A stretch of DNA of 64,000 bases from Clostridia bacterium (lineage in GTDB: Bacteria; Bacillota; Clostridia; Christensenellales; CAG-138), in contig JAFQCL010000014.1 in NCBI GenBank assembly GCA_017416425.1, positions 1-64,000 on the forward strand, in the 5' to 3' direction. The notes below the pieces were generated by a model. It was given only the letters and a program-made list of their open reading frames with translations. It did not search any database and was not told where the DNA came from. A program made the position numbers and the translations under genes. Shown piece by piece: positions 1-64,000 of this stretch (position 1 is its first letter; every line of letters starts with the position of its first letter).

Positions 1-1
1 C

Positions 2-190
2 ATCCGAACGGCAGACAAATACGTGGACATTGAAGAAATCGACCCGTGTATGCTGCGAGAGCTGATAAAGGCGATCTATGTGGAAGCACCCGACAAGTCC
101 AGCGGCAAGCGCAGACAGAAGATCCACATCGAATATGACGGTATCGGCTTTATCCCTTTGGAAGAACTTGCAAAAAAGGAAACGGCGTGA
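2..190 (+). CDS. Large serine recombinase, C-terminal end only (DUF4368-like), partial at window edge
   Basis: Only the last 62 codons are in the window and the gene enters from the left. The reading frame ends in TGA at 188-190. The visible tail contains YVDIEEIDP, then LRELIKAIYVEAP, then the run KSSGKRRQK. This is the pattern of the DUF4368 tail found on large serine recombinases of clostridial conjugative and mobilisable transposons (TnpX-like). Such enzymes cut and rejoin the ends of their element through an N-terminal catalytic serine, which lies outside this window. The piece is richer in GC than the trmD operon next to it and points toward it, which fits imported DNA. It is followed at once by a strong hairpin. 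The assignment rests on the tail only. Confidence 0.6.
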   Translation: MRTADKYVDIEEIDPCMLRELIKAIYVEAPDKSSGKRRQKIHIEYDGIGFIPLEELAKKETA

Positions 191-205
191 CCGAAGTCAC
201 GCCGT
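182..205 (+). terminator. Hairpin at the recombinase stop codon
   Basis: A perfect 10-base inverted repeat (ACGGCGTGAC, loop CGAA, GTCACGCCGT) spans the stop codon of the recombinase. It is a likely transcription end for that gene, although the bases after it (CCCTT) make only a short U-run. Confidence 0.6.
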
Positions 206-207
206 CC

Positions 208-229
208 CTTGAAAACAGTCGTTTTCAAG
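208..229. repeat. Second perfect inverted repeat beside the recombinase end
   Basis: CTTGAAAAC, loop AGTC, GTTTTCAAG is a perfect 9-base inverted repeat three bases after the first hairpin. On the plus strand it is followed by CATTTTTAAAAAT, so it may be the working terminator. It could instead be part of the end of the mobile element. The remaining bases up to 283 hold a short GC-rich inverted repeat (about 256-275) and no gene. Confidence 0.5.
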
Positions 230-283
230 CATTTTTAAAAATAACTGTTTTACGAAGCCCCGCCTAAGCCGGGGGATCATTAT

Positions 284-1018
284 TCATTCTTCATATTCCT
301 CTTTTAAAAGCGATTCAAGAAAACTAAGCTCCTTTTTACTCAAGACCGCATCCTTAAGTATATCCGGCCGGCGCTCTTTTGTTACCTTTATAGCTTGTTC
401 ACGCCTCCATCTATCTATCTCGGCATGATTTCCGTTTAGAAGCACCTCAGGTACACTCATGCCACGAAATTCAGCAGGTCTTGTATATTGAGGGTATTCA
501 AGCAGTCCTTGGGAAAATGATTCATCCTTCACAGAGTCCGAAGATCCCAAAACACCATCAACATGACGCGCAATACAATCCACAAGCACCATAGCGGGAA
601 GTTCGCCTCCTGTTAGAACATAATCGCCTATGGATATCTCTTCATCCACGATGTTCATTATTCGCTCATCTATCCCCTCATAATGACCGCATAGTATCAC
701 AAGCCTGTCATATGACGCCAGTTCACACGCACGTGTTTGCGTAAGGGGCGCACCTTTCGGTGACATGTATATCCGATGAACATTTTCACCGCCTGTAACC
801 GCATCCATGCAATCCCAAACCGGCTGCACCATCATTACCATACCCGCGCCTCCGCCAAAGGGATAATCATCGGTATTTTTATGCTTTGAGTCAGAATGTT
901 CTCGTATGTTATGTATCCTGATATCAATAAGCTCTCGCTCGATCGCGCGTTTTAATATGCTCGCTGCAAATACGCTTGAAAACATCTCCGGAAAAGTAGT
1001 AAGAATATCAATCCTCAA
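284..1018 (-). CDS. trmD: tRNA (guanine37-N1)-methyltransferase TrmD
   Basis: TrmD transfers a methyl group from S-adenosylmethionine to N1 of G37 in tRNAs that read codons starting with C, which prevents +1 slippage. The 244-residue length is normal. The start gives the family N-terminus MRIDILTTFPEMF. DYPFGGGAGM lies at residues 51-60, and the SAM-binding trefoil-knot signature GDYVLTGGEL is at 131-140. The start codon is TTG at 1016-1018 and overlaps the end of rimM by 11 bases, so translation is probably coupled. It is the last gene of the ylxM-ffh-rpsP-khpA-rimM-trmD operon. rplS, which usually follows trmD in Firmicutes, is absent here, and a mobile-element tail lies in its place. Confidence 0.97.
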   Translation of the reverse strand: MRIDILTTFPEMFSSVFAASILKRAIERELIDIRIHNIREHSDSKHKNTDDYPFGGGAGMVMMVQPVWDCMDAVTGGENVHRIYMSPKGAPLTQTRACELASYDRLVILCGHYEGIDERIMNIVDEEISIGDYVLTGGELPAMVLVDCIARHVDGVLGSSDSVKDESFSQGLLEYPQYTRPAEFRGMSVPEVLLNGNHAEIDRWRREQAIKVTKERRPDILKDAVLSKKELSFLESLLKEEYEE

Positions 1019-1526
1019 ACAAGCCTACCTCCTCAAGCACATCAGCATCAAGCAGTATACGCTTTGATGGCACATCAACGCTCAGCACAAGTCTCTTTAA
1101 CGCGGGAATACGCAATACGCAGTCGCCTTTTATCTCATACACATCATTCGCACCTGTTTCATAAACATCAACAAGCTTACCATAATAAACTTTCCGAGTA
1201 TCAAATACACTGCATCCGATCAAGTCAACAATAAAATTAGAATCTTCAGGCAATGTAATGGCATGCGCCCTATCCACGCACACATAGCTATTGCGTAAAA
1301 GCTCCGCCTGCTCCCTTGTAGTACATCCTGAGAGCTTAAGTACAGCGCCATCATCCATGAGCTTGGCACCGAGTACAGTTATAGGCTCATAATTCGACCC
1401 TTTTTTCTCAATATACGCAGAATCAAGGTTCATGAAGCGCTCTAAGGTATCAGAAAGCGACATGACCTTGACTTCTCCGTGTACGCCATGGGGTCTTACG
1501 ATTACTCCAACACGCAAATAATCCAT
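1008..1526 (-). CDS. rimM: Ribosome maturation factor RimM
   Basis: RimM binds ribosomal protein S19 and helps the head of the 30S subunit mature. At 172 residues it has the usual length. The N-terminal beta-barrel begins with VGVIVRPHGVHGEVKV (residues 6-21), the family hallmark. The second half is a PRC-barrel domain that starts near IVDLIGCSVFD, at about residue 99. It sits between khpA (4 bases away) and trmD (11-base overlap), the classic order in Firmicutes, and is transcribed with them. Confidence 0.95.
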   Translation of the reverse strand: MDYLRVGVIVRPHGVHGEVKVMSLSDTLERFMNLDSAYIEKKGSNYEPITVLGAKLMDDGAVLKLSGCTTREQAELLRNSYVCVDRAHAITLPEDSNFIVDLIGCSVFDTRKVYYGKLVDVYETGANDVYEIKGDCVLRIPALKRLVLSVDVPSKRILLDADVLEEVGLFED

Positions 1527-1530
1527 CTAA

Positions 1531-1857
1531 TCACTTAATATCCAAAACATAACGATTGCCCTGCTTAATGGCGGCAGATTTAATGATCGCGCGTATCGCC
1601 TTTGCTATACGCCCCTGCTTACCGATAACTTTACCCATATCATCGGGTGAAACAGATAACAGAATATAGGTACACTTATCCTTAGTTTCCCAAGTAATGT
1701 TTATATCCTCAGGTCTATCAATAAGGTTCTTTACGATATGCTCGATTATAGCTACAATGGCTTTAATCTCTTCTTCAGTCGCCTGCTTATATGAGGGCTT
1801 CTCAAGAAGTTCATCTTCTGTTATCATGCTTACTTCGTTAAGCTCGGATTCACTCAT
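1531..1857 (-). CDS. khpA: KH-domain RNA-binding protein KhpA (YlqC) with an N-terminal extension
   Basis: KhpA is a small RNA-binding protein that pairs with KhpB/Jag and influences cell size and division in Gram-positive bacteria. The KH core has the RNA-gripping GxxG loop in IGKQGR at residues 78-83. Most relatives are about 75-85 residues and start close to the helix that here begins near residue 31. This copy has 108 residues, with an acidic N-terminal extension of about 30. The ATG at 1855-1857 overlaps the rpsP stop codon by four bases (ATGA), which supports this start. Known Firmicutes operons carry khpA between rpsP and rimM, as here. Confidence 0.9.
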
Positions 1858-2096
1858 TTCAATACTCCGCTCTTCTTAAGAAGACCACGAACGGTATCAG
1901 TAGGCTGTGCGCCACACTTGATCCAATAAGAAGCACGCTCAGAATCGACCTTAAGCTCTGCGGGGTTAGTCAGGGGGTTGTAATAACCGATTTCCTCAAC
2001 AAAAGCGCCATCTCTGGGTGCGCGTGAATCTGCAACAACAATACGATAGAACGGAGCCTTCTTTGCGCCCATCCTGCGAAGTCTGATTTTTACCAT
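1854..2096 (-). CDS. rpsP: 30S ribosomal protein S16
   Basis: S16 is an early-assembling protein of the small ribosomal subunit that binds 16S rRNA. The start chosen is the ATG at 2094-2096, which gives an 80-residue protein beginning [18 protein letters not shown], the typical S16 N-terminus. An excellent ribosome-binding site (GGAGGA) lies just upstream. A longer reading frame runs 24 codons further, but it overlaps the ffh end and has no family similarity there. The 58-base gap to ffh shows no strong hairpin, so read-through from ffh is likely. Confidence 0.96.
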
Positions 2097-2154
2097 AATA
2101 TCCTCCAAAAGTTTTATATGTATAATGCTCGCGTAACGAACAATTACAACTGAT

Positions 2155-3498
2155 TTATTTAAATCCAAAGGGTAGCTTCATACGCTTTCCGCCCTTTTTT
2201 TTCTTCCCAAAGCCGCTTACCATGCGCATCATTTCGCGTGACTTTTCATACTGCTTTAATAATGCGTTTACATCCTGAACAGAGGTTCCGCTTCCTGCAG
2301 CTATTCGCCTGCGCCTACTTGCATTGAGTAAGCTTGGCTTTCTTCTTTCAGCTGGAGTCATAGACAAAATGATGGCTTCATTTCTTGCGATCTGCTTTTC
2401 ATCTATCTCCATTCCACGCATCTGTGCCTGATTTACACCAAGCATAGCGAATATTTCCTCATAAGAGCCCATATTCTTTATCTGGCTGAACTGTTCAAGA
2501 AAATCCTCCAGCGTGAACTCATCGTTCATTATCTTCTGTTCAAGTTCACGCGCCTGCTTTTCGGTATATGCTTCCTGAGCCTTCTCGATAAGTGTAAGTA
2601 CATCACCCATTCCAAGTATCCTTGATGCCATTCTATCTGGATGGAATGGTTCTATATCGGTAAGTTTTTCACCCGTACCCGAGAATTTGATAGGCTTATT
2701 CGTAACCTGGCGAACCGAAAGCGCAGCACCGCCTCTCGTGTCTCCGTCAAGCTTTGACATGACAACGCCTGTGATTTCAAGCCTCTCATTAAAGCTCTTC
2801 GCGACATTGACCGCGTCTTGACCGGTCATGGCATCAACAACAAGCAAAATCTCGCTTGGATCAAGAGCAGCCTTTATACGCTCCATCTCGTCCATTAAGT
2901 TATCATCAATATGAAGTCTGCCCGCTGTGTCAACGATAACCACATCTTTAAATGTACGACGTGCTTCTTCCACGGCCGAAAGGGCTATCTTAACGGGATC
3001 GCTCTGTCCCTGTTCAAACACAGGAACTCCTACCTTTTCGCCAACGACTTGAAGCTGCTTTATAGCAGCAGGCCTATATACATCACAGGCAGCAAGCAGT
3101 ACGCTCTTATTATGATATTTTGTAATGTAGCCCGCAAGCTTGCCTGTCATGGTGGTTTTACCCGAACCTTGAAGACCTGCCATAAGTATAATGGCCGGTT
3201 TTTTTGAGCCAAACTCAAGCTTTACATTTGATACACCCATGAGCTTTATCAGCTCTTCATGGACGATCTTTATCACTTGCTGGCCAGGCGTTAAACTCTC
3301 AAGCACACCGGCTCCAACAGCGCGCTCACTTACCGATTTTACGAAATCCTTTACAACGATATAGTTTACATCTGCTTCAAGCAGCGCAAGACGTATCTCA
3401 CGCATAGATTCCTTAACTTCGTTTTCGGTAAGCTTTCCTTTGCTTCCTAGCTTTGCGAATATGCTTTGAAGCTTTGATGTAATGCCTTCAAAAGCCAT
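2155..3498 (-). CDS. ffh: Signal recognition particle protein Ffh (SRP54)
   Basis: Ffh binds 4.5S/6S RNA and hydrophobic signal sequences as they leave the ribosome, and docks on FtsY at the membrane. The 447 residues form an N-domain (1-95), a GTPase G-domain (about 96-295) with the P-loop GLQGSGKTT at 108-116, VDTAGRLH and [10 protein letters not shown], and a methionine-rich M-domain ending in [16 protein letters not shown]. It starts two bases after the ylxM stop, so the two are co-transcribed and YlxM is likely to modulate SRP. Its partner FtsY is encoded about 0.5 kb upstream on the same strand. Confidence 0.97.
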
Positions 3499-3500
3499 AG

Positions 3501-3866
3501 TTATTCCTCCATGATGTCCTTGATACCTCTTATGAGGGCACAGAGAGCATCCAAATACTTTCTATCGGCTCCCAACGAGTCATAGTCTCTGCTATTATAT
3601 TCGCGTAGGAGCGCCTCAAAATCTTCAGCATATCCCAAGACCGCTCGCTTTTTCTTATTGATGCCAAGTACATTTTCATAATGCACAAGCTGATCCGATC
3701 CACGAATAATTACATCACGCACGCCTTGCCTTGATATGCCCTCTCTTTCGGCTATCTCGGCAAGCGAACAGTCATCATAAACGCTTTGTTCTAGTATCTG
3801 CCTCTGCCTTTCAGTCAAAAGCCCGCCATAGCAATCAAGAAGCATTCCAATTTCAATATTATCCAT
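3501..3866 (-). CDS. ylxM: YlxM, UPF0122 helix-turn-helix protein linked to SRP
   Basis: YlxM is a small helix-turn-helix protein encoded beside ffh across Firmicutes. In Streptococcus it has been reported to associate with SRP components. The 121 residues open with a sigma-70 region 4-like helix-turn-helix (LTERQRQILEQSV, then SLAEIAEREGISRQGVRD, at about 17-51). The C-terminal half is helical and acidic. It is the first gene of the operon, and a clear vegetative promoter with a palindrome at the predicted RNA start lies directly upstream. Confidence 0.9.
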   Translation of the reverse strand: MDNIEIGMLLDCYGGLLTERQRQILEQSVYDDCSLAEIAEREGISRQGVRDVIIRGSDQLVHYENVLGINKKKRAVLGYAEDFEALLREYNSRDYDSLGADRKYLDALCALIRGIKDIMEE

Positions 3867-3900
3867 TAAAAAAGAACCTCAGCGTTTATGGGATCACACC

Positions 3901-3922
3901 TGTAAAGTAAATTACCTTTACA
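3901..3922. promoter_or_regulatory. Palindromic operator-like site at the start of the ylxM-trmD operon
   Basis: TGTAAAG, eight bases, CTTTACA forms a perfect 7-base inverted repeat with AATT at its centre. It begins about nine bases downstream of the -10 box, so it would cover the first transcribed bases. That is a typical position for a repressor site or a 5'-end hairpin. I do not recognise the motif as that of a known regulator. Confidence 0.5.
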
Positions 3923-3930
3923 CTCGTATA

Positions 3931-3958
3931 ATTATACACATTATGCCCATAAAATCAA
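3931..3958 (-). promoter_or_regulatory. Sigma-A promoter of the ylxM-ffh-rpsP-khpA-rimM-trmD operon
   Basis: On the minus strand, TTGATT (3953-3958) is followed after 16 bases by TATAAT (3931-3936), close to the housekeeping consensus. It lies between ftsY and ylxM and points into ylxM. The upstream neighbour ftsY ends only about 30 bases before it. Confidence 0.75.
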
Positions 3959-3986
3959 GTATTACATCAATTTATAACATATATTT

Positions 3987-4889
3987 TCAGTCTTCAGTTG
4001 GATTTATAAGCGCTCTGGCAAATTCATCAGCATCAAATGGCTGCATATCGTCAATGCCCTCACCAACACCGATAAAGCGTACCGGTATACCCAGCTCTTC
4101 ACGAACCGCAACGGCTACGCCGCCCTTTGCCGTACCGTCAAGCTTTGTAATAATTATTCCTGTCAAGCCGCATGTCTCAGCAAATGTCTTAGCCTGGGCT
4201 ATGGCGTTTTGTCCTGTTGTAGCATCTAAAACAAGCAAAACTTCACAGTTTACATCAGGAAGTTCTCTATCTATCACACGTCTTATCTTGTTAAGCTCAT
4301 TCATAAGATTCTTTTTATTGTGTAATCGTCCCGCTGTATCACATATCAAAAGGTCAAGATTTCTTGCCTTAAACGAAGCGATAGTATCGAACACGACCGC
4401 TGCCGGGTCTGCACCCTCGCCGTGCTTTATAATTGGGCATCCCGCACGTTCGGACCAGATAGTCAGCTGTTCGGCAGCAGCAGCTCTGAAAGTATCGCCG
4501 GCAGCCATTATGGGCTTTATACCCTGCGATGAATAGTAATAAGCCAGCTTACCTATCGAAGTAGTCTTTCCAACACCATTTACGCCCACTATAAGTATGA
4601 CATTGCGCTTAGCAGTAAGGAAAGGGGTTTCCGGCCTCATTATATCGGCTATAAGCTCCATAAGAAGGGTTCTTGTTTCCTCACATGTCTTAAGCTTATC
4701 TCTCTTTATGCCCTCTTTAAGCCGTGCTATTAGCTTAGTCGTAGTTGTAACACCCATATCGGCAATTATCATTGCATCCTCAAGCTCTTCATAAAACTCA
4801 TCGGTTATTCTGTCCTCACCAAATATGGTGTCGAATATCTTATCTCGTGTTTTTGCCAATCCTTTTTTTAGCTTTTCAAAAAAACCCAT
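3987..4889 (-). CDS. ftsY: Signal recognition particle receptor FtsY
   Basis: FtsY is the membrane-associated GTPase that receives the SRP-ribosome complex and passes it to SecYEG. The 300 residues comprise a short N-domain (1-90) and the G-domain with GVNGVGKTT at 102-110, CDTAGRLHNKKNL, and TKLDGTAKGG near residue 250. It lacks the long acidic A-domain of enteric FtsY, which is normal for Firmicutes; the N-terminus is short and lysine-rich and probably binds lipid. It follows smc by 12 bases in the rnc-smc-ftsY operon, a conserved order in this phylum. Confidence 0.97.
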   Translation of the reverse strand: MGFFEKLKKGLAKTRDKIFDTIFGEDRITDEFYEELEDAMIIADMGVTTTTKLIARLKEGIKRDKLKTCEETRTLLMELIADIMRPETPFLTAKRNVILIVGVNGVGKTTSIGKLAYYYSSQGIKPIMAAGDTFRAAAAEQLTIWSERAGCPIIKHGEGADPAAVVFDTIASFKARNLDLLICDTAGRLHNKKNLMNELNKIRRVIDRELPDVNCEVLLVLDATTGQNAIAQAKTFAETCGLTGIIITKLDGTAKGGVAVAVREELGIPVRFIGVGEGIDDMQPFDADEFARALINPTED

Positions 4890-4901
4890 TTTTTCCTCCG
4901 T

Positions 4902-7900
4902 TTATATTGCGTTATCCGCATCGAATCTTGCGGAAACCACTTTTGATATACCCTTTTCTTCCATAGCGACACCGTACATGGCGTTTGCTACCGACATACT
5001 GCCCTTACGGTGTGTTATCATTATAAACTGTGTATTTTGCGAATAGTCCTTTAGATATTCGGCAAAATTGCTTACGTTCGCCTCATCGAGTGAGGTTTCG
5101 ATCTCATCAAGAACGCAAAATGAAACCGGTTTCAGCGAAAGTATCGCAAACAAAAGCGCAATAGCAGTTAAAGCTCTTTCGCCACCGGAGAGCAGGGATA
5201 AAAGCTGCAATTTTTTACCAGGTGGTTGTGCTACTATCTCTATATCACAGTTTAACACATCATTTTCGTCTGTAAGATGTATTTCTGCATGCCCTCCATG
5301 AAACAGTTTTGAAAATACGATAGAAAAGTTCCCTCTTATAAGCTCAAATTGCTTTTTAAACTCAGCTTTCATAGATACGGTAAGCTCGGATATCAGCCGC
5401 TTTAGGTCCTGCTCGGCATTAAGAAGATCCTCTGACTGCCGCTTCATCGAATCATAACGCTCCTTTATAAGCGAATACTCATCGATAGCGTTTACATTGA
5501 CAGAGCCAAGCTCATGTATTTCTCTTTTAAGCTTATCACAGGTGATACGCTCGGAAGCAGCTCCGATCTCTCGTCTATATGGCTTTATTCCCTCATAAGT
5601 AAGCTGGTATTCACTCCATATTCTGTCATACATAGACGTCAACTCCACATCAGAGCGAGTCAAACCGACTTCCGCTTTTTGTTTGCGCTCTTTTAGAATC
5701 CGAATGTAATCAAAAACTTCCAGGTGTTTCTGTCTAAGAGTGCTTAGCATTTCTCCGGTTAATGTCAGCTCCTTTTCTAAATGTGCAATTTCGACTGTAA
5801 TGGTATCTGTTGATATCTTAAGCTCTTCTTTCCTTTTATTTGCCGCAGCTTGCAGTATTTTATAGTTGTCAATATTTACAGTTAATTCTTTTACCTTTAA
5901 ATCGATATCCTGTTGTAGTTTTCTATTAGCCTCTATCTCACTTTTAAGCCTTGAGGCTTCATTACGCTTTGCATAATGATCACGCGTAAGCCCGGTAAGT
6001 TTTATCTTAAGCTCGGTAAGAGATTTGCTGCGTTCTTCATTTGCCCGCCTATCAAGGGTGAGCTGCTGCTGCTTTTGGGCTATTTCCTCACGTGAAAGCT
6101 CATTCCACTGCTCCATGCCGCTGCGAGCCTGCTCAATTGATGACAGCTGCTCCTTAGTATGCTTTATGCTATCATCTATTCGCTCTATCTCAGCATCATG
6201 ACTTTCGCGTTCACACATCGTATCGTCAAGTATCTTAGATACCATGTCGATTTTTTCGCGCTGTGTGGCTATCAACGTATCAAGCTCATGAACCTGACCG
6301 CTTATCTCTGACATCAAAGAAGCAATGCTCTGCCGCTTTTCATTTATTTTTGTAACCTCATTTCTAAGTTTATCAAGCCTTTTTTGCTCTTGAGTTACTT
6401 TTATAACTAACGATTGCGTTTCTCGTTCCCTTCCAAGTATGCTGAATTCACGGCGCTGCAAGCTTCCGCCAGACATAGATCCGCCGGCGTTTATAATGTC
6501 ACCATTTAATGTAGCTATCCTGAAGGCCGCATGAGCCCTCTTATTTATGAGTATGCCCACATCGATATCGCGCACTATCACGGTCCTTCCCAAAAGGTTT
6601 TCGAATATGTTTCTGTATCGTTCATCAAAATTAACAAGCTCAGATGCAACACCAAAACATCCGTCAACATCGATGTATTGGCGCTCAATGCTCGTTAAAG
6701 TTCGCCCCTTAATAACGGTTAACGGCAAAAGCGTCACCCGGCCATAACGTCTTTTTTTTGCGTGCTCTATGATAAGCTTTGCAGCGTACTCATCCGGAGT
6801 GACTATATTTTGCAGTGCGGCTCCCAATGACATTTCGATCGCAGTCTCAAAATCCACCGGAACTGACATAAGCTCTGCGACAGCACCCTCGATTAAAGTT
6901 GCAATCTGTCGATCATATTTGGCGTCTTTAAGAACATTTTTAACGCTATCATAATAGCCGTCATGGGATTCTTTAAGCTCTTTTAAAACCCTGACCCTGG
7001 AAATCATCTGCTGAAGCAGTCTGTCTGAAGCTGCTATTTCAGCCTGTTTCATCTCATAGAGTGTAACTACTTCGCTTTGCTTGTTTGCCTGAGCATTCTT
7101 TTCAGCAAGAAGCTTCTCCCTATCTTCACAGAGCTTTACCAAATCACAGGTAAGACTCTCCTGCTCATCAGTTATCCTTGATATTTCATCATCATATGTT
7201 GTTCTGCGACTTAAAGCCTCTTTATGCCTTAAAGCTAGCGCCTCTAAGGTCGCGTTCAATCTTGAAACATCGCTCATTGCTCCAGAAAGCCTTCTCAACG
7301 CCTCAATCATGGCATTTTTTTGCGCTTCAATCTCACCCTCTTTACGCATAAGCCTCTCGGAGCTTTCGCAAAGTGCTACCTCCTCAGCATCTATCTTGGC
7401 TTTAAGCTCATTTATATCGACATCAAAAGCTTCCGTAGTATCTATGCTTGCCTTTAAGAGTACTTGCGTATCCCGTTCTGCCTCGATAACCCTGTTAATC
7501 TCCTGACGCAGACTGTCAATCTCCCTTAAGGAATTATATATACGTTCATCGAGCACTTTTGTTTCCCCTATCGCTTTTTCAAGACCCGATGCAGCTTCAA
7601 GTAAGGCGCTTTTCAATTGATTTAAAGTATCACCGTAACTGCGCTCATCATCTTCCTTAGCCTTACATTCGGCAGCTATTTTCCGTTCATTAAGTTCGGC
7701 ACTCGTTATTTCTGTCTCAAGCTGCAAAATGGTGAGCCTTGCCGCCTCAATACGTTCATTTAAGCCTTCATACTGGATCAGGAACAGGTTTAGCTCAGAA
7801 GCTTTTAATTCATCACGCAGCCTAAGATATTTTTTTGCTGATTCACTCTGTCCAAAAAGAGGCTCTAAGCGATCCTCAAGTTCCAATAATATATCGTTTA

Positions 7901-8471
7901 TTCTTATAAGATTTTTACTTGTATTATCAAGCTTTCGCTCGGATTCCTCCTTGCGCACACGGTAGCGCATTACTCCGGCGGCCTCTTCAAATAGAGTACG
8001 ACGTTCCTGAGACTTGCTGCTCAATATTTCATCAACTCTTCCCTGACCTATTATGGAATAGCCTTCCTTGCCTATACCCGTATCACGAAATAGTTCAGCA
8101 ATATCACGAAGCCTGCATTGTCTTTGATTTATAAAATATTCGCCCTCTCCCGAGCGATATACCCTTCTGGTCACGCTTACCTCTGTATAATCTATCTTAA
8201 GCCTACCATCCGCGTTTTCGAAAACAAGCGTAACTTCGCAATATCCAAGCGGTTTTCTCTGCTGGGTTCCGCTAAATATAACATCTTCCATCTTGGCGCC
8301 GCGCATAGCTTTTGCGCTTTGCTCACCAAGTACCCACCTAATCGCATCGGCTATATTGCTTTTTCCACTTCCGTTAGGACCCACTATCGCGGTTATACCC
8401 TCGTCTATCTCAATTACAGTCCTTTTCGCAAATGACTTAAAGCCAAAAAGTTCTACTCTTAAAAGCTTCAC
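4902..8471 (-). CDS. smc: Chromosome segregation ATPase SMC
   Basis: SMC dimers form large rings that extrude DNA loops and align the chromosome arms from the origin, together with ScpA and ScpB. The 1,189-residue length is standard. The N-terminal head has Walker A GPNGSGKS at 31-38. Two long coiled coils flank a hinge near residues 500-670, visible as the glycine-rich GGSMSGGSLQRRE just after it. The C-terminal head holds the signature LLSGGERALTAIALL and the Walker B/D-loop LDEIETSLDEAN, near 1,095-1,140. The start codon overlaps the rnc stop by four bases. scpA and scpB are not in this window. Confidence 0.97.
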   Translation of the reverse strand: MKLLRVELFGFKSFAKRTVIEIDEGITAIVGPNGSGKSNIADAIRWVLGEQSAKAMRGAKMEDVIFSGTQQRKPLGYCEVTLVFENADGRLKIDYTEVSVTRRVYRSGEGEYFINQRQCRLRDIAELFRDTGIGKEGYSIIGQGRVDEILSSKSQERRTLFEEAAGVMRYRVRKEESERKLDNTSKNLIRINDILLELEDRLEPLFGQSESAKKYLRLRDELKASELNLFLIQYEGLNERIEAARLTILQLETEITSAELNERKIAAECKAKEDDERSYGDTLNQLKSALLEAASGLEKAIGETKVLDERIYNSLREIDSLRQEINRVIEAERDTQVLLKASIDTTEAFDVDINELKAKIDAEEVALCESSERLMRKEGEIEAQKNAMIEALRRLSGAMSDVSRLNATLEALALRHKEALSRRTTYDDEISRITDEQESLTCDLVKLCEDREKLLAEKNAQANKQSEVVTLYEMKQAEIAASDRLLQQMISRVRVLKELKESHDGYYDSVKNVLKDAKYDRQIATLIEGAVAELMSVPVDFETAIEMSLGAALQNIVTPDEYAAKLIIEHAKKRRYGRVTLLPLTVIKGRTLTSIERQYIDVDGCFGVASELVNFDERYRNIFENLLGRTVIVRDIDVGILINKRAHAAFRIATLNGDIINAGGSMSGGSLQRREFSILGRERETQSLVIKVTQEQKRLDKLRNEVTKINEKRQSIASLMSEISGQVHELDTLIATQREKIDMVSKILDDTMCERESHDAEIERIDDSIKHTKEQLSSIEQARSGMEQWNELSREEIAQKQQQLTLDRRANEERSKSLTELKIKLTGLTRDHYAKRNEASRLKSEIEANRKLQQDIDLKVKELTVNIDNYKILQAAANKRKEELKISTDTITVEIAHLEKELTLTGEMLSTLRQKHLEVFDYIRILKERKQKAEVGLTRSDVELTSMYDRIWSEYQLTYEGIKPYRREIGAASERITCDKLKREIHELGSVNVNAIDEYSLIKERYDSMKRQSEDLLNAEQDLKRLISELTVSMKAEFKKQFELIRGNFSIVFSKLFHGGHAEIHLTDENDVLNCDIEIVAQPPGKKLQLLSLLSGGERALTAIALLFAILSLKPVSFCVLDEIETSLDEANVSNFAEYLKDYSQNTQFIMITHRKGSMSVANAMYGVAMEEKGISKVVSARFDADNAI

Positions 8472-9199
8472 CTTAAAGTATCTTTCCCTTCATTATCATA
8501 CAGCCCTTTCAGCTTGATTAATGCCCCCTGAGCTGCATTTTGACCGGCATTTTGCTTTGATGTACCAACTCCGGTACATATTATCTCATCGTTAAGCATG
8601 ACTGCTATTGTAAATTCACACTTATGTGCAGGACCTCGCTCGTCTATGACTACATACTTGAGAGTACCTATATGGCGTCCCTGTACATACTCCTGCAGCG
8701 CTGTTTTACTGTCCTTTTTCGCGGCGCCAAGTATAGCTTGATTCAGCTTTTCGTCAATGCACATAAGTACGAATTCTCTTGCTCTTTCAAAACCGGCATC
8801 AAGATATAGTGCGCCTATTACCGCTTCCATGGCATCAGCAAGTATGGAAGGCTTTTCCCTTCCGCCGCTTCTCTCTTCTCCCGCACCCATCCTAAGCGCA
8901 TCCCCAAGCATAAAGCTTCTTGCAATGTCAGCAAGTGCAGCCTCATTTACGACCTGAGCCCTTATTCTTGTCATCTTGCCTTCACTAAGCCTGCCAATGG
9001 AGTATATCTTTTCACCAGTAATCATTCCAAGCACAGCATCGCCCAAAAACTCAAGTCTCTCATTATATTCGCTTGCAAAGCCATCACCTTTTACATACGA
9101 CGCATGGGTTAGAGCGATTCTTAAAAGTTCTTCGTCTTTAAAAGCATAGCCTAAATTTTGCTGTAGCCGCTTCATTATTTTATCGTGACCCTTATCCAT
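8468..9199 (-). CDS. rnc: Ribonuclease III
   Basis: RNase III cuts double-stranded RNA, processing rRNA precursors and some mRNAs and antisense pairs. The 243 residues hold the endonuclease domain, with signature NERLEFLGDAVL at 46-57, and a second acidic cluster DAMEAVIGALYLDAG near 122-136. A C-terminal double-stranded RNA-binding domain follows (about 165-235, with SKQNAGQNAAQGALIKL). It leads the rnc-smc-ftsY operon, and acpP lies 83 bases upstream on the same strand, separated by a hairpin. Confidence 0.96.
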   Translation of the reverse strand: MDKGHDKIMKRLQQNLGYAFKDEELLRIALTHASYVKGDGFASEYNERLEFLGDAVLGMITGEKIYSIGRLSEGKMTRIRAQVVNEAALADIARSFMLGDALRMGAGEERSGGREKPSILADAMEAVIGALYLDAGFERAREFVLMCIDEKLNQAILGAAKKDSKTALQEYVQGRHIGTLKYVVIDERGPAHKCEFTIAVMLNDEIICTGVGTSKQNAGQNAAQGALIKLKGLYDNEGKDTLR

Positions 9200-9233
9200 A
9201 TATCTCCATTATTCAAATAAATATACATAAATA

Positions 9234-9260
9234 CTTGCCACAGGATGTCCCCATAGCAAG
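9234..9260 (-). terminator. Hairpin between acpP and rnc
   Basis: On the minus strand, CTTGCTATGGG pairs with CCTGTGGCAAG through an 11-base stem with some G-U pairs and a 5-base loop. The tail is AT-rich (TATTTATG) but has no clean U-run, so it may terminate only part of the acpP transcripts and let the rest run into rnc. Confidence 0.5.
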
Positions 9261-9282
9261 CATTTTTCCGACAATATTAAGC

Positions 9283-9510
9283 TTATTTATGCTCTTCAAT
9301 ATAGCGTGCTATATCGCCAACGGTCGAAATAGTCGGGATATCTTCATCGCTGATCTCAATACCGAAGTTTTCCTCAAGCTCAATCACCAGCTCAGCTACA
9401 TCAAGCGAATCAGCCTTAAGATCCTCACGAAACCGGGAGTCCGGCGTAATGGATCCTGCATCGATCCCTAGCTGCTCTGCTATCATGCCAACCAGCTTTT
9501 CAAAATCCAT
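9283..9510 (-). CDS. acpP: Acyl carrier protein
   Basis: The 75-residue acyl carrier protein holds growing fatty acids on a phosphopantetheine arm. The attachment serine is Ser35 in LKADSLD. The protein is acidic and helical, as usual. The ATG at 9508-9510 has an AGGTGG ribosome-binding site at the right distance; an in-frame ATG six codons earlier would put that site inside the coding region and is less likely. It precedes rnc as in many Firmicutes. The fab and plsX genes that often sit upstream are missing; the upstream neighbour is an unrelated, divergent membrane protein gene. Confidence 0.95.
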   Translation of the reverse strand: MDFEKLVGMIAEQLGIDAGSITPDSRFREDLKADSLDVAELVIELEENFGIEISDEDIPTISTVGDIARYIEEHK

Positions 9511-9542
9511 TTTTGTACCACCTTTCATTTTTCAATGCAATC

Positions 9543-9571
9543 ATTTTATAATACTCTCCGCGTTTTGTCAA
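9543..9571 (-). promoter_or_regulatory. Sigma-A promoter of acpP
   Basis: On the minus strand, TTGACA (9566-9571) and TAAAAT (9543-9548) are separated by 17 bases and lie just upstream of the acpP ribosome-binding site. Confidence 0.75.
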
Positions 9572-9630
9572 CGAGTACAGCTTATTTTGCTTTGTTTGCT
9601 GAAAAGGTTATCAAGAAACTATTGTTGTAC

Positions 9631-9659
9631 TTGCACATCTTACTGTGATATTATTATAT
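9631..9659 (+). promoter_or_regulatory. Possible promoter of the membrane protein gene at 9697
   Basis: TTGCAC and TTATAT are separated by 17 bases. An overlapping pair, TTGTAC (9625-9630) and TATTAT (9649-9654), is equally possible. A good ribosome-binding site (TGGAGG) follows before the start codon. Confidence 0.4.
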
Positions 9660-9696
9660 TTAAAGTAAAACTTTTTCTTTTAATGGAGGTATTTTA

Positions 9697-10341
9697 ATGA
9701 AAAAATGCAGCAAGATATTCCTGCCGCTTTATTCCTTTGGGATCATCGCCATATTCGCAGTAATTCTGATCGTCCCCCAAAGCCGCGAACTTTTTAAGAC
9801 TCTCTCTGCAGATCATACATATATAATGGGTTTTATAAAATTCGCACTGCTCGCAACATCGGGTGAACTTATAGGCGTACGTATAAAGCAAAAAGCCTGG
9901 ATTCCACCGGCAAAGCTGTTTTTAAGATTTATAATATGGGGAGTTATCGGCGTTTGGATAACATTTATGATGAAGTTATTTTCACTTGGTGTATCGGGGA
10001 TGATGGATGTAGGTCTTCTTCCAGGAAAAGGCAGCATATTCCTGAGTGCGCTATATACAAGCGTAATAATGAACACCTCCTTTGGACCTGTGTTTATGTT
10101 CCTTCACAAGTGCTCTGATCTTTGTTTGGAATCAATGGCGAAAAGAGAACATAAATCCATTATGGAGATCATAAAAAGTGTTGATCTAAAAGGATTTTTT
10201 GGCTTTACCATAGCTAAAACAGTGCCGATTTTCTGGATACCCGCACATACGATCACTTTCCTTCTTCCCTCTGAATACCAAGTCATTATGGCAGCGGCGC
10301 TTTCTGTCGTACTTGGCGTAATACTTAGTTTTAAGAAATAA
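9697..10341 (+). CDS. Multi-pass membrane protein, possibly Mpv17/PMP22-like
   Basis: This 214-residue protein has about four to five hydrophobic segments (near 10-26, 45-58, 78-95, 110-130 and 170-210). The C-terminal part, with IAKTVPIFWIPAHTITFLLP followed by a final hydrophobic stretch, resembles the Mpv17/PMP22 family, whose bacterial members have no known function. That likeness is from memory and is weak. The ATG has a TGGAGG ribosome-binding site. It appears to be a single-gene unit, divergent from acpP and followed by the MATE gene, which has its own promoter. Confidence 0.6.
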   Translation: MKKCSKIFLPLYSFGIIAIFAVILIVPQSRELFKTLSADHTYIMGFIKFALLATSGELIGVRIKQKAWIPPAKLFLRFIIWGVIGVWITFMMKLFSLGVSGMMDVGLLPGKGSIFLSALYTSVIMNTSFGPVFMFLHKCSDLCLESMAKREHKSIMEIIKSVDLKGFFGFTIAKTVPIFWIPAHTITFLLPSEYQVIMAAALSVVLGVILSFKK

Positions 10342-10454
10342 TTAATTTTCGATATATATGACATCGCAGTATAAAAGCTTATTGCGGTGTTTTTGTTTTA
10401 TAGCAATATACTCACCGTCAAACCATATTGTTTGGGATATTTTAATAATTACTA

Positions 10455-10485
10455 TTGACTATTCCTGTCGTTTATTGTTTAATAT
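10455..10485 (+). promoter_or_regulatory. Promoter of the MATE exporter gene
   Basis: TTGACT (10455-10460) is a good -35 box. TTTAAT (10478-10483, 17-base spacing) or TAATAT (10480-10485) can act as the -10 box. Both candidate -10 boxes fall inside the left arm of the inverted repeat at 10476-10507. Confidence 0.6.
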
Positions 10486-10507
10486 TAAAGCGATAAAATA
10501 TTAAACA
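10476..10507. promoter_or_regulatory. Perfect 11-base inverted repeat, likely operator of the MATE gene
   Basis: TGTTTAATATT, ten bases, AATATTAAACA is a perfect inverted repeat that covers the -10 region and ends 33 bases before the start codon. A dimeric repressor bound here would block RNA polymerase. No regulator gene is adjacent, so the repressor would be encoded elsewhere. Confidence 0.65.
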
Positions 10508-10539
10508 GTTAATCTTTATATCTGTTTGGAGGATGCTAT

Positions 10540-11904
10540 ATGCCTTCTGCTACGCGAAGCAATGTTATTAAACACACAGACCTAACTAAAGGTTCTATTT
10601 GGAGATCCTTAGTTAACTATACCTTGCCTCTTTTGCTCGGAAATCTTTTTCAGCAGCTTTATAATACCATCGATTCCATTGTAGTTGGTAACTACATAGG
10701 TAAAGAGGCGCTTGCCGCAGTAGGCTCATCAGGCTCCTTGATCAGCATGTTCGTAAGCCTTTTTATGGGCATATCAGTAGGAGCAGGCGTAGTTATATCG
10801 CGTTATTTTGGCGCAAAGCGCTATGAAGACATGAATAAGACAATACAGACCACGATTGCGTTTGGCTTAATATCAGGGATATTCCTTACAATACTAGGAG
10901 TAACACTAACCCCCATCTTTCTTGAATGGATGGGCACGCCTGAATCTGTAATGGAAAACTCTGTACTGTATTTTCGTATATATTTTTTAGGTATCATATT
11001 CACACTCATGTATAACTTTGGAAGTGGGATGTTTAGAGCTGTTGGGGATTCCAGGCGTCCTCTTTACTATCTTATAGTTTCCACTATACTGAATATTCTG
11101 CTTGATCTTCTATTTGTAGCCATATTCAATATGGGTATTGCAGGCGTAGCAATAGCTACCGTTATCGCGCAAGCTGTTAGTTGCGTTTTAACATATATGA
11201 CGCTTATTAAGGATGATGCTGTTTATAAGCTCAATGTAAAAGATATCAGAATGCACAAGGACTATATAGGAAATATAATAAAAATAGGACTTCCAAGCGG
11301 CATACAAAACGCGATAGTATCCTTCTCTAATGTTATCGTACAAACAAATATTAACTCCTTTGGCGACAATGCAATGGCAGGCTGTGGTGCTTATGCAAAA
11401 GTGGATGGCTTTGCTCTTATGCCATCCGGAAGCTTTTCAATGGCGCTATCAACGTTTGTTAGCCAGAATTTAGGTGCAAAACAATACGATCGTGCAAAAA
11501 AAGGTGCTATAATAGGCTTAGGACTTACCATGGCTGTAACTCAAATAATCGGAATATTTATATACTTCTTTGCGCCTCAGGTTATACCTATTTTCAACAG
11601 CGACCCTGCTGTTGTTGAGTATGGAACAATGATGGCACGCAATGTCGTATTTGGATATTTTCTTGTCTCGTTCTCACATGGTATGGGTGGAGTGCTGCGT
11701 GGGGCGGGACTTTCAAAGGTGCCCATGTTTGTCATGATAGGCTGTTGGTGTGCACTGAGAATCGCATGGCTTGAGATAATGGTTCCACTTACCAATGATA
11801 TTCATACGGTATTCTGGGGTTATCCTCTGACTTGGTTGATAAGCGGTATAATATTTATTATTTATTTCCTAAAGGTGGATTGGCTCCATAAAAAGGAATT
11901 GTAA
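10540..11904 (+). CDS. MATE-family multidrug efflux protein
   Basis: MATE proteins export cationic drugs and metabolites in exchange for Na+ or H+. The 454 residues form about twelve membrane helices in two similar halves. The first half has the family pattern LPLLLGNLFQQLYNTIDSIV at about 30-49 and GISVGAGVVISRYFGAK; the second begins near IGLPSGIQNAIVSFSNVIVQ. The substrate cannot be read from sequence. The start codon has a GGAGG site 7 bases upstream. Expression is probably governed by the inverted repeat over its promoter, as expected for an inducible exporter. A second, different MATE gene lies at 21243-22688. Confidence 0.92.
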   Translation: MPSATRSNVIKHTDLTKGSIWRSLVNYTLPLLLGNLFQQLYNTIDSIVVGNYIGKEALAAVGSSGSLISMFVSLFMGISVGAGVVISRYFGAKRYEDMNKTIQTTIAFGLISGIFLTILGVTLTPIFLEWMGTPESVMENSVLYFRIYFLGIIFTLMYNFGSGMFRAVGDSRRPLYYLIVSTILNILLDLLFVAIFNMGIAGVAIATVIAQAVSCVLTYMTLIKDDAVYKLNVKDIRMHKDYIGNIIKIGLPSGIQNAIVSFSNVIVQTNINSFGDNAMAGCGAYAKVDGFALMPSGSFSMALSTFVSQNLGAKQYDRAKKGAIIGLGLTMAVTQIIGIFIYFFAPQVIPIFNSDPAVVEYGTMMARNVVFGYFLVSFSHGMGGVLRGAGLSKVPMFVMIGCWCALRIAWLEIMVPLTNDIHTVFWGYPLTWLISGIIFIIYFLKVDWLHKKEL

Positions 11905-11970
11905 AAGTTTTTATAAAATACTTTTATAGCACATAAACTTGATTTTATGCAAGTATTTCACAATTTATGC

Positions 11971-11999
11971 TTGCTGTTTTAAATGCGAAATACTATAAT
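11971..11999 (+). promoter_or_regulatory. Sigma-A promoter of the mbl-like gene
   Basis: TTGCTG and a perfect TATAAT are separated by 17 bases, about 57 bases before the start codon. Confidence 0.7.
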
Positions 12000-12055
12000 G
12001 GTAATGGTTATGACTTCGTGCATGATTGATATTACCGAAAAGAGGTTTTTTATAG

Positions 12056-13102
12056 ATGGCACTGTTTCAAAGCAATGATGTTGGCATAGATCTTGGCACA
12101 TCCAGCGTTTTGGTCTATGTTAAAAATAAGGGTATTGTGCTTAGAGAGCCCTCTGTGGCTGCGGTTGAAAAGATAACCGGTAGAATTATTGCGATTGGTG
12201 AGGACGCAAGGAAGATGCTTGGCAGAACTCCGGGTAACGTTATCGCGATACGTCCGCTCCGTGATGGAGTTATTTCAAATTTTGACATCACTCAAAGACT
12301 TCTTCATCACTTTTTAAAAAAAGCAGTAGGTACGAGGCTTTTTAACAAACCTACCGTTATGGTATGTGTTCCATCTGGCGTTACCCAGGTCGAGAAGCGT
12401 TCTGTCATTGATGCTGCGGAAAAGGCTGGTGCGCGCCATGCCTATCTCATCGAAGAGCCTATTGCCGCTGCTATAGGTGCCGGCATAGATATTTTTGAGC
12501 CCAAGGGCAATATGATACTAGATATTGGCGGCGGCACTACAGATGTTGCCGTTATATCGCTTAAGGATTCCGTACTTTCCGACTCTATAAAGGTTGCCGG
12601 CGATAAATTTAATGACTCCATAGTTCGCTATATGCGTAAGAAACACAATCTTCTTATAGGTGAGCGTACCGCTGAGGAAATGAAGATACGTATCGGATCA
12701 GCATATCCCAGAAAAGAGCAGCTTTTCATTGAAGTAAAAGGTCGTAATCTTATTTCCGGATTACCTCAGGCTACCGTTGTAGGCTCAAATGAAATGATAT
12801 CTGCCCTTGAAGAGCCTCTTCAAGCTATACTTGAGAGCGTTCGTGCTATATTTGAAAAAACTCCTCCTGAGCTTGCAAGCGATATAGCGGAAAACGGTAT
12901 ATGTCTTACCGGCGGAGGCGCATTGCTTTACGGTATGGATAAGTTCATATCCGACCATACCAAGGTGCCCTGCTATATAGCCGAAGACCCCATATCCTGT
13001 GTAGCTATAGGTACAGGCAAAGCGCTCGAAACGCTTGATGACTTCTCCATAGGAACCGGAGCAATATATGACTACAGGCGTGGAGATTTCTTCGAAGGTT
13101 AA
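12056..13102 (+). CDS. mbl: Rod-shape actin homologue, MreB/Mbl family
   Basis: MreB-type actins polymerise under the membrane and guide the side-wall synthesis machinery. The 348 residues carry the ATPase signatures: phosphate-1 GIDLGTSSVLVYVKNKG at about 10-26, phosphate-2 LDIGGGTTDVAVI near 159-171, and the adenosine motif LTGGGALLYGMDKF. The family sequence EEPIAAAIGAG is present. It stands alone, without mreC or mreD, as is usual for Mbl or MreBH paralogues rather than the mreBCD copy; the symbol is a best guess among paralogues. The neighbouring spore-protein genes hint at, but do not prove, a sporulation link. Confidence 0.9.
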   Translation: MALFQSNDVGIDLGTSSVLVYVKNKGIVLREPSVAAVEKITGRIIAIGEDARKMLGRTPGNVIAIRPLRDGVISNFDITQRLLHHFLKKAVGTRLFNKPTVMVCVPSGVTQVEKRSVIDAAEKAGARHAYLIEEPIAAAIGAGIDIFEPKGNMILDIGGGTTDVAVISLKDSVLSDSIKVAGDKFNDSIVRYMRKKHNLLIGERTAEEMKIRIGSAYPRKEQLFIEVKGRNLISGLPQATVVGSNEMISALEEPLQAILESVRAIFEKTPPELASDIAENGICLTGGGALLYGMDKFISDHTKVPCYIAEDPISCVAIGTGKALETLDDFSIGTGAIYDYRRGDFFEG

Positions 13103-13114
13103 ATATTAATTTGC

Positions 13115-13165
13115 AAAGAGGGCATCCCTCTAGTCGTTTTAGTGACTTTCGGAATACCCTCTTTT
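13115..13165. terminator. Bidirectional terminator between mbl and the spore-protein gene
   Basis: AAAGAGGG (13115-13122) pairs with CCCTCTTT (13157-13164) around an inner arm CCCTCT. Both strands end in an A/T run, so it can end the mbl transcript and the convergent spore-protein transcript. Confidence 0.7.
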
Positions 13166-13174
13166 AATATAATC

Positions 13175-13393
13175 TTACTTCATCATGTTATTGCTATTGT
13201 TATTGTTATTCATGTGCTGCTCCGCGTAAGATATCATACGCTTCACCATTTCACCACCAATGGAACCAGCTTCACGACTTGTTAAGTCACCGTTATAGCC
13301 CTGCTTAAGGTTTACGTTCATTGAGTTTGCGACTTCTGTCTTAAAATTCTGAAGCCTTGCCTTTGACTGCCTGTTATTATTATTGGATGACAT
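13175..13393 (-). CDS. Small acid-soluble spore protein, alpha/beta type
   Basis: Alpha/beta SASPs coat spore DNA, hold it in A-like form and protect it from UV and heat; at germination they are cut by the protease GPR and feed protein synthesis. The 72-residue protein has the family core FKTEVANSMNV, with the GPR cleavage region, then LTSREAGSIGGEMVKRMI. An asparagine-rich tail (MNNNNNSNN) is unusual. The ATG at 13391-13393 has a strong GGAGGTG ribosome-binding site. The gene is presumably read by sigma-G in the forespore, which I infer from the family. A near-copy lies just upstream. Confidence 0.93.
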   Translation of the reverse strand: MSSNNNNRQSKARLQNFKTEVANSMNVNLKQGYNGDLTSREAGSIGGEMVKRMISYAEQHMNNNNNSNNMMK

Positions 13394-13549
13394 CACTTTC
13401 ACCTCCTTCCGTTCACAATTGTTTTGCCAAAGCACTTCCGTGCGAATCATCGTACTGTGCTTGATTACAATCGAAGACACCACTTTTATGGGTCACTCTG
13501 TATCAACAGAGGAATAAATTAATGCACGGAATCACAACATTTAATAAGG

Positions 13550-13747
13550 TTAGTTATTCATGTTCTTCTCGGCATAAGCTATCATGCGCTTTACCATTTC
13601 GCCGCCGATGGAACCTGCTTCACGGCTTGTCAAGTCACCATTGTAACCCTGCTTAAGGTTTACATTGAGTGAATTTGCAACCTCAGTCTTAAAGTTTTCC
13701 AAAGACTGTCTTGCTTCAGGAACGACGATCCTATTTCTTCTCGACAT
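13550..13747 (-). CDS. Small acid-soluble spore protein, alpha/beta type (second copy)
   Basis: This 65-residue paralogue of the gene at 13175 shares most of its last 45 residues (LENFKTEVANSLNVN, then LTSREAGSIGGEMVKRMI). It differs at the N-terminus (MSRRNRIVVPEARQS) and lacks the long Asn-rich tail. The start has an AGGAGG ribosome-binding site. The tandem arrangement and the high identity suggest a local duplication. Function is as for its neighbour: protective coating of spore DNA, degraded by GPR on germination. Confidence 0.93.
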   Translation of the reverse strand: MSRRNRIVVPEARQSLENFKTEVANSLNVNLKQGYNGDLTSREAGSIGGEMVKRMIAYAEKNMNN

Positions 13748-13786
13748 ATTTATACCTCCTGATTAGATTTTGACAAACTTATTTGC

Positions 13787-13807
13787 TGTCACATATAATT
13801 TGTGACA
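13787..13807. repeat. Inverted repeat TGTCACA-N7-TGTGACA upstream of the spore-protein gene
   Basis: A perfect 7-base inverted repeat lies about 40 bases before the SASP start codon. The same half-sites, in the opposite order, flank an 8-base spacer at 55602-55625. It may be a regulator site, or a hairpin in the early mRNA. Confidence 0.4.
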
Positions 13808-13891
13808 AAATGCTGAAAATATTTGCGGAAAATGTTGTATAACATACTATCTCCTTCTAGACAAAAATCACCAAATTAAATTTCGGTGATT

Positions 13892-15892
13892 TCAATTAAA
13901 AATTATCATTTTTGATTTTGAGTTTAAAAGCTCCTCCGCTTTTTTACAAAGCTTAGCCGCTGTTTCGGGTTTATCCTCTATTATCATCTCAGCCGCACTG
14001 CTAGCCTCTCCAATAAGCTGAATATCTGTCGTAAGTACGGAAAGCTCCGATTCGCCATGCTGTCTAAATCCTAAAAATTCACCACATCCTCGAAGCTCAA
14101 GATCCCTTTGTGCTATTATAAAACCATCTGTTGTTTCTGTCATTACTTTTAGTCTTTCGGCTATACCTGATATTCCTTCTGAATTCAACAAAAAGCACCA
14201 GGACTGTTTATAAGATCTGCCAACCCTTCCGCGAAGCTGGTGAAGCTGTGCCAGTCCAAAGCGTTCAGCGCTCTCTATCACCATTATCGTTGCATTTGGA
14301 ACATCAACACCTACCTCTATCACGGTCGTAGATACCAAAACAGCTATATCTCCTCTTCGAAATTGTTGCATTATAGCATCCTTTTCGGCTGCTGACATTT
14401 GACCATGCAACAATCCTACAGGCACACTAAGCAGTTGTCTTAGTTCATTATACACATCAACTGCGGAGCTTACATGCTCATTTCCCTCTATCCCCTCTAT
14501 GGTCGGACATACCACATATGCCTGCTCCCCATATTTCCATCTTTCTTCTATAAAACGATACATTGAAATACGTTTCTTTGCCGTCACGATATGGGTCTTT
14601 ATTGTTTTTCTATCTGGCGGCAATTCATCAATCATCGATATATCAAGGTCTCCATACATTATAAGCGCAAGCGTCCTTGGTATTGGTGTGGCGGACATTA
14701 CTATCGTGTCCGGCGTTAAGCCCTTATTATTCAGTGCTGCTCTTTGAGCAACTCCAAATCTCTGTTGCTCATCAGTTATTATAAGACCCAGATTAGAAAA
14801 GTTAACAGCTTCCTGGATAAGGGCATGTGTGCCGGTTATGGCCATATAGCGTCCCTCGATAAGACCGACATATTTCTCCGCACGCTCCGTTGTCCTCATA
14901 TTTCCCGTTAAAACACATGCTTTATCGCCAAAAAAACGTTTTAACTGAACATAGTGCTGCTGTGCCAGCATATCAGTAGGCGCCATGATAACAGCCTGAT
15001 AGCCGTTTTTGACAGCAGCATACATCGCAAAAATAGCCACTATCGTTTTGCCGCTTCCAACATCACCCTGCACCAAACGGTTCATAGGCTCAAGCTTCAT
15101 CATATCCGATGCGATTTCCTCCATAACCCTTTCTTGCGCCGATGTAAGCTTAAAAGAGAGATTTTGCTTAAACTCAGCTATAAGCTCAGATGAGATAGAA
15201 AAGGATATCCCATGAGAACCTCTTAGCGCATTTTGCCTAAGCTTTAGCATTATAAAGTAGCAAAGCAGGTTATCAAACATAATGCGCCGCTTTGCGCGAA
15301 CAAGGGCAGCATTATCCAATGGATAGTGCAGATTCTCAACTGCAAAGTTTAACTCGCACAGCTCAAATTTTTGCCTAATATAAATAGGCATGGCATCTTC
15401 CAGACTGTTTCTAAATGTATCAAGCGCGGTGCGTACTATATTTTTAATATCACGCTGCGATATTCCCTTTATTGTACTATATATCGGTTGTATACCCGAA
15501 TATTCGTGCATCACAGTCGGATTGATAATACGTTTTTTCTGCGCATCATAGCGTCCCTTCAGCCAAACCTCCATGCCCTCCTTAAGCTGGTCAAAGCGGT
15601 ATGGCTGATTAAACCAACATACCTTTACTCGGCCTGTGTCATCGCATGCAGTTGCATATACCATAGCTTTCCCGTTAAAAAAAGTGCGCTTTAGGGGCTC
15701 TATTATTATCACACGCAAAAAAGCTTCGCATGTATCAATAAGTTCGGAAATACACATCTCACCATAAAGGCCAATGTAATCTGCCGGCTCATACAGGAGC
15801 GCATCCTGCAAGCAAAAAAGACCCAGCTTAGCCAGTAACTCCGCTTTGCGTGGGCCTATTCCTTTAATTGTGGTGAGTTTCTCGTTCAGCAC
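13892..15892 (-). CDS. recG: ATP-dependent DNA helicase RecG
   Basis: RecG unwinds branched DNA and regresses stalled replication forks. The 666 residues show the N-terminal wedge/OB region (about 1-150) and two helicase domains, with Walker A GDVGSGKT at 276-283, SATPIPRT near 404, and QLRGRVGRS near 545. Motif II reads DEQQ at 374-377, where most RecG proteins have DEQH; this is a mild change that probably keeps activity. The start follows the FakA-type gene by four bases. The asp23-fakA-recG order is common in Firmicutes. Confidence 0.96.
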   Translation of the reverse strand: MLNEKLTTIKGIGPRKAELLAKLGLFCLQDALLYEPADYIGLYGEMCISELIDTCEAFLRVIIIEPLKRTFFNGKAMVYATACDDTGRVKVCWFNQPYRFDQLKEGMEVWLKGRYDAQKKRIINPTVMHEYSGIQPIYSTIKGISQRDIKNIVRTALDTFRNSLEDAMPIYIRQKFELCELNFAVENLHYPLDNAALVRAKRRIMFDNLLCYFIMLKLRQNALRGSHGISFSISSELIAEFKQNLSFKLTSAQERVMEEIASDMMKLEPMNRLVQGDVGSGKTIVAIFAMYAAVKNGYQAVIMAPTDMLAQQHYVQLKRFFGDKACVLTGNMRTTERAEKYVGLIEGRYMAITGTHALIQEAVNFSNLGLIITDEQQRFGVAQRAALNNKGLTPDTIVMSATPIPRTLALIMYGDLDISMIDELPPDRKTIKTHIVTAKKRISMYRFIEERWKYGEQAYVVCPTIEGIEGNEHVSSAVDVYNELRQLLSVPVGLLHGQMSAAEKDAIMQQFRRGDIAVLVSTTVIEVGVDVPNATIMVIESAERFGLAQLHQLRGRVGRSYKQSWCFLLNSEGISGIAERLKVMTETTDGFIIAQRDLELRGCGEFLGFRQHGESELSVLTTDIQLIGEASSAAEMIIEDKPETAAKLCKKAEELLNSKSKMIIFN

Positions 15893-15896
15893 GCCT

Positions 15897-17555
15897 TTAC
15901 TCTACCGAAAAATAGTAGTAATATAGGGGCTGCCCGCCTTCCTGGACTATTATCTCCGCTTCAGGATACTCCTCCTGTATCTTAGCGCAAAGGACACCGG
16001 CATCTTCTTCGGTGACATCCTCGCCAAAGAAGATAGTAATAATAGTATCCTCAGGCTGGAGCTCTATCATGCGCTTTAAAAGATCGTAACTCGCCTCATG
16101 CACACTCTGTGCAACGGTCTTTATATCGCCTTCAAGTATGCCGATTATATCGCCTTCGTTAATACTGGTACCATTATAAGCGGTAGTTCTAACAGCATAT
16201 GTAACCGCACCTGAATGCACACGAGATATACTTTCAAGCATATCATTGTACATACCCTCGATACTGCTTGAAGGATTAAATACCATAGCAGCCGATATGC
16301 CCTGCATTATAGTTTTTGTAGGAACAACGATCACATTGCATTCAGCAAGCTCGGCAGCCTGCTGAGCCGCAAAAATTATGTTGGAGTTGTTCGGTAATAT
16401 AAACACATTTCGTGCATTAGCTCGCTTGATCGCCTGCAAAATAGTATCCACGCTCGGATTCATGGTCTGTCCGCCTTCTATGACGGATGCAACGCTCAGA
16501 TCCTTGAATATGTGGGCAATCCCCTTACCCGCAGCAACAGCAACGATAGCAGTTTCTTGTTCTTTTTGCTTTATTTGCCTTTGCAGTTCTCTATTTTGCT
16601 CCCTCATATTCTCTATCTTTATCCTGTCGACCTCGCCGTAGCGAAGAGCAAGCTGCAAGGCTTTGCCGGGGCAATTAGTATGAACATGTACCTTTACCAT
16701 ACCAGAATCATGCACGACAACAACCGAATCACCTATAGACATAAGGTTGGTTCTAAACTTAGCCAAAATATCATCATTAAGCTCTTCTTCAAGGCGTATG
16801 ATAAAGAACTCTGTGCAATAGCCAAATTCTATTTCCTCAAGATCTCCGAAAATTACGCTATTATTACTATCTATTACGCTAATCTGCTTTTCTTCCGGCT
16901 TAGATACAGTTATATTACTCATTAAAGAATCAATATCTTCTCCATCCAGTGCCATCTTAAAGCCATAATAGATGGTCATAAGTCCAACACCGCCAGAGTC
17001 AACAACACCTGCCTCTTTTAAAACGGGAAGCAGCTGTGGAGTCATGGCCAGTGCGGAATCGCCGGATTCTATAATGGTATCTATAAGCTTATACGTATTG
17101 GTACCAGCATTTACGGCGCTTTGGGCAGCCTCTGCTACCATCCTCGATACCGTAAGCATCGTGCCTTCTTTAGGACGCATTACGGCCTTATATGCTGCTT
17201 CAGAACCGAGCCTCAGCGCTTCAGCCAAAGCGATTTCATCCATTACATCATGGGCTTTAAGCGCAGAGGCAAAACCTCTAAAAAGCTGTGATAAGATAAC
17301 ACCGGAATTACCCCTTGCTCCCTTAAGAGCGCCAAGTGAAACGGCTTGCGATATCTCACCAACAGTAGTTCCCTTGCATGCATTAAGCTCTTTCATGGCG
17401 CTCTGCATAGTCATACACATATTGGTTCCGGTATCGCCATCCGGTACTGGAAACACATTTAGTGCGTCGATCTTTGCCTTATCTCTTTCAAGAAGCGCAG
17501 CACCAGCAAGAAACATCTCCCTTAACATCGCACCGCTAATATTAAGCTCGTCCAA
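15897..17555 (-). CDS. fakA: DhaL-domain fatty acid kinase, FakA/YloV type
   Basis: FakA phosphorylates fatty acids held by a FakB (DegV) partner, making acyl-phosphate for phospholipid synthesis. The 552 residues have an N-terminal DhaL nucleotide-binding domain, with VPDGDTGTNM at 37-46 holding the Mg-binding aspartates and GARGNSGVILSQ at about 95. The C-terminal part, from about 320 on, is a DegV-like domain (IFILPNNSNI, VVPTKTIMQG). I chose the TTG at 17553-17555 because a GGAGG site lies 8 bases upstream; a longer frame to 17603 also starts at TTG but lacks one. A DegV gene, the likely partner, is at 36894. Confidence 0.92.
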   Translation of the reverse strand: MDELNISGAMLREMFLAGAALLERDKAKIDALNVFPVPDGDTGTNMCMTMQSAMKELNACKGTTVGEISQAVSLGALKGARGNSGVILSQLFRGFASALKAHDVMDEIALAEALRLGSEAAYKAVMRPKEGTMLTVSRMVAEAAQSAVNAGTNTYKLIDTIIESGDSALAMTPQLLPVLKEAGVVDSGGVGLMTIYYGFKMALDGEDIDSLMSNITVSKPEEKQISVIDSNNSVIFGDLEEIEFGYCTEFFIIRLEEELNDDILAKFRTNLMSIGDSVVVVHDSGMVKVHVHTNCPGKALQLALRYGEVDRIKIENMREQNRELQRQIKQKEQETAIVAVAAGKGIAHIFKDLSVASVIEGGQTMNPSVDTILQAIKRANARNVFILPNNSNIIFAAQQAAELAECNVIVVPTKTIMQGISAAMVFNPSSSIEGMYNDMLESISRVHSGAVTYAVRTTAYNGTSINEGDIIGILEGDIKTVAQSVHEASYDLLKRMIELQPEDTIITIFFGEDVTEEDAGVLCAKIQEEYPEAEIIVQEGGQPLYYYYFSVE

Positions 17556-17690
17556 TTTAAATTCCTCCAACCTATATACCTCTATATCTGCAGTGCAGAT
17601 CAATACACGCAGATAGTGTAAATCATATTGTATGTATAAAATGCAGCAAAAACATGCTGCACATAGCAGCGTTGCAACGGAAGTACTAAT

Positions 17691-18047
17691 TTAGACTAGT
17701 ATACCTTCAACATGTACATTCACATTGCGTACACCAAGTCCAAGCATATCGTTAACATAATAACGCACGTTTGAAATGGTATTTTGTGCTACGGCATGTA
17801 TAGATATTCCATATGCAACTGTAACATAGATATCTATATCGACTTGTCCATTATTAAGAACCGGCGTAACCTTTACGCCACGTGAATGATTTGTGGTACC
17901 GACAATCTTAAAGATCATATCTTTCGCAGTCTTACCGTTCATTCCAACGATTCCGTAATTCTCAGATGCTACATATCCGACCAGAGCAGCTATTGCATCC
18001 TCATTAATCGCAATTTTTCCAAGTTCGTTCTCAATAATACCTGGCAT
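17691..18047 (-). CDS. Asp23/Gls24 (YloU-like) envelope-stress protein
   Basis: Asp23-family proteins are small, often membrane-peripheral proteins connected with envelope stress. The 118-residue protein shows the family pattern LGKIAINEDAIAALVGYVA at its start and the DIDIYVTVAYGISI and VNVHVEGI strands. The start is the ATG at 18045-18047, with a GGAGG site upstream. It precedes the FakA-type gene and recG, the standard order in Firmicutes, with about 135 bases between them. Confidence 0.9.
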   Translation of the reverse strand: MPGIIENELGKIAINEDAIAALVGYVASENYGIVGMNGKTAKDMIFKIVGTTNHSRGVKVTPVLNNGQVDIDIYVTVAYGISIHAVAQNTISNVRYYVNDMLGLGVRNVNVHVEGILV

Positions 18048-18090
18048 ACACGTACCTCCATTCATAATTTAGCGTTAATACTCTTTTAAT

Positions 18091-18141
18091 AGTTTATACT
18101 AGAGCTGGCATTTTTGCAAGCCAATTATTTCTTTTAATTGG
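18091..18141 (-). promoter_or_regulatory. Possible promoter and upstream palindrome of the asp23-fakA-recG unit
   Basis: On the minus strand, TTGCAA (18114-18119) and TAAACT (18091-18096) are spaced by 17 bases. Directly upstream, CCAATTA and TAATTGG (18121-18141) form a perfect 7-base inverted repeat with a 7-base spacer, a possible control site. Confidence 0.45.
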
Positions 18142-18186
18142 TTTTATCACAAATTTGTCGCATTTTCAAGGTAAAACAGAAAATAA

Positions 18187-18213
18187 GGGCGCCACAATCA
18201 AACAGCAGCACCC
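18187..18213 (-). terminator. Terminator of gap
   Basis: On the minus strand, GGGTGC pairs with GCGCCC (one G-U pair), followed by TTATTTTCTGTTTT. It lies about 20 bases after the gap stop codon. Confidence 0.65.
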
Positions 18214-18232
18214 TCAGAACTACATCTATGCT

Positions 18233-19267
<1,035 letters not shown>

Positions 19268-19279
19268 TTAGGTTTTTGA

Positions 19280-19318
19280 TATCATTATTATGATACAATA
19301 GCAGTATTCGATATTCAA
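19280..19318 (-). promoter_or_regulatory. Sigma-A promoter of gap, with an inverted repeat over the RNA start
   Basis: On the minus strand, TTGAAT (19313-19318) and TATCAT (19290-19295) are 17 bases apart. TATCAT, TATT, ATGATA (19280-19295) is a perfect inverted repeat including the -10 box. A longer hairpin with AAGCTT arms (about 19317-19341) overlaps the -35 box and may end the fau transcript. Confidence 0.65.
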
Positions 19319-19359
19319 GCTTGTTTTTTAAAAATAAGCTTCAAAAAAATTATACTTAT

Positions 19360-19944
19360 TTAGCTATTTTTATAGTATACATTTCCATTTCCTGTAATAA
19401 CGCAATCTACATATTCATCATGCGGTTCAAAAGGAATGCACTCCAAAAACTGACATGAAAAGCATATACCCAGCTTATACGCGGTAGTTTTAGAAAGCAA
19501 GCGATCATAAAATCCACCACCTCGCCCCATTCTTCCACAATAATGGTCATACCCGAGAGCGGGAACGATTATCAAATTAAGCTCATCCGGCCATACCAGC
19601 TTTGATTTTGAAGGAATTGGCTCCATTATACCATATCCATTCTTCTCCCATGCTTCGGCATCATTTGGAATGTAAAGGGTTAGCTCTCCGTTTTCCTCGC
19701 AGCGCGGGAACGCAACATATCCCCCATTTTCATGAACATGTTCAAAAAACTCAACGGGCGAACACTCCGTTTTCAGCGGCATGTAGGCCAGAGTCACACT
19801 CCCAGGGTTGATGGAGCAAAGCTCAATTGCTCTTTTACATACCATGCTGCTCTCATCTTGACGTTCATGTGCAGTCATGGCCTTAAGTTTTTGACGTATT
19901 TCTTCCCTCAAAAGCTTCTTCAAAAGCTTAGTATCGTTATTCAT
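19360..19944 (-). CDS. 5-formyltetrahydrofolate cyclo-ligase
   Basis: The enzyme uses ATP to turn 5-formyltetrahydrofolate into 5,10-methenyltetrahydrofolate, returning a stored folate to one-carbon metabolism. The 194 residues show the N-terminal KKLLREEIRQKL helix and LAYMPLKTECSP. The family signature GRMGRGGGFYDRLL, near residues 137-150, forms the ATP site. The start overlaps nothing; the amidohydrolase gene ends 23 bases upstream, so the two are probably co-transcribed. Length and motif agree with the YgfA/Fau family. Confidence 0.92.
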   Translation of the reverse strand: MNNDTKLLKKLLREEIRQKLKAMTAHERQDESSMVCKRAIELCSINPGSVTLAYMPLKTECSPVEFFEHVHENGGYVAFPRCEENGELTLYIPNDAEAWEKNGYGIMEPIPSKSKLVWPDELNLIIVPALGYDHYCGRMGRGGGFYDRLLSKTTAYKLGICFSCQFLECIPFEPHDEYVDCVITGNGNVYYKNS

Positions 19945-19967
19945 GCATCACCTTACACTTTTAGCTA

Positions 19968-21131
19968 TTACAGCTCTGAGTGTACAATTTTTCCGCTTAC
20001 AAGCGTCATTTGGCAGCGTGAACGCACATCAAGCGGGTGGCCGCTAAATATCGCTATATCCGCATCTTTACCAGGCTCAAGGCTTCCTACTCTATCATCT
20101 ATACCTGCTATCTTTGCGGCATTTATGGTGATACACTTAAGCGCGACTTCCTCCGGCAATCCCTCACGCACAGCGATTGCGGCACATACCGGCAGGTATT
20201 GTTGAGGGATAACAGGATGATCCGTCATCATCGCAAACTCAATACCGGCTTCATATAGCTTCCTCGGAGCTTCAAAGGTAAGATTTCTAAGCTCTATCTT
20301 GCTTCTGTCAGAAAGCAAAGGCCCTACTATAACTCCGCAACCTGTCTCGGCAATAGTATCCTTTAGAATATCTTTTATCATGTAGCCCTCTGTACAATGG
20401 TCGAGCGTAAACATGATATCAAACTCCTTTGCAATGCGGATCGCAGTAAGTATATCATCGGCACGATGAGCGTGTATTTTCAGGGGCATCTCACGCCTTA
20501 TTACCGGAAGGAGTGCTTCCTTTTTAAGATCCCTCTCGGGAAGCTTATCATCATCATTTGTAAGTCTAAGCTTCTTATCATACTCAACAGCGGCAGAAAG
20601 AGCAGTACGAAGCGTGCCTGCTATTGCCATGCGGGTCATAGGAGTTTTGCCGCTCTTTCCATAGCAACGCTTTGGGTTTTCACCAAATGCCGCTTTCATG
20701 GCTACCGGGTATTTTAATATCATATCCTCTACACTTTTTCCGTGAAGCTTTAAAGCGACAAATGTACCGCCTATTACGTTCGCGCTTCCGGGGCCTGTAA
20801 CCGCAGTTGTGACGCCGCCTGCCACAGCTTCCTTAAAACACCTGTCAAATGGATTTATAGCATCGATAGCTCTAAGCTCGGGCGTAGTAGGGCTTGTGAT
20901 CTCATTGCCATCCGAACCTTCAAATCCCATGCCATCCTCAAACATACCAATATGCGAATGTGCATCGATAATACCCGGCATGACGTATTTTCCAGTCATG
21001 TCAATGATCTCGGCATCCTGAAACGAAAGATTCTCACCCACTTGGACTATTTTTTCTCCATCGATTGCTACATCACCAACAAATGCAGGACGTTCCATCG
21101 TCAAAACAGTTGCATTTTTAAGTATAATCAT
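19968..21131 (-). CDS. Amidohydrolase of the imidazolonepropionase-related group
   Basis: This is a metal-dependent hydrolase of the amidohydrolase superfamily, most like the COG1228 group. The substrate is not known. The 387 residues have a small N-terminal beta domain (IILKNATVLTM), then the metal-binding PGIIDAHSHIG at about 52-62. Further likely metal ligands are KIHAHRADD near 218, DHCTEG near 243, and MMTDHPVIP near 296. The C-terminal TINAAKIAGIDDRVGSLEPGKDADI is typical of the superfamily. It probably shares an operon with the cyclo-ligase gene downstream. Confidence 0.85.
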   Translation of the reverse strand: MIILKNATVLTMERPAFVGDVAIDGEKIVQVGENLSFQDAEIIDMTGKYVMPGIIDAHSHIGMFEDGMGFEGSDGNEITSPTTPELRAIDAINPFDRCFKEAVAGGVTTAVTGPGSANVIGGTFVALKLHGKSVEDMILKYPVAMKAAFGENPKRCYGKSGKTPMTRMAIAGTLRTALSAAVEYDKKLRLTNDDDKLPERDLKKEALLPVIRREMPLKIHAHRADDILTAIRIAKEFDIMFTLDHCTEGYMIKDILKDTIAETGCGVIVGPLLSDRSKIELRNLTFEAPRKLYEAGIEFAMMTDHPVIPQQYLPVCAAIAVREGLPEEVALKCITINAAKIAGIDDRVGSLEPGKDADIAIFSGHPLDVRSRCQMTLVSGKIVHSEL

Positions 21132-21212
21132 AAGCTCTACCTCCGTTTTTTATTACATTTAATTATAGCATAAACATCCATGATTTACACAAGAAAGATA
21201 AGTGAAGCACAA

Positions 21213-21236
21213 AAAAAGAGGCTGATGCCCCTTTTT
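21213..21236 (-). terminator. Terminator of the second MATE gene
   Basis: On the minus strand, AAAAAGGGGC, loop ATCA, GCCTCTTTTT has a 10-base stem with one mismatch and ends in a T-run. It lies just after the MATE stop codon. Confidence 0.7.
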
Positions 21237-21242
21237 AATAGC

Positions 21243-22688
21243 TTAAATCGATAAATTCTCCATTTGCATATCAGGCAATGGGTTTATAAGTTTTTTCAGC
21301 GTTTTTATCAGAAGAAACGCACATACCGCAGTTGACACCACTTCAGCAATAGGATATGCAAACCAAACGCTCATAACATCACCCGTAAGAGTAGCTAAAA
21401 GGTATGCGGCGGGTAAAATAGTCACGATCTGCCTGAATATGGTAGTTATCATACTATACATGCCCTTTCCCGTACCCTGAAAAAGCGATCCACACATTAT
21501 GCTGAATGCGGCAAACGGGAAGCATATGCTTATCGTTCGAAGAGCCTGTGTTCCTATAGACATTAAGTTATCTTCAGCATTAAACAGCTTAAGCAGTATA
21601 TCCGGTATAAGCTGGAAGATCACAAGTCCGCACAGCATTATTATCATCGCTGATATAATTCCGAGCTTTAAAGCTTTTCTAACTCTAATCTTATTCCTTG
21701 CGCCAAAGTTAAACGCGATTATAGGCATAGTTCCAGAATTCAAACCAAATACAGGCATAAACACAAAGGACTGAAGTTTAAAATATACACCAAGCACAGC
21801 AACGGCAGTATCTCCGACTCCCGGACTTACCCCATTAAAGCTGGATAATATAGCATTAAGCGCAAGAGTAGTTACCGAGCTTATCGACTGCATAACTATT
21901 GCGGGAAGACCCACTCTATATATGTTTACAGCTATTTTGCCATCAAACTTAAACGCAGGAAGCTTACTTCCAAAAGCATCTTTAACTTTACCAAATACTT
22001 TGACATTTATTCCCTTTTCTTTTATAAGAAGTATGATCCCAAGTATCATGCCAACAAACTGGCCTGCCACCGTTGCTATAGCCGCACCCATAACTCCCAT
22101 AGCCGGAAAGCCTAAAAGACCAAATATAAGGATCGGATCCATCACAATATTTACCACTGCACCCGTAAGCTGAATAAACATGCTCGAGGTCGTTTTACCT
22201 ATAGATTGCATTATTTTTTCGCACATAGTCTGTATCATGGAGAAGATACAAAATGCCGATACAACTGTAAGGTAATCTTTGGCGTATTGCTGTATAGTTG
22301 TGTTATTAGTAAAACCTGCGGCAAGATCACCCAGCACAAAAAAGCCAATAATACCAAACATTATTCCGCTTATGATGGATAAAAAGAGGCCGTGACTTGC
22401 CGCTCGATCGGCTTCAAGCTTTTTCCCCTCACCCAATCTCCTAGATGCTAGCGAGCAGGTTCCGATTCCGGTACCAACAGCAACACCGGTTATAAGCATC
22501 TGAAAGGGAAAAGCCAGCGAAAGTGCAGTAAGGCCGGCCTCTCCATCAGGCAGCATTGAAATAAATACGCTATCCACTATGTTATAGAGTGCAAGTACAA
22601 GCATAGATATCATCATAGGCAATGACATCTTAAACATCAGTTTTCCAACAGGCTCATGACCCATTTTATTTCTCTTAAGTTCTTCCAT
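21243..22688 (-). CDS. MATE-family efflux protein (second copy)
   Basis: This 481-residue exporter has about twelve membrane helices. It begins MEELKRNKMGHEPVGKLMFK and continues with LPMMISMLVLALYNIVDSVF, the usual first helix of the clostridial branch. Sequences such as GVAVGTGIGTCSLASRRLGEG and GLNSGTMPIIAFNFGARNK are typical of MATE helices 2 and 8. It is distinct from the MATE at 10540 and belongs to another subgroup. No regulator is adjacent. Substrate unknown. Confidence 0.92.
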   Translation of the reverse strand: MEELKRNKMGHEPVGKLMFKMSLPMMISMLVLALYNIVDSVFISMLPDGEAGLTALSLAFPFQMLITGVAVGTGIGTCSLASRRLGEGKKLEADRAASHGLFLSIISGIMFGIIGFFVLGDLAAGFTNNTTIQQYAKDYLTVVSAFCIFSMIQTMCEKIMQSIGKTTSSMFIQLTGAVVNIVMDPILIFGLLGFPAMGVMGAAIATVAGQFVGMILGIILLIKEKGINVKVFGKVKDAFGSKLPAFKFDGKIAVNIYRVGLPAIVMQSISSVTTLALNAILSSFNGVSPGVGDTAVAVLGVYFKLQSFVFMPVFGLNSGTMPIIAFNFGARNKIRVRKALKLGIISAMIIMLCGLVIFQLIPDILLKLFNAEDNLMSIGTQALRTISICFPFAAFSIMCGSLFQGTGKGMYSMITTIFRQIVTILPAAYLLATLTGDVMSVWFAYPIAEVVSTAVCAFLLIKTLKKLINPLPDMQMENLSI

Positions 22689-22826
22689 CTATATCTCCAA
22701 GTAAAATAAGTTATCTGGCATTTTAACACATGATACACGTATTTTGTCATATATTTCGTTCAAAGCGCAAAATATGCTTCTTTAGGACTAAAGGTAGATA
22801 ATACTTTTTCTATAGTTACTCAAAAA

Positions 22827-22849
22827 GGACCCAAAGAAGCTTTGAGTCC
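22827..22849 (-). terminator. Terminator of fbp
   Basis: On the minus strand, GGACTCAAA pairs with TTTGGGTCC (one G-U pair), followed by TTTTTGAG. It lies about 20 bases beyond the fbp stop codon. Confidence 0.7.
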
Positions 22850-22870
22850 CCGGTGAGTCTTTACTTTTAA

Positions 22871-24838
22871 TCAGCCTTCATTAATAAGCCCATACTTATA
22901 TGCTTTGAGAAGGCATATAAGATCCTCTATCCTCTCCTTTATCACAGCGCCATTGTCGGTGTCGCCTACAAGCATTCTCTCAGGAAGGTTCTTAACTGCA
23001 ACATCACGAGTTGCCATATCCATCTCTGTAAACCTGAAATTGTTTGAAGGAAGCTGCTCATGCTCTACAACTCTAAGCCTTCTTGAGCTAAAGAACATTG
23101 TATAACCCGCAATTCCTGTCTGAGATTGATACGCTCTGCAGAAGCCTCCGTCTATCACCACTCGCCTGCCATTTGCCTTTACGGGAGTTTCGCCTTGCCT
23201 GGCTTTAACCGGTATATGCCCATTTACGATACATGAATATGACATATTCATGCCAAAATCTCGCAGTATCTTAAGCGCGAATGCTTCATCGTCACAATAG
23301 GAATAATACGCATTCTTAGGTTCTTTATGCGTTGCTTTATCATCTATAAGAGCACGTTCAAATGTTGTAATATGGCTTCTTCCAAATATAGGCGAATTTC
23401 TTCCGCACCAGAGGAACCACATAAAATCCCTGCCATAGGCCTTTGCTTGAGAGTCATGAGGCGCAAAAAACGCATTTCTTGCAGTCTTCTGAGCCCAATC
23501 AAGATACGCCCTTCCGGAAAGCTTTGTGCCATCGCAGTCAAACTCCATGTAGCTGCCATCCTCATTGCAAGGAATGCAGCCGTGGAAGAGGAGATTGCCA
23601 TTGCAGCAAAGGTATATGCTGCCCTCTGTATAGAGGAATCTAACATGATTTTGAAGCTTTTCACTGTTTTCAAAGGAAGCCGTTAATTGCTCTATCAGTA
23701 TCTGCTCCGCCTCGGAAAGCTTATTGGGATCAGCCGGGTCTATTGTCGGGAAATCCGTATCACGAAGAGGATAATTTTGGCCGTTTATCTCAAGCGTCAT
23801 ATCCTCATAGTTCACACGGCTAAGCATATCCCTATCCGCCATACCATACTCAGGATGTCTTGCTATAAGTTGACCCTCAAGTTTGCACTGTATTATAAAT
23901 ATGGCCTTATGCATGCGGGAGTAAAGGCTTGTATCCTTTGGCCTATAGTGCTCGGTGGGCATATTTCTCGGCTTGAATACATCCGCATCCATGCCTGAAT
24001 AATATTCCGATGCAAATAGCGCCAGCGGCAAAATATTTATGCCATATGCGTTCTCAAGCATATCCAGCGCGTCATACTGCAGGCAATTCTTAATGGCAGT
24101 AGCAACACAAACTTCACTACCGCAAGCTGCGCCCATCCACATTACATCGTGATTTCCCCACTGTATATCTACACTGTGGTGCTGCATCAGCCTGTCAAGT
24201 ATTACATCGGCGTGCGGTCCTCTGTCAAACATATCGCCTACGATATGCAGATGATCTACCGCCATTCGTTTAATAAGCGTACAAAGAGCTGTTATAAAGG
24301 CTTCGGCGCGATCCAGGTCGATTATGCTGGATATTATCCTTTCGTAGTACATATCCTTGTCTCTTCCTACGCCCTCTGCATGTATAAGTTCATCGATTAT
24401 ATACGCAAAGTCCTTCGGCAATGCCTTGCGAACCTTTGAACGTGAGTATTTTGAAGTGACCGCCCTGCATACCGCCAAAAGGCGATGCAGTGTTACCTTA
24501 TAAAAATCGCTCATATCAACGCCGGATTCAGCCATTTCATCCAGCTTTTGCTGGGGGTAATAGATGAGAAGCGCCAGTGCATTTCTTTCGCGCTCATCCA
24601 AGGAATTACCGAATACCAATTCGATCTTATCTCTTATAGCGCCCGAAGCATTATTAATCACATGTAAGAACGCCGTATGCTCACCGTGTATGTCGCTCAT
24701 AAAATGCTCTGTACCCTTAGGCAGATTACATATTGCACGAAGATTGATTATCTCCGAGCTTACGGTCTGAATGGTTGGATATTCCCTCGCAATCAGCGAA
24801 AGATACTTCAAGCTGCGTCCGCTTATATATTCCTCCAT
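22871..24838 (-). CDS. fbp: Fructose-1,6-bisphosphatase, class III
   Basis: This enzyme removes the 1-phosphate from fructose 1,6-bisphosphate in gluconeogenesis. The class III form is restricted mostly to Firmicutes and is built on a metallophosphoesterase fold, unrelated to the usual FBPase. The 655 residues match that class. Metal-binding motifs are SDIHGEH at 48-54, GDMFDRG at 201-207 and WGNHD at 227-231, with NGHIPVK in the C-terminal third. It is a single-gene unit with a promoter and terminator of its own. Confidence 0.95.
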   Translation of the reverse strand: MEEYISGRSLKYLSLIAREYPTIQTVSSEIINLRAICNLPKGTEHFMSDIHGEHTAFLHVINNASGAIRDKIELVFGNSLDERERNALALLIYYPQQKLDEMAESGVDMSDFYKVTLHRLLAVCRAVTSKYSRSKVRKALPKDFAYIIDELIHAEGVGRDKDMYYERIISSIIDLDRAEAFITALCTLIKRMAVDHLHIVGDMFDRGPHADVILDRLMQHHSVDIQWGNHDVMWMGAACGSEVCVATAIKNCLQYDALDMLENAYGINILPLALFASEYYSGMDADVFKPRNMPTEHYRPKDTSLYSRMHKAIFIIQCKLEGQLIARHPEYGMADRDMLSRVNYEDMTLEINGQNYPLRDTDFPTIDPADPNKLSEAEQILIEQLTASFENSEKLQNHVRFLYTEGSIYLCCNGNLLFHGCIPCNEDGSYMEFDCDGTKLSGRAYLDWAQKTARNAFFAPHDSQAKAYGRDFMWFLWCGRNSPIFGRSHITTFERALIDDKATHKEPKNAYYSYCDDEAFALKILRDFGMNMSYSCIVNGHIPVKARQGETPVKANGRRVVIDGGFCRAYQSQTGIAGYTMFFSSRRLRVVEHEQLPSNNFRFTEMDMATRDVAVKNLPERMLVGDTDNGAVIKERIEDLICLLKAYKYGLINEG

Positions 24839-24868
24839 ATAATACCTCCCATAGAATTTAATAAATTA

Positions 24869-24897
24869 ATTATAACTCCGGATAACTCTTTTTTAAA
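24869..24897 (-). promoter_or_regulatory. Probable promoter of fbp
   Basis: On the minus strand, a perfect TATAAT (24869-24874) is preceded after 17 bases by a weak TTTAAA (24892-24897). The GGGAGG ribosome-binding site follows before the start codon. Confidence 0.5.
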
Positions 24898-24954
24898 GCA
24901 CAAAAAACATATACTTCACAATCGATATTGATTTTTTTTACATTTATTATGCGA

Positions 24955-24983
24955 TTGACATTCACTTCCTTCCACGCTATCAT
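24955..24983 (+). promoter_or_regulatory. Sigma-A promoter of the QueG-like gene
   Basis: A perfect TTGACA (24955-24960) and TATCAT (24978-24983) are 17 bases apart. RNA would start near 24990, which rules against translation from the ATG at 24993. Confidence 0.75.
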
Positions 24984-25019
24984 GATACTTAAATGCAACA
25001 AGGAGTGTGTTACCTTAAA

Positions 25020-25865
25020 ATGAGCTTTTCTCGAAACGAGGATATCACAAGACTTTCACAGCAGGCCGGATTTAGGCATATTTATTTTTTGTATCATTCC
25101 GAAGAAAAGACTATAGTGCTTCTTGTTTTTCCCTATACGCCCTATAAGGATGATATCCATATCCCAGCAAACTATGTAGCCAATAACAGCTCGTATTTTT
25201 CAAAAAAAGAGCTAATAAACCTGCTATTTGAAAATGGCATAGAAGCAACGGATGTATTTGTGCCCATAAAGCCGCTTGCGGCAAAATATGGTGTCGGAAG
25301 CATATGCCTAAATGGGCTATTATGTATAAATGGTCTTGGTACACGCATGGCTATGCATACCCTTCTTATTGATTCAAGCATTTGCATGCCTGTCATATAT
25401 GATCATTCCAAAGAGCTTACCTGTGACAAATGCGGCGCCTGCATAGATGCGTGTCCTTTTGGAGCTATAAGCTTAAACGGGATTGATTATAAAAAATGTA
25501 TGCGCACATATATGAATGACGCCACACATTCCGATGCCGTAAAGGAAAATTTAACCACATATATGGGTTGTGAACGCTGCCAAGCCATATGCCATTTAAA
25601 CGAATGCGTAGGCTTTTGCGATGTTCCCGCACACATAAGCGATGCATTTGAGATTTCACGCCTTATAAGCGGTGATACAAAGGAGGCACGAAGACTTGTA
25701 GGTAAAAACTTTACGGGAAATGGCAAACTAACGGCAGAAGCAATAGTATTTGCCGCACGTGGTGGTCTTCTTACCAAGGAGCTGATTGCACTTGCCTCGG
25801 ATTCACCATTCGATGCCGTACACGATGCCTTACGCTGGGCAAAAGAGTATGCCTCTAAAGAATAA
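25020..25865 (+). CDS. Double 4Fe-4S protein related to epoxyqueuosine reductase QueG
   Basis: The C-terminal half carries two ferredoxin-like clusters: CDKCGACIDACPFGAI, and a second set beginning GCERCQAICHLNEC. This arrangement matches QueG, which reduces epoxyqueuosine to queuosine in tRNA. The N-terminal part (IVLLVFPY, then KYGVGSICLNGLL) is like QueG but shorter and divergent, so the true reaction may differ. I start at the ATG at 25020, with AAGGAG about 12 bases upstream (281 residues). The ATG nine codons earlier is almost at the predicted RNA start and lacks a ribosome-binding site. It is a single-gene unit, convergent with the dipeptidase. Confidence 0.75.
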   Translation: MSFSRNEDITRLSQQAGFRHIYFLYHSEEKTIVLLVFPYTPYKDDIHIPANYVANNSSYFSKKELINLLFENGIEATDVFVPIKPLAAKYGVGSICLNGLLCINGLGTRMAMHTLLIDSSICMPVIYDHSKELTCDKCGACIDACPFGAISLNGIDYKKCMRTYMNDATHSDAVKENLTTYMGCERCQAICHLNECVGFCDVPAHISDAFEISRLISGDTKEARRLVGKNFTGNGKLTAEAIVFAARGGLLTKELIALASDSPFDAVHDALRWAKEYASKE

Positions 25866-25903
25866 AAAACGAATGAGGTGTTATCTTCTTCTCATTCGTT
25901 TTT
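25865..25903. terminator. Bidirectional terminator between the QueG-like and dipeptidase genes
   Basis: AAAAACGAATGAG and CTCATTCGTTTTT form a perfect 13-base stem around a 13-base loop, with A and T runs serving both convergent genes. Confidence 0.85.
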
Positions 25904-25926
25904 GTTTTCTTAATTCAGTATAGGAA

Positions 25927-27294
25927 TTACTCCTCACAAGCAAGGGCGATTATAGCGTCCGCTATCATCCTCGTATTAAAATCAATATCTTCAAGCCTTA
26001 TACTCTCGTTAGGCATATGTATAAGAGCTGGAACACCGGGGCGCTCACAGCCAAACGCAACCGCATTGGGCACAGCGCGCGCATAGGTTCCTCCACCTAT
26101 CGCAAGAGGCTCAAGATACTCGCCCGTACGATTTGCATATACCTCAAGCAGCTTACTTACAAGCTCGCTGTCTCTTGATACAAAATGACCCGGCTGCAGG
26201 CTGGTATGAACCACATTGGTAACGCCGAATGCGTCATTAAGCTTGTTTATAACAGAATTCAGCTCAACGGATATCGGGATCCTCATATCCACAGTGAGAT
26301 TGAAACCGTTTTCATTCCAATCGATAATGCTGGGCGTCATCGTAGTCCTTCCGGATTCATCGGAGCTGTCTATTCCTACGGACTCTCCATGCATATCCAT
26401 CTTAAGAGCATCGTTTAGAGCAGCTATAATGCTTGCGTCTTGAGGTTGAAGCTCGATCTCTCTCAAAAGACAAAGCATGCCCTGAAGCGCGTTTTTGCCG
26501 ACATGAGGAGTAGAAGCATGACCTTCGACACCTATCACACGGATACCGACCTTATCTCCGTTTTTATCAACGGAGCAGTTAAAACCGGTCTTTTCGGCAA
26601 AGGCTTCTACTATTTTGCTTATGCTTTCAAAATTACCGACAAGCTCAGCTTCCACCTTACCGCATATTACGTTTCCTGCAGTACCGCCCTTTAGGCTTAT
26701 TGATGAGGGATATTCGCATGCATATGTTGCGTGCGCAATTCCTTTTTCCGAATTTACAAGAGGGTAGTCGGCATCCGGTGAAAAAGCAAGATCGGGCATT
26801 TTTTCATGTTCACCGTAGTGTTTCATGCAGCCCCAACCACTTTCCTCATTGCCGCCCAGCATTATACGCACTTTACGCTTCATCTTAAGACCGCACTCCT
26901 TTATAGCCGCAAGCGCATATATGGCTGAAACAGCAGGACCTTTATCGTCAAGGGTACCTCGGCCGTATAATATTCCGTCCTCAATTACCGCTTCATAAGG
27001 TGGATGCTTCCAACCTGTACCCTCCGGAACAACATCAACATGGCACATTATTCCAAGGACTTCTTCACCTTCGCCATAGTCGATAAGTCCGATATATCCA
27101 TCCATATTACGAGTCTCCATGCCATATTTCTTACCTATTGCAAGAGATGCTTCTATAGCTTTTGTAACATCTTCCCCAAAGGGTGCTCCAAGTGAAGGTT
27201 CTCCCTGCTTACTTGGTATGCGAACAAGCTCCTGAGTAGATTTTATGATCTCCTCCATATGCTTTGTGATCCAATTTTCAACATTAATTTTCAT
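25927..27294 (-). CDS. pepV: M20-family dipeptidase (PepV/Sapep type)
   Basis: PepV-type enzymes are metal-dependent exopeptidases that cut dipeptides in the cytoplasm. The 455 residues hold the metal ligands His85 and Asp87 in CHVDVVPEG, Asp116/117 in GRGTLDDKGP, the catalytic Glu150/151 in GGNEESGWG, and FSPDADYPL. A lid domain of about 200 residues follows. The start has a GGAGG site. It is followed downstream on the same strand by nothing close, and upstream by yitT (29 bases), so these may be co-transcribed with uppP. Confidence 0.9.
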   Translation of the reverse strand: MKINVENWITKHMEEIIKSTQELVRIPSKQGEPSLGAPFGEDVTKAIEASLAIGKKYGMETRNMDGYIGLIDYGEGEEVLGIMCHVDVVPEGTGWKHPPYEAVIEDGILYGRGTLDDKGPAVSAIYALAAIKECGLKMKRKVRIMLGGNEESGWGCMKHYGEHEKMPDLAFSPDADYPLVNSEKGIAHATYACEYPSSISLKGGTAGNVICGKVEAELVGNFESISKIVEAFAEKTGFNCSVDKNGDKVGIRVIGVEGHASTPHVGKNALQGMLCLLREIELQPQDASIIAALNDALKMDMHGESVGIDSSDESGRTTMTPSIIDWNENGFNLTVDMRIPISVELNSVINKLNDAFGVTNVVHTSLQPGHFVSRDSELVSKLLEVYANRTGEYLEPLAIGGGTYARAVPNAVAFGCERPGVPALIHMPNESIRLEDIDFNTRMIADAIIALACEE

Positions 27295-27322
27295 CTTAAA
27301 TTATCCCTCCAGATAAATTTTA

Positions 27323-28213
27323 TCAGTTAAGTGCGCCAAAGCCTCTACCGACAACTTCCTTTGTCTCAACTATTGAGAACAGAGCTACCGGATCATGCGA
27401 CTTTACGATACGTTTTAATGTCGCAAGCTCTGAAGTTTTTACGATGCAATAAACGATCTTCCTTTCAGCGCCTGTGTAGGCACCAACAGCAGGTATGTAT
27501 GTAACACCGCGGCGCATGCGCTTTAGAACATCAGGTGCTATTTCATCCCATTCTTCTGATATTATAAATACGGTAACAGTCCTATTAAAGCCCTCAAGCG
27601 CGTAATTAAAGGCTACATTGCACACAAATGCCGCAATAAGAGAGCAAAGCGCCAGTTCAACATCCTTTTTTACAATGCCGAGCAGGATCATTATAACGAC
27701 ATTAAGCATAATATTGATGGTTCCCATCTGGATGGATGATATCCTGCTGATTATGCACGATACGATGTCCATACCGCCCAAAGAGGCATCCCTTCTTACG
27801 ACGCAGGCGCCCGATATACCCACTATAGCTCCGCCGACAAATGCGGCGATCAATTCATTTTCAACCGCAAACCAGGATTGCGACATCACCGAAAGACCTT
27901 CCGTCATGGTAAGCGCGACCGTAAATACGATGGTACCTACGAAGCTGTGTATTATAAAGCGTTTACTCAAGTATTTAAGGCCGATTATACATGCGGGGAT
28001 GTTGAGCACAAGCAGCGTGACCCATGCGGGAAGCCCTATAGCATAATCAAGCAGAAGACCTATTCCGGTAAAACCTCCCGAAAGAAAACTATGCTGAACA
28101 TAAAATATATTTATGGCTGCTCCCTGTATAAATGAAACGAGGATTATGATCAATGTCGTGATTATATCCTCCTTCATCATAAACTTTTTCCTATCCAATT
28201 TGTTTTTTTCCAT
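27323..28213 (-). CDS. YitT-family membrane protein with DUF2179 domain
   Basis: The 296 residues have about five membrane helices in the first 210 positions (ITTLIIILVSFIQGAAINIF and YALGLP-like loops, with VRRDASLGGMDIVS as the family signature near 140). The cytoplasmic DUF2179 domain at the C-terminus includes RKIVYCIVKTSELATLKRIV. The function of YitT proteins is not established. It lies between uppP and pepV on the same strand with 31- and 29-base gaps. Confidence 0.9.
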   Translation of the reverse strand: MEKNKLDRKKFMMKEDIITTLIIILVSFIQGAAINIFYVQHSFLSGGFTGIGLLLDYAIGLPAWVTLLVLNIPACIIGLKYLSKRFIIHSFVGTIVFTVALTMTEGLSVMSQSWFAVENELIAAFVGGAIVGISGACVVRRDASLGGMDIVSCIISRISSIQMGTINIMLNVVIMILLGIVKKDVELALCSLIAAFVCNVAFNYALEGFNRTVTVFIISEEWDEIAPDVLKRMRRGVTYIPAVGAYTGAERKIVYCIVKTSELATLKRIVKSHDPVALFSIVETKEVVGRGFGALN

Positions 28214-28244
28214 TGTACTACCTCCGATTGTTATTTTATCTTAA

Positions 28245-29114
28245 TCATGCAATGAATGGATTCTCAAATACCAGATTGAATACAAGCTGATCTAGCAAAA
28301 CCAGCACTCCAAGCACACCCGTATAGACTGCAAAAATGTTTAAACTTTTATTTGCTATGAGCTTTAGCATGAACTTTATGGCAAGAAAACCCGTCACTGC
28401 GGCGAATATCACTCCAATAATTATAGCGGCAATATTATCCCCCGCTATTCCGTTCTCTATCGCGTCAGGCACCTCAATTATTACAGCGCCGCATATGGCA
28501 GGTATGGAGAGCAAAAACGAATACTCGGCAGCGCTTTTCTTTTTTAGTCCAAAAAGTCTCGCGCCAGCTATCGTTGATCCCGACCTGGAAAGACCGGGCA
28601 ATATTGCAGCAACGCCTTGAGCAAGTCCTATTCCAAGCGCTGGGAGAACCTTAAGTTTACTTGTAGAATAAGTCTTTTTAGTAGCAATATTCATAAGCAA
28701 AAGCACGATAGATGTAAGCAAAAAGCTAAAGCCTAAAAACGCTCCGCCGCTTGCTTCATCAATCAGGTCGTTAAATACCAGTGCCAGTATGGTAGTAGCC
28801 AGCGTCGATACAAGCATCATAAGCAAAAGATGCACGTCCTTTGAGCGCATATGCGATCCAAGTTCCGCTTTTTTGCCGGTAAAAAGAAGTTTAAAGCATA
28901 TAAAAAATGCCTTTATCAGTCGCCAAATAAGAGCCCTGTAAACAATCAGTACAGCTATTAGCGTACCAACATGAAGCATAATGGTAAAAAAAAGTGAGCC
29001 TTCATCTATTCCAAACACCTGCTGAAGCAGTACCAGATGTCCTGAGCTTGATATAGGAAGAAATTCACTTAAGCCTTGAATGATTCCAAGTATTATTGCC
29101 TCTAATATGCTCAT
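28245..29114 (-). CDS. uppP: Undecaprenyl-diphosphatase UppP (BacA)
   Basis: UppP removes a phosphate from undecaprenyl diphosphate, recycling the lipid carrier for cell-wall synthesis; extra copies give bacitracin resistance. The 289 residues have about seven to eight helices. The catalytic motifs are QGLSEFLP (13-20) with ISSSGHL (21-27), and the second motif LPGLSRSGSTI near residue 168, which contributes the catalytic serine/arginine. It is the first gene of the uppP-yitT-pepV run. Confidence 0.96.
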   Translation of the reverse strand: MSILEAIILGIIQGLSEFLPISSSGHLVLLQQVFGIDEGSLFFTIMLHVGTLIAVLIVYRALIWRLIKAFFICFKLLFTGKKAELGSHMRSKDVHLLLMMLVSTLATTILALVFNDLIDEASGGAFLGFSFLLTSIVLLLMNIATKKTYSTSKLKVLPALGIGLAQGVAAILPGLSRSGSTIAGARLFGLKKKSAAEYSFLLSIPAICGAVIIEVPDAIENGIAGDNIAAIIIGVIFAAVTGFLAIKFMLKLIANKSLNIFAVYTGVLGVLVLLDQLVFNLVFENPFIA

Positions 29115-29295
29115 TATTCCCTCCGATCTTATTTACATCGCAGCATGCGCATAGCTAAGACATGCTACCATATTTTATTATATTACAAAACTTTCGAATA
29201 ACAATACTTTAAAAGCACAAAATGCACTTATATTTTTTCATAAATTTTAAATATAGCCGGATAGAATACTAAAGTTGAAATCCGCTAAAACTATT

Positions 29296-29316
29296 TTTGT
29301 GCGGCAGACGCACAAA
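29296..29316. repeat. Perfect inverted repeat in the leader of the DUF1540 gene
   Basis: TTTGTGCG, GCAGA, CGCACAAA is a perfect 8-base inverted repeat that ends 33 bases before the DUF1540 start codon. It may be a regulator site or an RNA hairpin; the surrounding sequence shows no clear sigma-A promoter. Confidence 0.5.
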
Positions 29317-29349
29317 CGCAACAATATTAAGATATGGAGGTACAGCAAA

Positions 29350-29523
29350 ATGAGTAAGAGCAAAGTTGGATGTCAGACCATTGGCTGCAGCGTAACAAGC
29401 TGCCGCTTTAACGACGAAGGCAGCTATTGCAAGCTCAACCGCATTGAGGTCGAGCCTTGCTATGACTGCGGAACCGGTAAGCCGGCGGATGAAAGCCTTT
29501 GCGGAAGCTATCAGCATAAATAA
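29350..29523 (+). CDS. Small cysteine-rich DUF1540 protein
   Basis: This 57-residue protein belongs to the DUF1540 family, small proteins with paired cysteines that probably bind a metal. It begins MSKSKVGCQTIGCSVTSCRF and has seven cysteines spaced as C-x4-C-x4-C, then C, C-x2-C and C near the end. Function unknown; clostridial members are widespread. The ATG at 29350 has a TGGAGG site. A terminator follows, so it is a single-gene unit. It lacks a signal peptide, so it acts in the cytoplasm or the spore. Confidence 0.85.
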   Translation: MSKSKVGCQTIGCSVTSCRFNDEGSYCKLNRIEVEPCYDCGTGKPADESLCGSYQHK

Positions 29524-29536
29524 AACGTAAAGTGAC

Positions 29537-29573
29537 CTGCCCACGGATACCTCAGCCTGTGGGCAGCTTTTTT
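29537..29573 (+). terminator. Terminator of the DUF1540 gene
   Basis: CTGCCCAC pairs with GTGGGCAG around a 14-base loop, followed by CTTTTTT. It is a strong, textbook intrinsic terminator. Confidence 0.9.
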
Positions 29574-29642
29574 GACAAGTGATTGTATATTAATCGTTTC
29601 TGTTAACTCTATTTCATTAGATATGATTTTTAATCAAAACGG

Positions 29643-29671
29643 TTGACACTTTTAAAATCGGAGCATATAAT
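29643..29671 (+). promoter_or_regulatory. Consensus sigma-A promoter of the gene at 29705
   Basis: A perfect TTGACA and a perfect TATAAT are spaced by exactly 17 bases. This is the best promoter in the window and should be strong. Confidence 0.9.
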
Positions 29672-29704
29672 AATACCCTCAAAGCTATTTCTGTGGAGGC
29701 TTTT

Positions 29705-30406
29705 ATGGCTGGAGTTGTTGTACATATAGCCATTGCGGATGCAATATTAACCAAGATATCGATGCCTGATGCTGAGCAGTTTTTACTCGGCAACATCGCA
29801 CCAGATGGAGTTATGATGCGTAAAGGATATGTAAGAGCCATGAAAAAGCATTCCCATTTGCGTGACGATATCCCTGATGCTGAATTCTTAAGGAAGGATC
29901 TTAGGCAGCTTTTTAGCGACAGGTTAAATAGATTTACAAAGGATTATGCTATTAAAAACGCCCCCATGTTTTCAGAAATGGCAGGCTACGCTTCTCATCT
30001 TATCACCGATGAACTTTTTATTGCAAGCTCGCGCAAAGACTATGTGTCGGCTATGAATAAGCTTGGCATAGACCAACATGACAGGCGTTTCTATCACAGT
30101 ATAGTAAACTGCATGGATCGTGTGGATCATGAGCTCGCAAAAAAATATCCTTTTACTTATAACGTTGTATCGCTTCTAAAGCTGGCAAGACCGTTCTCTC
30201 TACTCGATTACATATATGCAGACGAGTTGAGCAAAAGCCGAGATTGGGTCGTAACGCATTATTTCATTGAAAAAGAAAGTTCGCATAATGATACGTATAA
30301 CATCATGGATATAAATGATGTTATAACAGGTGTTATATCATTCGACAGTATGAGATCATTTATTGCTGATTCATCCGATGAGATCATAAGAAGAATGCAA
30401 TTATAA
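29705..30406 (+). CDS. Zinc-dependent phospholipase C-like protein
   Basis: The 233 residues start AGVVVHIAIADAIL and continue FLLGNIAPDG (about 27-36), KHSHLRDD near 48-55, and MAGYASHLITDELF near 92-105. The spread of His and Asp residues in an all-helical chain resembles the zinc-dependent phospholipase C/S1-P1 nuclease fold, as found in clostridial proteins annotated this way. There is no signal peptide, so it probably works inside the cell, and its substrate is not known. The ATG at 29705 has a GGAGG site. It is convergent with the TetR gene. Confidence 0.65.
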   Translation: MAGVVVHIAIADAILTKISMPDAEQFLLGNIAPDGVMMRKGYVRAMKKHSHLRDDIPDAEFLRKDLRQLFSDRLNRFTKDYAIKNAPMFSEMAGYASHLITDELFIASSRKDYVSAMNKLGIDQHDRRFYHSIVNCMDRVDHELAKKYPFTYNVVSLLKLARPFSLLDYIYADELSKSRDWVVTHYFIEKESSHNDTYNIMDINDVITGVISFDSMRSFIADSSDEIIRRMQL

Positions 30407-30431
30407 ATGTGTGATCAAAGTTCCTTACCAT

Positions 30432-30959
30432 CTATGGCCGCTTTGATATACTCATCAGCGACTGTTTCAGCATGCCTACGAAAGCTTCCGGAGGCATAAA
30501 AGGAGCCTCTTCCAGCCATTTTTCTATACCCACAATTAGAGCATCTACAAATATATTGACAAAGAACGCGCTATATTCGTTGTTTTGGATCGCATAATCC
30601 AAATATGCGATCATAACAGGACTTAATACATCATGAAAATACTCCTCAAATGAGTTCTGTCCCTTGACTTTCAGTGCATTTATATAAAAAGCTCGATTTT
30701 TATGAAAATATACACAAAGGCTTTTAAGAAAATCCCAGCCATCATCATAAACTCGCTGCTGAGCAGTGTCAATAAACTCGGACTGAAATATCCAGGTAAC
30801 AAGATCGTATTTATCCTTGAAGTGATAATAGAAGCTCTTGCGATTGAGGTTGCAAGCTTCGCAAATATCTCCAACGCTTATTTTAGCAAAAGGTCTTTTT
30901 ATCATCAAGGCCTTCATCGTATTTGCAAATACACGCTTTGTAACATTTGCCCCTGACAT
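30432..30959 (-). CDS. TetR-family regulator, DhaS-like
   Basis: The 175-residue protein has a TetR helix-turn-helix at the N-terminus: KISVGDICEACNLNRKSFYY at about 26-45, with FYYHFKDKYDLV. The C-terminal part resembles that of DhaS, the regulator of dihydroxyacetone kinase, which binds a partner protein rather than a small drug. The ATG at 30957-30959 has a GGTGGAG site; an in-frame GTG four codons earlier lies within it. Its target is unknown: neither neighbour is a drug exporter. Confidence 0.85.
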   Translation of the reverse strand: MSGANVTKRVFANTMKALMIKRPFAKISVGDICEACNLNRKSFYYHFKDKYDLVTWIFQSEFIDTAQQRVYDDGWDFLKSLCVYFHKNRAFYINALKVKGQNSFEEYFHDVLSPVMIAYLDYAIQNNEYSAFFVNIFVDALIVGIEKWLEEAPFMPPEAFVGMLKQSLMSISKRP

Positions 30960-30984
30960 ATAAATCTCCACCCATTACCGATTG

Positions 30985-31887
30985 TCAGTCTTCAAATTTA
31001 AGCATAGTACGCATACCATCTATGCCGCAAACAGCCTCATCTATCCCCGATACACCCGGACTTAGTTCCGGATTTATGAGTGATGGACTATAGTGGGTTA
31101 GCCACAAACGCTTTACCTTAGCGTTTTTTGCTATATTGATAGCCTCGCTGAACAGCATATGCCTTGTTATCACCGCCCTCTCCAGTTTTTCTTCATCCTC
31201 ATACATTCCTTCGCATACGAAAAGATCGGCATTTTTCACCATTTGCTCTATTACAGGTATAGGGCGCGTGTCCGTACAATAGCAGAATTTGAGCCCCTTT
31301 CTGGGTTCTCCCATTACCATATCCCGAGTATATACGATATCACCATGAGAAGCGCTGCCTGTCTTTTGAATAATCCCCCAAAGCGCTACCGGAATTCCAA
31401 GCTCTATCGCCTTTTGTGGTATGAACTTACCCAGCCTTGATATCTCAACAACGCAGCCAAAGCATTCCATAGTATGATACAGCATAAATGGGGTCATTAG
31501 ATAATCCTTTATACTAAAAGTTCCCATCTGATCATTGAGCTCTAAAAACTCAATGCCAAATGGAAGCTCAGGCGCGATCACCCTAAGAGAATTCACCACC
31601 CGCTGCACACCTACAGGGCCTATTATCGTGATACGCTCCGTTCTTCCTTCGTTTCCCATGGATAAAAGCAAACCCGGAAGTCCACTTACATGATCGGCAT
31701 GAAAATGAGTGATAAAAATCGCATCGATCGGCTTAAAGGTAAGGCCGCATTCTTTTATGGCAATCTGAGTACCCTCACCACAGTCTATCAAGATCGAAGA
31801 ACCGTTATTTCTTAGCATGCACGAGGATAGATGCCTGTTTTTAAGCGGCATAGAGCCGCCGGTTCCAAGTAGAATCACTTCCAGCAT
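30985..31887 (-). CDS. rnz: Ribonuclease Z
   Basis: RNase Z cuts the 3' trailer from tRNA precursors. The 300 residues form a metallo-beta-lactamase fold with HFHADHVSGLPGLL (His61, His63, Asp65, His66) binding the two zinc ions. Further His ligands are expected in YHTMECFGC, ITRHMLFSE and LTHYSPS. Length matches the RNase Z (not the short ElaC-less) family. It is transcribed in the direction of TetR, 25 bases away. Confidence 0.9.
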   Translation of the reverse strand: MLEVILLGTGGSMPLKNRHLSSCMLRNNGSSILIDCGEGTQIAIKECGLTFKPIDAIFITHFHADHVSGLPGLLLSMGNEGRTERITIIGPVGVQRVVNSLRVIAPELPFGIEFLELNDQMGTFSIKDYLMTPFMLYHTMECFGCVVEISRLGKFIPQKAIELGIPVALWGIIQKTGSASHGDIVYTRDMVMGEPRKGLKFCYCTDTRPIPVIEQMVKNADLFVCEGMYEDEEKLERAVITRHMLFSEAINIAKNAKVKRLWLTHYSPSLINPELSPGVSGIDEAVCGIDGMRTMLKFED

Positions 31888-31963
31888 TTTTCTGCTCCAT
31901 AAAATATCATAGTCTAATAAACTTATTATCCATCAAAGCTTCGAATAAATCACTACTGCTATG

Positions 31964-33556
31964 CTACTTGCGCAAGCCACGCCTCTTTATCGAAAGCAAG
32001 GCGCCTATACGTTCTACTCCGCGTCCCACTTTTATCAAGCTGAACATCCTATTCGAGGCTATATCAAGGAACTTTGCAATATCCCTCTCATCGCTTTGAT
32101 CCATGACAAACACCGCGGAATTTTGCTTATTTTTAGAAGGCACGTCCGCTTCACTTTTTGCGCTGTACGTTAAGACCGCAACGGGCACTTTCTTTTCATC
32201 ACATTTTTCCATCAGCGCAAAAATCTCTCTGTCGTCTTTATTACGCAACGATTCAGCGCCTACTCCTATAACAACAAGCGCCACACCTTTAAGCAGCTTA
32301 TCTATATTAATGGCCTTGAGTATCGTTTCAGCATTATTAGTATACTCTATTCCAAGTAAACAGTGCAACATGGCAGAGGCGCCTCCGGCACAGCCTGCTC
32401 CAACCACGCGATCCAGATCCACGCTAAAACTTTCGGTAAGCCTTGCTTTAAGATTCTCCATTCCAAGATCAAGATATTCCCGATCGCTATCCATCATATG
32501 CACTCGCCGTGAAAACACTTTAACGGCTCCATTTTCGCCGCTAAAGTTTGTATGCTCTCTCACTATCAAAGAGAATTTTGTATTCTTTATCATTGGATGC
32601 ATGAACTCAGTATCAATCCGCACTATCTTTAATAGATCCTCACTGTCTCCAGTTAGTTCAAGACCCTCATTATCATAAAATTTTACACCAAGAGCGCGAG
32701 CACACCCCATACCACCATCGCATGAGTATACCTCGTCAAGCGCGATTATAACATTCCTTATCCCCTCATCAAGAACACGGCATATGATCTCACCCGCTCC
32801 AAAGGATGATGTCCTCTGCGCATTATCATAAGGATGGGCACTCAGCGCTTCAGTTATATCAACGATCGCGCGGTCACCATAGAGTATGCCATATTTTGCT
32901 TTTTGAGGCAATAAATCGGCGTTTTTCACCTCGATCTCCCTTGTTGCGCCATTACATGCCATAACTAGCGCTTCAACGGTTCCGTTCCCTCCATCCGTTA
33001 TAGGCAAAGGCACCACCTTGACTCCAGGAATATTACGCCTTGCCGCTATCGTAAGACGTTTTATAGCCTCAAGCGAAGTAAAGCCGTCTTTAAAGCCTTC
33101 AGGAGCTATCATTATCTTAAGACCTTTTCCGGATAGCTTACGCCTGCCGCGTTTTTTTGAAACAACTACATCGGTCAGATCATAGTCGCCGCCCGTTATT
33201 CTGCCATTTGACTGTATCACGCCAAAATATGTAAGTCCATCTATGCGCTCAAGCCTGTTGTTCTCATAGTATGGATGGGTGGACGCAAAATACATGTTAA
33301 TGCCGGCATCATCGTCAAGCTTTTTATATATATTTCTCATCACCTTAAGCGAACCATGTGTAAATACCATCATGTATATGTTTACATCTGATGGATGCTC
33401 GGGAGCTCTGAATCCACCATATAGCCTGAGGCCTTCAACATCGGACAGCGTAAGTACTGAAAAAAGCTCCTCACAAATTATACTAAGTGTTTCCTTCTCA
33501 GAATACTCCTCCAACATATCAAAGCGTATTCCCAGACCAAATGAGCCAACTTCCAT
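31964..33556 (-). CDS. Glycerate-kinase-like protein with an extra N-terminal domain
   Basis: Residues about 146-530 resemble glycerate 2-kinase (GlxK/GarK family): KIMIAPEGFKDGFTSLEAI matches the family start PDSFKG, and PITDGGNGTVEALV at about 185-198 matches DGGEGT. GCAGGASAM replaces the usual GAGAAGG. Normal members are about 375 residues long, so the first 145 residues are an added domain. It contains LYGGFRAPEHPSDVNIY and TYFGVIQSNG and matches no family I know. Several catalytic positions differ, so the substrate may not be glycerate. It starts 98 bases after clpC ends, behind a probable terminator. Confidence 0.65.
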   Translation of the reverse strand: MEVGSFGLGIRFDMLEEYSEKETLSIICEELFSVLTLSDVEGLRLYGGFRAPEHPSDVNIYMMVFTHGSLKVMRNIYKKLDDDAGINMYFASTHPYYENNRLERIDGLTYFGVIQSNGRITGGDYDLTDVVVSKKRGRRKLSGKGLKIMIAPEGFKDGFTSLEAIKRLTIAARRNIPGVKVVPLPITDGGNGTVEALVMACNGATREIEVKNADLLPQKAKYGILYGDRAIVDITEALSAHPYDNAQRTSSFGAGEIICRVLDEGIRNVIIALDEVYSCDGGMGCARALGVKFYDNEGLELTGDSEDLLKIVRIDTEFMHPMIKNTKFSLIVREHTNFSGENGAVKVFSRRVHMMDSDREYLDLGMENLKARLTESFSVDLDRVVGAGCAGGASAMLHCLLGIEYTNNAETILKAINIDKLLKGVALVVIGVGAESLRNKDDREIFALMEKCDEKKVPVAVLTYSAKSEADVPSKNKQNSAVFVMDQSDERDIAKFLDIASNRMFSLIKVGRGVERIGALLSIKRRGLRK

Positions 33557-33580
33557 AAGCGACCTCCTATTTAATTTAAA

Positions 33581-33612
33581 AGCGCGGCAGAGTGATAAAC
33601 ATCTGTCACGCT
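33581..33612 (-). terminator. Probable terminator of clpC
   Basis: On the minus strand, AGCGTGACAGA pairs with TCTGCCGCGCT (one mismatch, one G-U), followed by TTTAAATT. It sits between clpC and the glycerate-kinase-like gene. Confidence 0.55.
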
Positions 33613-33654
33613 ATATCAATCATATCTTAGCTTACCATAAATAGCACTTAATTG

Positions 33655-36138
33655 TCACTTATCTTTTGGTTTAAAGGTAAGTGAATCATCGATCACGCCC
33701 ACTTCAACCTTGTCACCTATGCTTATATTCCCTGAAAGTATAGCTTCACTCAGGCTGTCCTCCACCATATGCTGGATCGCGCGTCTAAGCGGTCTTGCGC
33801 CGTATACGGGGTCAAATCCCTCACTTGCAAGAAAGGCAATAGCATCATCCGTAAATGACAGCTCCACATCCCTCTCCTTCATTCGTACGACAACGCTTCT
33901 AAGCATAAGCTTCACTATCTGTGCAGTTTGCTCCTTTTCAAGGGGATGGAATACTATTATCTCATCTATTCTATTTAAAAACTCGGGCTTAAACTGGCGT
34001 TTTAATTCCGCCATCATATGCTCGCGCATCGACTCATAGGTGCGTTCCTGAGATTTTTCTGCAAAGCCCAATGATTTTTGATGCGCCGCAGCAAAAGCGC
34101 CGACATTTGAAGTAAGTATGATTATGGTGTTTTTAAAGTCAACCGTTCTTCCCTTCGAATCGGTTAGCCTTCCGTCCTCCAATATCTGAAGGAGCATGTT
34201 AAAAACGTCATCATGCGCCTTTTCAAGCTCATCAAACAATATCACACTATAGGGTCTGCGCCTTACCTTTTCGGTAAGCTGTCCACCATCGTCAAAGCCT
34301 ACATAGCCGGGAGGTGAGCCTATAAGCTTTGATATCGAATGCGACTCACGGTATTCCGACATATCAAGGCGTATCATAGCGTTTTCATCTCCAAACATGG
34401 CTTCGGCAAGCGCTTTTGCAAGCTCTGTTTTACCAACACCCGTGGGTCCTAAAAAGAGGAATGAACCGATTGGCCTTCTAGGATCCTTAAGTCCGGCTCC
34501 CGAGCGCCTCATAGCCTTTGCGATCGCGGATATGGCCTCATCCTGGCCTATTACACGTTTATGAAGCAGCTCTTCAAGCTTTAAGAGCCTTTCATTATCG
34601 GTTTCGGTAAGCTGCTGAACAGGTATTCCCGTCCAAAGATTGACCACTTCCGCTATATCCTCAGCAGTAACTACCGCATCGGTGTTATCTCTGAAGCTGC
34701 TCCATTTACTTCTCACAGTCTCTATCTCTTCATGCAGCTTTGTTATCTTATCTCGAAGCATGGCGGCACGTTCATAGTTTTGATTGCTTACGGCCTCCTC
34801 CTTCTCCACCATAAGCGCCTCGAGCTGCGTTTCCTGCTCCTTAACGTCCTGAGGGGCATTATGAGCCTTCAATCTTACACGACTCGCCGCCTCATCCATA
34901 AGGTCTATCGCTTTATCGGGAAGGAACCTGTCCGCAATGTAACGCCCGGATAGATCTACAGCCGCCTTGAGGGTCTCATCGGGAATGGTAAGCTTATGAT
35001 GCGCCTCATATTTGTCGCGAAGCCCCAATAATATCTGATAGGTTTCATCGGAGGTCGGCTCATTTACCTTAACAGGCTGCAATCTTCTTTCAAATGCGCT
35101 GTCCTTTTCAATATAGCGTCTATACTCATCGGGCGTTGTAGCTCCTATAAGCTGAAGCTTTCCACGCGCAAGCTCCGGCTTTAGCATATTCGATGCATCC
35201 GCACTGCCCTCCGTTGCGCCAAGCCCTACTATCGTATGAAGCTCATCTATAAAAAGTATCAGGTTGGGGTTCTCTGTAAATGTACTTATACATTCCTTAA
35301 AGCGTTCTTCAAATTCACCCCTGTATTTTGTCCCAGCGACCATGGAGCCAGTATCAATCGATATAATGCGCTTATTTTTCAAAAGCTCAGGCACCCTTCC
35401 GCTGACAATCATCTGCGCAAGGCCTTCGATTATGGCACTTTTGCCTACGCCGGGGTCTCCTAAAAGTACGGGATTATTCTTTGTTCTTCTGCACAGTATC
35501 TGTATTACACGCTGTATTTCATCCTCACGCCCTATAACAGGATCAAGCATGCCATCCGCAGCCAGCTTTGTTATATCCTTACCATACTTATTTATAGCTT
35601 GAGCATCGCTTCCCGGATCCTGCTTTACAACCGAATTTTGCTGTTGTATGGGCTGCCTCCGCATTATCACACGGAAAACGCCACCATTATCTATCTGTTC
35701 AAGGCGATTTGCCAGTACAGTAGCTCTAAGTTCATCCGGGTCTACACCAAACGTAGCAAGCAGCTTTGAGGCAACGCATTCACTGTCATCAAGTATGGCT
35801 AGTAAAATGTGTTCAGTACCTACATAATTATTATGTAGGTCTCTTGCCTCGTATAAGCTTGTTTCGATGATTTTTTTGGTTCTTGGGGTAAAACCGAAAG
35901 CATTGGTAAAATGATAATTTCCTGCTCCGATCACCTCTTCAAGTTTTTTATGTACATCGGAATAAGTAACACCATGAGCCGCGAGAGCTTTGGCTGCAAC
36001 GCACTCTTCATATTTTAATAGACCCATCAAAATGTGTTCGCTTCCAATGTAATTATGTCCAGTTGCTTTTGCATACTCCTGAGCGGTGTATATGGCCGCT
36101 CTTGCAACCTCGGTAAATCTGTCAAACATATTTCCCAT
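33655..36138 (-). CDS. clpC: ATP-dependent Clp protease ATP-binding subunit ClpC
   Basis: ClpC unfolds damaged or tagged proteins and feeds them to ClpP. The 827 residues contain two N-terminal repeats (about 1-145), AAA domain 1 with GDPGVGKS at 227-234, a UVR-like middle region (KEEAVSNQNYERAAMLRDKI), and AAA domain 2 with GPTGVGKT near 565 and GSPPGYVGFDDGGQLTE. The usual operon partners ctsR, mcsA and mcsB are absent. The promoter region shows no CtsR heptad repeats, so control differs from the Bacillus pattern. Confidence 0.95.
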   Translation of the reverse strand: MGNMFDRFTEVARAAIYTAQEYAKATGHNYIGSEHILMGLLKYEECVAAKALAAHGVTYSDVHKKLEEVIGAGNYHFTNAFGFTPRTKKIIETSLYEARDLHNNYVGTEHILLAILDDSECVASKLLATFGVDPDELRATVLANRLEQIDNGGVFRVIMRRQPIQQQNSVVKQDPGSDAQAINKYGKDITKLAADGMLDPVIGREDEIQRVIQILCRRTKNNPVLLGDPGVGKSAIIEGLAQMIVSGRVPELLKNKRIISIDTGSMVAGTKYRGEFEERFKECISTFTENPNLILFIDELHTIVGLGATEGSADASNMLKPELARGKLQLIGATTPDEYRRYIEKDSAFERRLQPVKVNEPTSDETYQILLGLRDKYEAHHKLTIPDETLKAAVDLSGRYIADRFLPDKAIDLMDEAASRVRLKAHNAPQDVKEQETQLEALMVEKEEAVSNQNYERAAMLRDKITKLHEEIETVRSKWSSFRDNTDAVVTAEDIAEVVNLWTGIPVQQLTETDNERLLKLEELLHKRVIGQDEAISAIAKAMRRSGAGLKDPRRPIGSFLFLGPTGVGKTELAKALAEAMFGDENAMIRLDMSEYRESHSISKLIGSPPGYVGFDDGGQLTEKVRRRPYSVILFDELEKAHDDVFNMLLQILEDGRLTDSKGRTVDFKNTIIILTSNVGAFAAAHQKSLGFAEKSQERTYESMREHMMAELKRQFKPEFLNRIDEIIVFHPLEKEQTAQIVKLMLRSVVVRMKERDVELSFTDDAIAFLASEGFDPVYGARPLRRAIQHMVEDSLSEAILSGNISIGDKVEVGVIDDSLTFKPKDK

Positions 36139-36228
36139 GCTTTTCTCCTAACGCTCCTTATTGCCTGTATTTTTTCTCATATCCGTATATTTAGCATCTC
36201 GGAGCATATTAATTATTACTCAAGACAA

Positions 36229-36256
36229 ATTATACCACTCAAAAGAAAGTCGTCAA
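36229..36256 (-). promoter_or_regulatory. Sigma-A promoter of clpC
   Basis: On the minus strand, TTGACG (36251-36256) and a perfect TATAAT (36229-36234) are 16 bases apart, leaving a leader of about 85 bases. Confidence 0.7.
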
Positions 36257-36301
36257 GCACTCCTTTTGTTGTTCACCAATATGTTCAAATCTTTCCAAAG
36301 T

Positions 36302-36883
36302 TCAGTTCTGATTTTGATCCCACATATCATATTTTTTAGGCAATCTAAGCAGTTTTTCGATAAATACGCAGTACAGCACTGAAGAAACAGCCGCCGAAAG
36401 TACAAATTCCTCAACCTCCCGCTCCGTCGTCCGCTCTGAATTCATTATTTTTGCGGCATCGCGTACCTGCTGTATGAAGGCAAGCGCCGTATTACTTACA
36501 ACGTTTGAAAAAGCGTTGTAGGTCTCGCGTATCGATTCTTCCTCCGTGTCATAGGGCAGTATTTTCTTTATCTGCATCATGGGCAAGCTTTGCTTTAAAC
36601 AACATATCATTATCAAATATGCAAGATGCATCCTGCCATACCGTTTTTTTATAGGCGGCGGCATTAGCTTCATCCTGACATAATTGTTTACTGCAGATGT
36701 AGTTATAAAAGGATCATCAGCCTCAGGATTAGGTATAAAGCTCAGATATTTTTTCGCTATAATAATTATCTGATCAACATAAAACGGCATGTCAGGCAGC
36801 TCCTCAAAAGTAGGAAGATGATAGCTTCGCATAAAATTCTCCCACCTGTCAAGTTTAGCCGCGATAAGGGCCTTATCGTGCAT
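36302..36883 (-). CDS. DUF1836 protein, MerR-like helix-turn-helix
   Basis: The 193 residues belong to the DUF1836 family, putative transcription regulators of Firmicutes with a MerR-like DNA-binding region. Here VNNYVRMKLMPPPIKKRYGR at about 79-98 looks like the winged helix, followed by LAYLIMICCLKQSLPM. Target genes are unknown. The ATG at 36881-36883 has an AGGAGG site; a longer frame overlaps degV and is not preferred. It lies 10 bases after degV, so the pair are co-transcribed. Confidence 0.85.
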   Translation of the reverse strand: MHDKALIAAKLDRWENFMRSYHLPTFEELPDMPFYVDQIIIIAKKYLSFIPNPEADDPFITTSAVNNYVRMKLMPPPIKKRYGRMHLAYLIMICCLKQSLPMMQIKKILPYDTEEESIRETYNAFSNVVSNTALAFIQQVRDAAKIMNSERTTEREVEEFVLSAAVSSVLYCVFIEKLLRLPKKYDMWDQNQN

Positions 36884-36893
36884 TTTTATCCTC

Positions 36894-37758
36894 CTATCTG
36901 CTTGTTCCATAAAAGAATAGCGCCAGCATCCCGGGTCCTACATGAGAACCTGTAAGAGGCTCATGAGGAACTATAATAATTTCCCTTGGTTTTGCTATCC
37001 CTTCTACAAGTTCAGCAAGCTTATTCGCATCCTGGATACAGTCGCCATGCGATATGCCAACAATCCCCGGTGTATCACTAAGCCGCTTTTCTCTATATTT
37101 GTCCGCAAGGGTATTTATAGCGTTCGCGCGCCCTTTCACCTTGCAACAGGTTTCGATCGTGCCCCGGTCGGAACCAAAGAGTATTGGTTTAACGCTAAGC
37201 ATGGTACCAAACACCGCCTGCAATGCGGTCACACGTCCGCCTCTCCTTAAATGAGAAAGATCATCAACTATAAAATACTCGCATACATTTAAACGCTCTT
37301 TGATAAGTATATTGTAGGCTTCATCCACGTCTAACCCTTCTTGACTGAGTTTTTTTGCTCTTAAAGCCTGTATGCCTACGCCAAGACCTGCTCCCAAAGA
37401 ATCAAAGCATCGTATTCTGCGTTCGGGATACTCATTCATGAGCATTTCAGCGGCCATAGTTGCGCTGTGATAAGTACCGCTGATCCCCGATGAAATAGTT
37501 AAATACATTATGTCCTCCCCTACATCAAGAACAGGCCTAAATGCACTGCACAATTCCTCCGAATTGAGAAGTGATGTCTTAATCCTCGCGCCATGTCTTA
37601 TTTTGTCATAGAATTCACGGTAACCAAATTCTTCGAGTATTTTAGGGCTTTTCATCTCTTGACCATCCATTATGAGAGGCCACGGTATTATTTCAATACC
37701 GTCACTTTGCGATGAGGGAAGGTTGCTTGCCGAATCTGTAAAAACTTTAAAAAGTCAT
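36894..37758 (-). pseudogene. degV: DegV-family fatty-acid-binding protein, with a single-base frameshift near the start
   Basis: DegV/FakB proteins bind a fatty acid for phosphorylation by FakA. The intact frame (36894-37670) lacks the first 30 residues and has no ribosome-binding site at its ATG. Upstream, the missing start is present in another frame: ATG at 37756-37758 after GGAG, then VFTDSASNLPSS, the family N-terminus. One extra T in a run of five (37749-37753) shifts the frame. If it is removed, the protein is 287 residues, normal for DegV. The hydrophobic pocket and the SGISGTYHSA motif are intact. It may be an assembly error, a mutation, or a recoding site (UUU UAA). Confidence 0.8.
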
Positions 37759-37883
37759 TGTGATCTCCAATACTATGTTTTTTGTTTCTTTATATTAGTT
37801 TGCGCAGTTCTTGTCATCGTGTCAAACGTTTATCCATATTATTAACATCTTTTTCATGGTTTATTAATATTTAAACTTTTGCT

Positions 37884-37912
37884 TTGAGTTATAAGGTCAA
37901 CTGTGTTATCAT
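37884..37912 (+). promoter_or_regulatory. Promoter of the cysteine desulfurase-thiI operon
   Basis: TTGAGT (37884-37889) and TATCAT (37907-37912) are 17 bases apart; a TATAAT follows at 37913-37918 as another option. The leader is about 95 bases. Confidence 0.6.
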
Positions 37913-37970
37913 TATAATGAGTTTTTGTGTTCACTTCTATGACACACTTAGTTGTGAATGCATATATATG

Positions 37971-37997
37971 ATTAACGGAATTAAACATTCCGTAATC
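37971..37997 (+). promoter_or_regulatory. Leader hairpin just before the desulfurase ribosome-binding site
   Basis: ACGGAAT, TAAAC, ATTCCGT is a perfect 7-base stem, extended by ATTA/AATC with one bulge. It lies just upstream of the ribosome-binding site (CGGGAG) and the ATG at 38015, where it could affect translation. Confidence 0.4.
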
Positions 37998-38014
37998 TAC
38001 CGGGAGTAAAAACT

Positions 38015-39153
38015 ATGATTTATTTTGATAATAGTGCCACTACAAGGGTATTTAATGAATCCGTAAATGTGGCAGTTAAATATATGACGGAGGACTACTT
38101 CAACCCATCGGGAGCTTACGCTCCTGCAGCAAGTGTTGAAAGGAACATTGATGGGGCACGAAAACGGCTGTTAAGCGCTCTTGGCGTGCAGAGCGGAAGC
38201 ATAATATTTACATCGGGCGCGACCGAAAGCAACAATTTTGCGATATTCGGAACCATTCCTTCCATGCGGGGAAAGGGAACCATTATAATAGGAGGGAATG
38301 AGCACCCTTCTGTGTTTGAAACAGCTCGCGAGCTTGAAAAACTGGGGTTATCGTAATCGCTCCTACGCTTTCAAACGGATGCATAGATACCTCAAGATTT
38401 GCATCTATAATGACGCCTGATGTAAAGCTTGTCAGCGTCATGCATGTTAATAATGAGGTAGGAGCGATAAACAACATACCCGCCATACGCAGTATAATGA
38501 GAACCATAGCTCCAAACGCACTCTTGCACGTTGATGGTGTTCAGGGATTTTTAAAAGTTCCTTTCTCAGCTCGAAACTGCGATATGTACTCTATAAGTGG
38601 GCATAAATTTCACGCTCCAAAGGGTGTCGGTGCGTTATATGTCGCAAACGGAGTTCGCATATCTCCTTGCCATATCGGAGGCGGTCAAGAGGAAGGGCTC
38701 AGATCGGGTACCGAAAATGTTCCCGGCATAATGGCCATGGATAAGGCAATAGAGATATACCTAAGCAACCAGCGTGAATTTATAGGCAATATGTATAATG
38801 TAAAAACTGCTCTCGCCAAACGCCTTTCACGCGTAAACGATGTTTATATAAACGGTCCTGCTTTAGAAGAGGGCGCGCCTCACATACTAAATGTATCCTT
38901 TATGGGCATTCGTGGTGAAGTTCTGCTTCACGCGCTTGAGGAAAAAGGAATAATAGTTTCGACCGGCTCTGCATGCTCCGCTCATAAGCATGGCAAAAAT
39001 CGTGTGCTTGAGTCGATGGGGATAAAGAGTGATAGGCAGGAAGGTGCCATACGTTTCTCATTCTGCCCATTTAATACGGTTCTTGAAGCTGAAGAAACTG
39101 CAGTAAAAATAGAGGAGCTTTTAAAATTCCTCAGAAGATACAGGAGAAGATAA
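38015..39153 (+). pseudogene. Cysteine desulfurase (NifS/IscS-like), with a single-base frameshift
   Basis: The enzyme takes sulfur from cysteine as a protein persulfide for iron-sulfur clusters and tRNA thiolation. The first 113 residues (IYFDNSATTRVF) read in one frame to about 38344; the remainder, from VIVIAPTLSN, is in another. A run of four Gs at 38344-38347 should be five: adding one G restores 379 residues. The PLP lysine is in SGHKFHAPKG, and the catalytic cysteine in STGSACSAHK. It is followed by thiI at 8 bases. The reason may be assembly error, mutation or recoding; see findings. Confidence 0.85.
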
Positions 39154-39160
39154 ATAAGAT

Positions 39161-40336
39161 ATGGAAAATGTACTACTGATAAGGTATGGAGAGATACACC
39201 TTAAAGGGCTTAATCGTCCTTATTTCGAGCGTGTGCTCTTGGAGCGCATAAAAAATGCTCTTCGTGCTCTTAACGCTTCAATAAAACGTGAACAGGGACG
39301 CATATATGCGTTTGGAATCGACCCTGCAAACAATGAATACGCGATAGGCATGCTGAAGCGTGTATTTGGGATACACTCCGTAAGCCCCGCGCTAAGTGTC
39401 AGCAAGGATTGGGATACAATATGCGCCTGCGCAAAAAAGCTTACGCTTGACGCCATAGAAACACATGGAATAAAGACCTTTAAGGTCTTTGCAAGGCGTG
39501 CAGATAAATGCTTTCCCATCAACTCAACGGAGATATGCAAAGAGCTCGGTCATGTGCTTCTGACAGAATTTGGACCTACGCACGGTCTTTCTGTTGACAT
39601 AACAAAGCCCGAGCTTGCGCTTACCATTGAAATACGCGAGAATGCATACATTTATACAGAAGAAATACCCTGCGCAGGAGGAATGCCCACCGGCACTGCC
39701 GGACGCGGCGCGCTTTTGCTTTCCGGAGGAATAGACAGTCCTGTTGCAGGGTACATGCTTGCTAAACGTGGCCTTGAGCTATCAGCTATACACTTTTACA
39801 GCTATCCTTATACAAGCGTGAGAGCGCGGGATAAAGTAATCGAACTGGCAAGGATACTCTCGACCCATGCCGGCCAAATACGCCTTCATCTCGTACCCTT
39901 TACGGATATACAGCTTGCCATATATGACAATTGTCCACCCAAGGAGACCACTGTCATAATGAGGCGGCTCATGATGAAGATAGCTGAGCGTATTGCAATA
40001 AATGATAAGGCAAAGGTACTTATAACAGGTGAAGCTTTGGCACAAGTTGCAAGCCAGACCCTTGAAAGCCTTTGTGTAACAAATGATGCCGTACAGATAC
40101 CCGTATTTCGTCCACTCATAGGCTTTGACAAGGAGGAGATAACGAAGATAGCCAGAAAAATCGATACCTTTGAGACCTCTATCCTTCCCTATGAGGACTG
40201 CTGCACCGTATTTGTTCCTCAGCATCCCGTCACAAGACCCAGCGTTTCTGACATACGTCAAAGCGAGTCTCGTGTTGACTTTACCGATATGATAGAAAAG
40301 GCTATAAACGATACCGAACTTATAATAGTATCTTGA
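39161..40336 (+). CDS. thiI: tRNA 4-thiouridine sulfurtransferase ThiI
   Basis: ThiI activates U8 of tRNA with ATP and inserts sulfur to make 4-thiouridine; in many bacteria it also serves thiamine synthesis. The 391 residues show the N-terminal NFLD/THUMP region (1-170), the PP-loop SGGIDSP at 188-194, and YEDCCTVFVPQHP near 348. It lacks the C-terminal rhodanese domain, as usual in Firmicutes. Sulfur then comes directly from the dedicated desulfurase encoded 8 bases upstream. A terminator follows. Confidence 0.95.
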   Translation: MENVLLIRYGEIHLKGLNRPYFERVLLERIKNALRALNASIKREQGRIYAFGIDPANNEYAIGMLKRVFGIHSVSPALSVSKDWDTICACAKKLTLDAIETHGIKTFKVFARRADKCFPINSTEICKELGHVLLTEFGPTHGLSVDITKPELALTIEIRENAYIYTEEIPCAGGMPTGTAGRGALLLSGGIDSPVAGYMLAKRGLELSAIHFYSYPYTSVRARDKVIELARILSTHAGQIRLHLVPFTDIQLAIYDNCPPKETTVIMRRLMMKIAERIAINDKAKVLITGEALAQVASQTLESLCVTNDAVQIPVFRPLIGFDKEEITKIARKIDTFETSILPYEDCCTVFVPQHPVTRPSVSDIRQSESRVDFTDMIEKAINDTELIIVS

Positions 40337-40346
40337 CTAATAATAA

Positions 40347-40381
40347 AAAGACCGTCGCCCTAAAAAGGCTTGGCGGTCTTT
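40347..40381. terminator. Bidirectional terminator between thiI and yunB
   Basis: AAAGACCG and CGGTCTTT flank an inner GCC/GGC stem, with T-runs on the two strands. It serves the convergent genes thiI and yunB. Confidence 0.75.
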
Positions 40382-40394
40382 ATTTATATCATGC

Positions 40395-41099
40395 TTAAGG
40401 TATCTCAGGCACCTCATTTGGAATAAGGTTTAGCATATCCTCCTCACTTGCTACGTTTGTATAGACCTGAGGCACCTCACCCACTATAACGCTCTCCGCT
40501 ACCGCCGCCGAAGCCGTAACACTAATCTCCGCGTGGGTATTTGGCAGTATTATGCTTATATACGCTGTAAGGTTTATATTCACCCTATATAGCGATTGAT
40601 TTATGCCGGATGTTTTAATCTCAGAGCGATAATTGCTTGTAACGCCTCCTACAGGGGTAAACCGAAAGTAAATATCCGGGCCTACGCCTGAAAGAAACGT
40701 AATATTTGTAAGCGTTCCCCAAGGTACGCCAACGCCCTCCTCCCCAAACTCCGCTATACGCTCCTGGGCATTTTTTGCTATGGCTGCCGAAAGCGAATTC
40801 ATTTGATTAGTATCTGCCGTTACTATATAAGCATTATCACCCAGCACCTGAATATCAAGTACATCTTGAAACTTAGAAGCAAGAACCTGCTCTCTTATAA
40901 CATCATTTAATGCTATGGTCGTGAGCTCAAGCACCTTTGCCTTTGCCATTTCAAGGGCGACCGGGTTCATGTTAGTCATTACAGAAATAAACATATAAGT
41001 TGCAATGACAATTAAGCTCAGAAAAAACGCAAGCAGCGTCTGCTTAAATGTAAACAGCTTAATGCGTGGCCTTCTTTTTCGCTTTACTACCTTCTCCAT
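40395..41099 (-). CDS. yunB: Sporulation protein YunB
   Basis: YunB is a membrane-anchored sporulation protein of endospore formers, made under sigma-E in Bacillus; its exact role is unknown. The 234 residues begin with a basic stretch (KRKRRPRIK) and one membrane helix (about 18-40). The family pattern GVPWGTLTNITFLSGVGPDI near 130-149 is clear, as is the periplasmic-side beta-rich remainder. It stands alone, between two terminators. Confidence 0.88.
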   Translation of the reverse strand: MEKVVKRKRRPRIKLFTFKQTLLAFFLSLIVIATYMFISVMTNMNPVALEMAKAKVLELTTIALNDVIREQVLASKFQDVLDIQVLGDNAYIVTADTNQMNSLSAAIAKNAQERIAEFGEEGVGVPWGTLTNITFLSGVGPDIYFRFTPVGGVTSNYRSEIKTSGINQSLYRVNINLTAYISIILPNTHAEISVTASAAVAESVIVGEVPQVYTNVASEEDMLNLIPNEVPEIP

Positions 41100-41145
41100 A
41101 GTACAGCATATGCGGGAGTTTATTTTTTTTGCTCTTATTATAAAA

Positions 41146-41172
41146 AAGCATTGCCAATTTTCAGCAATGCTT
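41146..41172 (-). terminator. Terminator of the DUF378 gene
   Basis: AAGCATTGC and GCAATGCTT form a perfect 9-base stem around a 9-base loop. On the minus strand it ends in TTTTT after the DUF378 stop codon. Confidence 0.8.
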
Positions 41173-41190
41173 AAAGTTTAGCAAAGGACG

Positions 41191-41406
41191 TTATTCGCCG
41201 TCAACTCGCCTATGGGTTCGACCATCGCGCCTGAACAAAAGCGTTATGCCCCAGATTCCTGCAAGGCCAACGAGGGTGTAGATGATCCGTGAAACAACTC
41301 CGCTCATGCCGCCAAATATAGCGGCAACCAGGTCAAATTGGAATATTCCGATAAGACCCCAGTTTAAAGCGCCGATTATCATAAGAATCAATGCAACAGT
41401 ATCCAT
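41191..41406 (-). CDS. DUF378 family small membrane protein
   Basis: The 71-residue protein belongs to DUF378, small two-helix membrane proteins of unknown role. Helix 1 begins VALILMIIGALNWGLIGIF, with the family NWGL motif, and helix 2 is about 40-58 (RIIYTLVGLAGIWGITLLF). The C-terminus is basic (RRDGRTHRRVDGE). The ATG at 41404-41406 has a GGAGAG site; a longer frame has no support. Confidence 0.85.
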   Translation of the reverse strand: MDTVALILMIIGALNWGLIGIFQFDLVAAIFGGMSGVVSRIIYTLVGLAGIWGITLLFRRDGRTHRRVDGE

Positions 41407-41537
41407 GTCTGCTCTCCTTATATTTGATGTGAATAGTTTTTGCAATATTTTTTCAATTATGCAGAATATTTTTATAAACCCGTACTAAAAATGTATTATA
41501 CTCTATTTTAGAAAGCTAAAAACCGTAGGGATTCTAT

Positions 41538-42704
41538 ATGATAAAGCTTCTTTCTCAAATTTTTATTAAAAATCGCCAAAACATATCGCAAAGAAACATG
41601 AGGCTATCTTATTTAAAACTTATTGGCTTTTGCGGTATAGCCTTGAACATACTGCTTTTCGCCGCAAAGCTAATGATAAACACCAAAAGCAATTCCATTT
41701 CGATATTTGCGGACGCACTGAACAATCTCTCAGATGCGGCATCATCCATATTGATACTGATAGGCTTTAAAGTGGCATCAAAAAAGCCCGATAAGGCTCA
41801 CCCATTTGGTCATGGGCGCATGGAATATGTATCTGCGTTGATAATTGCCTTTTTTATACTGCTCATGGCTTTTAAGCTCGCAACAAGTTCCATTGAAAAA
41901 CTTTTTTTGAATATTGCAGCGGAGTTTTCCTATATATCGGTTATCGTACTTATTGCGTCAATAGCCATAAAGCTTTACATGTACTCGTATAGCAAGCACT
42001 ATGGCAAATTATTATCTTCAGCATCATTAAAAGCCTCATCAATAGACTGTCTGGGCGATTCTCTCGCAACCTTAGGAGCGCTCATATCAATTATAATTTC
42101 AAATCTCACCGACCTGAATTTAGATGGTTTTTTTGGGCTCCTCATTGCCGGTTTTTTAACCTACTCAGGCATAAAAACTTTGATGGATACGATAAAGCCC
42201 CTTTTAGGTCAAGCGCCAAGCCTCGAATTTGTACAGAAGATAACAGACATCGTCATGTCTCATGATGATATAAAAGGCATGCACGACCTCATAGTCCACG
42301 ACTACGGTCCTGGTAAAGTCATGATATCACTTCATGCTGAAGTTGCAAAAAATAAGGATCTCATAGCCATACATGACTGTATAGATAGTATAGAACAGAG
42401 GATTTCCGATGAATTAGACTGTACTGCCGTAATTCATATGGATCCGGTAGACGCAGATGATTCAGTTGTAAATGAGTTAAAGAAAAGCATAACCCAAATT
42501 GTAAAGAACTACTCAAAGAACTTATCAATACATGATTTTCAAATTAAAAAAGGCACTAATCATACAAACATCACATTCGATGTTATAGTGCCCTTTGATT
42601 TTGAAATACCTGATGACAGGGTTTTAAACGAGCTAAGAGAAGCAATACAAAAACTTGACCCTACACTCATCCCGCTAATAAGAATTGAACATCCGCTTTC
42701 TTAA
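41538..42704 (+). CDS. Cation diffusion facilitator family exporter
   Basis: CDF proteins export Zn, Fe, Mn or other divalent ions in exchange for protons. The 388 residues have about six membrane helices, with metal-site residues in FADALNNLSDAASS on helix 2 and in DCLGDSLATLGAL on helix 5 (Asp replacing the usual HxxxD first residue with N). HPFGHGRMEYV is the family loop. The C-terminal cytoplasmic domain (about 220-388) is longer than in most members, with two repeats of the CDF dimer domain. The ion cannot be told with confidence. Confidence 0.92.
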   Translation: MIKLLSQIFIKNRQNISQRNMRLSYLKLIGFCGIALNILLFAAKLMINTKSNSISIFADALNNLSDAASSILILIGFKVASKKPDKAHPFGHGRMEYVSALIIAFFILLMAFKLATSSIEKLFLNIAAEFSYISVIVLIASIAIKLYMYSYSKHYGKLLSSASLKASSIDCLGDSLATLGALISIIISNLTDLNLDGFFGLLIAGFLTYSGIKTLMDTIKPLLGQAPSLEFVQKITDIVMSHDDIKGMHDLIVHDYGPGKVMISLHAEVAKNKDLIAIHDCIDSIEQRISDELDCTAVIHMDPVDADDSVVNELKKSITQIVKNYSKNLSIHDFQIKKGTNHTNITFDVIVPFDFEIPDDRVLNELREAIQKLDPTLIPLIRIEHPLS

Positions 42705-42728
42705 ATCCATAAACATTTGACAGGACTA

Positions 42729-43343
42729 TCATAGTTGGCTCTTAATGATAGCCGATATTGCTGCCATTGTCCCTTCGTAAAGCGCTTGAAAGCTCATCGA
42801 AGGAATGCCCGGCTTATCCTTCACCTGCTCGTCAAGGTATGGTAAATGCATAAAGCCTGCGGGTATATCCAATTCATTTTCATAAAGAAAATCAAGTATT
42901 GAGTACATAAGATAATTGCAAACGTATGTGCCTGCCGTATTGGATAAAGCAGCCTTAATGCCGAGTTTCTGTATCGCCTCTGTCATCTCCTTAACAGGGA
43001 GGGTAGAAAAAAACGCAGCTTCACCATATATATTTATCGGTTCATCGACAGGCATAGCGCCGATATTATCAGGAATTTTCGAGTCCGCTATGTTTATGGC
43101 TATACGCTCCGGTGTTATCGCATCCCTTCCTCCGGCCTGTCCAAGGCTAAGCACCGCAATAGGAGATAGTCTTTCTATATCCTCTATCACAACACTTATG
43201 CAGCGATAAAATTCAACAGGAACAACCATCTTAAATATCTTTACACCATCAACCTGCTCAGGAAGCGCCTCCAGAACTTTGAGCGATGAGTTAACGCTCT
43301 CCTGCATAAACGGCTCAAAAGCCGTAACAACCAACCATTTCAT
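42729..43343 (-). CDS. pcp: Pyroglutamyl-peptidase I
   Basis: This cysteine peptidase removes N-terminal pyroglutamate. The catalytic triad is visible: Glu79 in GRDAITPER, Cys142 in NTAGTYVCNYLMY and His166 in GFMHLPYL. The 204 residues start MKWLVVTAFEPF; most relatives have GF-PFGG here. The ATG at 43341-43343 has an AGGAG site. It is the last gene of the spoIVFA-spoIVFB-TIGR03960-TIGR03936 run, with a 4-base gap from its upstream neighbour. Confidence 0.9.
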   Translation of the reverse strand: MKWLVVTAFEPFMQESVNSSLKVLEALPEQVDGVKIFKMVVPVEFYRCISVVIEDIERLSPIAVLSLGQAGGRDAITPERIAINIADSKIPDNIGAMPVDEPINIYGEAAFFSTLPVKEMTEAIQKLGIKAALSNTAGTYVCNYLMYSILDFLYENELDIPAGFMHLPYLDEQVKDKPGIPSMSFQALYEGTMAAISAIIKSQL

Positions 43344-43347
43344 AGTA

Positions 43348-44016
43348 CTATATCTCCTTAGGTATATTTGGCAAAAACGCCCCGTTTCCATACATTGCAC
43401 GCCTGTGCGTATTAACAATTAGCCGCAAGCCGCACTTAGCCCTTATCGCATTTACAAAGAGCTCCGCATTCAGCCCACCATCAACGTTTAGTCTTCCTCT
43501 TATCCTTAAAAGGATCCCCTCTTCTGTTTTACACATCTTATGAGCAATGATATCAGGTCTTATATTTATGTCCCTAATGCCGCCCTTAGTTTTTTTTGTC
43601 ACTATTATCTCACCATTTAGCATATCTGATATAAACTCAATAAGTCCATCAGTTTCACCTTTTATTTCAATGTCATAATCGGCAGCAACAAGCAGCGATG
43701 TCAAGGACTTTGAAAATTCACCGGCATCTATAGCATCAAGTACCAAAAAGCCCTTGGGAAGCACCGCGTTTACGCGCTTAATAAATTCATCTGTATCCAT
43801 GGGTTCTTTAAGCTTAACATCAAACCACTCCGCGCCGCTCGTATGACCAACGCTGAGCGCTGCGGCAAATCCCATGAGTGGGTGTGGATTGAAGCCTTGA
43901 GAATAGGCAAGAGGAAGCTTTGCCCTTCTAAAAGCACGCTGAAATAAGCGCTGCACATCTAAATGCGATGTATAACGAACATTTTCCCCCTTACTGAATC
44001 TTACAATAATCCGCAT
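43348..44016 (-). CDS. TIGR03936 family protein, radical SAM-linked (DUF2344)
   Basis: This family is always encoded next to, or fused with, the TIGR03960 radical SAM protein, and its role is unknown. The 222-residue protein begins MRIIVRFSKGENVRYTSHLD and has FRRAKLPLAYSQGFNPHP near 33-50, the family core. The ATG at 44014-44016 overlaps the end of the TIGR03960 gene by 26 bases, so translation is coupled. Longer frames further into that gene have no similarity. Confidence 0.9.
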   Translation of the reverse strand: MRIIVRFSKGENVRYTSHLDVQRLFQRAFRRAKLPLAYSQGFNPHPLMGFAAALSVGHTSGAEWFDVKLKEPMDTDEFIKRVNAVLPKGFLVLDAIDAGEFSKSLTSLLVAADYDIEIKGETDGLIEFISDMLNGEIIVTKKTKGGIRDINIRPDIIAHKMCKTEEGILLRIRGRLNVDGGLNAELFVNAIRAKCGLRLIVNTHRRAMYGNGAFLPNIPKEI

Positions 44017-45829
44017 ACCTGTCACCAAAGCAGCCATTACATCCCTCCCTGCAATCCTTTGTCGTGATTTCATTTAAAGCTTTTTTATACTCATTTATAA
44101 GATAATCCTTTGTAACGACCATATCAATATGATCCCATGGAAGCGGCTCATCCAAGCTATGTACGCGAGTAGTATATTGCTCCATGGTGAGACCATTTTC
44201 AATAAATGCGTCAGTATACGCCTCACGCTTAAAGCATTCATCCCATGAATCAAGCCTTGCGCCCCTTCTATACGCACCCTCTATCACATTTGAGATACGC
44301 CTGTCACCGCGTGCCAAAACAGCCTCAAGCTCGCTCGTATAGACGGCATGATACTGGTATTCTACACCACGGATACCCTTTAAAGCATCTTTTAATAGCC
44401 TTTGCTTACGCATTATGGTTTCGATATCATCTTGAGCAACCCACTGAAATGGAGTAAATGGCTTTGGTACAAATGAAGATACGCTTACAGTAAGCCTGAG
44501 CCCCTTACCACGCTTTTCCTTTGGCATCGAGTAAAAAAGCCTTGATATCCTTCGCGCAAGCTCCGCTATGGCAAGTATATCTTCATCAGTCTCAGTAGGA
44601 AGACCCAACATGAAATAAAGCTTAACTCCATGCCAGCCGCTTTCAAAAGCGTCCGACACGCTTCTCATGATATCGTCTTCAGTAACGCACTTATTTATAA
44701 CATCGCGAAGTCTTTGTGTGCCCGCCTCGGGCGCCAGGGTAAGGCCGCTTTTTCTTATAGACTGTATCCGTTCAAGATCTTCTTTTAAGAGTGAATCCAC
44801 TCTTAAGGAAGGCAGCGATATTGACACATCTTGATCTGAAAATTCATCCAATATTTCGTGAACAAGCTCATGTATCTCTGAATAATCTCCCGAGCTTAGC
44901 GAAAACAGAGATATCTCATCATACCCTGTATGATCGATAAGCTCTCTTGCATATTTCATCAAGGTCTCTCGCTTACGCTCGCGTACAGGTCTATATATAA
45001 AACCTGCCTGGCAGAATCTACAACCTCTGGTACAGCCTCTAAATATCTCGAGCGGCACCCTGTCGTGGACTATTGACATATATGGCACGATAAGCTCTCC
45101 AAGATACTCTGCCGTATCAAGATTTTTAAGTATGCATCGCTTTGCTTTTTTTGGCGCTTCATCTTCAAGTTTATTAATGCGCAAAAAGTTTCCGCTACCA
45201 GAGTATATGGGTTCATAAAAAGCAGGTATATAAAAACCCTCATGCTTTGAGAGCATCAGCAAAAGCTCTTTTTTCGTAAGCCCTCTGCGCTTTGAGTCCG
45301 CATATATGTCCATGAGCGTATCACAAAGCTCTTCGCCGTCGCCGATCATCACAACATCCATAAAATCGGCGATCGGTTCGGGATTGCACGCGCATGGGCC
45401 TCCGCATACTATAAGGGGCATTTCCTCGCCCCTATCTTTGCTTCGCAAGGGGATTCCCGACATATCGAGCATGTTTAATATGCCTGTATACGACATCTCA
45501 TAAAGAAGAGAAAAGCCTATAATATTAAATTTATTAAGATCTCGCTTTGTTTCAAGCGAAAAAAGAGGCAGGCTTCTTTCAAAAAGGAGCTTCTCCATAT
45601 CGATCCAGGGTGCATATACCCTCTCGCAAATGGTATCGGTTCTTTTGTTTAAAATGTTATAGAGTATCCTTGAACCAAGATGCGACATGCCTATTTCATA
45701 GACATCGGGAAAACAAAGTGCAAAGCTGTAATCAGCATCCGTTTTGGATGTCATATTAAGCTCTCCACCTATATATCTTGCGGGCTTTTCGACCTTTGAC
45801 AGCAATTCGCTAAGCGTATTTTTATCCAT
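43991..45829 (-). CDS. B12-binding radical SAM protein, TIGR03960 family
   Basis: The 612 residues have an N-terminal B12-like domain (about 30-150) and a radical SAM domain with the cluster motif CTRGCRFCQAGF near residue 270. Cys-rich ends (CREGCNGCFGDRYADYC) suggest a second cluster. The reaction is unknown. Clostridia carry it beside spoIVFB and, often, rng, rplU and rpmA; here it is followed by TIGR03936 and pcp instead. GGAGG precedes the start. Confidence 0.92.
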   Translation of the reverse strand: MDKNTLSELLSKVEKPARYIGGELNMTSKTDADYSFALCFPDVYEIGMSHLGSRILYNILNKRTDTICERVYAPWIDMEKLLFERSLPLFSLETKRDLNKFNIIGFSLLYEMSYTGILNMLDMSGIPLRSKDRGEEMPLIVCGGPCACNPEPIADFMDVVMIGDGEELCDTLMDIYADSKRRGLTKKELLLMLSKHEGFYIPAFYEPIYSGSGNFLRINKLEDEAPKKAKRCILKNLDTAEYLGELIVPYMSIVHDRVPLEIFRGCTRGCRFCQAGFIYRPVRERKRETLMKYARELIDHTGYDEISLFSLSSGDYSEIHELVHEILDEFSDQDVSISLPSLRVDSLLKEDLERIQSIRKSGLTLAPEAGTQRLRDVINKCVTEDDIMRSVSDAFESGWHGVKLYFMLGLPTETDEDILAIAELARRISRLFYSMPKEKRGKGLRLTVSVSSFVPKPFTPFQWVAQDDIETIMRKQRLLKDALKGIRGVEYQYHAVYTSELEAVLARGDRRISNVIEGAYRRGARLDSWDECFKREAYTDAFIENGLTMEQYTTRVHSLDEPLPWDHIDMVVTKDYLINEYKKALNEITTKDCREGCNGCFGDRYADYCKIQ

Positions 45830-45884
45830 TTTTCCTCCAAAAGCTTTCGCTATTGAACTATTTTATCATCTGTTTTATAAAAGG

Positions 45885-46751
45885 TCAATCTATAAGACTT
45901 GAAATAGGCATTTGAGCCCCAACTGCCGTCATTTTTTCAAGCAGAACTCCCTCGTCTATACTGCCTATAACTCGAGCTCTGTCATCAAGTACTATTATCA
46001 TGTTGTAGCTTCCAGATGATACAAGCTTCAGCGCTTCTCCTATGGTCGTGTTCATATATAGAGCAATACTTCTTATTCTTAAAGCTTCACCGCGTCTTAT
46101 ACTGCTTCCATGCCGCAGTATGCTTTTTACATTTTCGCGGCTTGTCCTTATTTCATTTATAGCGGCAACCACAAGAAATGCGCCAAGAAGCATCGGTGTG
46201 ATATTAGCAAAATCAAAAATTGCACCGGCTATCCCAAAAATACATATAAATGCCCCCAGCACTATTCCCACTACCGAGCAAACCTTTGTTGCCATTCTTT
46301 CACCCAAAGCTTTTTCCAATATTTGAGCGAGTACTCTTCCACCATCAAGCGGCATAGCCGGTAGGAGATTAATAAACCCAAGAGCAAGGTTTATAGCTAC
46401 GAACTGTCTTGGAAGCTCACTATCAATGTTTAGCAGCATACATAAGGAACTACAGCATATACCTATCATTATGCTAAAGATAGGACCTATCAAAGCAACC
46501 ACAAGGCGATCGAGCCACATTGCACCGGTAAGCTCCATGCGCATAACACAGCCAAAAGGCTGTAATTCTATTGAGCTTACCGCCATACCCATGCTTTTTG
46601 CCGCAAATACATGCGCAAGCTCATGCATGCATATGGATAAAAAGCCAAGTATAAGCGCTGTTAGCGAATCAAGTATCAGCATAAGCGGGATAAGTATAAA
46701 TACAAACGGATTGCACTTTACCCATACCCCATGTACACAAAAGAGCTTCAT
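45885..46751 (-). CDS. spoIVFB: Site-2 protease of the SpoIVFB type
   Basis: SpoIVFB cuts pro-sigma-K within the membrane during sporulation, after release from SpoIVFA. The 288 residues hold about six membrane helices, HELAH (His43 to His47) on the first core helix, and NLLPAMPLDGGR (Asp136) on another, the metal ligands of M50 peptidases. A C-terminal CBS-like cytoplasmic domain (about 200-288) senses ATP in known members. Its start overlaps spoIVFA by four bases. I call it by this context; general S2P function cannot be excluded. Confidence 0.88.
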   Translation of the reverse strand: MKLFCVHGVWVKCNPFVFILIPLMLILDSLTALILGFLSICMHELAHVFAAKSMGMAVSSIELQPFGCVMRMELTGAMWLDRLVVALIGPIFSIMIGICCSSLCMLLNIDSELPRQFVAINLALGFINLLPAMPLDGGRVLAQILEKALGERMATKVCSVVGIVLGAFICIFGIAGAIFDFANITPMLLGAFLVVAAINEIRTSRENVKSILRHGSSIRRGEALRIRSIALYMNTTIGEALKLVSSGSYNMIIVLDDRARVIGSIDEGVLLEKMTAVGAQMPISSLID

Positions 46752-47401
46752 CTTAGATCATTGATATCAATATAATCCGTTATCTGCTGAATCTCTCCCT
46801 GCTTTACGATCTTAAAATAAAGGCTGGGAATGCTGCCAAGGCTCCCTATGCTATCCTTTCTTTTAAGCGGTTGATTTATTTCACACCGCACACTTCCCAG
46901 TCCATAATATGTAGTTGAAATATCATCATCATGCATTACCGTAACATAGTTTCCAAGCAGGGGGTCTTCGCTTACAGCAATCACAACACCGTCTTTTACA
47001 CAGTATACCTGGGCGTTTTCAGTCGATATAAAGCGTGCCAGCATGCCGTTTTGCATAAGCTCCACATTCGTATAGCTAACAGGCGCTTCCATCTCACCTA
47101 TACTTCCGAACACATCAATTATTCCGGGGATACTTACAAATTTCAGTCGTCCAAACAAACCTTCATCCGTATCCTCGAGCTCATCTCCGGAAGCGCTTAT
47201 CGCGTTTACGGCGCAGATTCCCAAAACCAGCATAACAGCCGTTGCACATATCGCAAGCTTCGTCACCATCGAACCTAATCCACCCCTGCGCCTTGAGGCG
47301 GCACCTACATCTGTGCGCGTTGTTATGAATCTTCTTACATTTCCTCTTCTGATATCCGTAGTCTTAAATTCTTCCAGGCTTATCCTTTCACGTTCCGCCA
47401 T
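46748..47401 (-). CDS. spoIVFA: SpoIVFA-like protein with an inactive M23 domain
   Basis: SpoIVFA holds SpoIVFB inactive in the outer forespore membrane until a signal arrives. The 217 residues have a basic N-terminal tail, one membrane helix (about 45-68), and a C-terminal LytM/M23-like domain (about 115-217). That domain lacks the usual zinc ligands: HDDDISTTYYGL replaces the HGxxxxTxYAHL pattern, so it is a folded but inactive peptidase, as in other SpoIVFA proteins. GGAGG precedes the start, and spoIVFB overlaps its end. Confidence 0.85.
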   Translation of the reverse strand: MAERERISLEEFKTTDIRRGNVRRFITTRTDVGAASRRRGGLGSMVTKLAICATAVMLVLGICAVNAISASGDELEDTDEGLFGRLKFVSIPGIIDVFGSIGEMEAPVSYTNVELMQNGMLARFISTENAQVYCVKDGVVIAVSEDPLLGNYVTVMHDDDISTTYYGLGSVRCEINQPLKRKDSIGSLGSIPSLYFKIVKQGEIQQITDYIDINDLR

Positions 47402-47530
47402 AATACACCTCCCAAGTTGATACCTCTGTACTTGATTGGTATGCCGCTTTTGATCGCATTATGTGTGAAAACGCCCTATCGGGCTTTGTTTATTATAGCA
47501 TCTTAATTAGTATTGCCTTTCAATTTAAAA

Positions 47531-47553
47531 GGGACAGGCTTTTCGCCTGCCCC
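47531..47553 (-). terminator. Terminator of the lipoprotein gene
   Basis: On the minus strand, GGGGCAGGC pairs with GCCTGTCCC (one G-U pair) across a 5-base loop, followed by TTTTAAATT. Confidence 0.75.
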
Positions 47554-47560
47554 CTTTATC

Positions 47561-48604
47561 TTACCTGTTATCAACATAATCATCCGGGTGAATTTTATAG
47601 CATACCTCTACTTCATATGTTTCAAAAGTAAAGTCCTCACTGAATTCATACCTGTCTACGATGAATTCGCCATCTTTGAAGCCCCAGTATATTTTCAGAG
47701 CGCCGTCTGTGTAGATCGTCAGCGAATTGATATAAATGCCTTTCTCCTCCCATCCTTCAATTCTACTTTCTATTCCCTTTCCCTCTTCTTCATCATCATG
47801 ATCATAAAGGAAATAGCCATATAAATAATCGGCATAGGGAATAAAAGCCGAATCAGCCTCGGCCAAATCACGCAATTCCACTCCCTCGGCCAATAAATCC
47901 CTAACTGCGTCAAAGGAGAGTGTCTGGCCCATTACAGCAATGTGACCCACTACATGAAAAGAGTCACCCTTTGCTAAAGAATCAAAATCATATTTGTCAA
48001 GCCCGTTCTCATTAATATATTTTTCTGAGTATGTATTTTCAGGTATTATTTTATTGAAAAATATGAATAAGCGCTGTCCTCGGTCGGTATTATACATTAA
48101 ATACGAATTGCCGCCATCTTCAGGATTTCGGGCAGCGCCATACGGCATTCTTGCTGTAACCTCAAAGAAACTATCCCAAGCTAAAGATACAGGGGGTCTT
48201 GAATAATCGCTTGGCAGATTAAACGGTCGCCTGTATGCATTATCCCCTTCCTCCGTTTCCGGAACAGTTTCATAAAAAGTGTAGAAAATGTCCTCATAGC
48301 GGTATGTCGGTATGTAGCCCGAATCTTCATATAAGCTCCAAAATGACCTCTTCCCTTTATTTGCGTTACCCCGTTCGGCAAATATACGATCTATATCCGA
48401 TATTAATTCGCATACCATCGGCGTAGGTTCGGGGGTTGGCTCCGGAGTGGGTTCCGGGGTATGCGTCGCATTCATCGGCTGCTCCGTTGGTGTTTCGGCA
48501 GGAATCGGTGGTTCTTCAGGCGTATTGCAGCCGATCACGCACATTCCTAATATTATTACTATAATCAAAAACATTGATAACGCAGCTCTTGATCCATTTT
48601 TCAT
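47561..48604 (-). CDS. Secreted lipoprotein of unknown function
   Basis: The 347 residues begin with a type II signal peptide: a short basic start, a hydrophobic stretch to residue 25, and the lipobox VIGC at 23-26. A proline/threonine-rich linker of PEPT repeats (about 40-63) follows, typical of a surface spacer. The rest, from about 65, is acidic and tyrosine-rich, and matches no family I know. It starts 20 bases after the large secreted gene ends, so the two are very likely co-transcribed. A terminator follows. Confidence 0.8.
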   Translation of the reverse strand: MKNGSRAALSMFLIIVIILGMCVIGCNTPEEPPIPAETPTEQPMNATHTPEPTPEPTPEPTPMVCELISDIDRIFAERGNANKGKRSFWSLYEDSGYIPTYRYEDIFYTFYETVPETEEGDNAYRRPFNLPSDYSRPPVSLAWDSFFEVTARMPYGAARNPEDGGNSYLMYNTDRGQRLFIFFNKIIPENTYSEKYINENGLDKYDFDSLAKGDSFHVVGHIAVMGQTLSFDAVRDLLAEGVELRDLAEADSAFIPYADYLYGYFLYDHDDEEEGKGIESRIEGWEEKGIYINSLTIYTDGALKIYWGFKDGEFIVDRYEFSEDFTFETYEVEVCYKIHPDDYVDNR

Positions 48605-48623
48605 CGTTCATGTCCTCCTTTCA

Positions 48624-50534
48624 TTAATTGGCGTCTACTCTAAAATAAATCACATTGCTTTTCCTGTAATATTGGGTATTGGTGTCTCCCGAAATCCAGC
48701 TTGAAGTTTCCGGATCAAAACCTGAGGGTCTCAATGTGGATGGATTCGTTGTCATTTTATCCGCCCAAAGCCCCTGATCCGTTTGGTATAGCCAGTGATA
48801 GCTCAAAGAATCATGTGGATTTTCTTCATCCTGATAATCATCATCAGGATTATTTGGCATATAATTAAATATTCCATTTCCATTTATATCATTGAAGTCC
48901 ACTCTTGTTGCTACTCTATACTGATCCAGTCCGATACTTGAACTTGCGCTTCCTATTAGAGCCCAGCTTACGGAATTCAGGTTTTCATTCATCCAGGTTA
49001 TGCATTTGTCAATATAATATTCTTCCACCTCCGATATAGACATACCATTTAAGTCTCTTTCCTCTATCTCTAGCTCATCTGAATCAATATACTGCATTAC
49101 ATCCAGTGCATAGCCCATGCAATTCTGAGACGCACTGCTTGACTGCTCATATGGTCTGCTACCATAATAGCTGCTTAGATATGTAATAACAAGCTCTGGT
49201 TTATTTGGCGAAGGCGCGTCTGATGAATAAAAGGTAGTAATAGAAGCGGACGCACCTTCACTCTTCGAGCGTATTTCAAATCCGTAATTGGTATTGACCC
49301 CTTCGACCCAATCACGTACCATGGAAGTCACCGAAAATGCGTACCAGGAGTTTCCATACTCATAGGAACTAATGATGTTTGATGACGAGGATGAAGGCTT
49401 ATTGTTCCAGGTTATGCTTCCGGATGACCAGTTTGATGTTACCCGATATGCCCACATATTTGTACTTGAGCCTGTTTTATTCTTTAGCCTTAGCTCCGCT
49501 TCGGTAATGTTGCACGTAGCCAAATTTGTCGGCAGATTGAATTTTATAAACGTTCTATTGGTACCATAAGCAGTTGATGACCCTATCCAAAGATCCTGAG
49601 TCATCTGAAAGTTTGCACTCGGCGAAATGCTCCTTACATGCGAGTCAAATGTATTATTCTCGCCTGTAACCATAACAGAAGGGTCAATAACAATGGGATA
49701 TACTCTATCCGGGCTGTTAAGGAAGGTTTCATCGATGGTAATATCGATTTTCAGATCTGTACCACGACCTGAAATGACCGACATCTTGATCTTATCGGTA
49801 AAAGCTCCGGCAGCATCAAAGGCAAAAAGTCCTCCCATCATGAAAATCGGCTTGGCGCTCAATGTTCCAGACGCTGCACTGTTATCTTTAAAAAATATGT
49901 AACCATTCTCACTGTAGTATTCCAGACCTTCGGTGCTGATATTGAAAATGAATTGATTACTTTCCGCTAGCTCATTTATAACGATTAGCTCTTTTACTCC
50001 ATTGTCATAGACTTCATATACAAGATCGATTCCGGGTTTTACATTCTGATATACCATGCTGTTTTCCAGCGCAATAAGCCCATCTATCAGGGTTTCATAG
50101 CTGAGAGACTCCTTATTATGTGTTTTGCCGCTTGCGGCTTGCGCGCCTACCATCTGCATGGAGAGTGCATAGTCCTCATACTCGATGCGAACAGGATTTT
50201 TAGTTACGTCCTCAGCAAAACGCACCAAAAACCTATTGGCCTCGCTTTGATATGAGTAGACGCCGCTTGATCTATTCGTTTCACAACGAATGATGCGGTT
50301 ACTGATATCCTCATATTTCCCCTGCTTGTTTAAATAATGTACATTTCCCGCATAAAGTACGGTTTGAAGCTGACCATTCTCCAAAAGATAGGTCTTTGAG
50401 TCGGCGGTGCGCCTTTCGGTCAGCTCACGGACACGTTCGTCAGGCTTTCCATTCTCTGCCAGTCCAACAGGAGCCATGGTCATTATGAACGCCAGCATAA
50501 CAAGCCACAAAATAGCGTTATAAAATCTCTTCAT
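48624..50534 (-). CDS. Secreted DNRLRE-domain protein with a possible cysteine-peptidase-like C-terminus
   Basis: The 636-residue protein has a signal peptide (1-27, cleaved near GLAENG). Its middle (about 290-455) carries a DNRLRE-like repeat region that is found in bacterial surface proteins, with IKFNLP and ITWNNKPSSSS. The C-terminal part holds a conserved cysteine at 472 (QNCMGYALD) and a histidine at 580 (SYHWLYQTDQGLW). This spacing is like a papain-type cysteine peptidase, but I have no proof of activity. The start is ATG 50532-50534; a TTG 7 codons earlier is less likely. The lipoprotein gene follows. Confidence 0.75.
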   Translation of the reverse strand: MKRFYNAILWLVMLAFIMTMAPVGLAENGKPDERVRELTERRTADSKTYLLENGQLQTVLYAGNVHYLNKQGKYEDISNRIIRCETNRSSGVYSYQSEANRFLVRFAEDVTKNPVRIEYEDYALSMQMVGAQAASGKTHNKESLSYETLIDGLIALENSMVYQNVKPGIDLVYEVYDNGVKELIVINELAESNQFIFNISTEGLEYYSENGYIFFKDNSAASGTLSAKPIFMMGGLFAFDAAGAFTDKIKMSVISGRGTDLKIDITIDETFLNSPDRVYPIVIDPSVMVTGENNTFDSHVRSISPSANFQMTQDLWIGSSTAYGTNRTFIKFNLPTNLATCNITEAELRLKNKTGSSTNMWAYRVTSNWSSGSITWNNKPSSSSSNIISSYEYGNSWYAFSVTSMVRDWVEGVNTNYGFEIRSKSEGASASITTFYSSDAPSPNKPELVITYLSSYYGSRPYEQSSSASQNCMGYALDVMQYIDSDELEIEERDLNGMSISEVEEYYIDKCITWMNENLNSVSWALIGSASSSIGLDQYRVATRVDFNDINGNGIFNYMPNNPDDDYQDEENPHDSLSYHWLYQTDQGLWADKMTTNPSTLRPSGFDPETSSWISGDTNTQYYRKSNVIYFRVDAN

Positions 50535-50683
50535 AAATTTATCCAACCTTTCCAAATTTTAACAACCACAGGTTGCATTGATATTATAACTTATGTAAAT
50601 CATAAAGGCAATAACAAATATATCCTAATAGCTAAATATCTATCATATTATATACGAGCAAATAGCGAATACACAAAAAAATC

Positions 50684-50707
50684 AGCCGAAGGAATGCTCC
50701 AACGGCT
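50684..50707 (-). terminator. Terminator of the nfnAB operon
   Basis: On the minus strand, AGCCG and CGGCT flank GGA/TCC, followed by GATTTTTTTG. It lies just beyond the nfnB stop codon. Confidence 0.7.
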
Positions 50708-50724
50708 TAGATATTTTTTGCAAA

Positions 50725-52122
50725 CTATTTCGTGTCTTTACTTGTCAACTTAGCATCTATAGCTTTTGCAGCGGTCTTACCTGCACCCATTGCAAGTATT
50801 ACCGTTGCCGCGCCGGTAACTGCGTCTCCACCCGCATATATAAACTCCCTTGAGGTCTCTCCGGTTTCCTCATTGACGATTATTCCTCCCCATTTTTGGG
50901 TATCAAGACCATAAGTCGTATCCTTTATCAGCGGATTTGGCGATGTACCAAGCGCCATGATTACGCAGTCGATATCTATATCAAATTCAGTGCCCTCAAT
51001 AGCTATCGGCCTTGCTCTACCCGATTCGTCAGGTTCGCTAAGTCTCATCTTCTGGCAACGCATACCATTTACAAATCCATCTTCACCAGAATGAATCAAG
51101 AGCGGATTTGTAAGGAATCTAAATTCTATTCCCTCCTCCATTGCATGCTCTACCTCCTCGCGGCGCGCGGGAAGTTCAGCCTCCGTGCGACGGTATACCA
51201 CGGTTACATGTGCACCAAGCCTTTTCGCGCAGCGAGCAGCGTCCATGGCTACATTTCCACCACCTACAACAGCAACCTTTTTCCCACGTTGTATTGGGGT
51301 ATCACTTCCGGACTTATATGCCTTCATGAGGTTTATGCGGGTAAGGAATTCATTAGCTGAATATACACCCTTTAAATTTTCACCAGGTATGTTCATAAAT
51401 TTTGGAAGCCCTGCTCCCGAACCGATAAACACAGCTTCATAACCATGATCCTGCATAAGTTCATCAATGGTAATGGTTTTTCCGATCACAACGTTAGTCT
51501 GAATTTCAACACCAAGTTCTTTTAAGGTATCTATCTCCCTTTGGACTATGGATTTTGGCAGTCTAAACTCAGGAATACCATATACAAGCACGCCACCTGC
51601 AACGTGAAGCGCTTCAAAGACCGTTACCTGATATCCAAGCTTTGCAAGATCACCTGCACATGTAAGACCAGCGGGGCCGGACCCAATTATAGCTACCTTG
51701 TGACCGTTGGCAGCTGGCCTTTTAGCCTTTTCTTTAGAATGTATGTTGTGCCAATCTGCAACAAAGCGTTCAAGTCTTCCAATAGCAACAGGCTCACCCT
51801 TAGCGCCCCGAACGCACATACCTTCACACTGCGATTCCTGAGGACACACACGTCCGCAAACAGCGGGCAGCGAGCTGGATTTTGATATTATTTGATAAGC
51901 TCTCTCAAAATTCCCTTCACTTACCTCATGTACAAAAGCCGGTATATCGATACAAACCGGACAATTGCTTACGCAGGGTTTAGCCTTACAATTAAGACAA
52001 CGCTTTGCTTCATCTATAGCCGCCTTGTCATCATACCCTAGCGCAACTTCATCAAAATTTTTATTGCGCACGTGCGGTGTCTGAGAGGGCATCATGTTTT
52101 TTATATTAGACATGTTAGGCAT
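50725..52122 (-). CDS. nfnB: NADH-dependent ferredoxin:NADP+ oxidoreductase subunit B (GltD-like)
   Basis: NfnAB reversibly couples NADH and reduced ferredoxin to NADP+ reduction by electron bifurcation, an energy valve in anaerobes. The 465 residues have N-terminal cysteines for two 4Fe-4S clusters (CLNCKAKPCVSNCPVC, CGRVCPQESQCEGMC) and two dinucleotide motifs (GSGPAGLTCAGDL, GGGNVAMDAARC). The same fold serves as the small subunit of glutamate synthase, but the NfnA gene directly upstream identifies it. The ATG at 52120-52122 has an AGGAGG site and overlaps nfnA by 8 bases. Confidence 0.92.
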   Translation of the reverse strand: MPNMSNIKNMMPSQTPHVRNKNFDEVALGYDDKAAIDEAKRCLNCKAKPCVSNCPVCIDIPAFVHEVSEGNFERAYQIISKSSSLPAVCGRVCPQESQCEGMCVRGAKGEPVAIGRLERFVADWHNIHSKEKAKRPAANGHKVAIIGSGPAGLTCAGDLAKLGYQVTVFEALHVAGGVLVYGIPEFRLPKSIVQREIDTLKELGVEIQTNVVIGKTITIDELMQDHGYEAVFIGSGAGLPKFMNIPGENLKGVYSANEFLTRINLMKAYKSGSDTPIQRGKKVAVVGGGNVAMDAARCAKRLGAHVTVVYRRTEAELPARREEVEHAMEEGIEFRFLTNPLLIHSGEDGFVNGMRCQKMRLSEPDESGRARPIAIEGTEFDIDIDCVIMALGTSPNPLIKDTTYGLDTQKWGGIIVNEETGETSREFIYAGGDAVTGAATVILAMGAGKTAAKAIDAKLTSKDTK

Positions 52123-52963
52123 TGTTTTCGGCCTCCTTAAACAAATTGCAGGTTTCCTCGTAGGCGTGGCGTTCAAATTCGCGATAAGTTCCTCCCCTTG
52201 CTATGGCTTCATCAAAATCGACCTCATGGCCATCAAATTCCGGCCCATCTACGCAGGCAAATTTTGTCTTTCCAGCAACTGTAAGGCGGCATCCTCCACA
52301 CATACCTGTACCATCAATCATAATAGGGTTCATGCTTACAATAGTCTTTATGCCAAACTCCTTTGTAAGCTTGCACACATATTTCATCATTATAAGGGGG
52401 CCTATAGTAATGACCGCATCATATTTTTCACCACTTTCTATGAGCTTTCTAAGCGCATCGGTGACAAGTCCTTTCCCCCCCCATGAGCCATCATCGCTCA
52501 TACGAACAAGTTTTGAAGAATTTTTAACAAACTCGTTCTCAAGTATAACAAGCTCCTTATTTCTAAATCCAATTACAGAATGCACCTCACATCCAAGCCT
52601 ATGAAGCTTTTTTGCGATAGGAAGTGCAATAGCACAGCCTACACCTCCGCCCACGATAGCGACCTTCTTCAAGCCATCGGTATGTGTAGCACGACCCAAC
52701 GGTCCTACGAAATCCTGTATGAAATCGCCTTCGTTTAAATGATCCAGCTTCTTTGTAGTTGCACCCACTATTTGAAATATTATGGTAACACTACCCTGTT
52801 CTCTGTTAAAGTCAGCTATAGTAAGTGGTATTCTTTCTCCGTTTTCATCCACCCTCAAAATTATAAACTGACCTGGCTCCGCTTTTGCCGCAATCAAGGG
52901 CGCATCCACTTCCATCAATGTCACCCAAGGATTTAGAACCTGCTTTTTAAGTATTTTAAACAT
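52115..52963 (-). CDS. nfnA: NADH-dependent ferredoxin:NADP+ oxidoreductase subunit A
   Basis: NfnA binds FAD, NAD and a 2Fe-2S cluster and forms a heterodimer with NfnB. The 282 residues show the ferredoxin-reductase FAD motif (RIPLTIADF) near 43-51, the nucleotide region GGVGCAIALPIAKKL, and the cluster cysteines in MCGGCRLTVAGKTKFACVDG near 222-241. It could serve as a sulfide dehydrogenase subunit in other settings; the coupling to nfnB decides. It leads the operon. Confidence 0.9.
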   Translation of the reverse strand: MFKILKKQVLNPWVTLMEVDAPLIAAKAEPGQFIILRVDENGERIPLTIADFNREQGSVTIIFQIVGATTKKLDHLNEGDFIQDFVGPLGRATHTDGLKKVAIVGGGVGCAIALPIAKKLHRLGCEVHSVIGFRNKELVILENEFVKNSSKLVRMSDDGSWGGKGLVTDALRKLIESGEKYDAVITIGPLIMMKYVCKLTKEFGIKTIVSMNPIMIDGTGMCGGCRLTVAGKTKFACVDGPEFDGHEVDFDEAIARGGTYREFERHAYEETCNLFKEAENNA

Positions 52964-53243
52964 TTTACTACTCCTTATTTCGTGTCTTCATTTATATTGT
53001 AGGCCTATTTCCATAAAACATTAAAGCCATCATATTAAGACTTATACCCTTAAACGTTGAAACATCCCAAAGCTTAAGGATACTATAAAAATTTTCCGAG
53101 CATCTCAGTATAGCTAGCCAAACGCCATCCGCATTGAGTATTGTAACACTGAATACACCATCGTTCAAGTATAGTTTAATGTATGTTGTAATGTTCTTCC
53201 GTTAATGATACAATTAGAAAAAACACAAAGGCAGGTAAATCAT
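52964..53243. other. Intergenic region between nfnA and the gene at 53244
   Basis: This 280-base divergent stretch holds a weak candidate for the nfnA promoter (TTAATG and TACAAT, 17 bases apart on the minus strand near 52998-53026) and the promoter for the plus-strand gene. No other feature was seen. Confidence 0.5.
53186..53214 (+). promoter_or_regulatory. Promoter of the gene at 53244
   Basis: TTGTAA and TACAAT are 17 bases apart. RNA would start near 53221, which excludes the upstream ATG at 53205 as the translation start. Confidence 0.6.
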
Positions 53244-53948
53244 ATGCTATATATCCGCTGCGTTTGGGAGCACAACGCACATGATACCCTTTTGTATGCG
53301 GAAAATATTATCGGAGCCTTTACAAGGGGTACTTCTTTAGATGAAGCTTTAAATAAAATGCCGCGGGAGATCTGCTCCTATTTAAAATGGATCGGATATG
53401 GCGCTCCAGACGATCTAAAGCCGGTCATCGTTCAGGAAAAGGAATCACAGCTTAAAATCAGCGATGCCGATAGCGATGTATTATTTGATAGTGAACGAGA
53501 AGTTTTGACTTGGTGTGAATACAGCTCATTAAAGCAGCTTGCGCTTAAATCGGCCGCCGATTTTCATAGACTTTATGAGTCCATTCCCGATATCAAAAAA
53601 AGCTGTCTTAAAGAGCGTTCCACCTTTTACGGCAGCATGCCTCTCACCGCAGAGGAAATGTATTTTCATACAAGGAATGTAAACAGCTACTACTTTGATG
53701 AGATCGGGGTAACTGCGGATAATGGAGGCTCAATTTTAGACTGTAGGATCAGAGGTTTTAAGGCGCTGGAGCGTAAGCCCGATTATTTGAGCAATACCGT
53801 CTACTTCGGCAGCTATAATGAGGAATGGTCTTTACGAAAAGTGCTTCGCCGCTTTGTATGGCATGATAGGATACACGCAAAAGCTATGTGGCGTATGGCT
53901 GAAAAAACCTTTGGTCATGGCAGCATTCCTAATATATTTTGTTTTTGA
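53244..53948 (+). CDS. Unknown two-part protein: HicB-like start, DinB-like end
   Basis: This 234-residue protein is not one I can name. Residues 1-50 (MLYIRCVWEHN, then TLLYAENIIGAFTRGTSLDEALNKMP) resemble the small HicB fold used by antitoxins and other regulators. The C-terminal 100 residues are helical and include TRNVNSYYF and VWHDRIHAKAMWRMA, recalling the metal-binding histidines of DinB-like proteins. I infer no function. The start is the ATG at 53244, since the predicted RNA begins near 53221; the ribosome-binding site (GCAGG) is weak. Confidence 0.65.
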   Translation: MLYIRCVWEHNAHDTLLYAENIIGAFTRGTSLDEALNKMPREICSYLKWIGYGAPDDLKPVIVQEKESQLKISDADSDVLFDSEREVLTWCEYSSLKQLALKSAADFHRLYESIPDIKKSCLKERSTFYGSMPLTAEEMYFHTRNVNSYYFDEIGVTADNGGSILDCRIRGFKALERKPDYLSNTVYFGSYNEEWSLRKVLRRFVWHDRIHAKAMWRMAEKTFGHGSIPNIFCF

Positions 53949-53967
53949 ACATATATCTATAATAAAT

Positions 53968-53995
53968 ATTAGCCGAATGAAATCACTCGGCTAAT
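53968..53995. terminator. Hairpin between the gene at 53244 and flavodoxin
   Basis: ATTAGCCGA and TCGGCTAAT form a perfect 9-base stem around a 10-base loop, between two convergent genes. The T-run is better on the minus strand (ATTTATTAT), so it most likely ends the flavodoxin transcript. Confidence 0.65.
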
Positions 53996-54017
53996 ACATT
54001 ACATAATCAATTTATAG

Positions 54018-54431
54018 TTATGAATTTGTTAAAGCTTTTCCAAGCTGTACGCACATTTCCTGTGCATCCGTATCAGGCGCTTCATTGCATATGAAACTAT
54101 CAGTAACCATAACCGCCCCTTTAGCTCTACACATATCTTCCCACGTACGCATCCACTCGCCATCACCCCAACCATATGAGCCAAAAAGCACTATCTTTTT
54201 ACCTGAAAGCTTATGTGCACATTCGTTAAACATTGGCTCAAATTCGCTTTCCTCAAGCTGCTCGGCTCCCATCGAAGGGCATCCAAATGCTATAGCGTCA
54301 AACTCATCCATCATTTTAGCATTAAACTCACTTGCTGTAAAGATAGATGCCTGTGCTCCCTCAGCTACTTTTTGAGCCATCAGCTCGGTATTACCTGTCC
54401 CGCTCCAATAAACTACAGCCGTTTTTGTCAT
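54018..54431 (-). CDS. Flavodoxin
   Basis: Flavodoxins are small FMN proteins that replace ferredoxin in electron transfer when iron is short. The 137 residues hold the FMN phosphate loop SGTGNT at 10-15 and the isoalloxazine-side loops AFGCPSMG near 50 and FGSYGWGDGEW near 89. Length and motifs fit a short-chain flavodoxin. It is the last gene of a three-gene operon behind two likely DtxR-type operators, which suits iron-starvation control. Confidence 0.93.
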   Translation of the reverse strand: MTKTAVVYWSGTGNTELMAQKVAEGAQASIFTASEFNAKMMDEFDAIAFGCPSMGAEQLEESEFEPMFNECAHKLSGKKIVLFGSYGWGDGEWMRTWEDMCRAKGAVMVTDSFICNEAPDTDAQEMCVQLGKALTNS

Positions 54432-54466
54432 AAATTACCAATCCTCCTTGATCATATATGTATCTA

Positions 54467-55018
54467 TTAGGCGCTTACGGTAAGCTGAAGTACACTTCTA
54501 CCTTGTTCCCAGAGGCGCTTGTATATATCCTTACATTTATTAAATCTGGCGAATGTTTTCACAGCTTCACATTTATCACCATATACTTTCCAACAGCCTA
54601 TATATTTGCAGTTACGTCCGCCACTATTTATAAAACCCATGACATCATGCAGGGGATAACCAAGAAAAACGCCTATCTCATGCGGAAAATTATCGTCTTC
54701 AATTATACGCGAAGAAAGTTTTTGTAAAGCCGATTCAAGATCAAGTCCTTTATAGCCTCGCTCGTCCAAAAACAGCTTAATCGCGGATGAGGTCAAATCT
54801 TGGATAAGGCTGCTTCGCCTGTAAACATATATCAGCGCTTTATTATCACGCTTTCTCATTACAAAAAACTCTATTCCCTTTGGAGCAAAAGACTCATTAT
54901 AGTATAAAATCATTCTTTCAAAATCCATATCGCACGAAAGCTCTATTGTAAATAAACTTGCGGTCTTCAATGACGCAAGCGTAGGCGCACAATGCTCAAT
55001 AAGATACCTCTCCATCAT
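54467..55018 (-). CDS. DUF3793 protein
   Basis: This 183-residue protein belongs to the DUF3793 family. Its function is unknown. Clostridial members are often next to flavodoxin genes. It has LIEHCAPTLASLKTASLF (residues 5-22) and PHEIGVFLGYPLHDVMGFI near 111-129, and a final CKDIYKRLWEQG. No signal peptide or membrane helix is seen. It starts five bases after the DUF2325 stop, so the two are coupled. Its operon suggests a role in iron or redox homeostasis. Confidence 0.88.
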   Translation of the reverse strand: MMERYLIEHCAPTLASLKTASLFTIELSCDMDFERMILYYNESFAPKGIEFFVMRKRDNKALIYVYRRSSLIQDLTSSAIKLFLDERGYKGLDLESALQKLSSRIIEDDNFPHEIGVFLGYPLHDVMGFINSGGRNCKYIGCWKVYGDKCEAVKTFARFNKCKDIYKRLWEQGRSVLQLTVSA

Positions 55019-55023
55019 TTAAA

Positions 55024-55311
55024 TTAAACCTCCATACACAAATTGCTCAAAGCCCCACTTAATGCGGCAGCGCTGCTGGTATGAACGCGCAAAATCGGAA
55101 TATTGTTACGTTTAGCCTCCTGCTCGGCACTTATAACCATTTTGTGCGAGACAGTTCCTGTAAAAAGTATAAGCATATCTGGGCATCCCATTTTACGCTT
55201 GAGAGAGCCGTTTTCCTTTGTAAAAACCTTTGCCCTGCATCCATAACTTTTACATATATCCAAGTATTTGCATTCCATTCGTTCGTTACCGCCAACTATT
55301 ACAATACTCAT
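55024..55311 (-). CDS. DUF2325 small protein
   Basis: The 95-residue protein starts MSIVIVGGNERMECKYLDIC and matches the DUF2325 pattern; the VIVGG loop and a later CPDMLILFTGTVSHKM look like a small Rossmann-type fold. Its role is unknown. The ATG at 55309-55311 has a GGAGAAG site. It is the first gene of the flavodoxin operon and follows a long leader with two operator-like palindromes. Confidence 0.85.
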   Translation of the reverse strand: MSIVIVGGNERMECKYLDICKSYGCRAKVFTKENGSLKRKMGCPDMLILFTGTVSHKMVISAEQEAKRNNIPILRVHTSSAAALSGALSNLCMEV

Positions 55312-55411
55312 TCTTCTCCAACCTCGCACAAAATATACAAACTATCGGATAAAGTGTAGGTAAATGGCTTTTACTCCACCCACTTACATCAAAATCGAAA
55401 GTTCAAATTCA

Positions 55412-55427
55412 GTTAGACATTTCTAAC
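55412..55427. promoter_or_regulatory. DtxR-like operator, proximal copy
   Basis: GTTAGA, CATT, TCTAAC is a perfect 6-base inverted repeat and matches the distal copy at 55467-55482 in arms and spacing. The half-site resembles the DtxR/IdeR iron-repressor consensus TTAGGTTAG. Confidence 0.6.
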
Positions 55428-55444
55428 CGAATGGTGTAAAAAGC

Positions 55445-55460
55445 GCGGCTATTAAGCCGC
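55445..55460 (-). terminator. Hairpin between the two operators, possible attenuator
   Basis: GCGGCT, a 4-base loop, AGCCGC forms a perfect 6-base stem, followed on the minus strand by GCTTTTT. In the leader of the flavodoxin operon this could end transcription early. Confidence 0.5.
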
Positions 55461-55466
55461 CGTTTA

Positions 55467-55482
55467 GTTAGAGCCCTCTAAC
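55467..55482. promoter_or_regulatory. DtxR-like operator, distal copy at the predicted RNA start
   Basis: GTTAGA, GCCC, TCTAAC is the second perfect copy of the palindrome, 55 bases from the first. It lies at the predicted transcription start of the operon, where a bound repressor would block the promoter. Confidence 0.65.
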
Positions 55483-55490
55483 CAAACAAA

Positions 55491-55519
55491 GTTTAACACA
55501 TAGCTATGTCCTTTGTCAA
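55491..55519 (-). promoter_or_regulatory. Promoter of the DUF2325-DUF3793-flavodoxin operon
   Basis: On the minus strand, a perfect TTGACA (55514-55519) and TTAAAC (55491-55496) are 17 bases apart. The spacer contains the palindrome ACATAGCTATGT. Confidence 0.65.
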
Positions 55520-55601
55520 TACCTGATTTGATCTTTATTGCATACATATCAAAATATATTCCCGCATCCATGCATGCGGTATTTTGTCATTTTCAAATAA
55601 A

Positions 55602-55625
55602 TTGTGACAAATTCAAATGTCACAA
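55602..55625. promoter_or_regulatory. Inverted repeat upstream of the activase promoter
   Basis: TTGTGACA, eight bases, TGTCACAA is a perfect 8-base inverted repeat ending 9 bases before the -35 box, a place typical of an activator site. The wide spacing rules out the Rex and CRP patterns. Confidence 0.5.
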
Positions 55626-55633
55626 AACACCGC

Positions 55634-55662
55634 TTGACAAAAAACGCGCAGATTGTTACCAT
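55634..55662 (+). promoter_or_regulatory. Promoter of the giant activase gene
   Basis: A perfect TTGACA (55634-55639) and TACCAT (55657-55662) are 17 bases apart. The leader to the start codon is about 175 bases. Confidence 0.6.
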
Positions 55663-55843
55663 TGCAGAAAAAAAGCGGCACATACGTGACACTAGTTGAT
55701 GTAATAAGGTGTGCCTATACGTTTAAGCCCTGAATCATCGTTTTGGGCTTTGCTACAAAAAATTTTTATCCGGTTCACAATAAAGCCAGCTCCTGACTAT
55801 ATTGTTTTTAGAACCGAATAACAGTATATCCGAGGTTATTAAA

Positions 55844-58800
55844 ATGAATGAATACAGAGCCGGCATAGACGTTGGTTCTACAACCGTTAAGCTGGTGATT
55901 TTAGACCAGCATAATAAAATATTATACAGCGACTATCGGCGACATTACGCCCATACACGGGATACACTTGCCGCGCTTTTAAATGACGCCATAGCAACAG
56001 TAGGTGATGTTTCTACACATGTACACATTACCGGCTCAGGCTCTATAAGCCTTTCTAAGGCTCTTGATATTACCTTTGTTCAGGAGGTAGTTGCTGTTGC
56101 TTCAGCGCTTAAGTCAATTGCCCCAGATGCTGATGTCGCAATCGAACTTGGCGGTGAGGACGCAAAGATCATTTACTTTACTGGCGGGCTTGAAGAGCGC
56201 ATGAATGGAGTTTGCGCCGGCGGCACTGGATCTTTTATAGACCAGATGGCGGCTCTTCTTAAAACCGATGCTATGGGTCTTAATGCAGAAGCTGTATCCT
56301 ACGAACAGATATATCCCATTGCAGCAAGATGCGGTGTATTTGCGAAAACCGACATTCAGCCCCTCATAAACGAGGGCGCTGCAAGACCCGACCTTGCTGC
56401 CTCTATTTTTCAGGCGGTCGTAAACCAGACCATTTCAGGACTTGCCTGTGGTAAGCCCATACGAGGCTGTGTTGCATTTTTAGGAGGTCCTCTGCATTTT
56501 TTGACCGAACTTAGAAGATCGTTCATACGCACGCTGAAGCTTACGCCGGATATGGTAGTTGATCCTGAAAATTCGCACCTCTTTGCGGCCATAGGCGCCG
56601 CCATGCAAGAAGACGAAAGCAAGCCTGTAAATCTCAGCGTTCTCCATGAACAGCTCAAGCTGTGTACCCAAATAGGTTTTGAAATAAAGCGCCTTCCCCC
56701 CCTTTTTGAGAATCAGACGGAATATGACGTTTTTTTAAAGCGCCATGAAAAAGCTGTTATCAAGCGTGGCGAGCTTTCACAATATGCGGGAAACTGCTTC
56801 CTCGGCATAGATGCGGGCTCTACCACCACCAAAATCGCGCTTATCGGTGAATCTGGCGAACTGCTTTACTCATTTTACTCAAGCAATGAGGGCAGACCCA
56901 TTAAAACCGCTATCAGCGCAATTTCAGAACTGAAAACACTTCTGCCTGATACCGCAAAAATAGCTCGTTCATGTTCTACCGGCTATGGTGAGGCGCTTTT
57001 TAAGTCCGCGTTTTGTCTTGACGAAAGCGAAGTCGAAACTATAGCTCATTGTATGGCTGCCGAGTTCTTTGATGATGATGTTGATTGCGTACTCGACATA
57101 GGCGGGCAGGACATGAAGTGCATAAAACTTAAAAACCATTCCGTTGACGATATACTTCTAAATGAGGCCTGTTCATCGGGATGCGGCTCTTTCATAGAAA
57201 ATTTTGCATCGTCACTTGGCTATACCGCCGAGGAATTCGCTGATAAGGCTCTTTTTGCGAAAAACCCGATCGACCTTGGCACACGCTGCACCGTATTTAT
57301 GAATTCAAACGTGAAGCAGGCGCAAAAAGAGGGCGCGCCTGTTTCAGACATATCCGCCGGCCTTGCGTATTCCGTAATTAAAAACGCGCTGTACAAAGTG
57401 ATAAAGCTTGCGGATGTGAAGGAACTTGGCGCACATGTAGTCGTGCAGGGCGGCACGTTTTATAATAAAGCCGTTTTAAGAGCCTTTGAGAAAATATCGG
57501 GCGCCGAAGTCGTTTGCCCCGATATAGCCGGAATCATGGGTGCTTTTGGCGCGGCTCTTATTGCAAAGGCGCATTACATTGGTCAGCCGACTACGATGCT
57601 CCCCCTATCCGAAATTGAGCAGCTCTCATATGTTACATCCACAGCACGATGCAAGGGTTGTTCTAACAAATGTGTGCTCACTATCAATACATTCCCAAAT
57701 AGCAGAAAGCATATAACAGGCAATCGCTGTGAAAAGGGATTAGGCAATACACATAATCATCACGAAGCGCCTAATATGTATGCATATAAAAAGTTGCGTA
57801 TGTTCAATTATCAACCCCTTGATGAAGCTGAGGCAAAAAGAGGTACGATCGGCATACCGCGCGTACTTAATATATATGAGAACTATCCGTTCTGGGCTGT
57901 ATTCTTCCATGAGCTTGGCTTTCGCGTGGTTCTTTCCCCCTTTTCAGATAGACGCCTCTATGAGCTGGGAATGGAGTCCATACCCTCTGAATCCGAGTGT
58001 TATCCGGCAAAGCTCGCCCACGGGCATGTTCAGTGGCTTATAGATAGAGGAATTAAAACCATATTTCACCCATGTGTATTCTATGAGCGGCAGGAAACCG
58101 AAGGCGCACAAAATCACTACAATTGCCCCATAGTCGTATCATACCCTGAAAACCTAAAAAACAATGTTGAAGCTGTGACCGAAGGCAATATACGCTATAT
58201 ACGCCCATTTATCGCTTTTACAGATGAAAAAACAGCTGGTAAGCGCCTGGTGGAGCTTTGCGCCAAGGAGTGGGATATACCTGCCCATGAGGTAAAAAAA
58301 GCAGTACACAAGGCGTGGCTCGAGCAATCGCGGGCAAAGAAGGATATTTTGGCCGAAGGAACCCGCATGATGGCCGAAATGGAAAAGAATCATGCGCGTG
58401 GAATAGTTCTCGCAGGGCGTCCCTATCATGTGGACCCCGAGATAAACCATGGCATACCCGAAATGATAGCATCTTATGGACTATACGTATTTTCAGAGGA
58501 TAGTCTTCCAATAGATTTTAAGCCCAGTCGTCCGATAAGAGCTAACGATCAATGGGTATATCACTCAAGACTATATACGGCTGCAGAATTTGTTTTAAGG
58601 CGCAATGATCTTGAGCTTATACAGCTTAACTCCTTCGGTTGCGGGCTTGATGCCGTAACTACGGATCAGGTATCCGAGATACTTCAAAGCGCGAATAAGA
58701 TTCATACCGTACTTAAAATAGACGAAGTCAATAATCTTGGAGCCGCCAGAATAAGGATACGCAGTCTGCTTGCGGCAATAAACAGACGTGATAAATCCGG

Positions 58801-60073
58801 CACAAACCTCGCTGTACCTTTTTCGGGATATAATCGAACCGAATATACGGAAAACATGTTTAGGGACAAATATACCATACTTGCTCCTCAGATGAGTCCC
58901 ATCCACTTCGATATATTAGAGCCGATATTTCTAAAGTACGGCTTTAATGTGGAAATATTGAATAACGATAACCGAAAAGCAATAGATACGGGACTTAAAT
59001 TCGTAAATAACGATGCCTGCTTCCCCTCTGTAACGGTAGTTGGGCAGATAATGGAAGCTGTACTATCCGGGCGATATGATACAAGCCGTCTTGCGATCAT
59101 AATGACGCAAACGGGCGGCTGCTGTAGAGCCAGCAACTATGTGGGCTTCATAAGAAAGGCGCTTGATAGAGTCAATCTTTCCCATATTCCCGTAATATCT
59201 CTGAATGTAAACGGCATGGAAAAAAATAAAGGTTTTAATCCTCCCCTTTCCATGCTCTATACAGCTATGAAGGCAATCGTATATGGCGATCTGTTGATGA
59301 AATGCCTTTATCGTGTGCGCCCCTATGAGCTTATACCAGGTTCTGCGAATGAGCTACATAAAAAATGGCGTAATATATGCATAGATTCACTTATAAATAA
59401 AAAAAGCAGGTATTCCTATCGCAGGGTATGCAAGGGCATCGTAAAGGCTTTTGATGAGCTGCCTGTAAACGAAAATCTCAAAAAACCAAGAGTAGGCATT
59501 GTTGGCGAGATACTTGTAAAGTATATGCCTCTTGCAAATAATCATCTTGTGGATCTGCTAGAACATGAGGGCGCGGAGGCTGTAGTACCTGATCTGATCG
59601 ATTTTTTAAATTACTGTATGTATAATGCAGACTATAAACATAAGTTCCTTGGGGGAAAATGGACATCTGCCGCCATATCCAAAATCGGTATCGCCGCGAT
59701 TCAAGCCATAAGGAAGCCCGCTCTTAACGCGATTTCAAAAAGCAAGCGTTTTATGGCGCCTCCGCCTATCAAGGAGATCGCAAAGCTTTCCAAGCCATTT
59801 TTATCGCTTGGAAATCAATATGGCGAAGGTTGGTTTTTAACAGGTGAAATGGTTGAGCTAATCACCTCAGGCACGCCAAACATAGTATGTATTCAGCCCT
59901 TTGCTTGTCTTCCCAATCACGTTGTCGGTAAGGGTGTTATAAAGGTTCTGAAAAAAGCCTATCCCCTTGCTAACATCGTAGCGGTCGACTATGACCCCGG
60001 CGCCAGCGAAGTAAATCAGCTTAACCGCATAAAGCTGATGCTCTCGGGGGCAAAGACAAGCTGCAATTTATAA
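55844..60073 (+). CDS. Giant 2-hydroxyacyl-CoA dehydratase activase-related protein
   Basis: Activases such as HgdC use ATP and a 4Fe-4S cluster to push an electron into a dehydratase. This 1,409-residue protein fuses two activase (BadF/BadG-type) ASKHA domains, with GIDVGSTTVKL near 7 and GIDAGSTTTKI near 318, a DUF2229 domain (about 650-900), and a HgdB-like C-terminal part. The second activase has CSSGCGSF, whose cysteines suit a cluster, and the first has GVCAGGTGSF. Members are common in gut clostridia but of unknown substrate. The ATG at 55844 has a GAGG site 8 bases upstream. Confidence 0.88.
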   Translation: MNEYRAGIDVGSTTVKLVILDQHNKILYSDYRRHYAHTRDTLAALLNDAIATVGDVSTHVHITGSGSISLSKALDITFVQEVVAVASALKSIAPDADVAIELGGEDAKIIYFTGGLEERMNGVCAGGTGSFIDQMAALLKTDAMGLNAEAVSYEQIYPIAARCGVFAKTDIQPLINEGAARPDLAASIFQAVVNQTISGLACGKPIRGCVAFLGGPLHFLTELRRSFIRTLKLTPDMVVDPENSHLFAAIGAAMQEDESKPVNLSVLHEQLKLCTQIGFEIKRLPPLFENQTEYDVFLKRHEKAVIKRGELSQYAGNCFLGIDAGSTTTKIALIGESGELLYSFYSSNEGRPIKTAISAISELKTLLPDTAKIARSCSTGYGEALFKSAFCLDESEVETIAHCMAAEFFDDDVDCVLDIGGQDMKCIKLKNHSVDDILLNEACSSGCGSFIENFASSLGYTAEEFADKALFAKNPIDLGTRCTVFMNSNVKQAQKEGAPVSDISAGLAYSVIKNALYKVIKLADVKELGAHVVVQGGTFYNKAVLRAFEKISGAEVVCPDIAGIMGAFGAALIAKAHYIGQPTTMLPLSEIEQLSYVTSTARCKGCSNKCVLTINTFPNSRKHITGNRCEKGLGNTHNHHEAPNMYAYKKLRMFNYQPLDEAEAKRGTIGIPRVLNIYENYPFWAVFFHELGFRVVLSPFSDRRLYELGMESIPSESECYPAKLAHGHVQWLIDRGIKTIFHPCVFYERQETEGAQNHYNCPIVVSYPENLKNNVEAVTEGNIRYIRPFIAFTDEKTAGKRLVELCAKEWDIPAHEVKKAVHKAWLEQSRAKKDILAEGTRMMAEMEKNHARGIVLAGRPYHVDPEINHGIPEMIASYGLYVFSEDSLPIDFKPSRPIRANDQWVYHSRLYTAAEFVLRRNDLELIQLNSFGCGLDAVTTDQVSEILQSANKIHTVLKIDEVNNLGAARIRIRSLLAAINRRDKSGTNLAVPFSGYNRTEYTENMFRDKYTILAPQMSPIHFDILEPIFLKYGFNVEILNNDNRKAIDTGLKFVNNDACFPSVTVVGQIMEAVLSGRYDTSRLAIIMTQTGGCCRASNYVGFIRKALDRVNLSHIPVISLNVNGMEKNKGFNPPLSMLYTAMKAIVYGDLLMKCLYRVRPYELIPGSANELHKKWRNICIDSLINKKSRYSYRRVCKGIVKAFDELPVNENLKKPRVGIVGEILVKYMPLANNHLVDLLEHEGAEAVVPDLIDFLNYCMYNADYKHKFLGGKWTSAAISKIGIAAIQAIRKPALNAISKSKRFMAPPPIKEIAKLSKPFLSLGNQYGEGWFLTGEMVELITSGTPNIVCIQPFACLPNHVVGKGVIKVLKKAYPLANIVAVDYDPGASEVNQLNRIKLMLSGAKTSCNL

Positions 60074-60121
60074 AACCTATAAAAATACTTACTGGTTTCT
60101 TTGAATACTTATAACTAAGGC

Positions 60122-60151
60122 TTGACAGATGTTAACTGCGTGATGTATAAT
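60122..60151 (+). promoter_or_regulatory. Sigma-A promoter of the DUF4190 gene
   Basis: A perfect TTGACA and a perfect TATAAT are 18 bases apart, leaving a short leader to the ATG at 60179. Confidence 0.8.
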
Positions 60152-60178
60152 AAGTTATTCTTTTGGGAGGTAAACATT

Positions 60179-60478
60179 ATGGAACAAAACAACAAGTTTT
60201 CAATTATCGCACTGGTTTGCGGTATCCTTGGCATCATCGGCGCATGGATCCCGGTCGTTTGCTATTTTACTTTTGTGCTATCCATACTCGGCATCGTTTT
60301 CGGTGCTAAGGGAATGAAGATGGCTCAGGCAAACGGCGGTCAGGGCAAGGGTCTTGCAGTTGCAGGTCTTGTATGCGGCATTGTTGGAGCCGTTGTTGGT
60401 CTAATCGGCATACTTTGTGTTGCATGTGCTGCTGCTACTGTCGGCTGCGCAGGTCTCAATGCAGGTCTTTTCAGCTGA
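60179..60478 (+). CDS. DUF4190 family small membrane protein
   Basis: The 99-residue protein has two hydrophobic segments, about 8-40 (LVCGILGIIGAWIPVV) and 58-95, joined by a glycine-rich loop (GGQGKGLAVAGLVCG). This matches DUF4190, small membrane proteins of unknown role. The ATG at 60179 has a GGGAGG site. A terminator follows, so it is a single-gene unit. Confidence 0.85.
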   Translation: MEQNNKFSIIALVCGILGIIGAWIPVVCYFTFVLSILGIVFGAKGMKMAQANGGQGKGLAVAGLVCGIVGAVVGLIGILCVACAAATVGCAGLNAGLFS

Positions 60479-60496
60479 TATTTAAACAAAACAATT

Positions 60497-60526
60497 ATTG
60501 CCGGGCATGACTTCATGTCCGGTCAA
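60497..60526 (+). terminator. Terminator of the DUF4190 gene
   Basis: CCGGGCATGA pairs with TCATGTCCGG (one G-U pair) across a 2-base loop, with flanking ATTG/CAAT. It ends just 12 bases before the lgt start codon. Confidence 0.7.
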
Positions 60527-60537
60527 TTTATATAACT

Positions 60538-61335
60538 ATGATCCCAAATTTTGAACTTTTCGGAAAAACATTCTCTCCCTATATGCTATTCGCATTAGCG
60601 GGAATACTTATAACGCTTTGGTTTTCATATTCCAAAGCAAAAAAGCATGCTCTTAATGAAGTTTCCATGCTCTATACGTTTTTGATCTCAGCCGTAGGTA
60701 TATTTATCGGAATGCACCTTTTATACGGAATAACAATGTATGAGCATATAATCTACTTCTTCAGCCACCTTGATGAGATAACATCATTTTCCGTATTTAT
60801 AGATCGCATGGCCGTTATCTTCGGAGGCTCAGTATTCTATGGCGGGCTTTTGGGAGGACTTTTTGTGGGCATGCTGTGTTATAAGAAAATGAAGCTTACG
60901 CCTTTATATGCGGATATTGCTGCCTGTTCCATACCGTTGTTCCATTTTTTCGGAAGGCTTGGGTGTTTTTTCACCGGATGCTGCTATGGCATAGAGTGCG
61001 ATATTGGTATAGTCTATCATTATCATCCGGATGAATTAGTAAACGGAATAACACGCTTTCCGATACAGCTGGTTGAAGCTTTGTTCAATCTCGTACTGTT
61101 TTTTGTGTTGCTCATGCTTTTAAAAAAGGGAAGACGGCATGGCCGGCTTCTCAGCATATATCTTCTTTCCTATTCCGTATTCCGCTTTTTCGCAGAATAC
61201 CTGCGCGGTGACTCTATACGCGGCTTTGTGGGACCCTTTTCGACATCTCAATTAATAAGCCTATTGATAGTAGCCGGTGTGATAATTTATTACATAATAA
61301 AGCGCCGCAAAAAAAGCCTGAAACACGCCGTTTAG
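60538..61335 (+). CDS. lgt: Prolipoprotein diacylglyceryl transferase Lgt
   Basis: Lgt attaches diacylglycerol to the cysteine of lipoprotein precursors at the membrane. The 265 residues have about seven membrane helices, the signature HFFGRLGCFF (136-145, with essential Arg140) and FRFFAEYLRGD near 210. Lipoproteins such as the one at 47561 need it. The ATG has no evident ribosome-binding site and lies right behind a terminator hairpin; the sequence before it (TATATAAC) could be a -10 box. A paralogue elsewhere is possible. Confidence 0.88.
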   Translation: MIPNFELFGKTFSPYMLFALAGILITLWFSYSKAKKHALNEVSMLYTFLISAVGIFIGMHLLYGITMYEHIIYFFSHLDEITSFSVFIDRMAVIFGGSVFYGGLLGGLFVGMLCYKKMKLTPLYADIAACSIPLFHFFGRLGCFFTGCCYGIECDIGIVYHYHPDELVNGITRFPIQLVEALFNLVLFFVLLMLLKKGRRHGRLLSIYLLSYSVFRFFAEYLRGDSIRGFVGPFSTSQLISLLIVAGVIIYYIIKRRKKSLKHAV

Positions 61336-61368
61336 AATAAAGCCCGGGTCTGATGACAATAAAAATTA

Positions 61369-61408
61369 AGCAGCCACTTCACAACGATAATGAACCGGCT
61401 GCTGTTTT
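61369..61408 (+). terminator. Terminator of lgt
   Basis: AGCAGCC pairs with GGCTGCT around a 21-base loop, followed by GTTTTT. It lies 34 bases past the lgt stop codon. Confidence 0.75.
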
Positions 61409-61496
61409 TATTTGCAGGGAATCTAATGTGATTAAGCGCCTGTAGACACTTTTTATGTTTGCAGGTATTTTAGCATTTCATGTCTTACAAGCCTTT

Positions 61497-62021
61497 TCAG
61501 ACGCCTTCAGCTTCTGATCTTAGTTTATAAAACTGCCGCAGCCACTCCGGTAAGATATCATCGTGGTCGGTTATTTTTTCAAGTGTCCTTTTTCCGATAC
61601 GTCGGTCTAAAACGGCAAACATTCTTATTAGCGGGTTTTCAGAAAAAATGCTGTCTTGAATCGATTGATTTCGGTATTGCTCAAGCGCTTCGCAGAATTC
61701 GATATCCGTATACTCTGTCCTGTTGTTCACAGAAATACGATCAAAAGTCTCCCAAAAACCCTGCCAATAGTCCGTTATTGTCATGAGATGCTTGTGGATA
61801 TCCGATAAGGAAAGTCCATTATTGATGAAATATGTATTAACTGTTTCCAAGGAAAACTGTTTAACAAGCTTTTTATCAATAAATATCTCGAAAACCCTAC
61901 AACTATCCATTCCAACATAAGTTGTACAATTATATCGTACTCGCCCTTTAAGAGACTCTGCTATCATTTCCTGCTCAAGGTATTTGCGCATACCGCTCCA
62001 CGAACCCAAAACCTTACTCAT
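61497..62021 (-). CDS. Conserved protein of unknown function, possibly SF0329 family
   Basis: The 174 residues begin with WSGMRKYLEQEMIAESLKGRVRYNCTTY and later have NPLIRMFAVLDRRIGKRTL (about 131-149). I recall these patterns from proteins labelled SF0329 in clostridia; the match is from memory. It is cytoplasmic, with no membrane helix, and helical. Function unknown. It stands alone, preceded by a 167-base gap and a terminator of the MBL-fold gene. Confidence 0.7.
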   Translation of the reverse strand: MSKVLGSWSGMRKYLEQEMIAESLKGRVRYNCTTYVGMDSCRVFEIFIDKKLVKQFSLETVNTYFINNGLSLSDIHKHLMTITDYWQGFWETFDRISVNNRTEYTDIEFCEALEQYRNQSIQDSIFSENPLIRMFAVLDRRIGKRTLEKITDHDDILPEWLRQFYKLRSEAEGV

Positions 62022-62099
62022 TAAAATGTCTCCGTTCTCAAGCTTTTTCCCATTTTACCATACTAATGCTTGAAAAATAAATACCGCCTCAGCAATAAA

Positions 62100-62136
62100 C
62101 AAACAGAGCATCTCATTATGAAGAGTGCCCTGTTTG
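62100..62136 (-). terminator. Terminator of the MBL-fold gene
   Basis: On the minus strand, CAAACAGGGCACTC pairs with GAGATGCTCTGTTTG through a 14-base stem with one bulge and a G-U pair, followed by TTTATTGC. Confidence 0.65.
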
Positions 62137-62188
62137 GCAAATTTTTCTTTAAAGCAAAACCAAGAGCAAATTAATTGGGGCTTAAACC

Positions 62189-62836
62189 CTAACAGCGCTC
62201 ATAATCAAGCACCAGCACCCTGTCTTCACCTAAGTTTATTCTTCCAAGGGTAGCGCTGCTTTGCCCAAGACGATGTATCAGGCACTTTTCCGCACTGGTC
62301 AGGAAATTATCCACTGTATCCAAATCTATAGCGCATGCATTAGTCTTATAATGCATAGGTATTACAACACTTGGCCTGAGTTGATTCGCTACAGCCCTTG
62401 CGCCCTTATAATCAACCGTATACTTTCCCCCAACAGGTACTAACAGTACATCGATATCACCTATCGCCTTCACAGTTTCATCAGGCAAAACATGACCTAA
62501 ATCACCACAATGAAGAACGCGAATATCGTCCATCTCAACTATGAACATAATATTGTTACCTCGCTGCCTTCCCTCATTTTCATCATGCCATGTGGGTACG
62601 CCTATAATGCGAACTCCCTTTTGAATGGTTTCTCCCGGAGCAATAATCCTTATGGGGTTGCCTCTTACGGCTTCATAATAATTATGGTCGTGATGGCTGT
62701 GACTGATAGTCATAATATCAGCCTCTATATCATGCAGATCATACCCCACGCCCCTATCACAAGGATCCATTAGCAGTCTTACACCTTCATTGTTAGTTAG
62801 CAAAAAGCAAGAATGCCCATACCACTTGATTTCCAT
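62189..62836 (-). CDS. MBL-fold metallo-hydrolase (UPF0173/UlaG-like)
   Basis: The 215 residues begin MEIKWYGHSCFLL, with the metal motif SHSHHDH (His46, His48, Asp50, His51), CGDLGHVL, and PMHYKTN near 160. This places it in the UlaG-like group of metallo-beta-lactamase fold hydrolases. Most members have no known substrate. No signal peptide is seen, so it is cytoplasmic. It follows a hypothetical gene by 20 bases and may share its transcript. Confidence 0.87.
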   Translation of the reverse strand: MEIKWYGHSCFLLTNNEGVRLLMDPCDRGVGYDLHDIEADIMTISHSHHDHNYYEAVRGNPIRIIAPGETIQKGVRIIGVPTWHDENEGRQRGNNIMFIVEMDDIRVLHCGDLGHVLPDETVKAIGDIDVLLVPVGGKYTVDYKGARAVANQLRPSVVIPMHYKTNACAIDLDTVDNFLTSAEKCLIHRLGQSSATLGRINLGEDRVLVLDYERC

Positions 62837-62856
62837 ATGTATATCCTCCTTATTTT

Positions 62857-63462
62857 TTATAACAGAAGCAGCCGTAAAATAGCTGCATTAAATTCACCTG
62901 CAACACTGTAATGCATTATCTTTTGTTCATCGTTAAGCTTCCTCGCAAAGCTCAAAACATGCTTTGAAGCATTTTCAATCGCGTTTATCCGCTGTTTCCG
63001 GCTAAGCTGTGGGTCGCACGCGGCATAAACCTCCCAAAATAGCTCTCTATAGCAGCCGACACGAGGACAACCCATCCCGGTGCAGCCGGATTGAGTCAAA
63101 AGCTTTGCTACAGCATAGTCCCTGCTTGTCTCAAGTACAGTAGGAAGCGAAGGCACAGGCAGCTTTTGGCTTATGTACCCAATAAGCAAATCCAAAAAAT
63201 CATACTTCAGCTTAAAATTTATATGCCCAATTGTAGCATTTAATTCCTCAAAAGGACATATACCCAACAAATATTCTGTAAATTCAGGCTTTATTTTGGG
63301 TATTAAATCCCCTGCTTCGCACCCGTATCTTATGACAGTTACCGATAGCTCGCCATGTCTTGATCGGAACGATATATCACTATTCTTTACCGCAATCCCT
63401 AAATTTACTTCAAATAAAGCTGTCAACAAGTGACGTAGCTCATCATGTAGTATCAAGCTCAT
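62857..63462 (-). CDS. Hypothetical protein with a cysteine cluster
   Basis: I do not recognise this 201-residue protein. It begins MSLILHDELRHLLTALFEVN and is mostly helical. A compact cysteine group, CTGMGCPRVGC near residues 128-138, could bind a metal or cluster. I chose the ATG at 63460-63462, which has a GGAG 6 bases upstream; an in-frame ATG 13 codons earlier lacks a ribosome-binding site. It lies 20 bases before the MBL-fold gene and is probably co-transcribed. Confidence 0.65.
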   Translation of the reverse strand: MSLILHDELRHLLTALFEVNLGIAVKNSDISFRSRHGELSVTVIRYGCEAGDLIPKIKPEFTEYLLGICPFEELNATIGHINFKLKYDFLDLLIGYISQKLPVPSLPTVLETSRDYAVAKLLTQSGCTGMGCPRVGCYRELFWEVYAACDPQLSRKQRINAIENASKHVLSFARKLNDEQKIMHYSVAGEFNAAILRLLLL

Positions 63463-63566
63463 AGCAGCTCCAAAGTTTATGCCAATACTGCACCTATCCA
63501 TGTTTAATAATCTATTATATCAGAAAAACACGGCAATGTCATTACCTAATTGTGAAATTTAACCAC

Positions 63567-63920
63567 TTATATTACATTAATAAGAAGAAGTGTACCACTA
63601 CCGATAAAAAATGAACAACCATTTAAAACAAAGCTAAATACCACAGCCTTTGGAAATGGCATATCGCAAAGCTTCAAGTATAGCAACGCTTCTATCACAA
63701 TTGCTAAAATTTCAAAAAGCATGAGCGCGCCTATATATGCGAAATATCCCCAAATATTAAACGCAATAATGAGTGCTATATTCAAAGCCGGATTTGTCAA
63801 AAAATTGCACAAAATACTGCACACAATATAGCGCCGCTCACGCCGGATAAGATACGCCAATATACCTTCGACCAATGCCGTCAAAATAAATGCAATTATA
63901 AGCCTAATTATAATCGTCAT
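63567..63920 (-). CDS. Hypothetical membrane protein
   Basis: The 117 residues form about three or four membrane helices (near 2-22, 33-55, 58-82 and 95-115). No family comes to mind. The ATG at 63918-63920 has an AAGGA site and overlaps the previous gene's stop by one base (TGATG), so the two are translated together. The product is likely an accessory membrane protein of the truncated neighbour. Confidence 0.7.
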   Translation of the reverse strand: MTIIIRLIIAFILTALVEGILAYLIRRERRYIVCSILCNFLTNPALNIALIIAFNIWGYFAYIGALMLFEILAIVIEALLYLKLCDMPFPKAVVFSFVLNGCSFFIGSGTLLLINVI

Positions 63921-64000
63921 CAATCCTTCTTATTTTTGCGTTTAACAGCTACAAATATAAGTATGGCAGCTATAGCGACCACAGCTACGCCCAGCAATAC
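63920..64000 (-). CDS. C-terminal end of a membrane-anchored protein, partial at window edge
   Basis: Only the last 26 residues are in the window. They form one hydrophobic helix (VLLGVAVVAIAAILIFVAV) followed by KRKNKKD, the pattern of a C-terminal membrane anchor with positive charges on the inner side. The rest of the protein lies beyond 64000 and may be secreted. It overlaps the downstream gene by one base. Confidence 0.7.
   Translation of the reverse strand, partial: VLLGVAVVAIAAILIFVAVKRKNKKD

What the first reader, a model, noticed from the sequence alone, without database searches (positions are those of the whole stretch)
54018..55519. Iron-starvation-type operon with two DtxR-like operators around a hairpin
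Two identical palindromes (GTTAGA-N4-TCTAAC) flank a terminator-like hairpin in the leader of DUF2325-DUF3793-flavodoxin. The distal one lies at the predicted RNA start, next to a perfect TTGACA. DtxR/IdeR-type repressors bind TTAGGTTAG half-sites, close to these. Flavodoxin replaces ferredoxin when iron is low. DUF2325 and DUF3793 may therefore act in iron or redox adaptation. The hairpin between the operators suggests a second layer of control, such as early termination.
Basis: partly seen in the sequence, partly recalled or inferred. Interest (0 to 1): 0.65.

Follow-up and report, generated by a model that had tools for sequence, protein, structure and literature searches.

The report
Iron-repressor operators flanking an early terminator
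In this Clostridia genome an iron-saving operon (two proteins of unknown function plus flavodoxin) carries two binding sites for a DtxR-type metal repressor on either side of a tiny transcription stop signal, an arrangement found across Clostridia with fixed spacing, which suggests that the repressor not only blocks the promoter but also triggers the stop signal.

Summary
On the minus strand a sigma-70 promoter is followed by operator 1 (55482-55467), a terminator-like hairpin with a T5 tract, operator 2 (55427-55412) and DUF2325-DUF3793-flavodoxin.

The iron reading holds. TTAG-N6-CTAA occurs only 7 times in the 1.63-Mb genome: two here, two between a dtxR/mntR-like gene and feoA-feoA-feoB, one before a feoAB fusion. 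The geometry is that of the single-dimer IdeR site (TTAGGNNNNCCTAA). 75 of 80 DUF3793 loci from named Clostridia carry the operator; in relatives it also precedes FecCD, siderophore-binding and NifH-like genes.

A T-rich window ends 7-11 nt before it in 37/52 pairs (shuffles: mean 8, maximum 17) and in 28/31 other leaders, including feoA. Whole-genome control: 86 operators with T5 on the upstream side, 12 with it on the opposite side. Leaders with one promoter-proximal operator lack it.

Best reading: operator 1 blocks initiation; metal-loaded repressor on operator 2 stalls RNA polymerase on the U-tract and favours termination, resembling Pol I roadblock terminators. Operators are well supported; coupled termination is inferred and untested. 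DUF3793 has no clear PDB fold match.

The parts
55514..55519 (-). -35 element TTGACA
   Evidence: sequence
55490..55495 (-). -10 element TAAACT, 18-nt spacer; the predicted start lies about at 55484, at the edge of operator 1
   Evidence: in relatives the -10 sits at -13 to -8 from operator 1
55467..55482 (-). operator 1, GTTAGAGGGCTCTAAC; palindrome extends to 26 bp (55462-55487) with one G/T mismatch pair
55445..55460 (-). terminator-like hairpin GCGGCT-TAAT-AGCCGC
55438..55442 (-). T5 tract (U-tract), ending 10 nt before operator 2
55412..55427 (-). operator 2, GTTAGAAATGTCTAAC; palindrome extends to 26 bp (55407-55432) with one G/T mismatch pair
55024..55311 (-). DUF2325 protein (PF10087), small four-strand Rossmann-like fold in the model
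54467..55018 (-). DUF3793 protein (PF12672), confidently modelled, no clear PDB fold match
54018..54431 (-). short-chain flavodoxin
53970..53996 (.). hairpin TTAGCCGA...TCGGCTAA just after the flavodoxin stop codon, probable end-of-operon terminator shared with the convergent gene
   Evidence: direct reading of sequence, not tested

Best explanation
The operon DUF2325-DUF3793-flavodoxin belongs to an iron (Feo) regulon under a short DtxR/MntR-type metal repressor. When iron is plentiful a metal-loaded dimer on operator 1, which covers the transcription start, blocks initiation. A second dimer on operator 2 lies 10 bp past the U-tract of a weak intrinsic terminator. A polymerase that escapes operator 1 collides with this dimer when its active site is on the U-tract, is held there, and is released by the hairpin. 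When iron is scarce both operators are empty and polymerase reads through, so flavodoxin and the two DUF proteins are made. The presence of the operators, and their sharing with feo genes, is shown by sequence. The identity of the repressor and of iron as signal is inferred from gene neighbourhood and metal-site residues. Roadblock-coupled termination is inferred from conserved spacing.
For: The core TTAG-N6-CTAA occurs 7 times in the genome, and 5 of those are at iron-type promoters. GTTAGM-N4-KCTAAC occurs in 80/103 family genomes, far above the reversed-pattern counts, mostly at feoA/feoB/dtxR. 75/80 DUF3793 loci from named Clostridia carry the core. A single IdeR dimer binds TTAGGNNNNCCTAA (PMC8464063). 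The regulator next to feoA is in 89/103 genomes; genomes with it have the operator more often (76/89 vs 4/14, p=3e-5, confounded by completeness), and Cys/Glu/His at the DtxR C102/E105/H106 positions are invariant in 42/42. T-tract anchored to operator 2: 28/31 and 37/52, with shuffle maxima of 11 and 17. Identity is 0.54 in the T-tract and about 0.28 around it. T5 on the upstream side at 86 operators, on the opposite side at 12. None of 11 op1-only leaders has T5 downstream. Hairpin of dG <= -5 abutting the T-tract in 36/65. Eukaryotic precedent: Pol I stopped 15 bp before Reb1 and released by a hairpin (PMC12366685).
Against: No expression, binding or 3'-end data. The hairpin is less conserved than the T-tract: about half of T-tract leaders lack a strong one, and the 34-bp feoA leaders have only the operator-1 palindrome as a possible stem. 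The T-tract could assist DNA bending or a pause without termination. A 10-bp gap is closer than the 15-bp stall distance reported for Reb1, so RNA polymerase may stop slightly before the ideal release point. 11 of 80 named loci have two operators but no T-tract by the rule used. Operator 1 shows some left-right pairing excess (63 vs 47 expected), which an RNA role could also give, though shared ancestry inflates this.
Confidence: 0.58

Rival explanations
1. Plain dual-operator repression: two DtxR-type dimers cooperate (perhaps by looping) to block initiation, and the hairpin is an ordinary leaky terminator or mRNA 5' structure without functional link to operator 2.
For: Operator 1 alone suffices at the promoter in 11 named leaders. 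Operators are separated by a wide range (30-96 bp), compatible with flexible looping.
Against: T-tract position is fixed relative to operator 2 and not to operator 1, is orientation-specific and is absent when operator 2 is absent.
Confidence: 0.22
2. The T-tract is part of an extended DNA operator (shape readout or bending) rather than a termination element.
For: IdeR recognises DNA shape (PMC8464063); many leaders have a T-tract without a strong hairpin.
Against: The operator is palindromic, yet no matching A-tract is found downstream of operator 2 (A 0.25-0.44, flat), and opposite-side tracts are 7 times rarer genome-wide. Operator 1 has a -10 element there, not a T-tract.
Confidence: 0.12
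3. RNA-level control (riboswitch or antitermination) in which the palindromes act as RNA stem-loops.
For: The leader folds better than shuffles (z = -3.8); operator 1 shows an excess of pairing at its variable position.
Against: No Rfam match up to E = 1. Many operators carry C/A mismatches at the inner pair. The same sequence occurs inside promoter spacers and upstream of promoters where it is not transcribed. No alternative pairing with the terminator was seen.
Confidence: 0.05
4. The regulon responds to manganese rather than iron (MntR-like regulator).
For: The regulator is closest to MntR in length and sequence.
Against: Regulated genes are FeoA/FeoB, FecCD, siderophore-binding and flavodoxin; the MntR Glu99 position is an invariant Cys as in DtxR/IdeR.
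Confidence: 0.08

Closest known systems
DtxR/IdeR operators
   Same: TTAG...CTAA half-sites with the N6 spacing used by one dimer (PMC8464063); iron-uptake targets
   Different: single-dimer 16-bp palindromes instead of the 19-bp two-dimer box; half-site position 5 is mostly C/A/T; spaced tandem copies
MntR (B. subtilis, E. coli)
   Same: short regulator without SH3 domain; best PDB and NCBIfam matches
   Different: Cys instead of Glu99 in the metal site; located with feo genes; below NCBIfam equivalog cut-offs
Bacterial repressor roadblocks (LacI, PurR, CcpA, CodY; PMC10310618)
   Same: DNA-bound repressor downstream of the start site stops elongating polymerase
   Different: here a hairpin and U-tract are placed at fixed distance before the roadblock, so release would not need to rely on Mfd or Rho
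RNA polymerase I terminators (Reb1/Nsi1; PMC12366685)
   Same: hairpin, T-rich tract, then roadblock protein site at fixed distance
   Different: bacterial polymerase, at the 5' end of a regulated operon, with a metal-dependent roadblock; analogy only

Membership tests
DtxR/IdeR-type operator | TTAG-N6-CTAA single-dimer geometry | tested here: met
DtxR/IdeR-type operator | full 19-bp TTAGGTTAGSCTAACCTAA box | tested here: not met
   operators are 16-18 bp palindromes, PWM
DtxR/IdeR-type operator | bound by a DtxR-family protein | not testable with these tools
   needs EMSA or footprinting
Iron (Feo) regulon | same operator at iron-uptake genes of the same genome | tested here: met
Iron (Feo) regulon | expression responds to iron | not testable with these tools
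   no transcript data
DtxR-family iron repressor (protein at G000 C22:21376-21753) | wHTH plus Cys/Glu/His metal-site residues as in DtxR | tested here: met
   42/42 Cys, Glu, His
MntR | Glu at position 99 and score above NCBIfam cut-off | tested here: not met
   Cys instead; 100.5 bits vs cut-off 153
Intrinsic terminator | G+C-rich stem followed by U-tract | tested here: met
   for the window; met in about half of relatives with a T-tract
Roadblock-coupled terminator | T-tract at fixed distance upstream of a protein-binding site | tested here: met
Roadblock-coupled terminator | release depends on the bound protein | not testable with these tools
   needs in-vitro transcription
Known riboswitch or leader RNA | match to an Rfam family | tested here: not met

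The most novel reading that the evidence does not exclude
Clostridia use a composite control element in which a metal-dependent repressor gates an intrinsic terminator: the repressor bound 8-11 bp past a U-tract stalls RNA polymerase on it and triggers release, giving iron-controlled premature termination on top of promoter repression. In short feoA leaders the operator palindrome itself may serve as the terminator stem. DUF2325 and DUF3793 would be conserved, uncharacterised parts of the iron-sparing response of Clostridia.
Probability: 0.48. Interest if true: 0.82.

Novelty: new variant of a known kind. Interest (0 to 1): 0.64.

Why it matters
It assigns two uncharacterised families (DUF2325 in this context, DUF3793) to a predicted iron-starvation regulon that recurs across Clostridia, including gut genera such as Blautia, Anaerostipes and Gemmiger. 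It proposes a simple testable design in bacteria, a repressor-gated terminator, whose parts resemble RNA polymerase I terminators. If true, promoter repression and attenuation, usually treated as separate, are carried out by one repressor on two copies of one operator.

Tried and rejected
Exact palindrome with up to 1 mismatch finds only these two sites, which at first looked like a refutation; relaxing to the TTAG-N6-CTAA core resolved it. The two remaining core sites in the genome, inside an M3-peptidase-like gene (C18:120863) and beside a phage-type repressor gene (C32:789), look like chance. Riboswitch reading: no Rfam match. RNA-stem reading of the operators: mismatched arms and non-transcribed copies. 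Helical phasing of the two operators: spacings cluster at 34 and spread over 50-70 bp, with no clean period. Literature on DUF3793: no relevant paper in the held library. Function from fold: the DUF3793 model (pLDDT 93) has no convincing PDB match (best E 0.008, TM 0.26); DUF2325 gives only a generic Rossmann-like match.

Full report
What is there. Reading the minus strand, the leader is TTGACA-(18)-TAAACT, then GTTAGAGGGCTCTAAC (operator 1), a GCGGCT-TAAT-AGCCGC hairpin, TTTTT, ten bases, GTTAGAAATGTCTAAC (operator 2), and about 100 bases to the ATG of DUF2325, followed by DUF3793 and flavodoxin.

More than chance. The exact palindrome with up to one mismatch occurs nowhere else in the genome. 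The core TTAG-N6-CTAA occurs seven times. Two sites are here, two lie between a divergent dtxR-like gene and feoA-feoA-feoB, and one lies about 50 bases before a feoAB fusion gene. The other two are in an M3-peptidase-like gene and beside a phage-type repressor gene. Because the reversed control pattern has nine core matches in the same genome, it is the location at iron genes, not the count, that carries the weight.

Comparative evidence for an iron regulon. In 30 DUF3793 loci of the same family the motif is RGTTAGC-N4-GCTAACY directly downstream of a sigma-70 -10 element. The stricter motif is in 80 of 103 family genomes, far above the reversed control, and most fetched loci are feoA, feoB, dtxR-like or feoAB. 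Further targets in relatives are siderophore-binding proteins, a FecCD permease, NifH-like proteins and a YgbA protein. Of 80 DUF3793 loci from named Clostridia, 75 carry the core upstream; flavodoxin lies nearby in 61 loci.

The regulator. The protein divergent from feoA is 126 aa, best matched by MntR in the PDB but below the NCBIfam MntR cut-offs. At the MntR Glu99 position, which is Cys102 in DtxR (residue numbering from general knowledge), it has Cys. This Cys, the following Glu and His, and the upstream Glu and His are invariant in 42 of 42 relatives. The regulator is found in 89 of 103 family genomes; operators co-occur with it (76/89 vs 4/14, p = 3e-5, partly an effect of incomplete assemblies). 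The paper PMC8464063 shows that one IdeR dimer recognises TTAGGNNNNCCTAA, the same geometry as here.

The terminator and operator 2. When tandem operators are aligned on operator 2, a T-rich tract appears at -10 to -17. It is present 7-11 nt before operator 2 in 28 of 31 leaders of DUF3793, DUF2325 and feoA in the order (shuffle mean 4.5, maximum 11), and in 37 of 52 pairs from named Clostridia (mean 8.1, maximum 17). Alignment on operator 1 shows no such peak. Mean pairwise identity is 0.54 in the tract and 0.25-0.31 on either side, so it is not simply inherited sequence. The mirror position downstream of operator 2 has no A-tract. Across 238 genomes of the order, T5 precedes an operator at this distance at 86 distinct operators in 57 genomes; A5 at the same place, meaning the tract on the other side, does so at 12 in 11 genomes (distinct operators counted by hand from the listed matches). 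Leaders with only the promoter-proximal operator have no T5 tract downstream (0 of 11). A stable hairpin abuts the tract in 36 of 65 leaders, mostly the wide-spaced ones. In the 34-bp leaders the operator-1 palindrome is the only candidate stem; it scored as such in two DUF3793-associated leaders and one feoA leader.

Mechanism. Shown: promoter-like sequence, operators, terminator-like hairpin, and conserved orientation-specific spacing. Inferred: metal-loaded repressor on operator 2 holds polymerase at the U-tract and favours release. The closest documented case is RNA polymerase I, which is stopped 15 bp before Reb1/Nsi1 and released by an upstream hairpin with help from the T-rich tract (PMC12366685). 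Bacterial repressors are known roadblocks, with Mfd as a main release factor (PMC10310618). Two further literature searches found no bacterial description of a repressor placed to drive an intrinsic terminator, but the held library is partial.

The proteins. DUF3793 has an invariant FPHE-G-FLxYPxxD core and a confident AlphaFold model (pLDDT 93) without a convincing PDB neighbour. DUF2325 is a small Rossmann-like protein. A DUF2325 protein in Campylobacter, Cj1384, is reported as PerR-regulated, next to katA, and strongly induced by light stress (PMC9426514). A role in iron sparing or redox adaptation is therefore plausible but unproven.

Confidence. DtxR-type operators of an iron regulon: about 0.9. 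Dual operators with coupled termination: about 0.5-0.6. No experiment was available.

Noticed in passing
window 55602-55625: A second type of palindrome, TTGTGACA-N8-TGTCACAA, lies in the same intergenic region on the side of the large divergent BadF/DUF2229 activase gene; it may be an operator of another regulator.
   Followed up: no
window 55802-60073: 1423-aa 2-hydroxyacyl-CoA dehydratase activase-type protein (BcrAD_BadFG, DUF2229) divergent from the operon.
   Followed up: no
window 53205-53948: 247-aa ORF convergent with flavodoxin, no Pfam match.
   Followed up: no
L054, L056, L068 (sites near 1501): At some feoA promoters an operator fills the spacer between TTGACA and TATAAT, in addition to downstream copies.
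   Followed up: no
L096 1501-1577: A YgbA (nitrous-oxide-stimulated) gene has operators on both sides of its promoter, so the motif may also serve nitrosative or haem-related genes.
   Followed up: no
L099, L101, L102: NifH/frxC-like genes with tandem operators and hairpin in one family of the order, suggesting iron control of a nitrogenase-like system (Pfam scan done for L101 only; L099 and L102 share its N-terminal sequence).
   Followed up: partly
window 55462-55487 and 55407-55432: In this genome both operators extend to 26-bp palindromes with different outer arms (GTTT/AAAC and ATTC/GAAT), which is not general in relatives.
   Followed up: partly
window 55312-55411: The 100-nt stretch between operator 2 and the DUF2325 start can form a further hairpin; relatives usually have a shorter distance.
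   Followed up: no
G000 C31: A third feoB and a second, more MntR-like DtxR-family gene lie on this contig without an exact operator core, so the genome may have separate iron and manganese regulators.
   Followed up: partly
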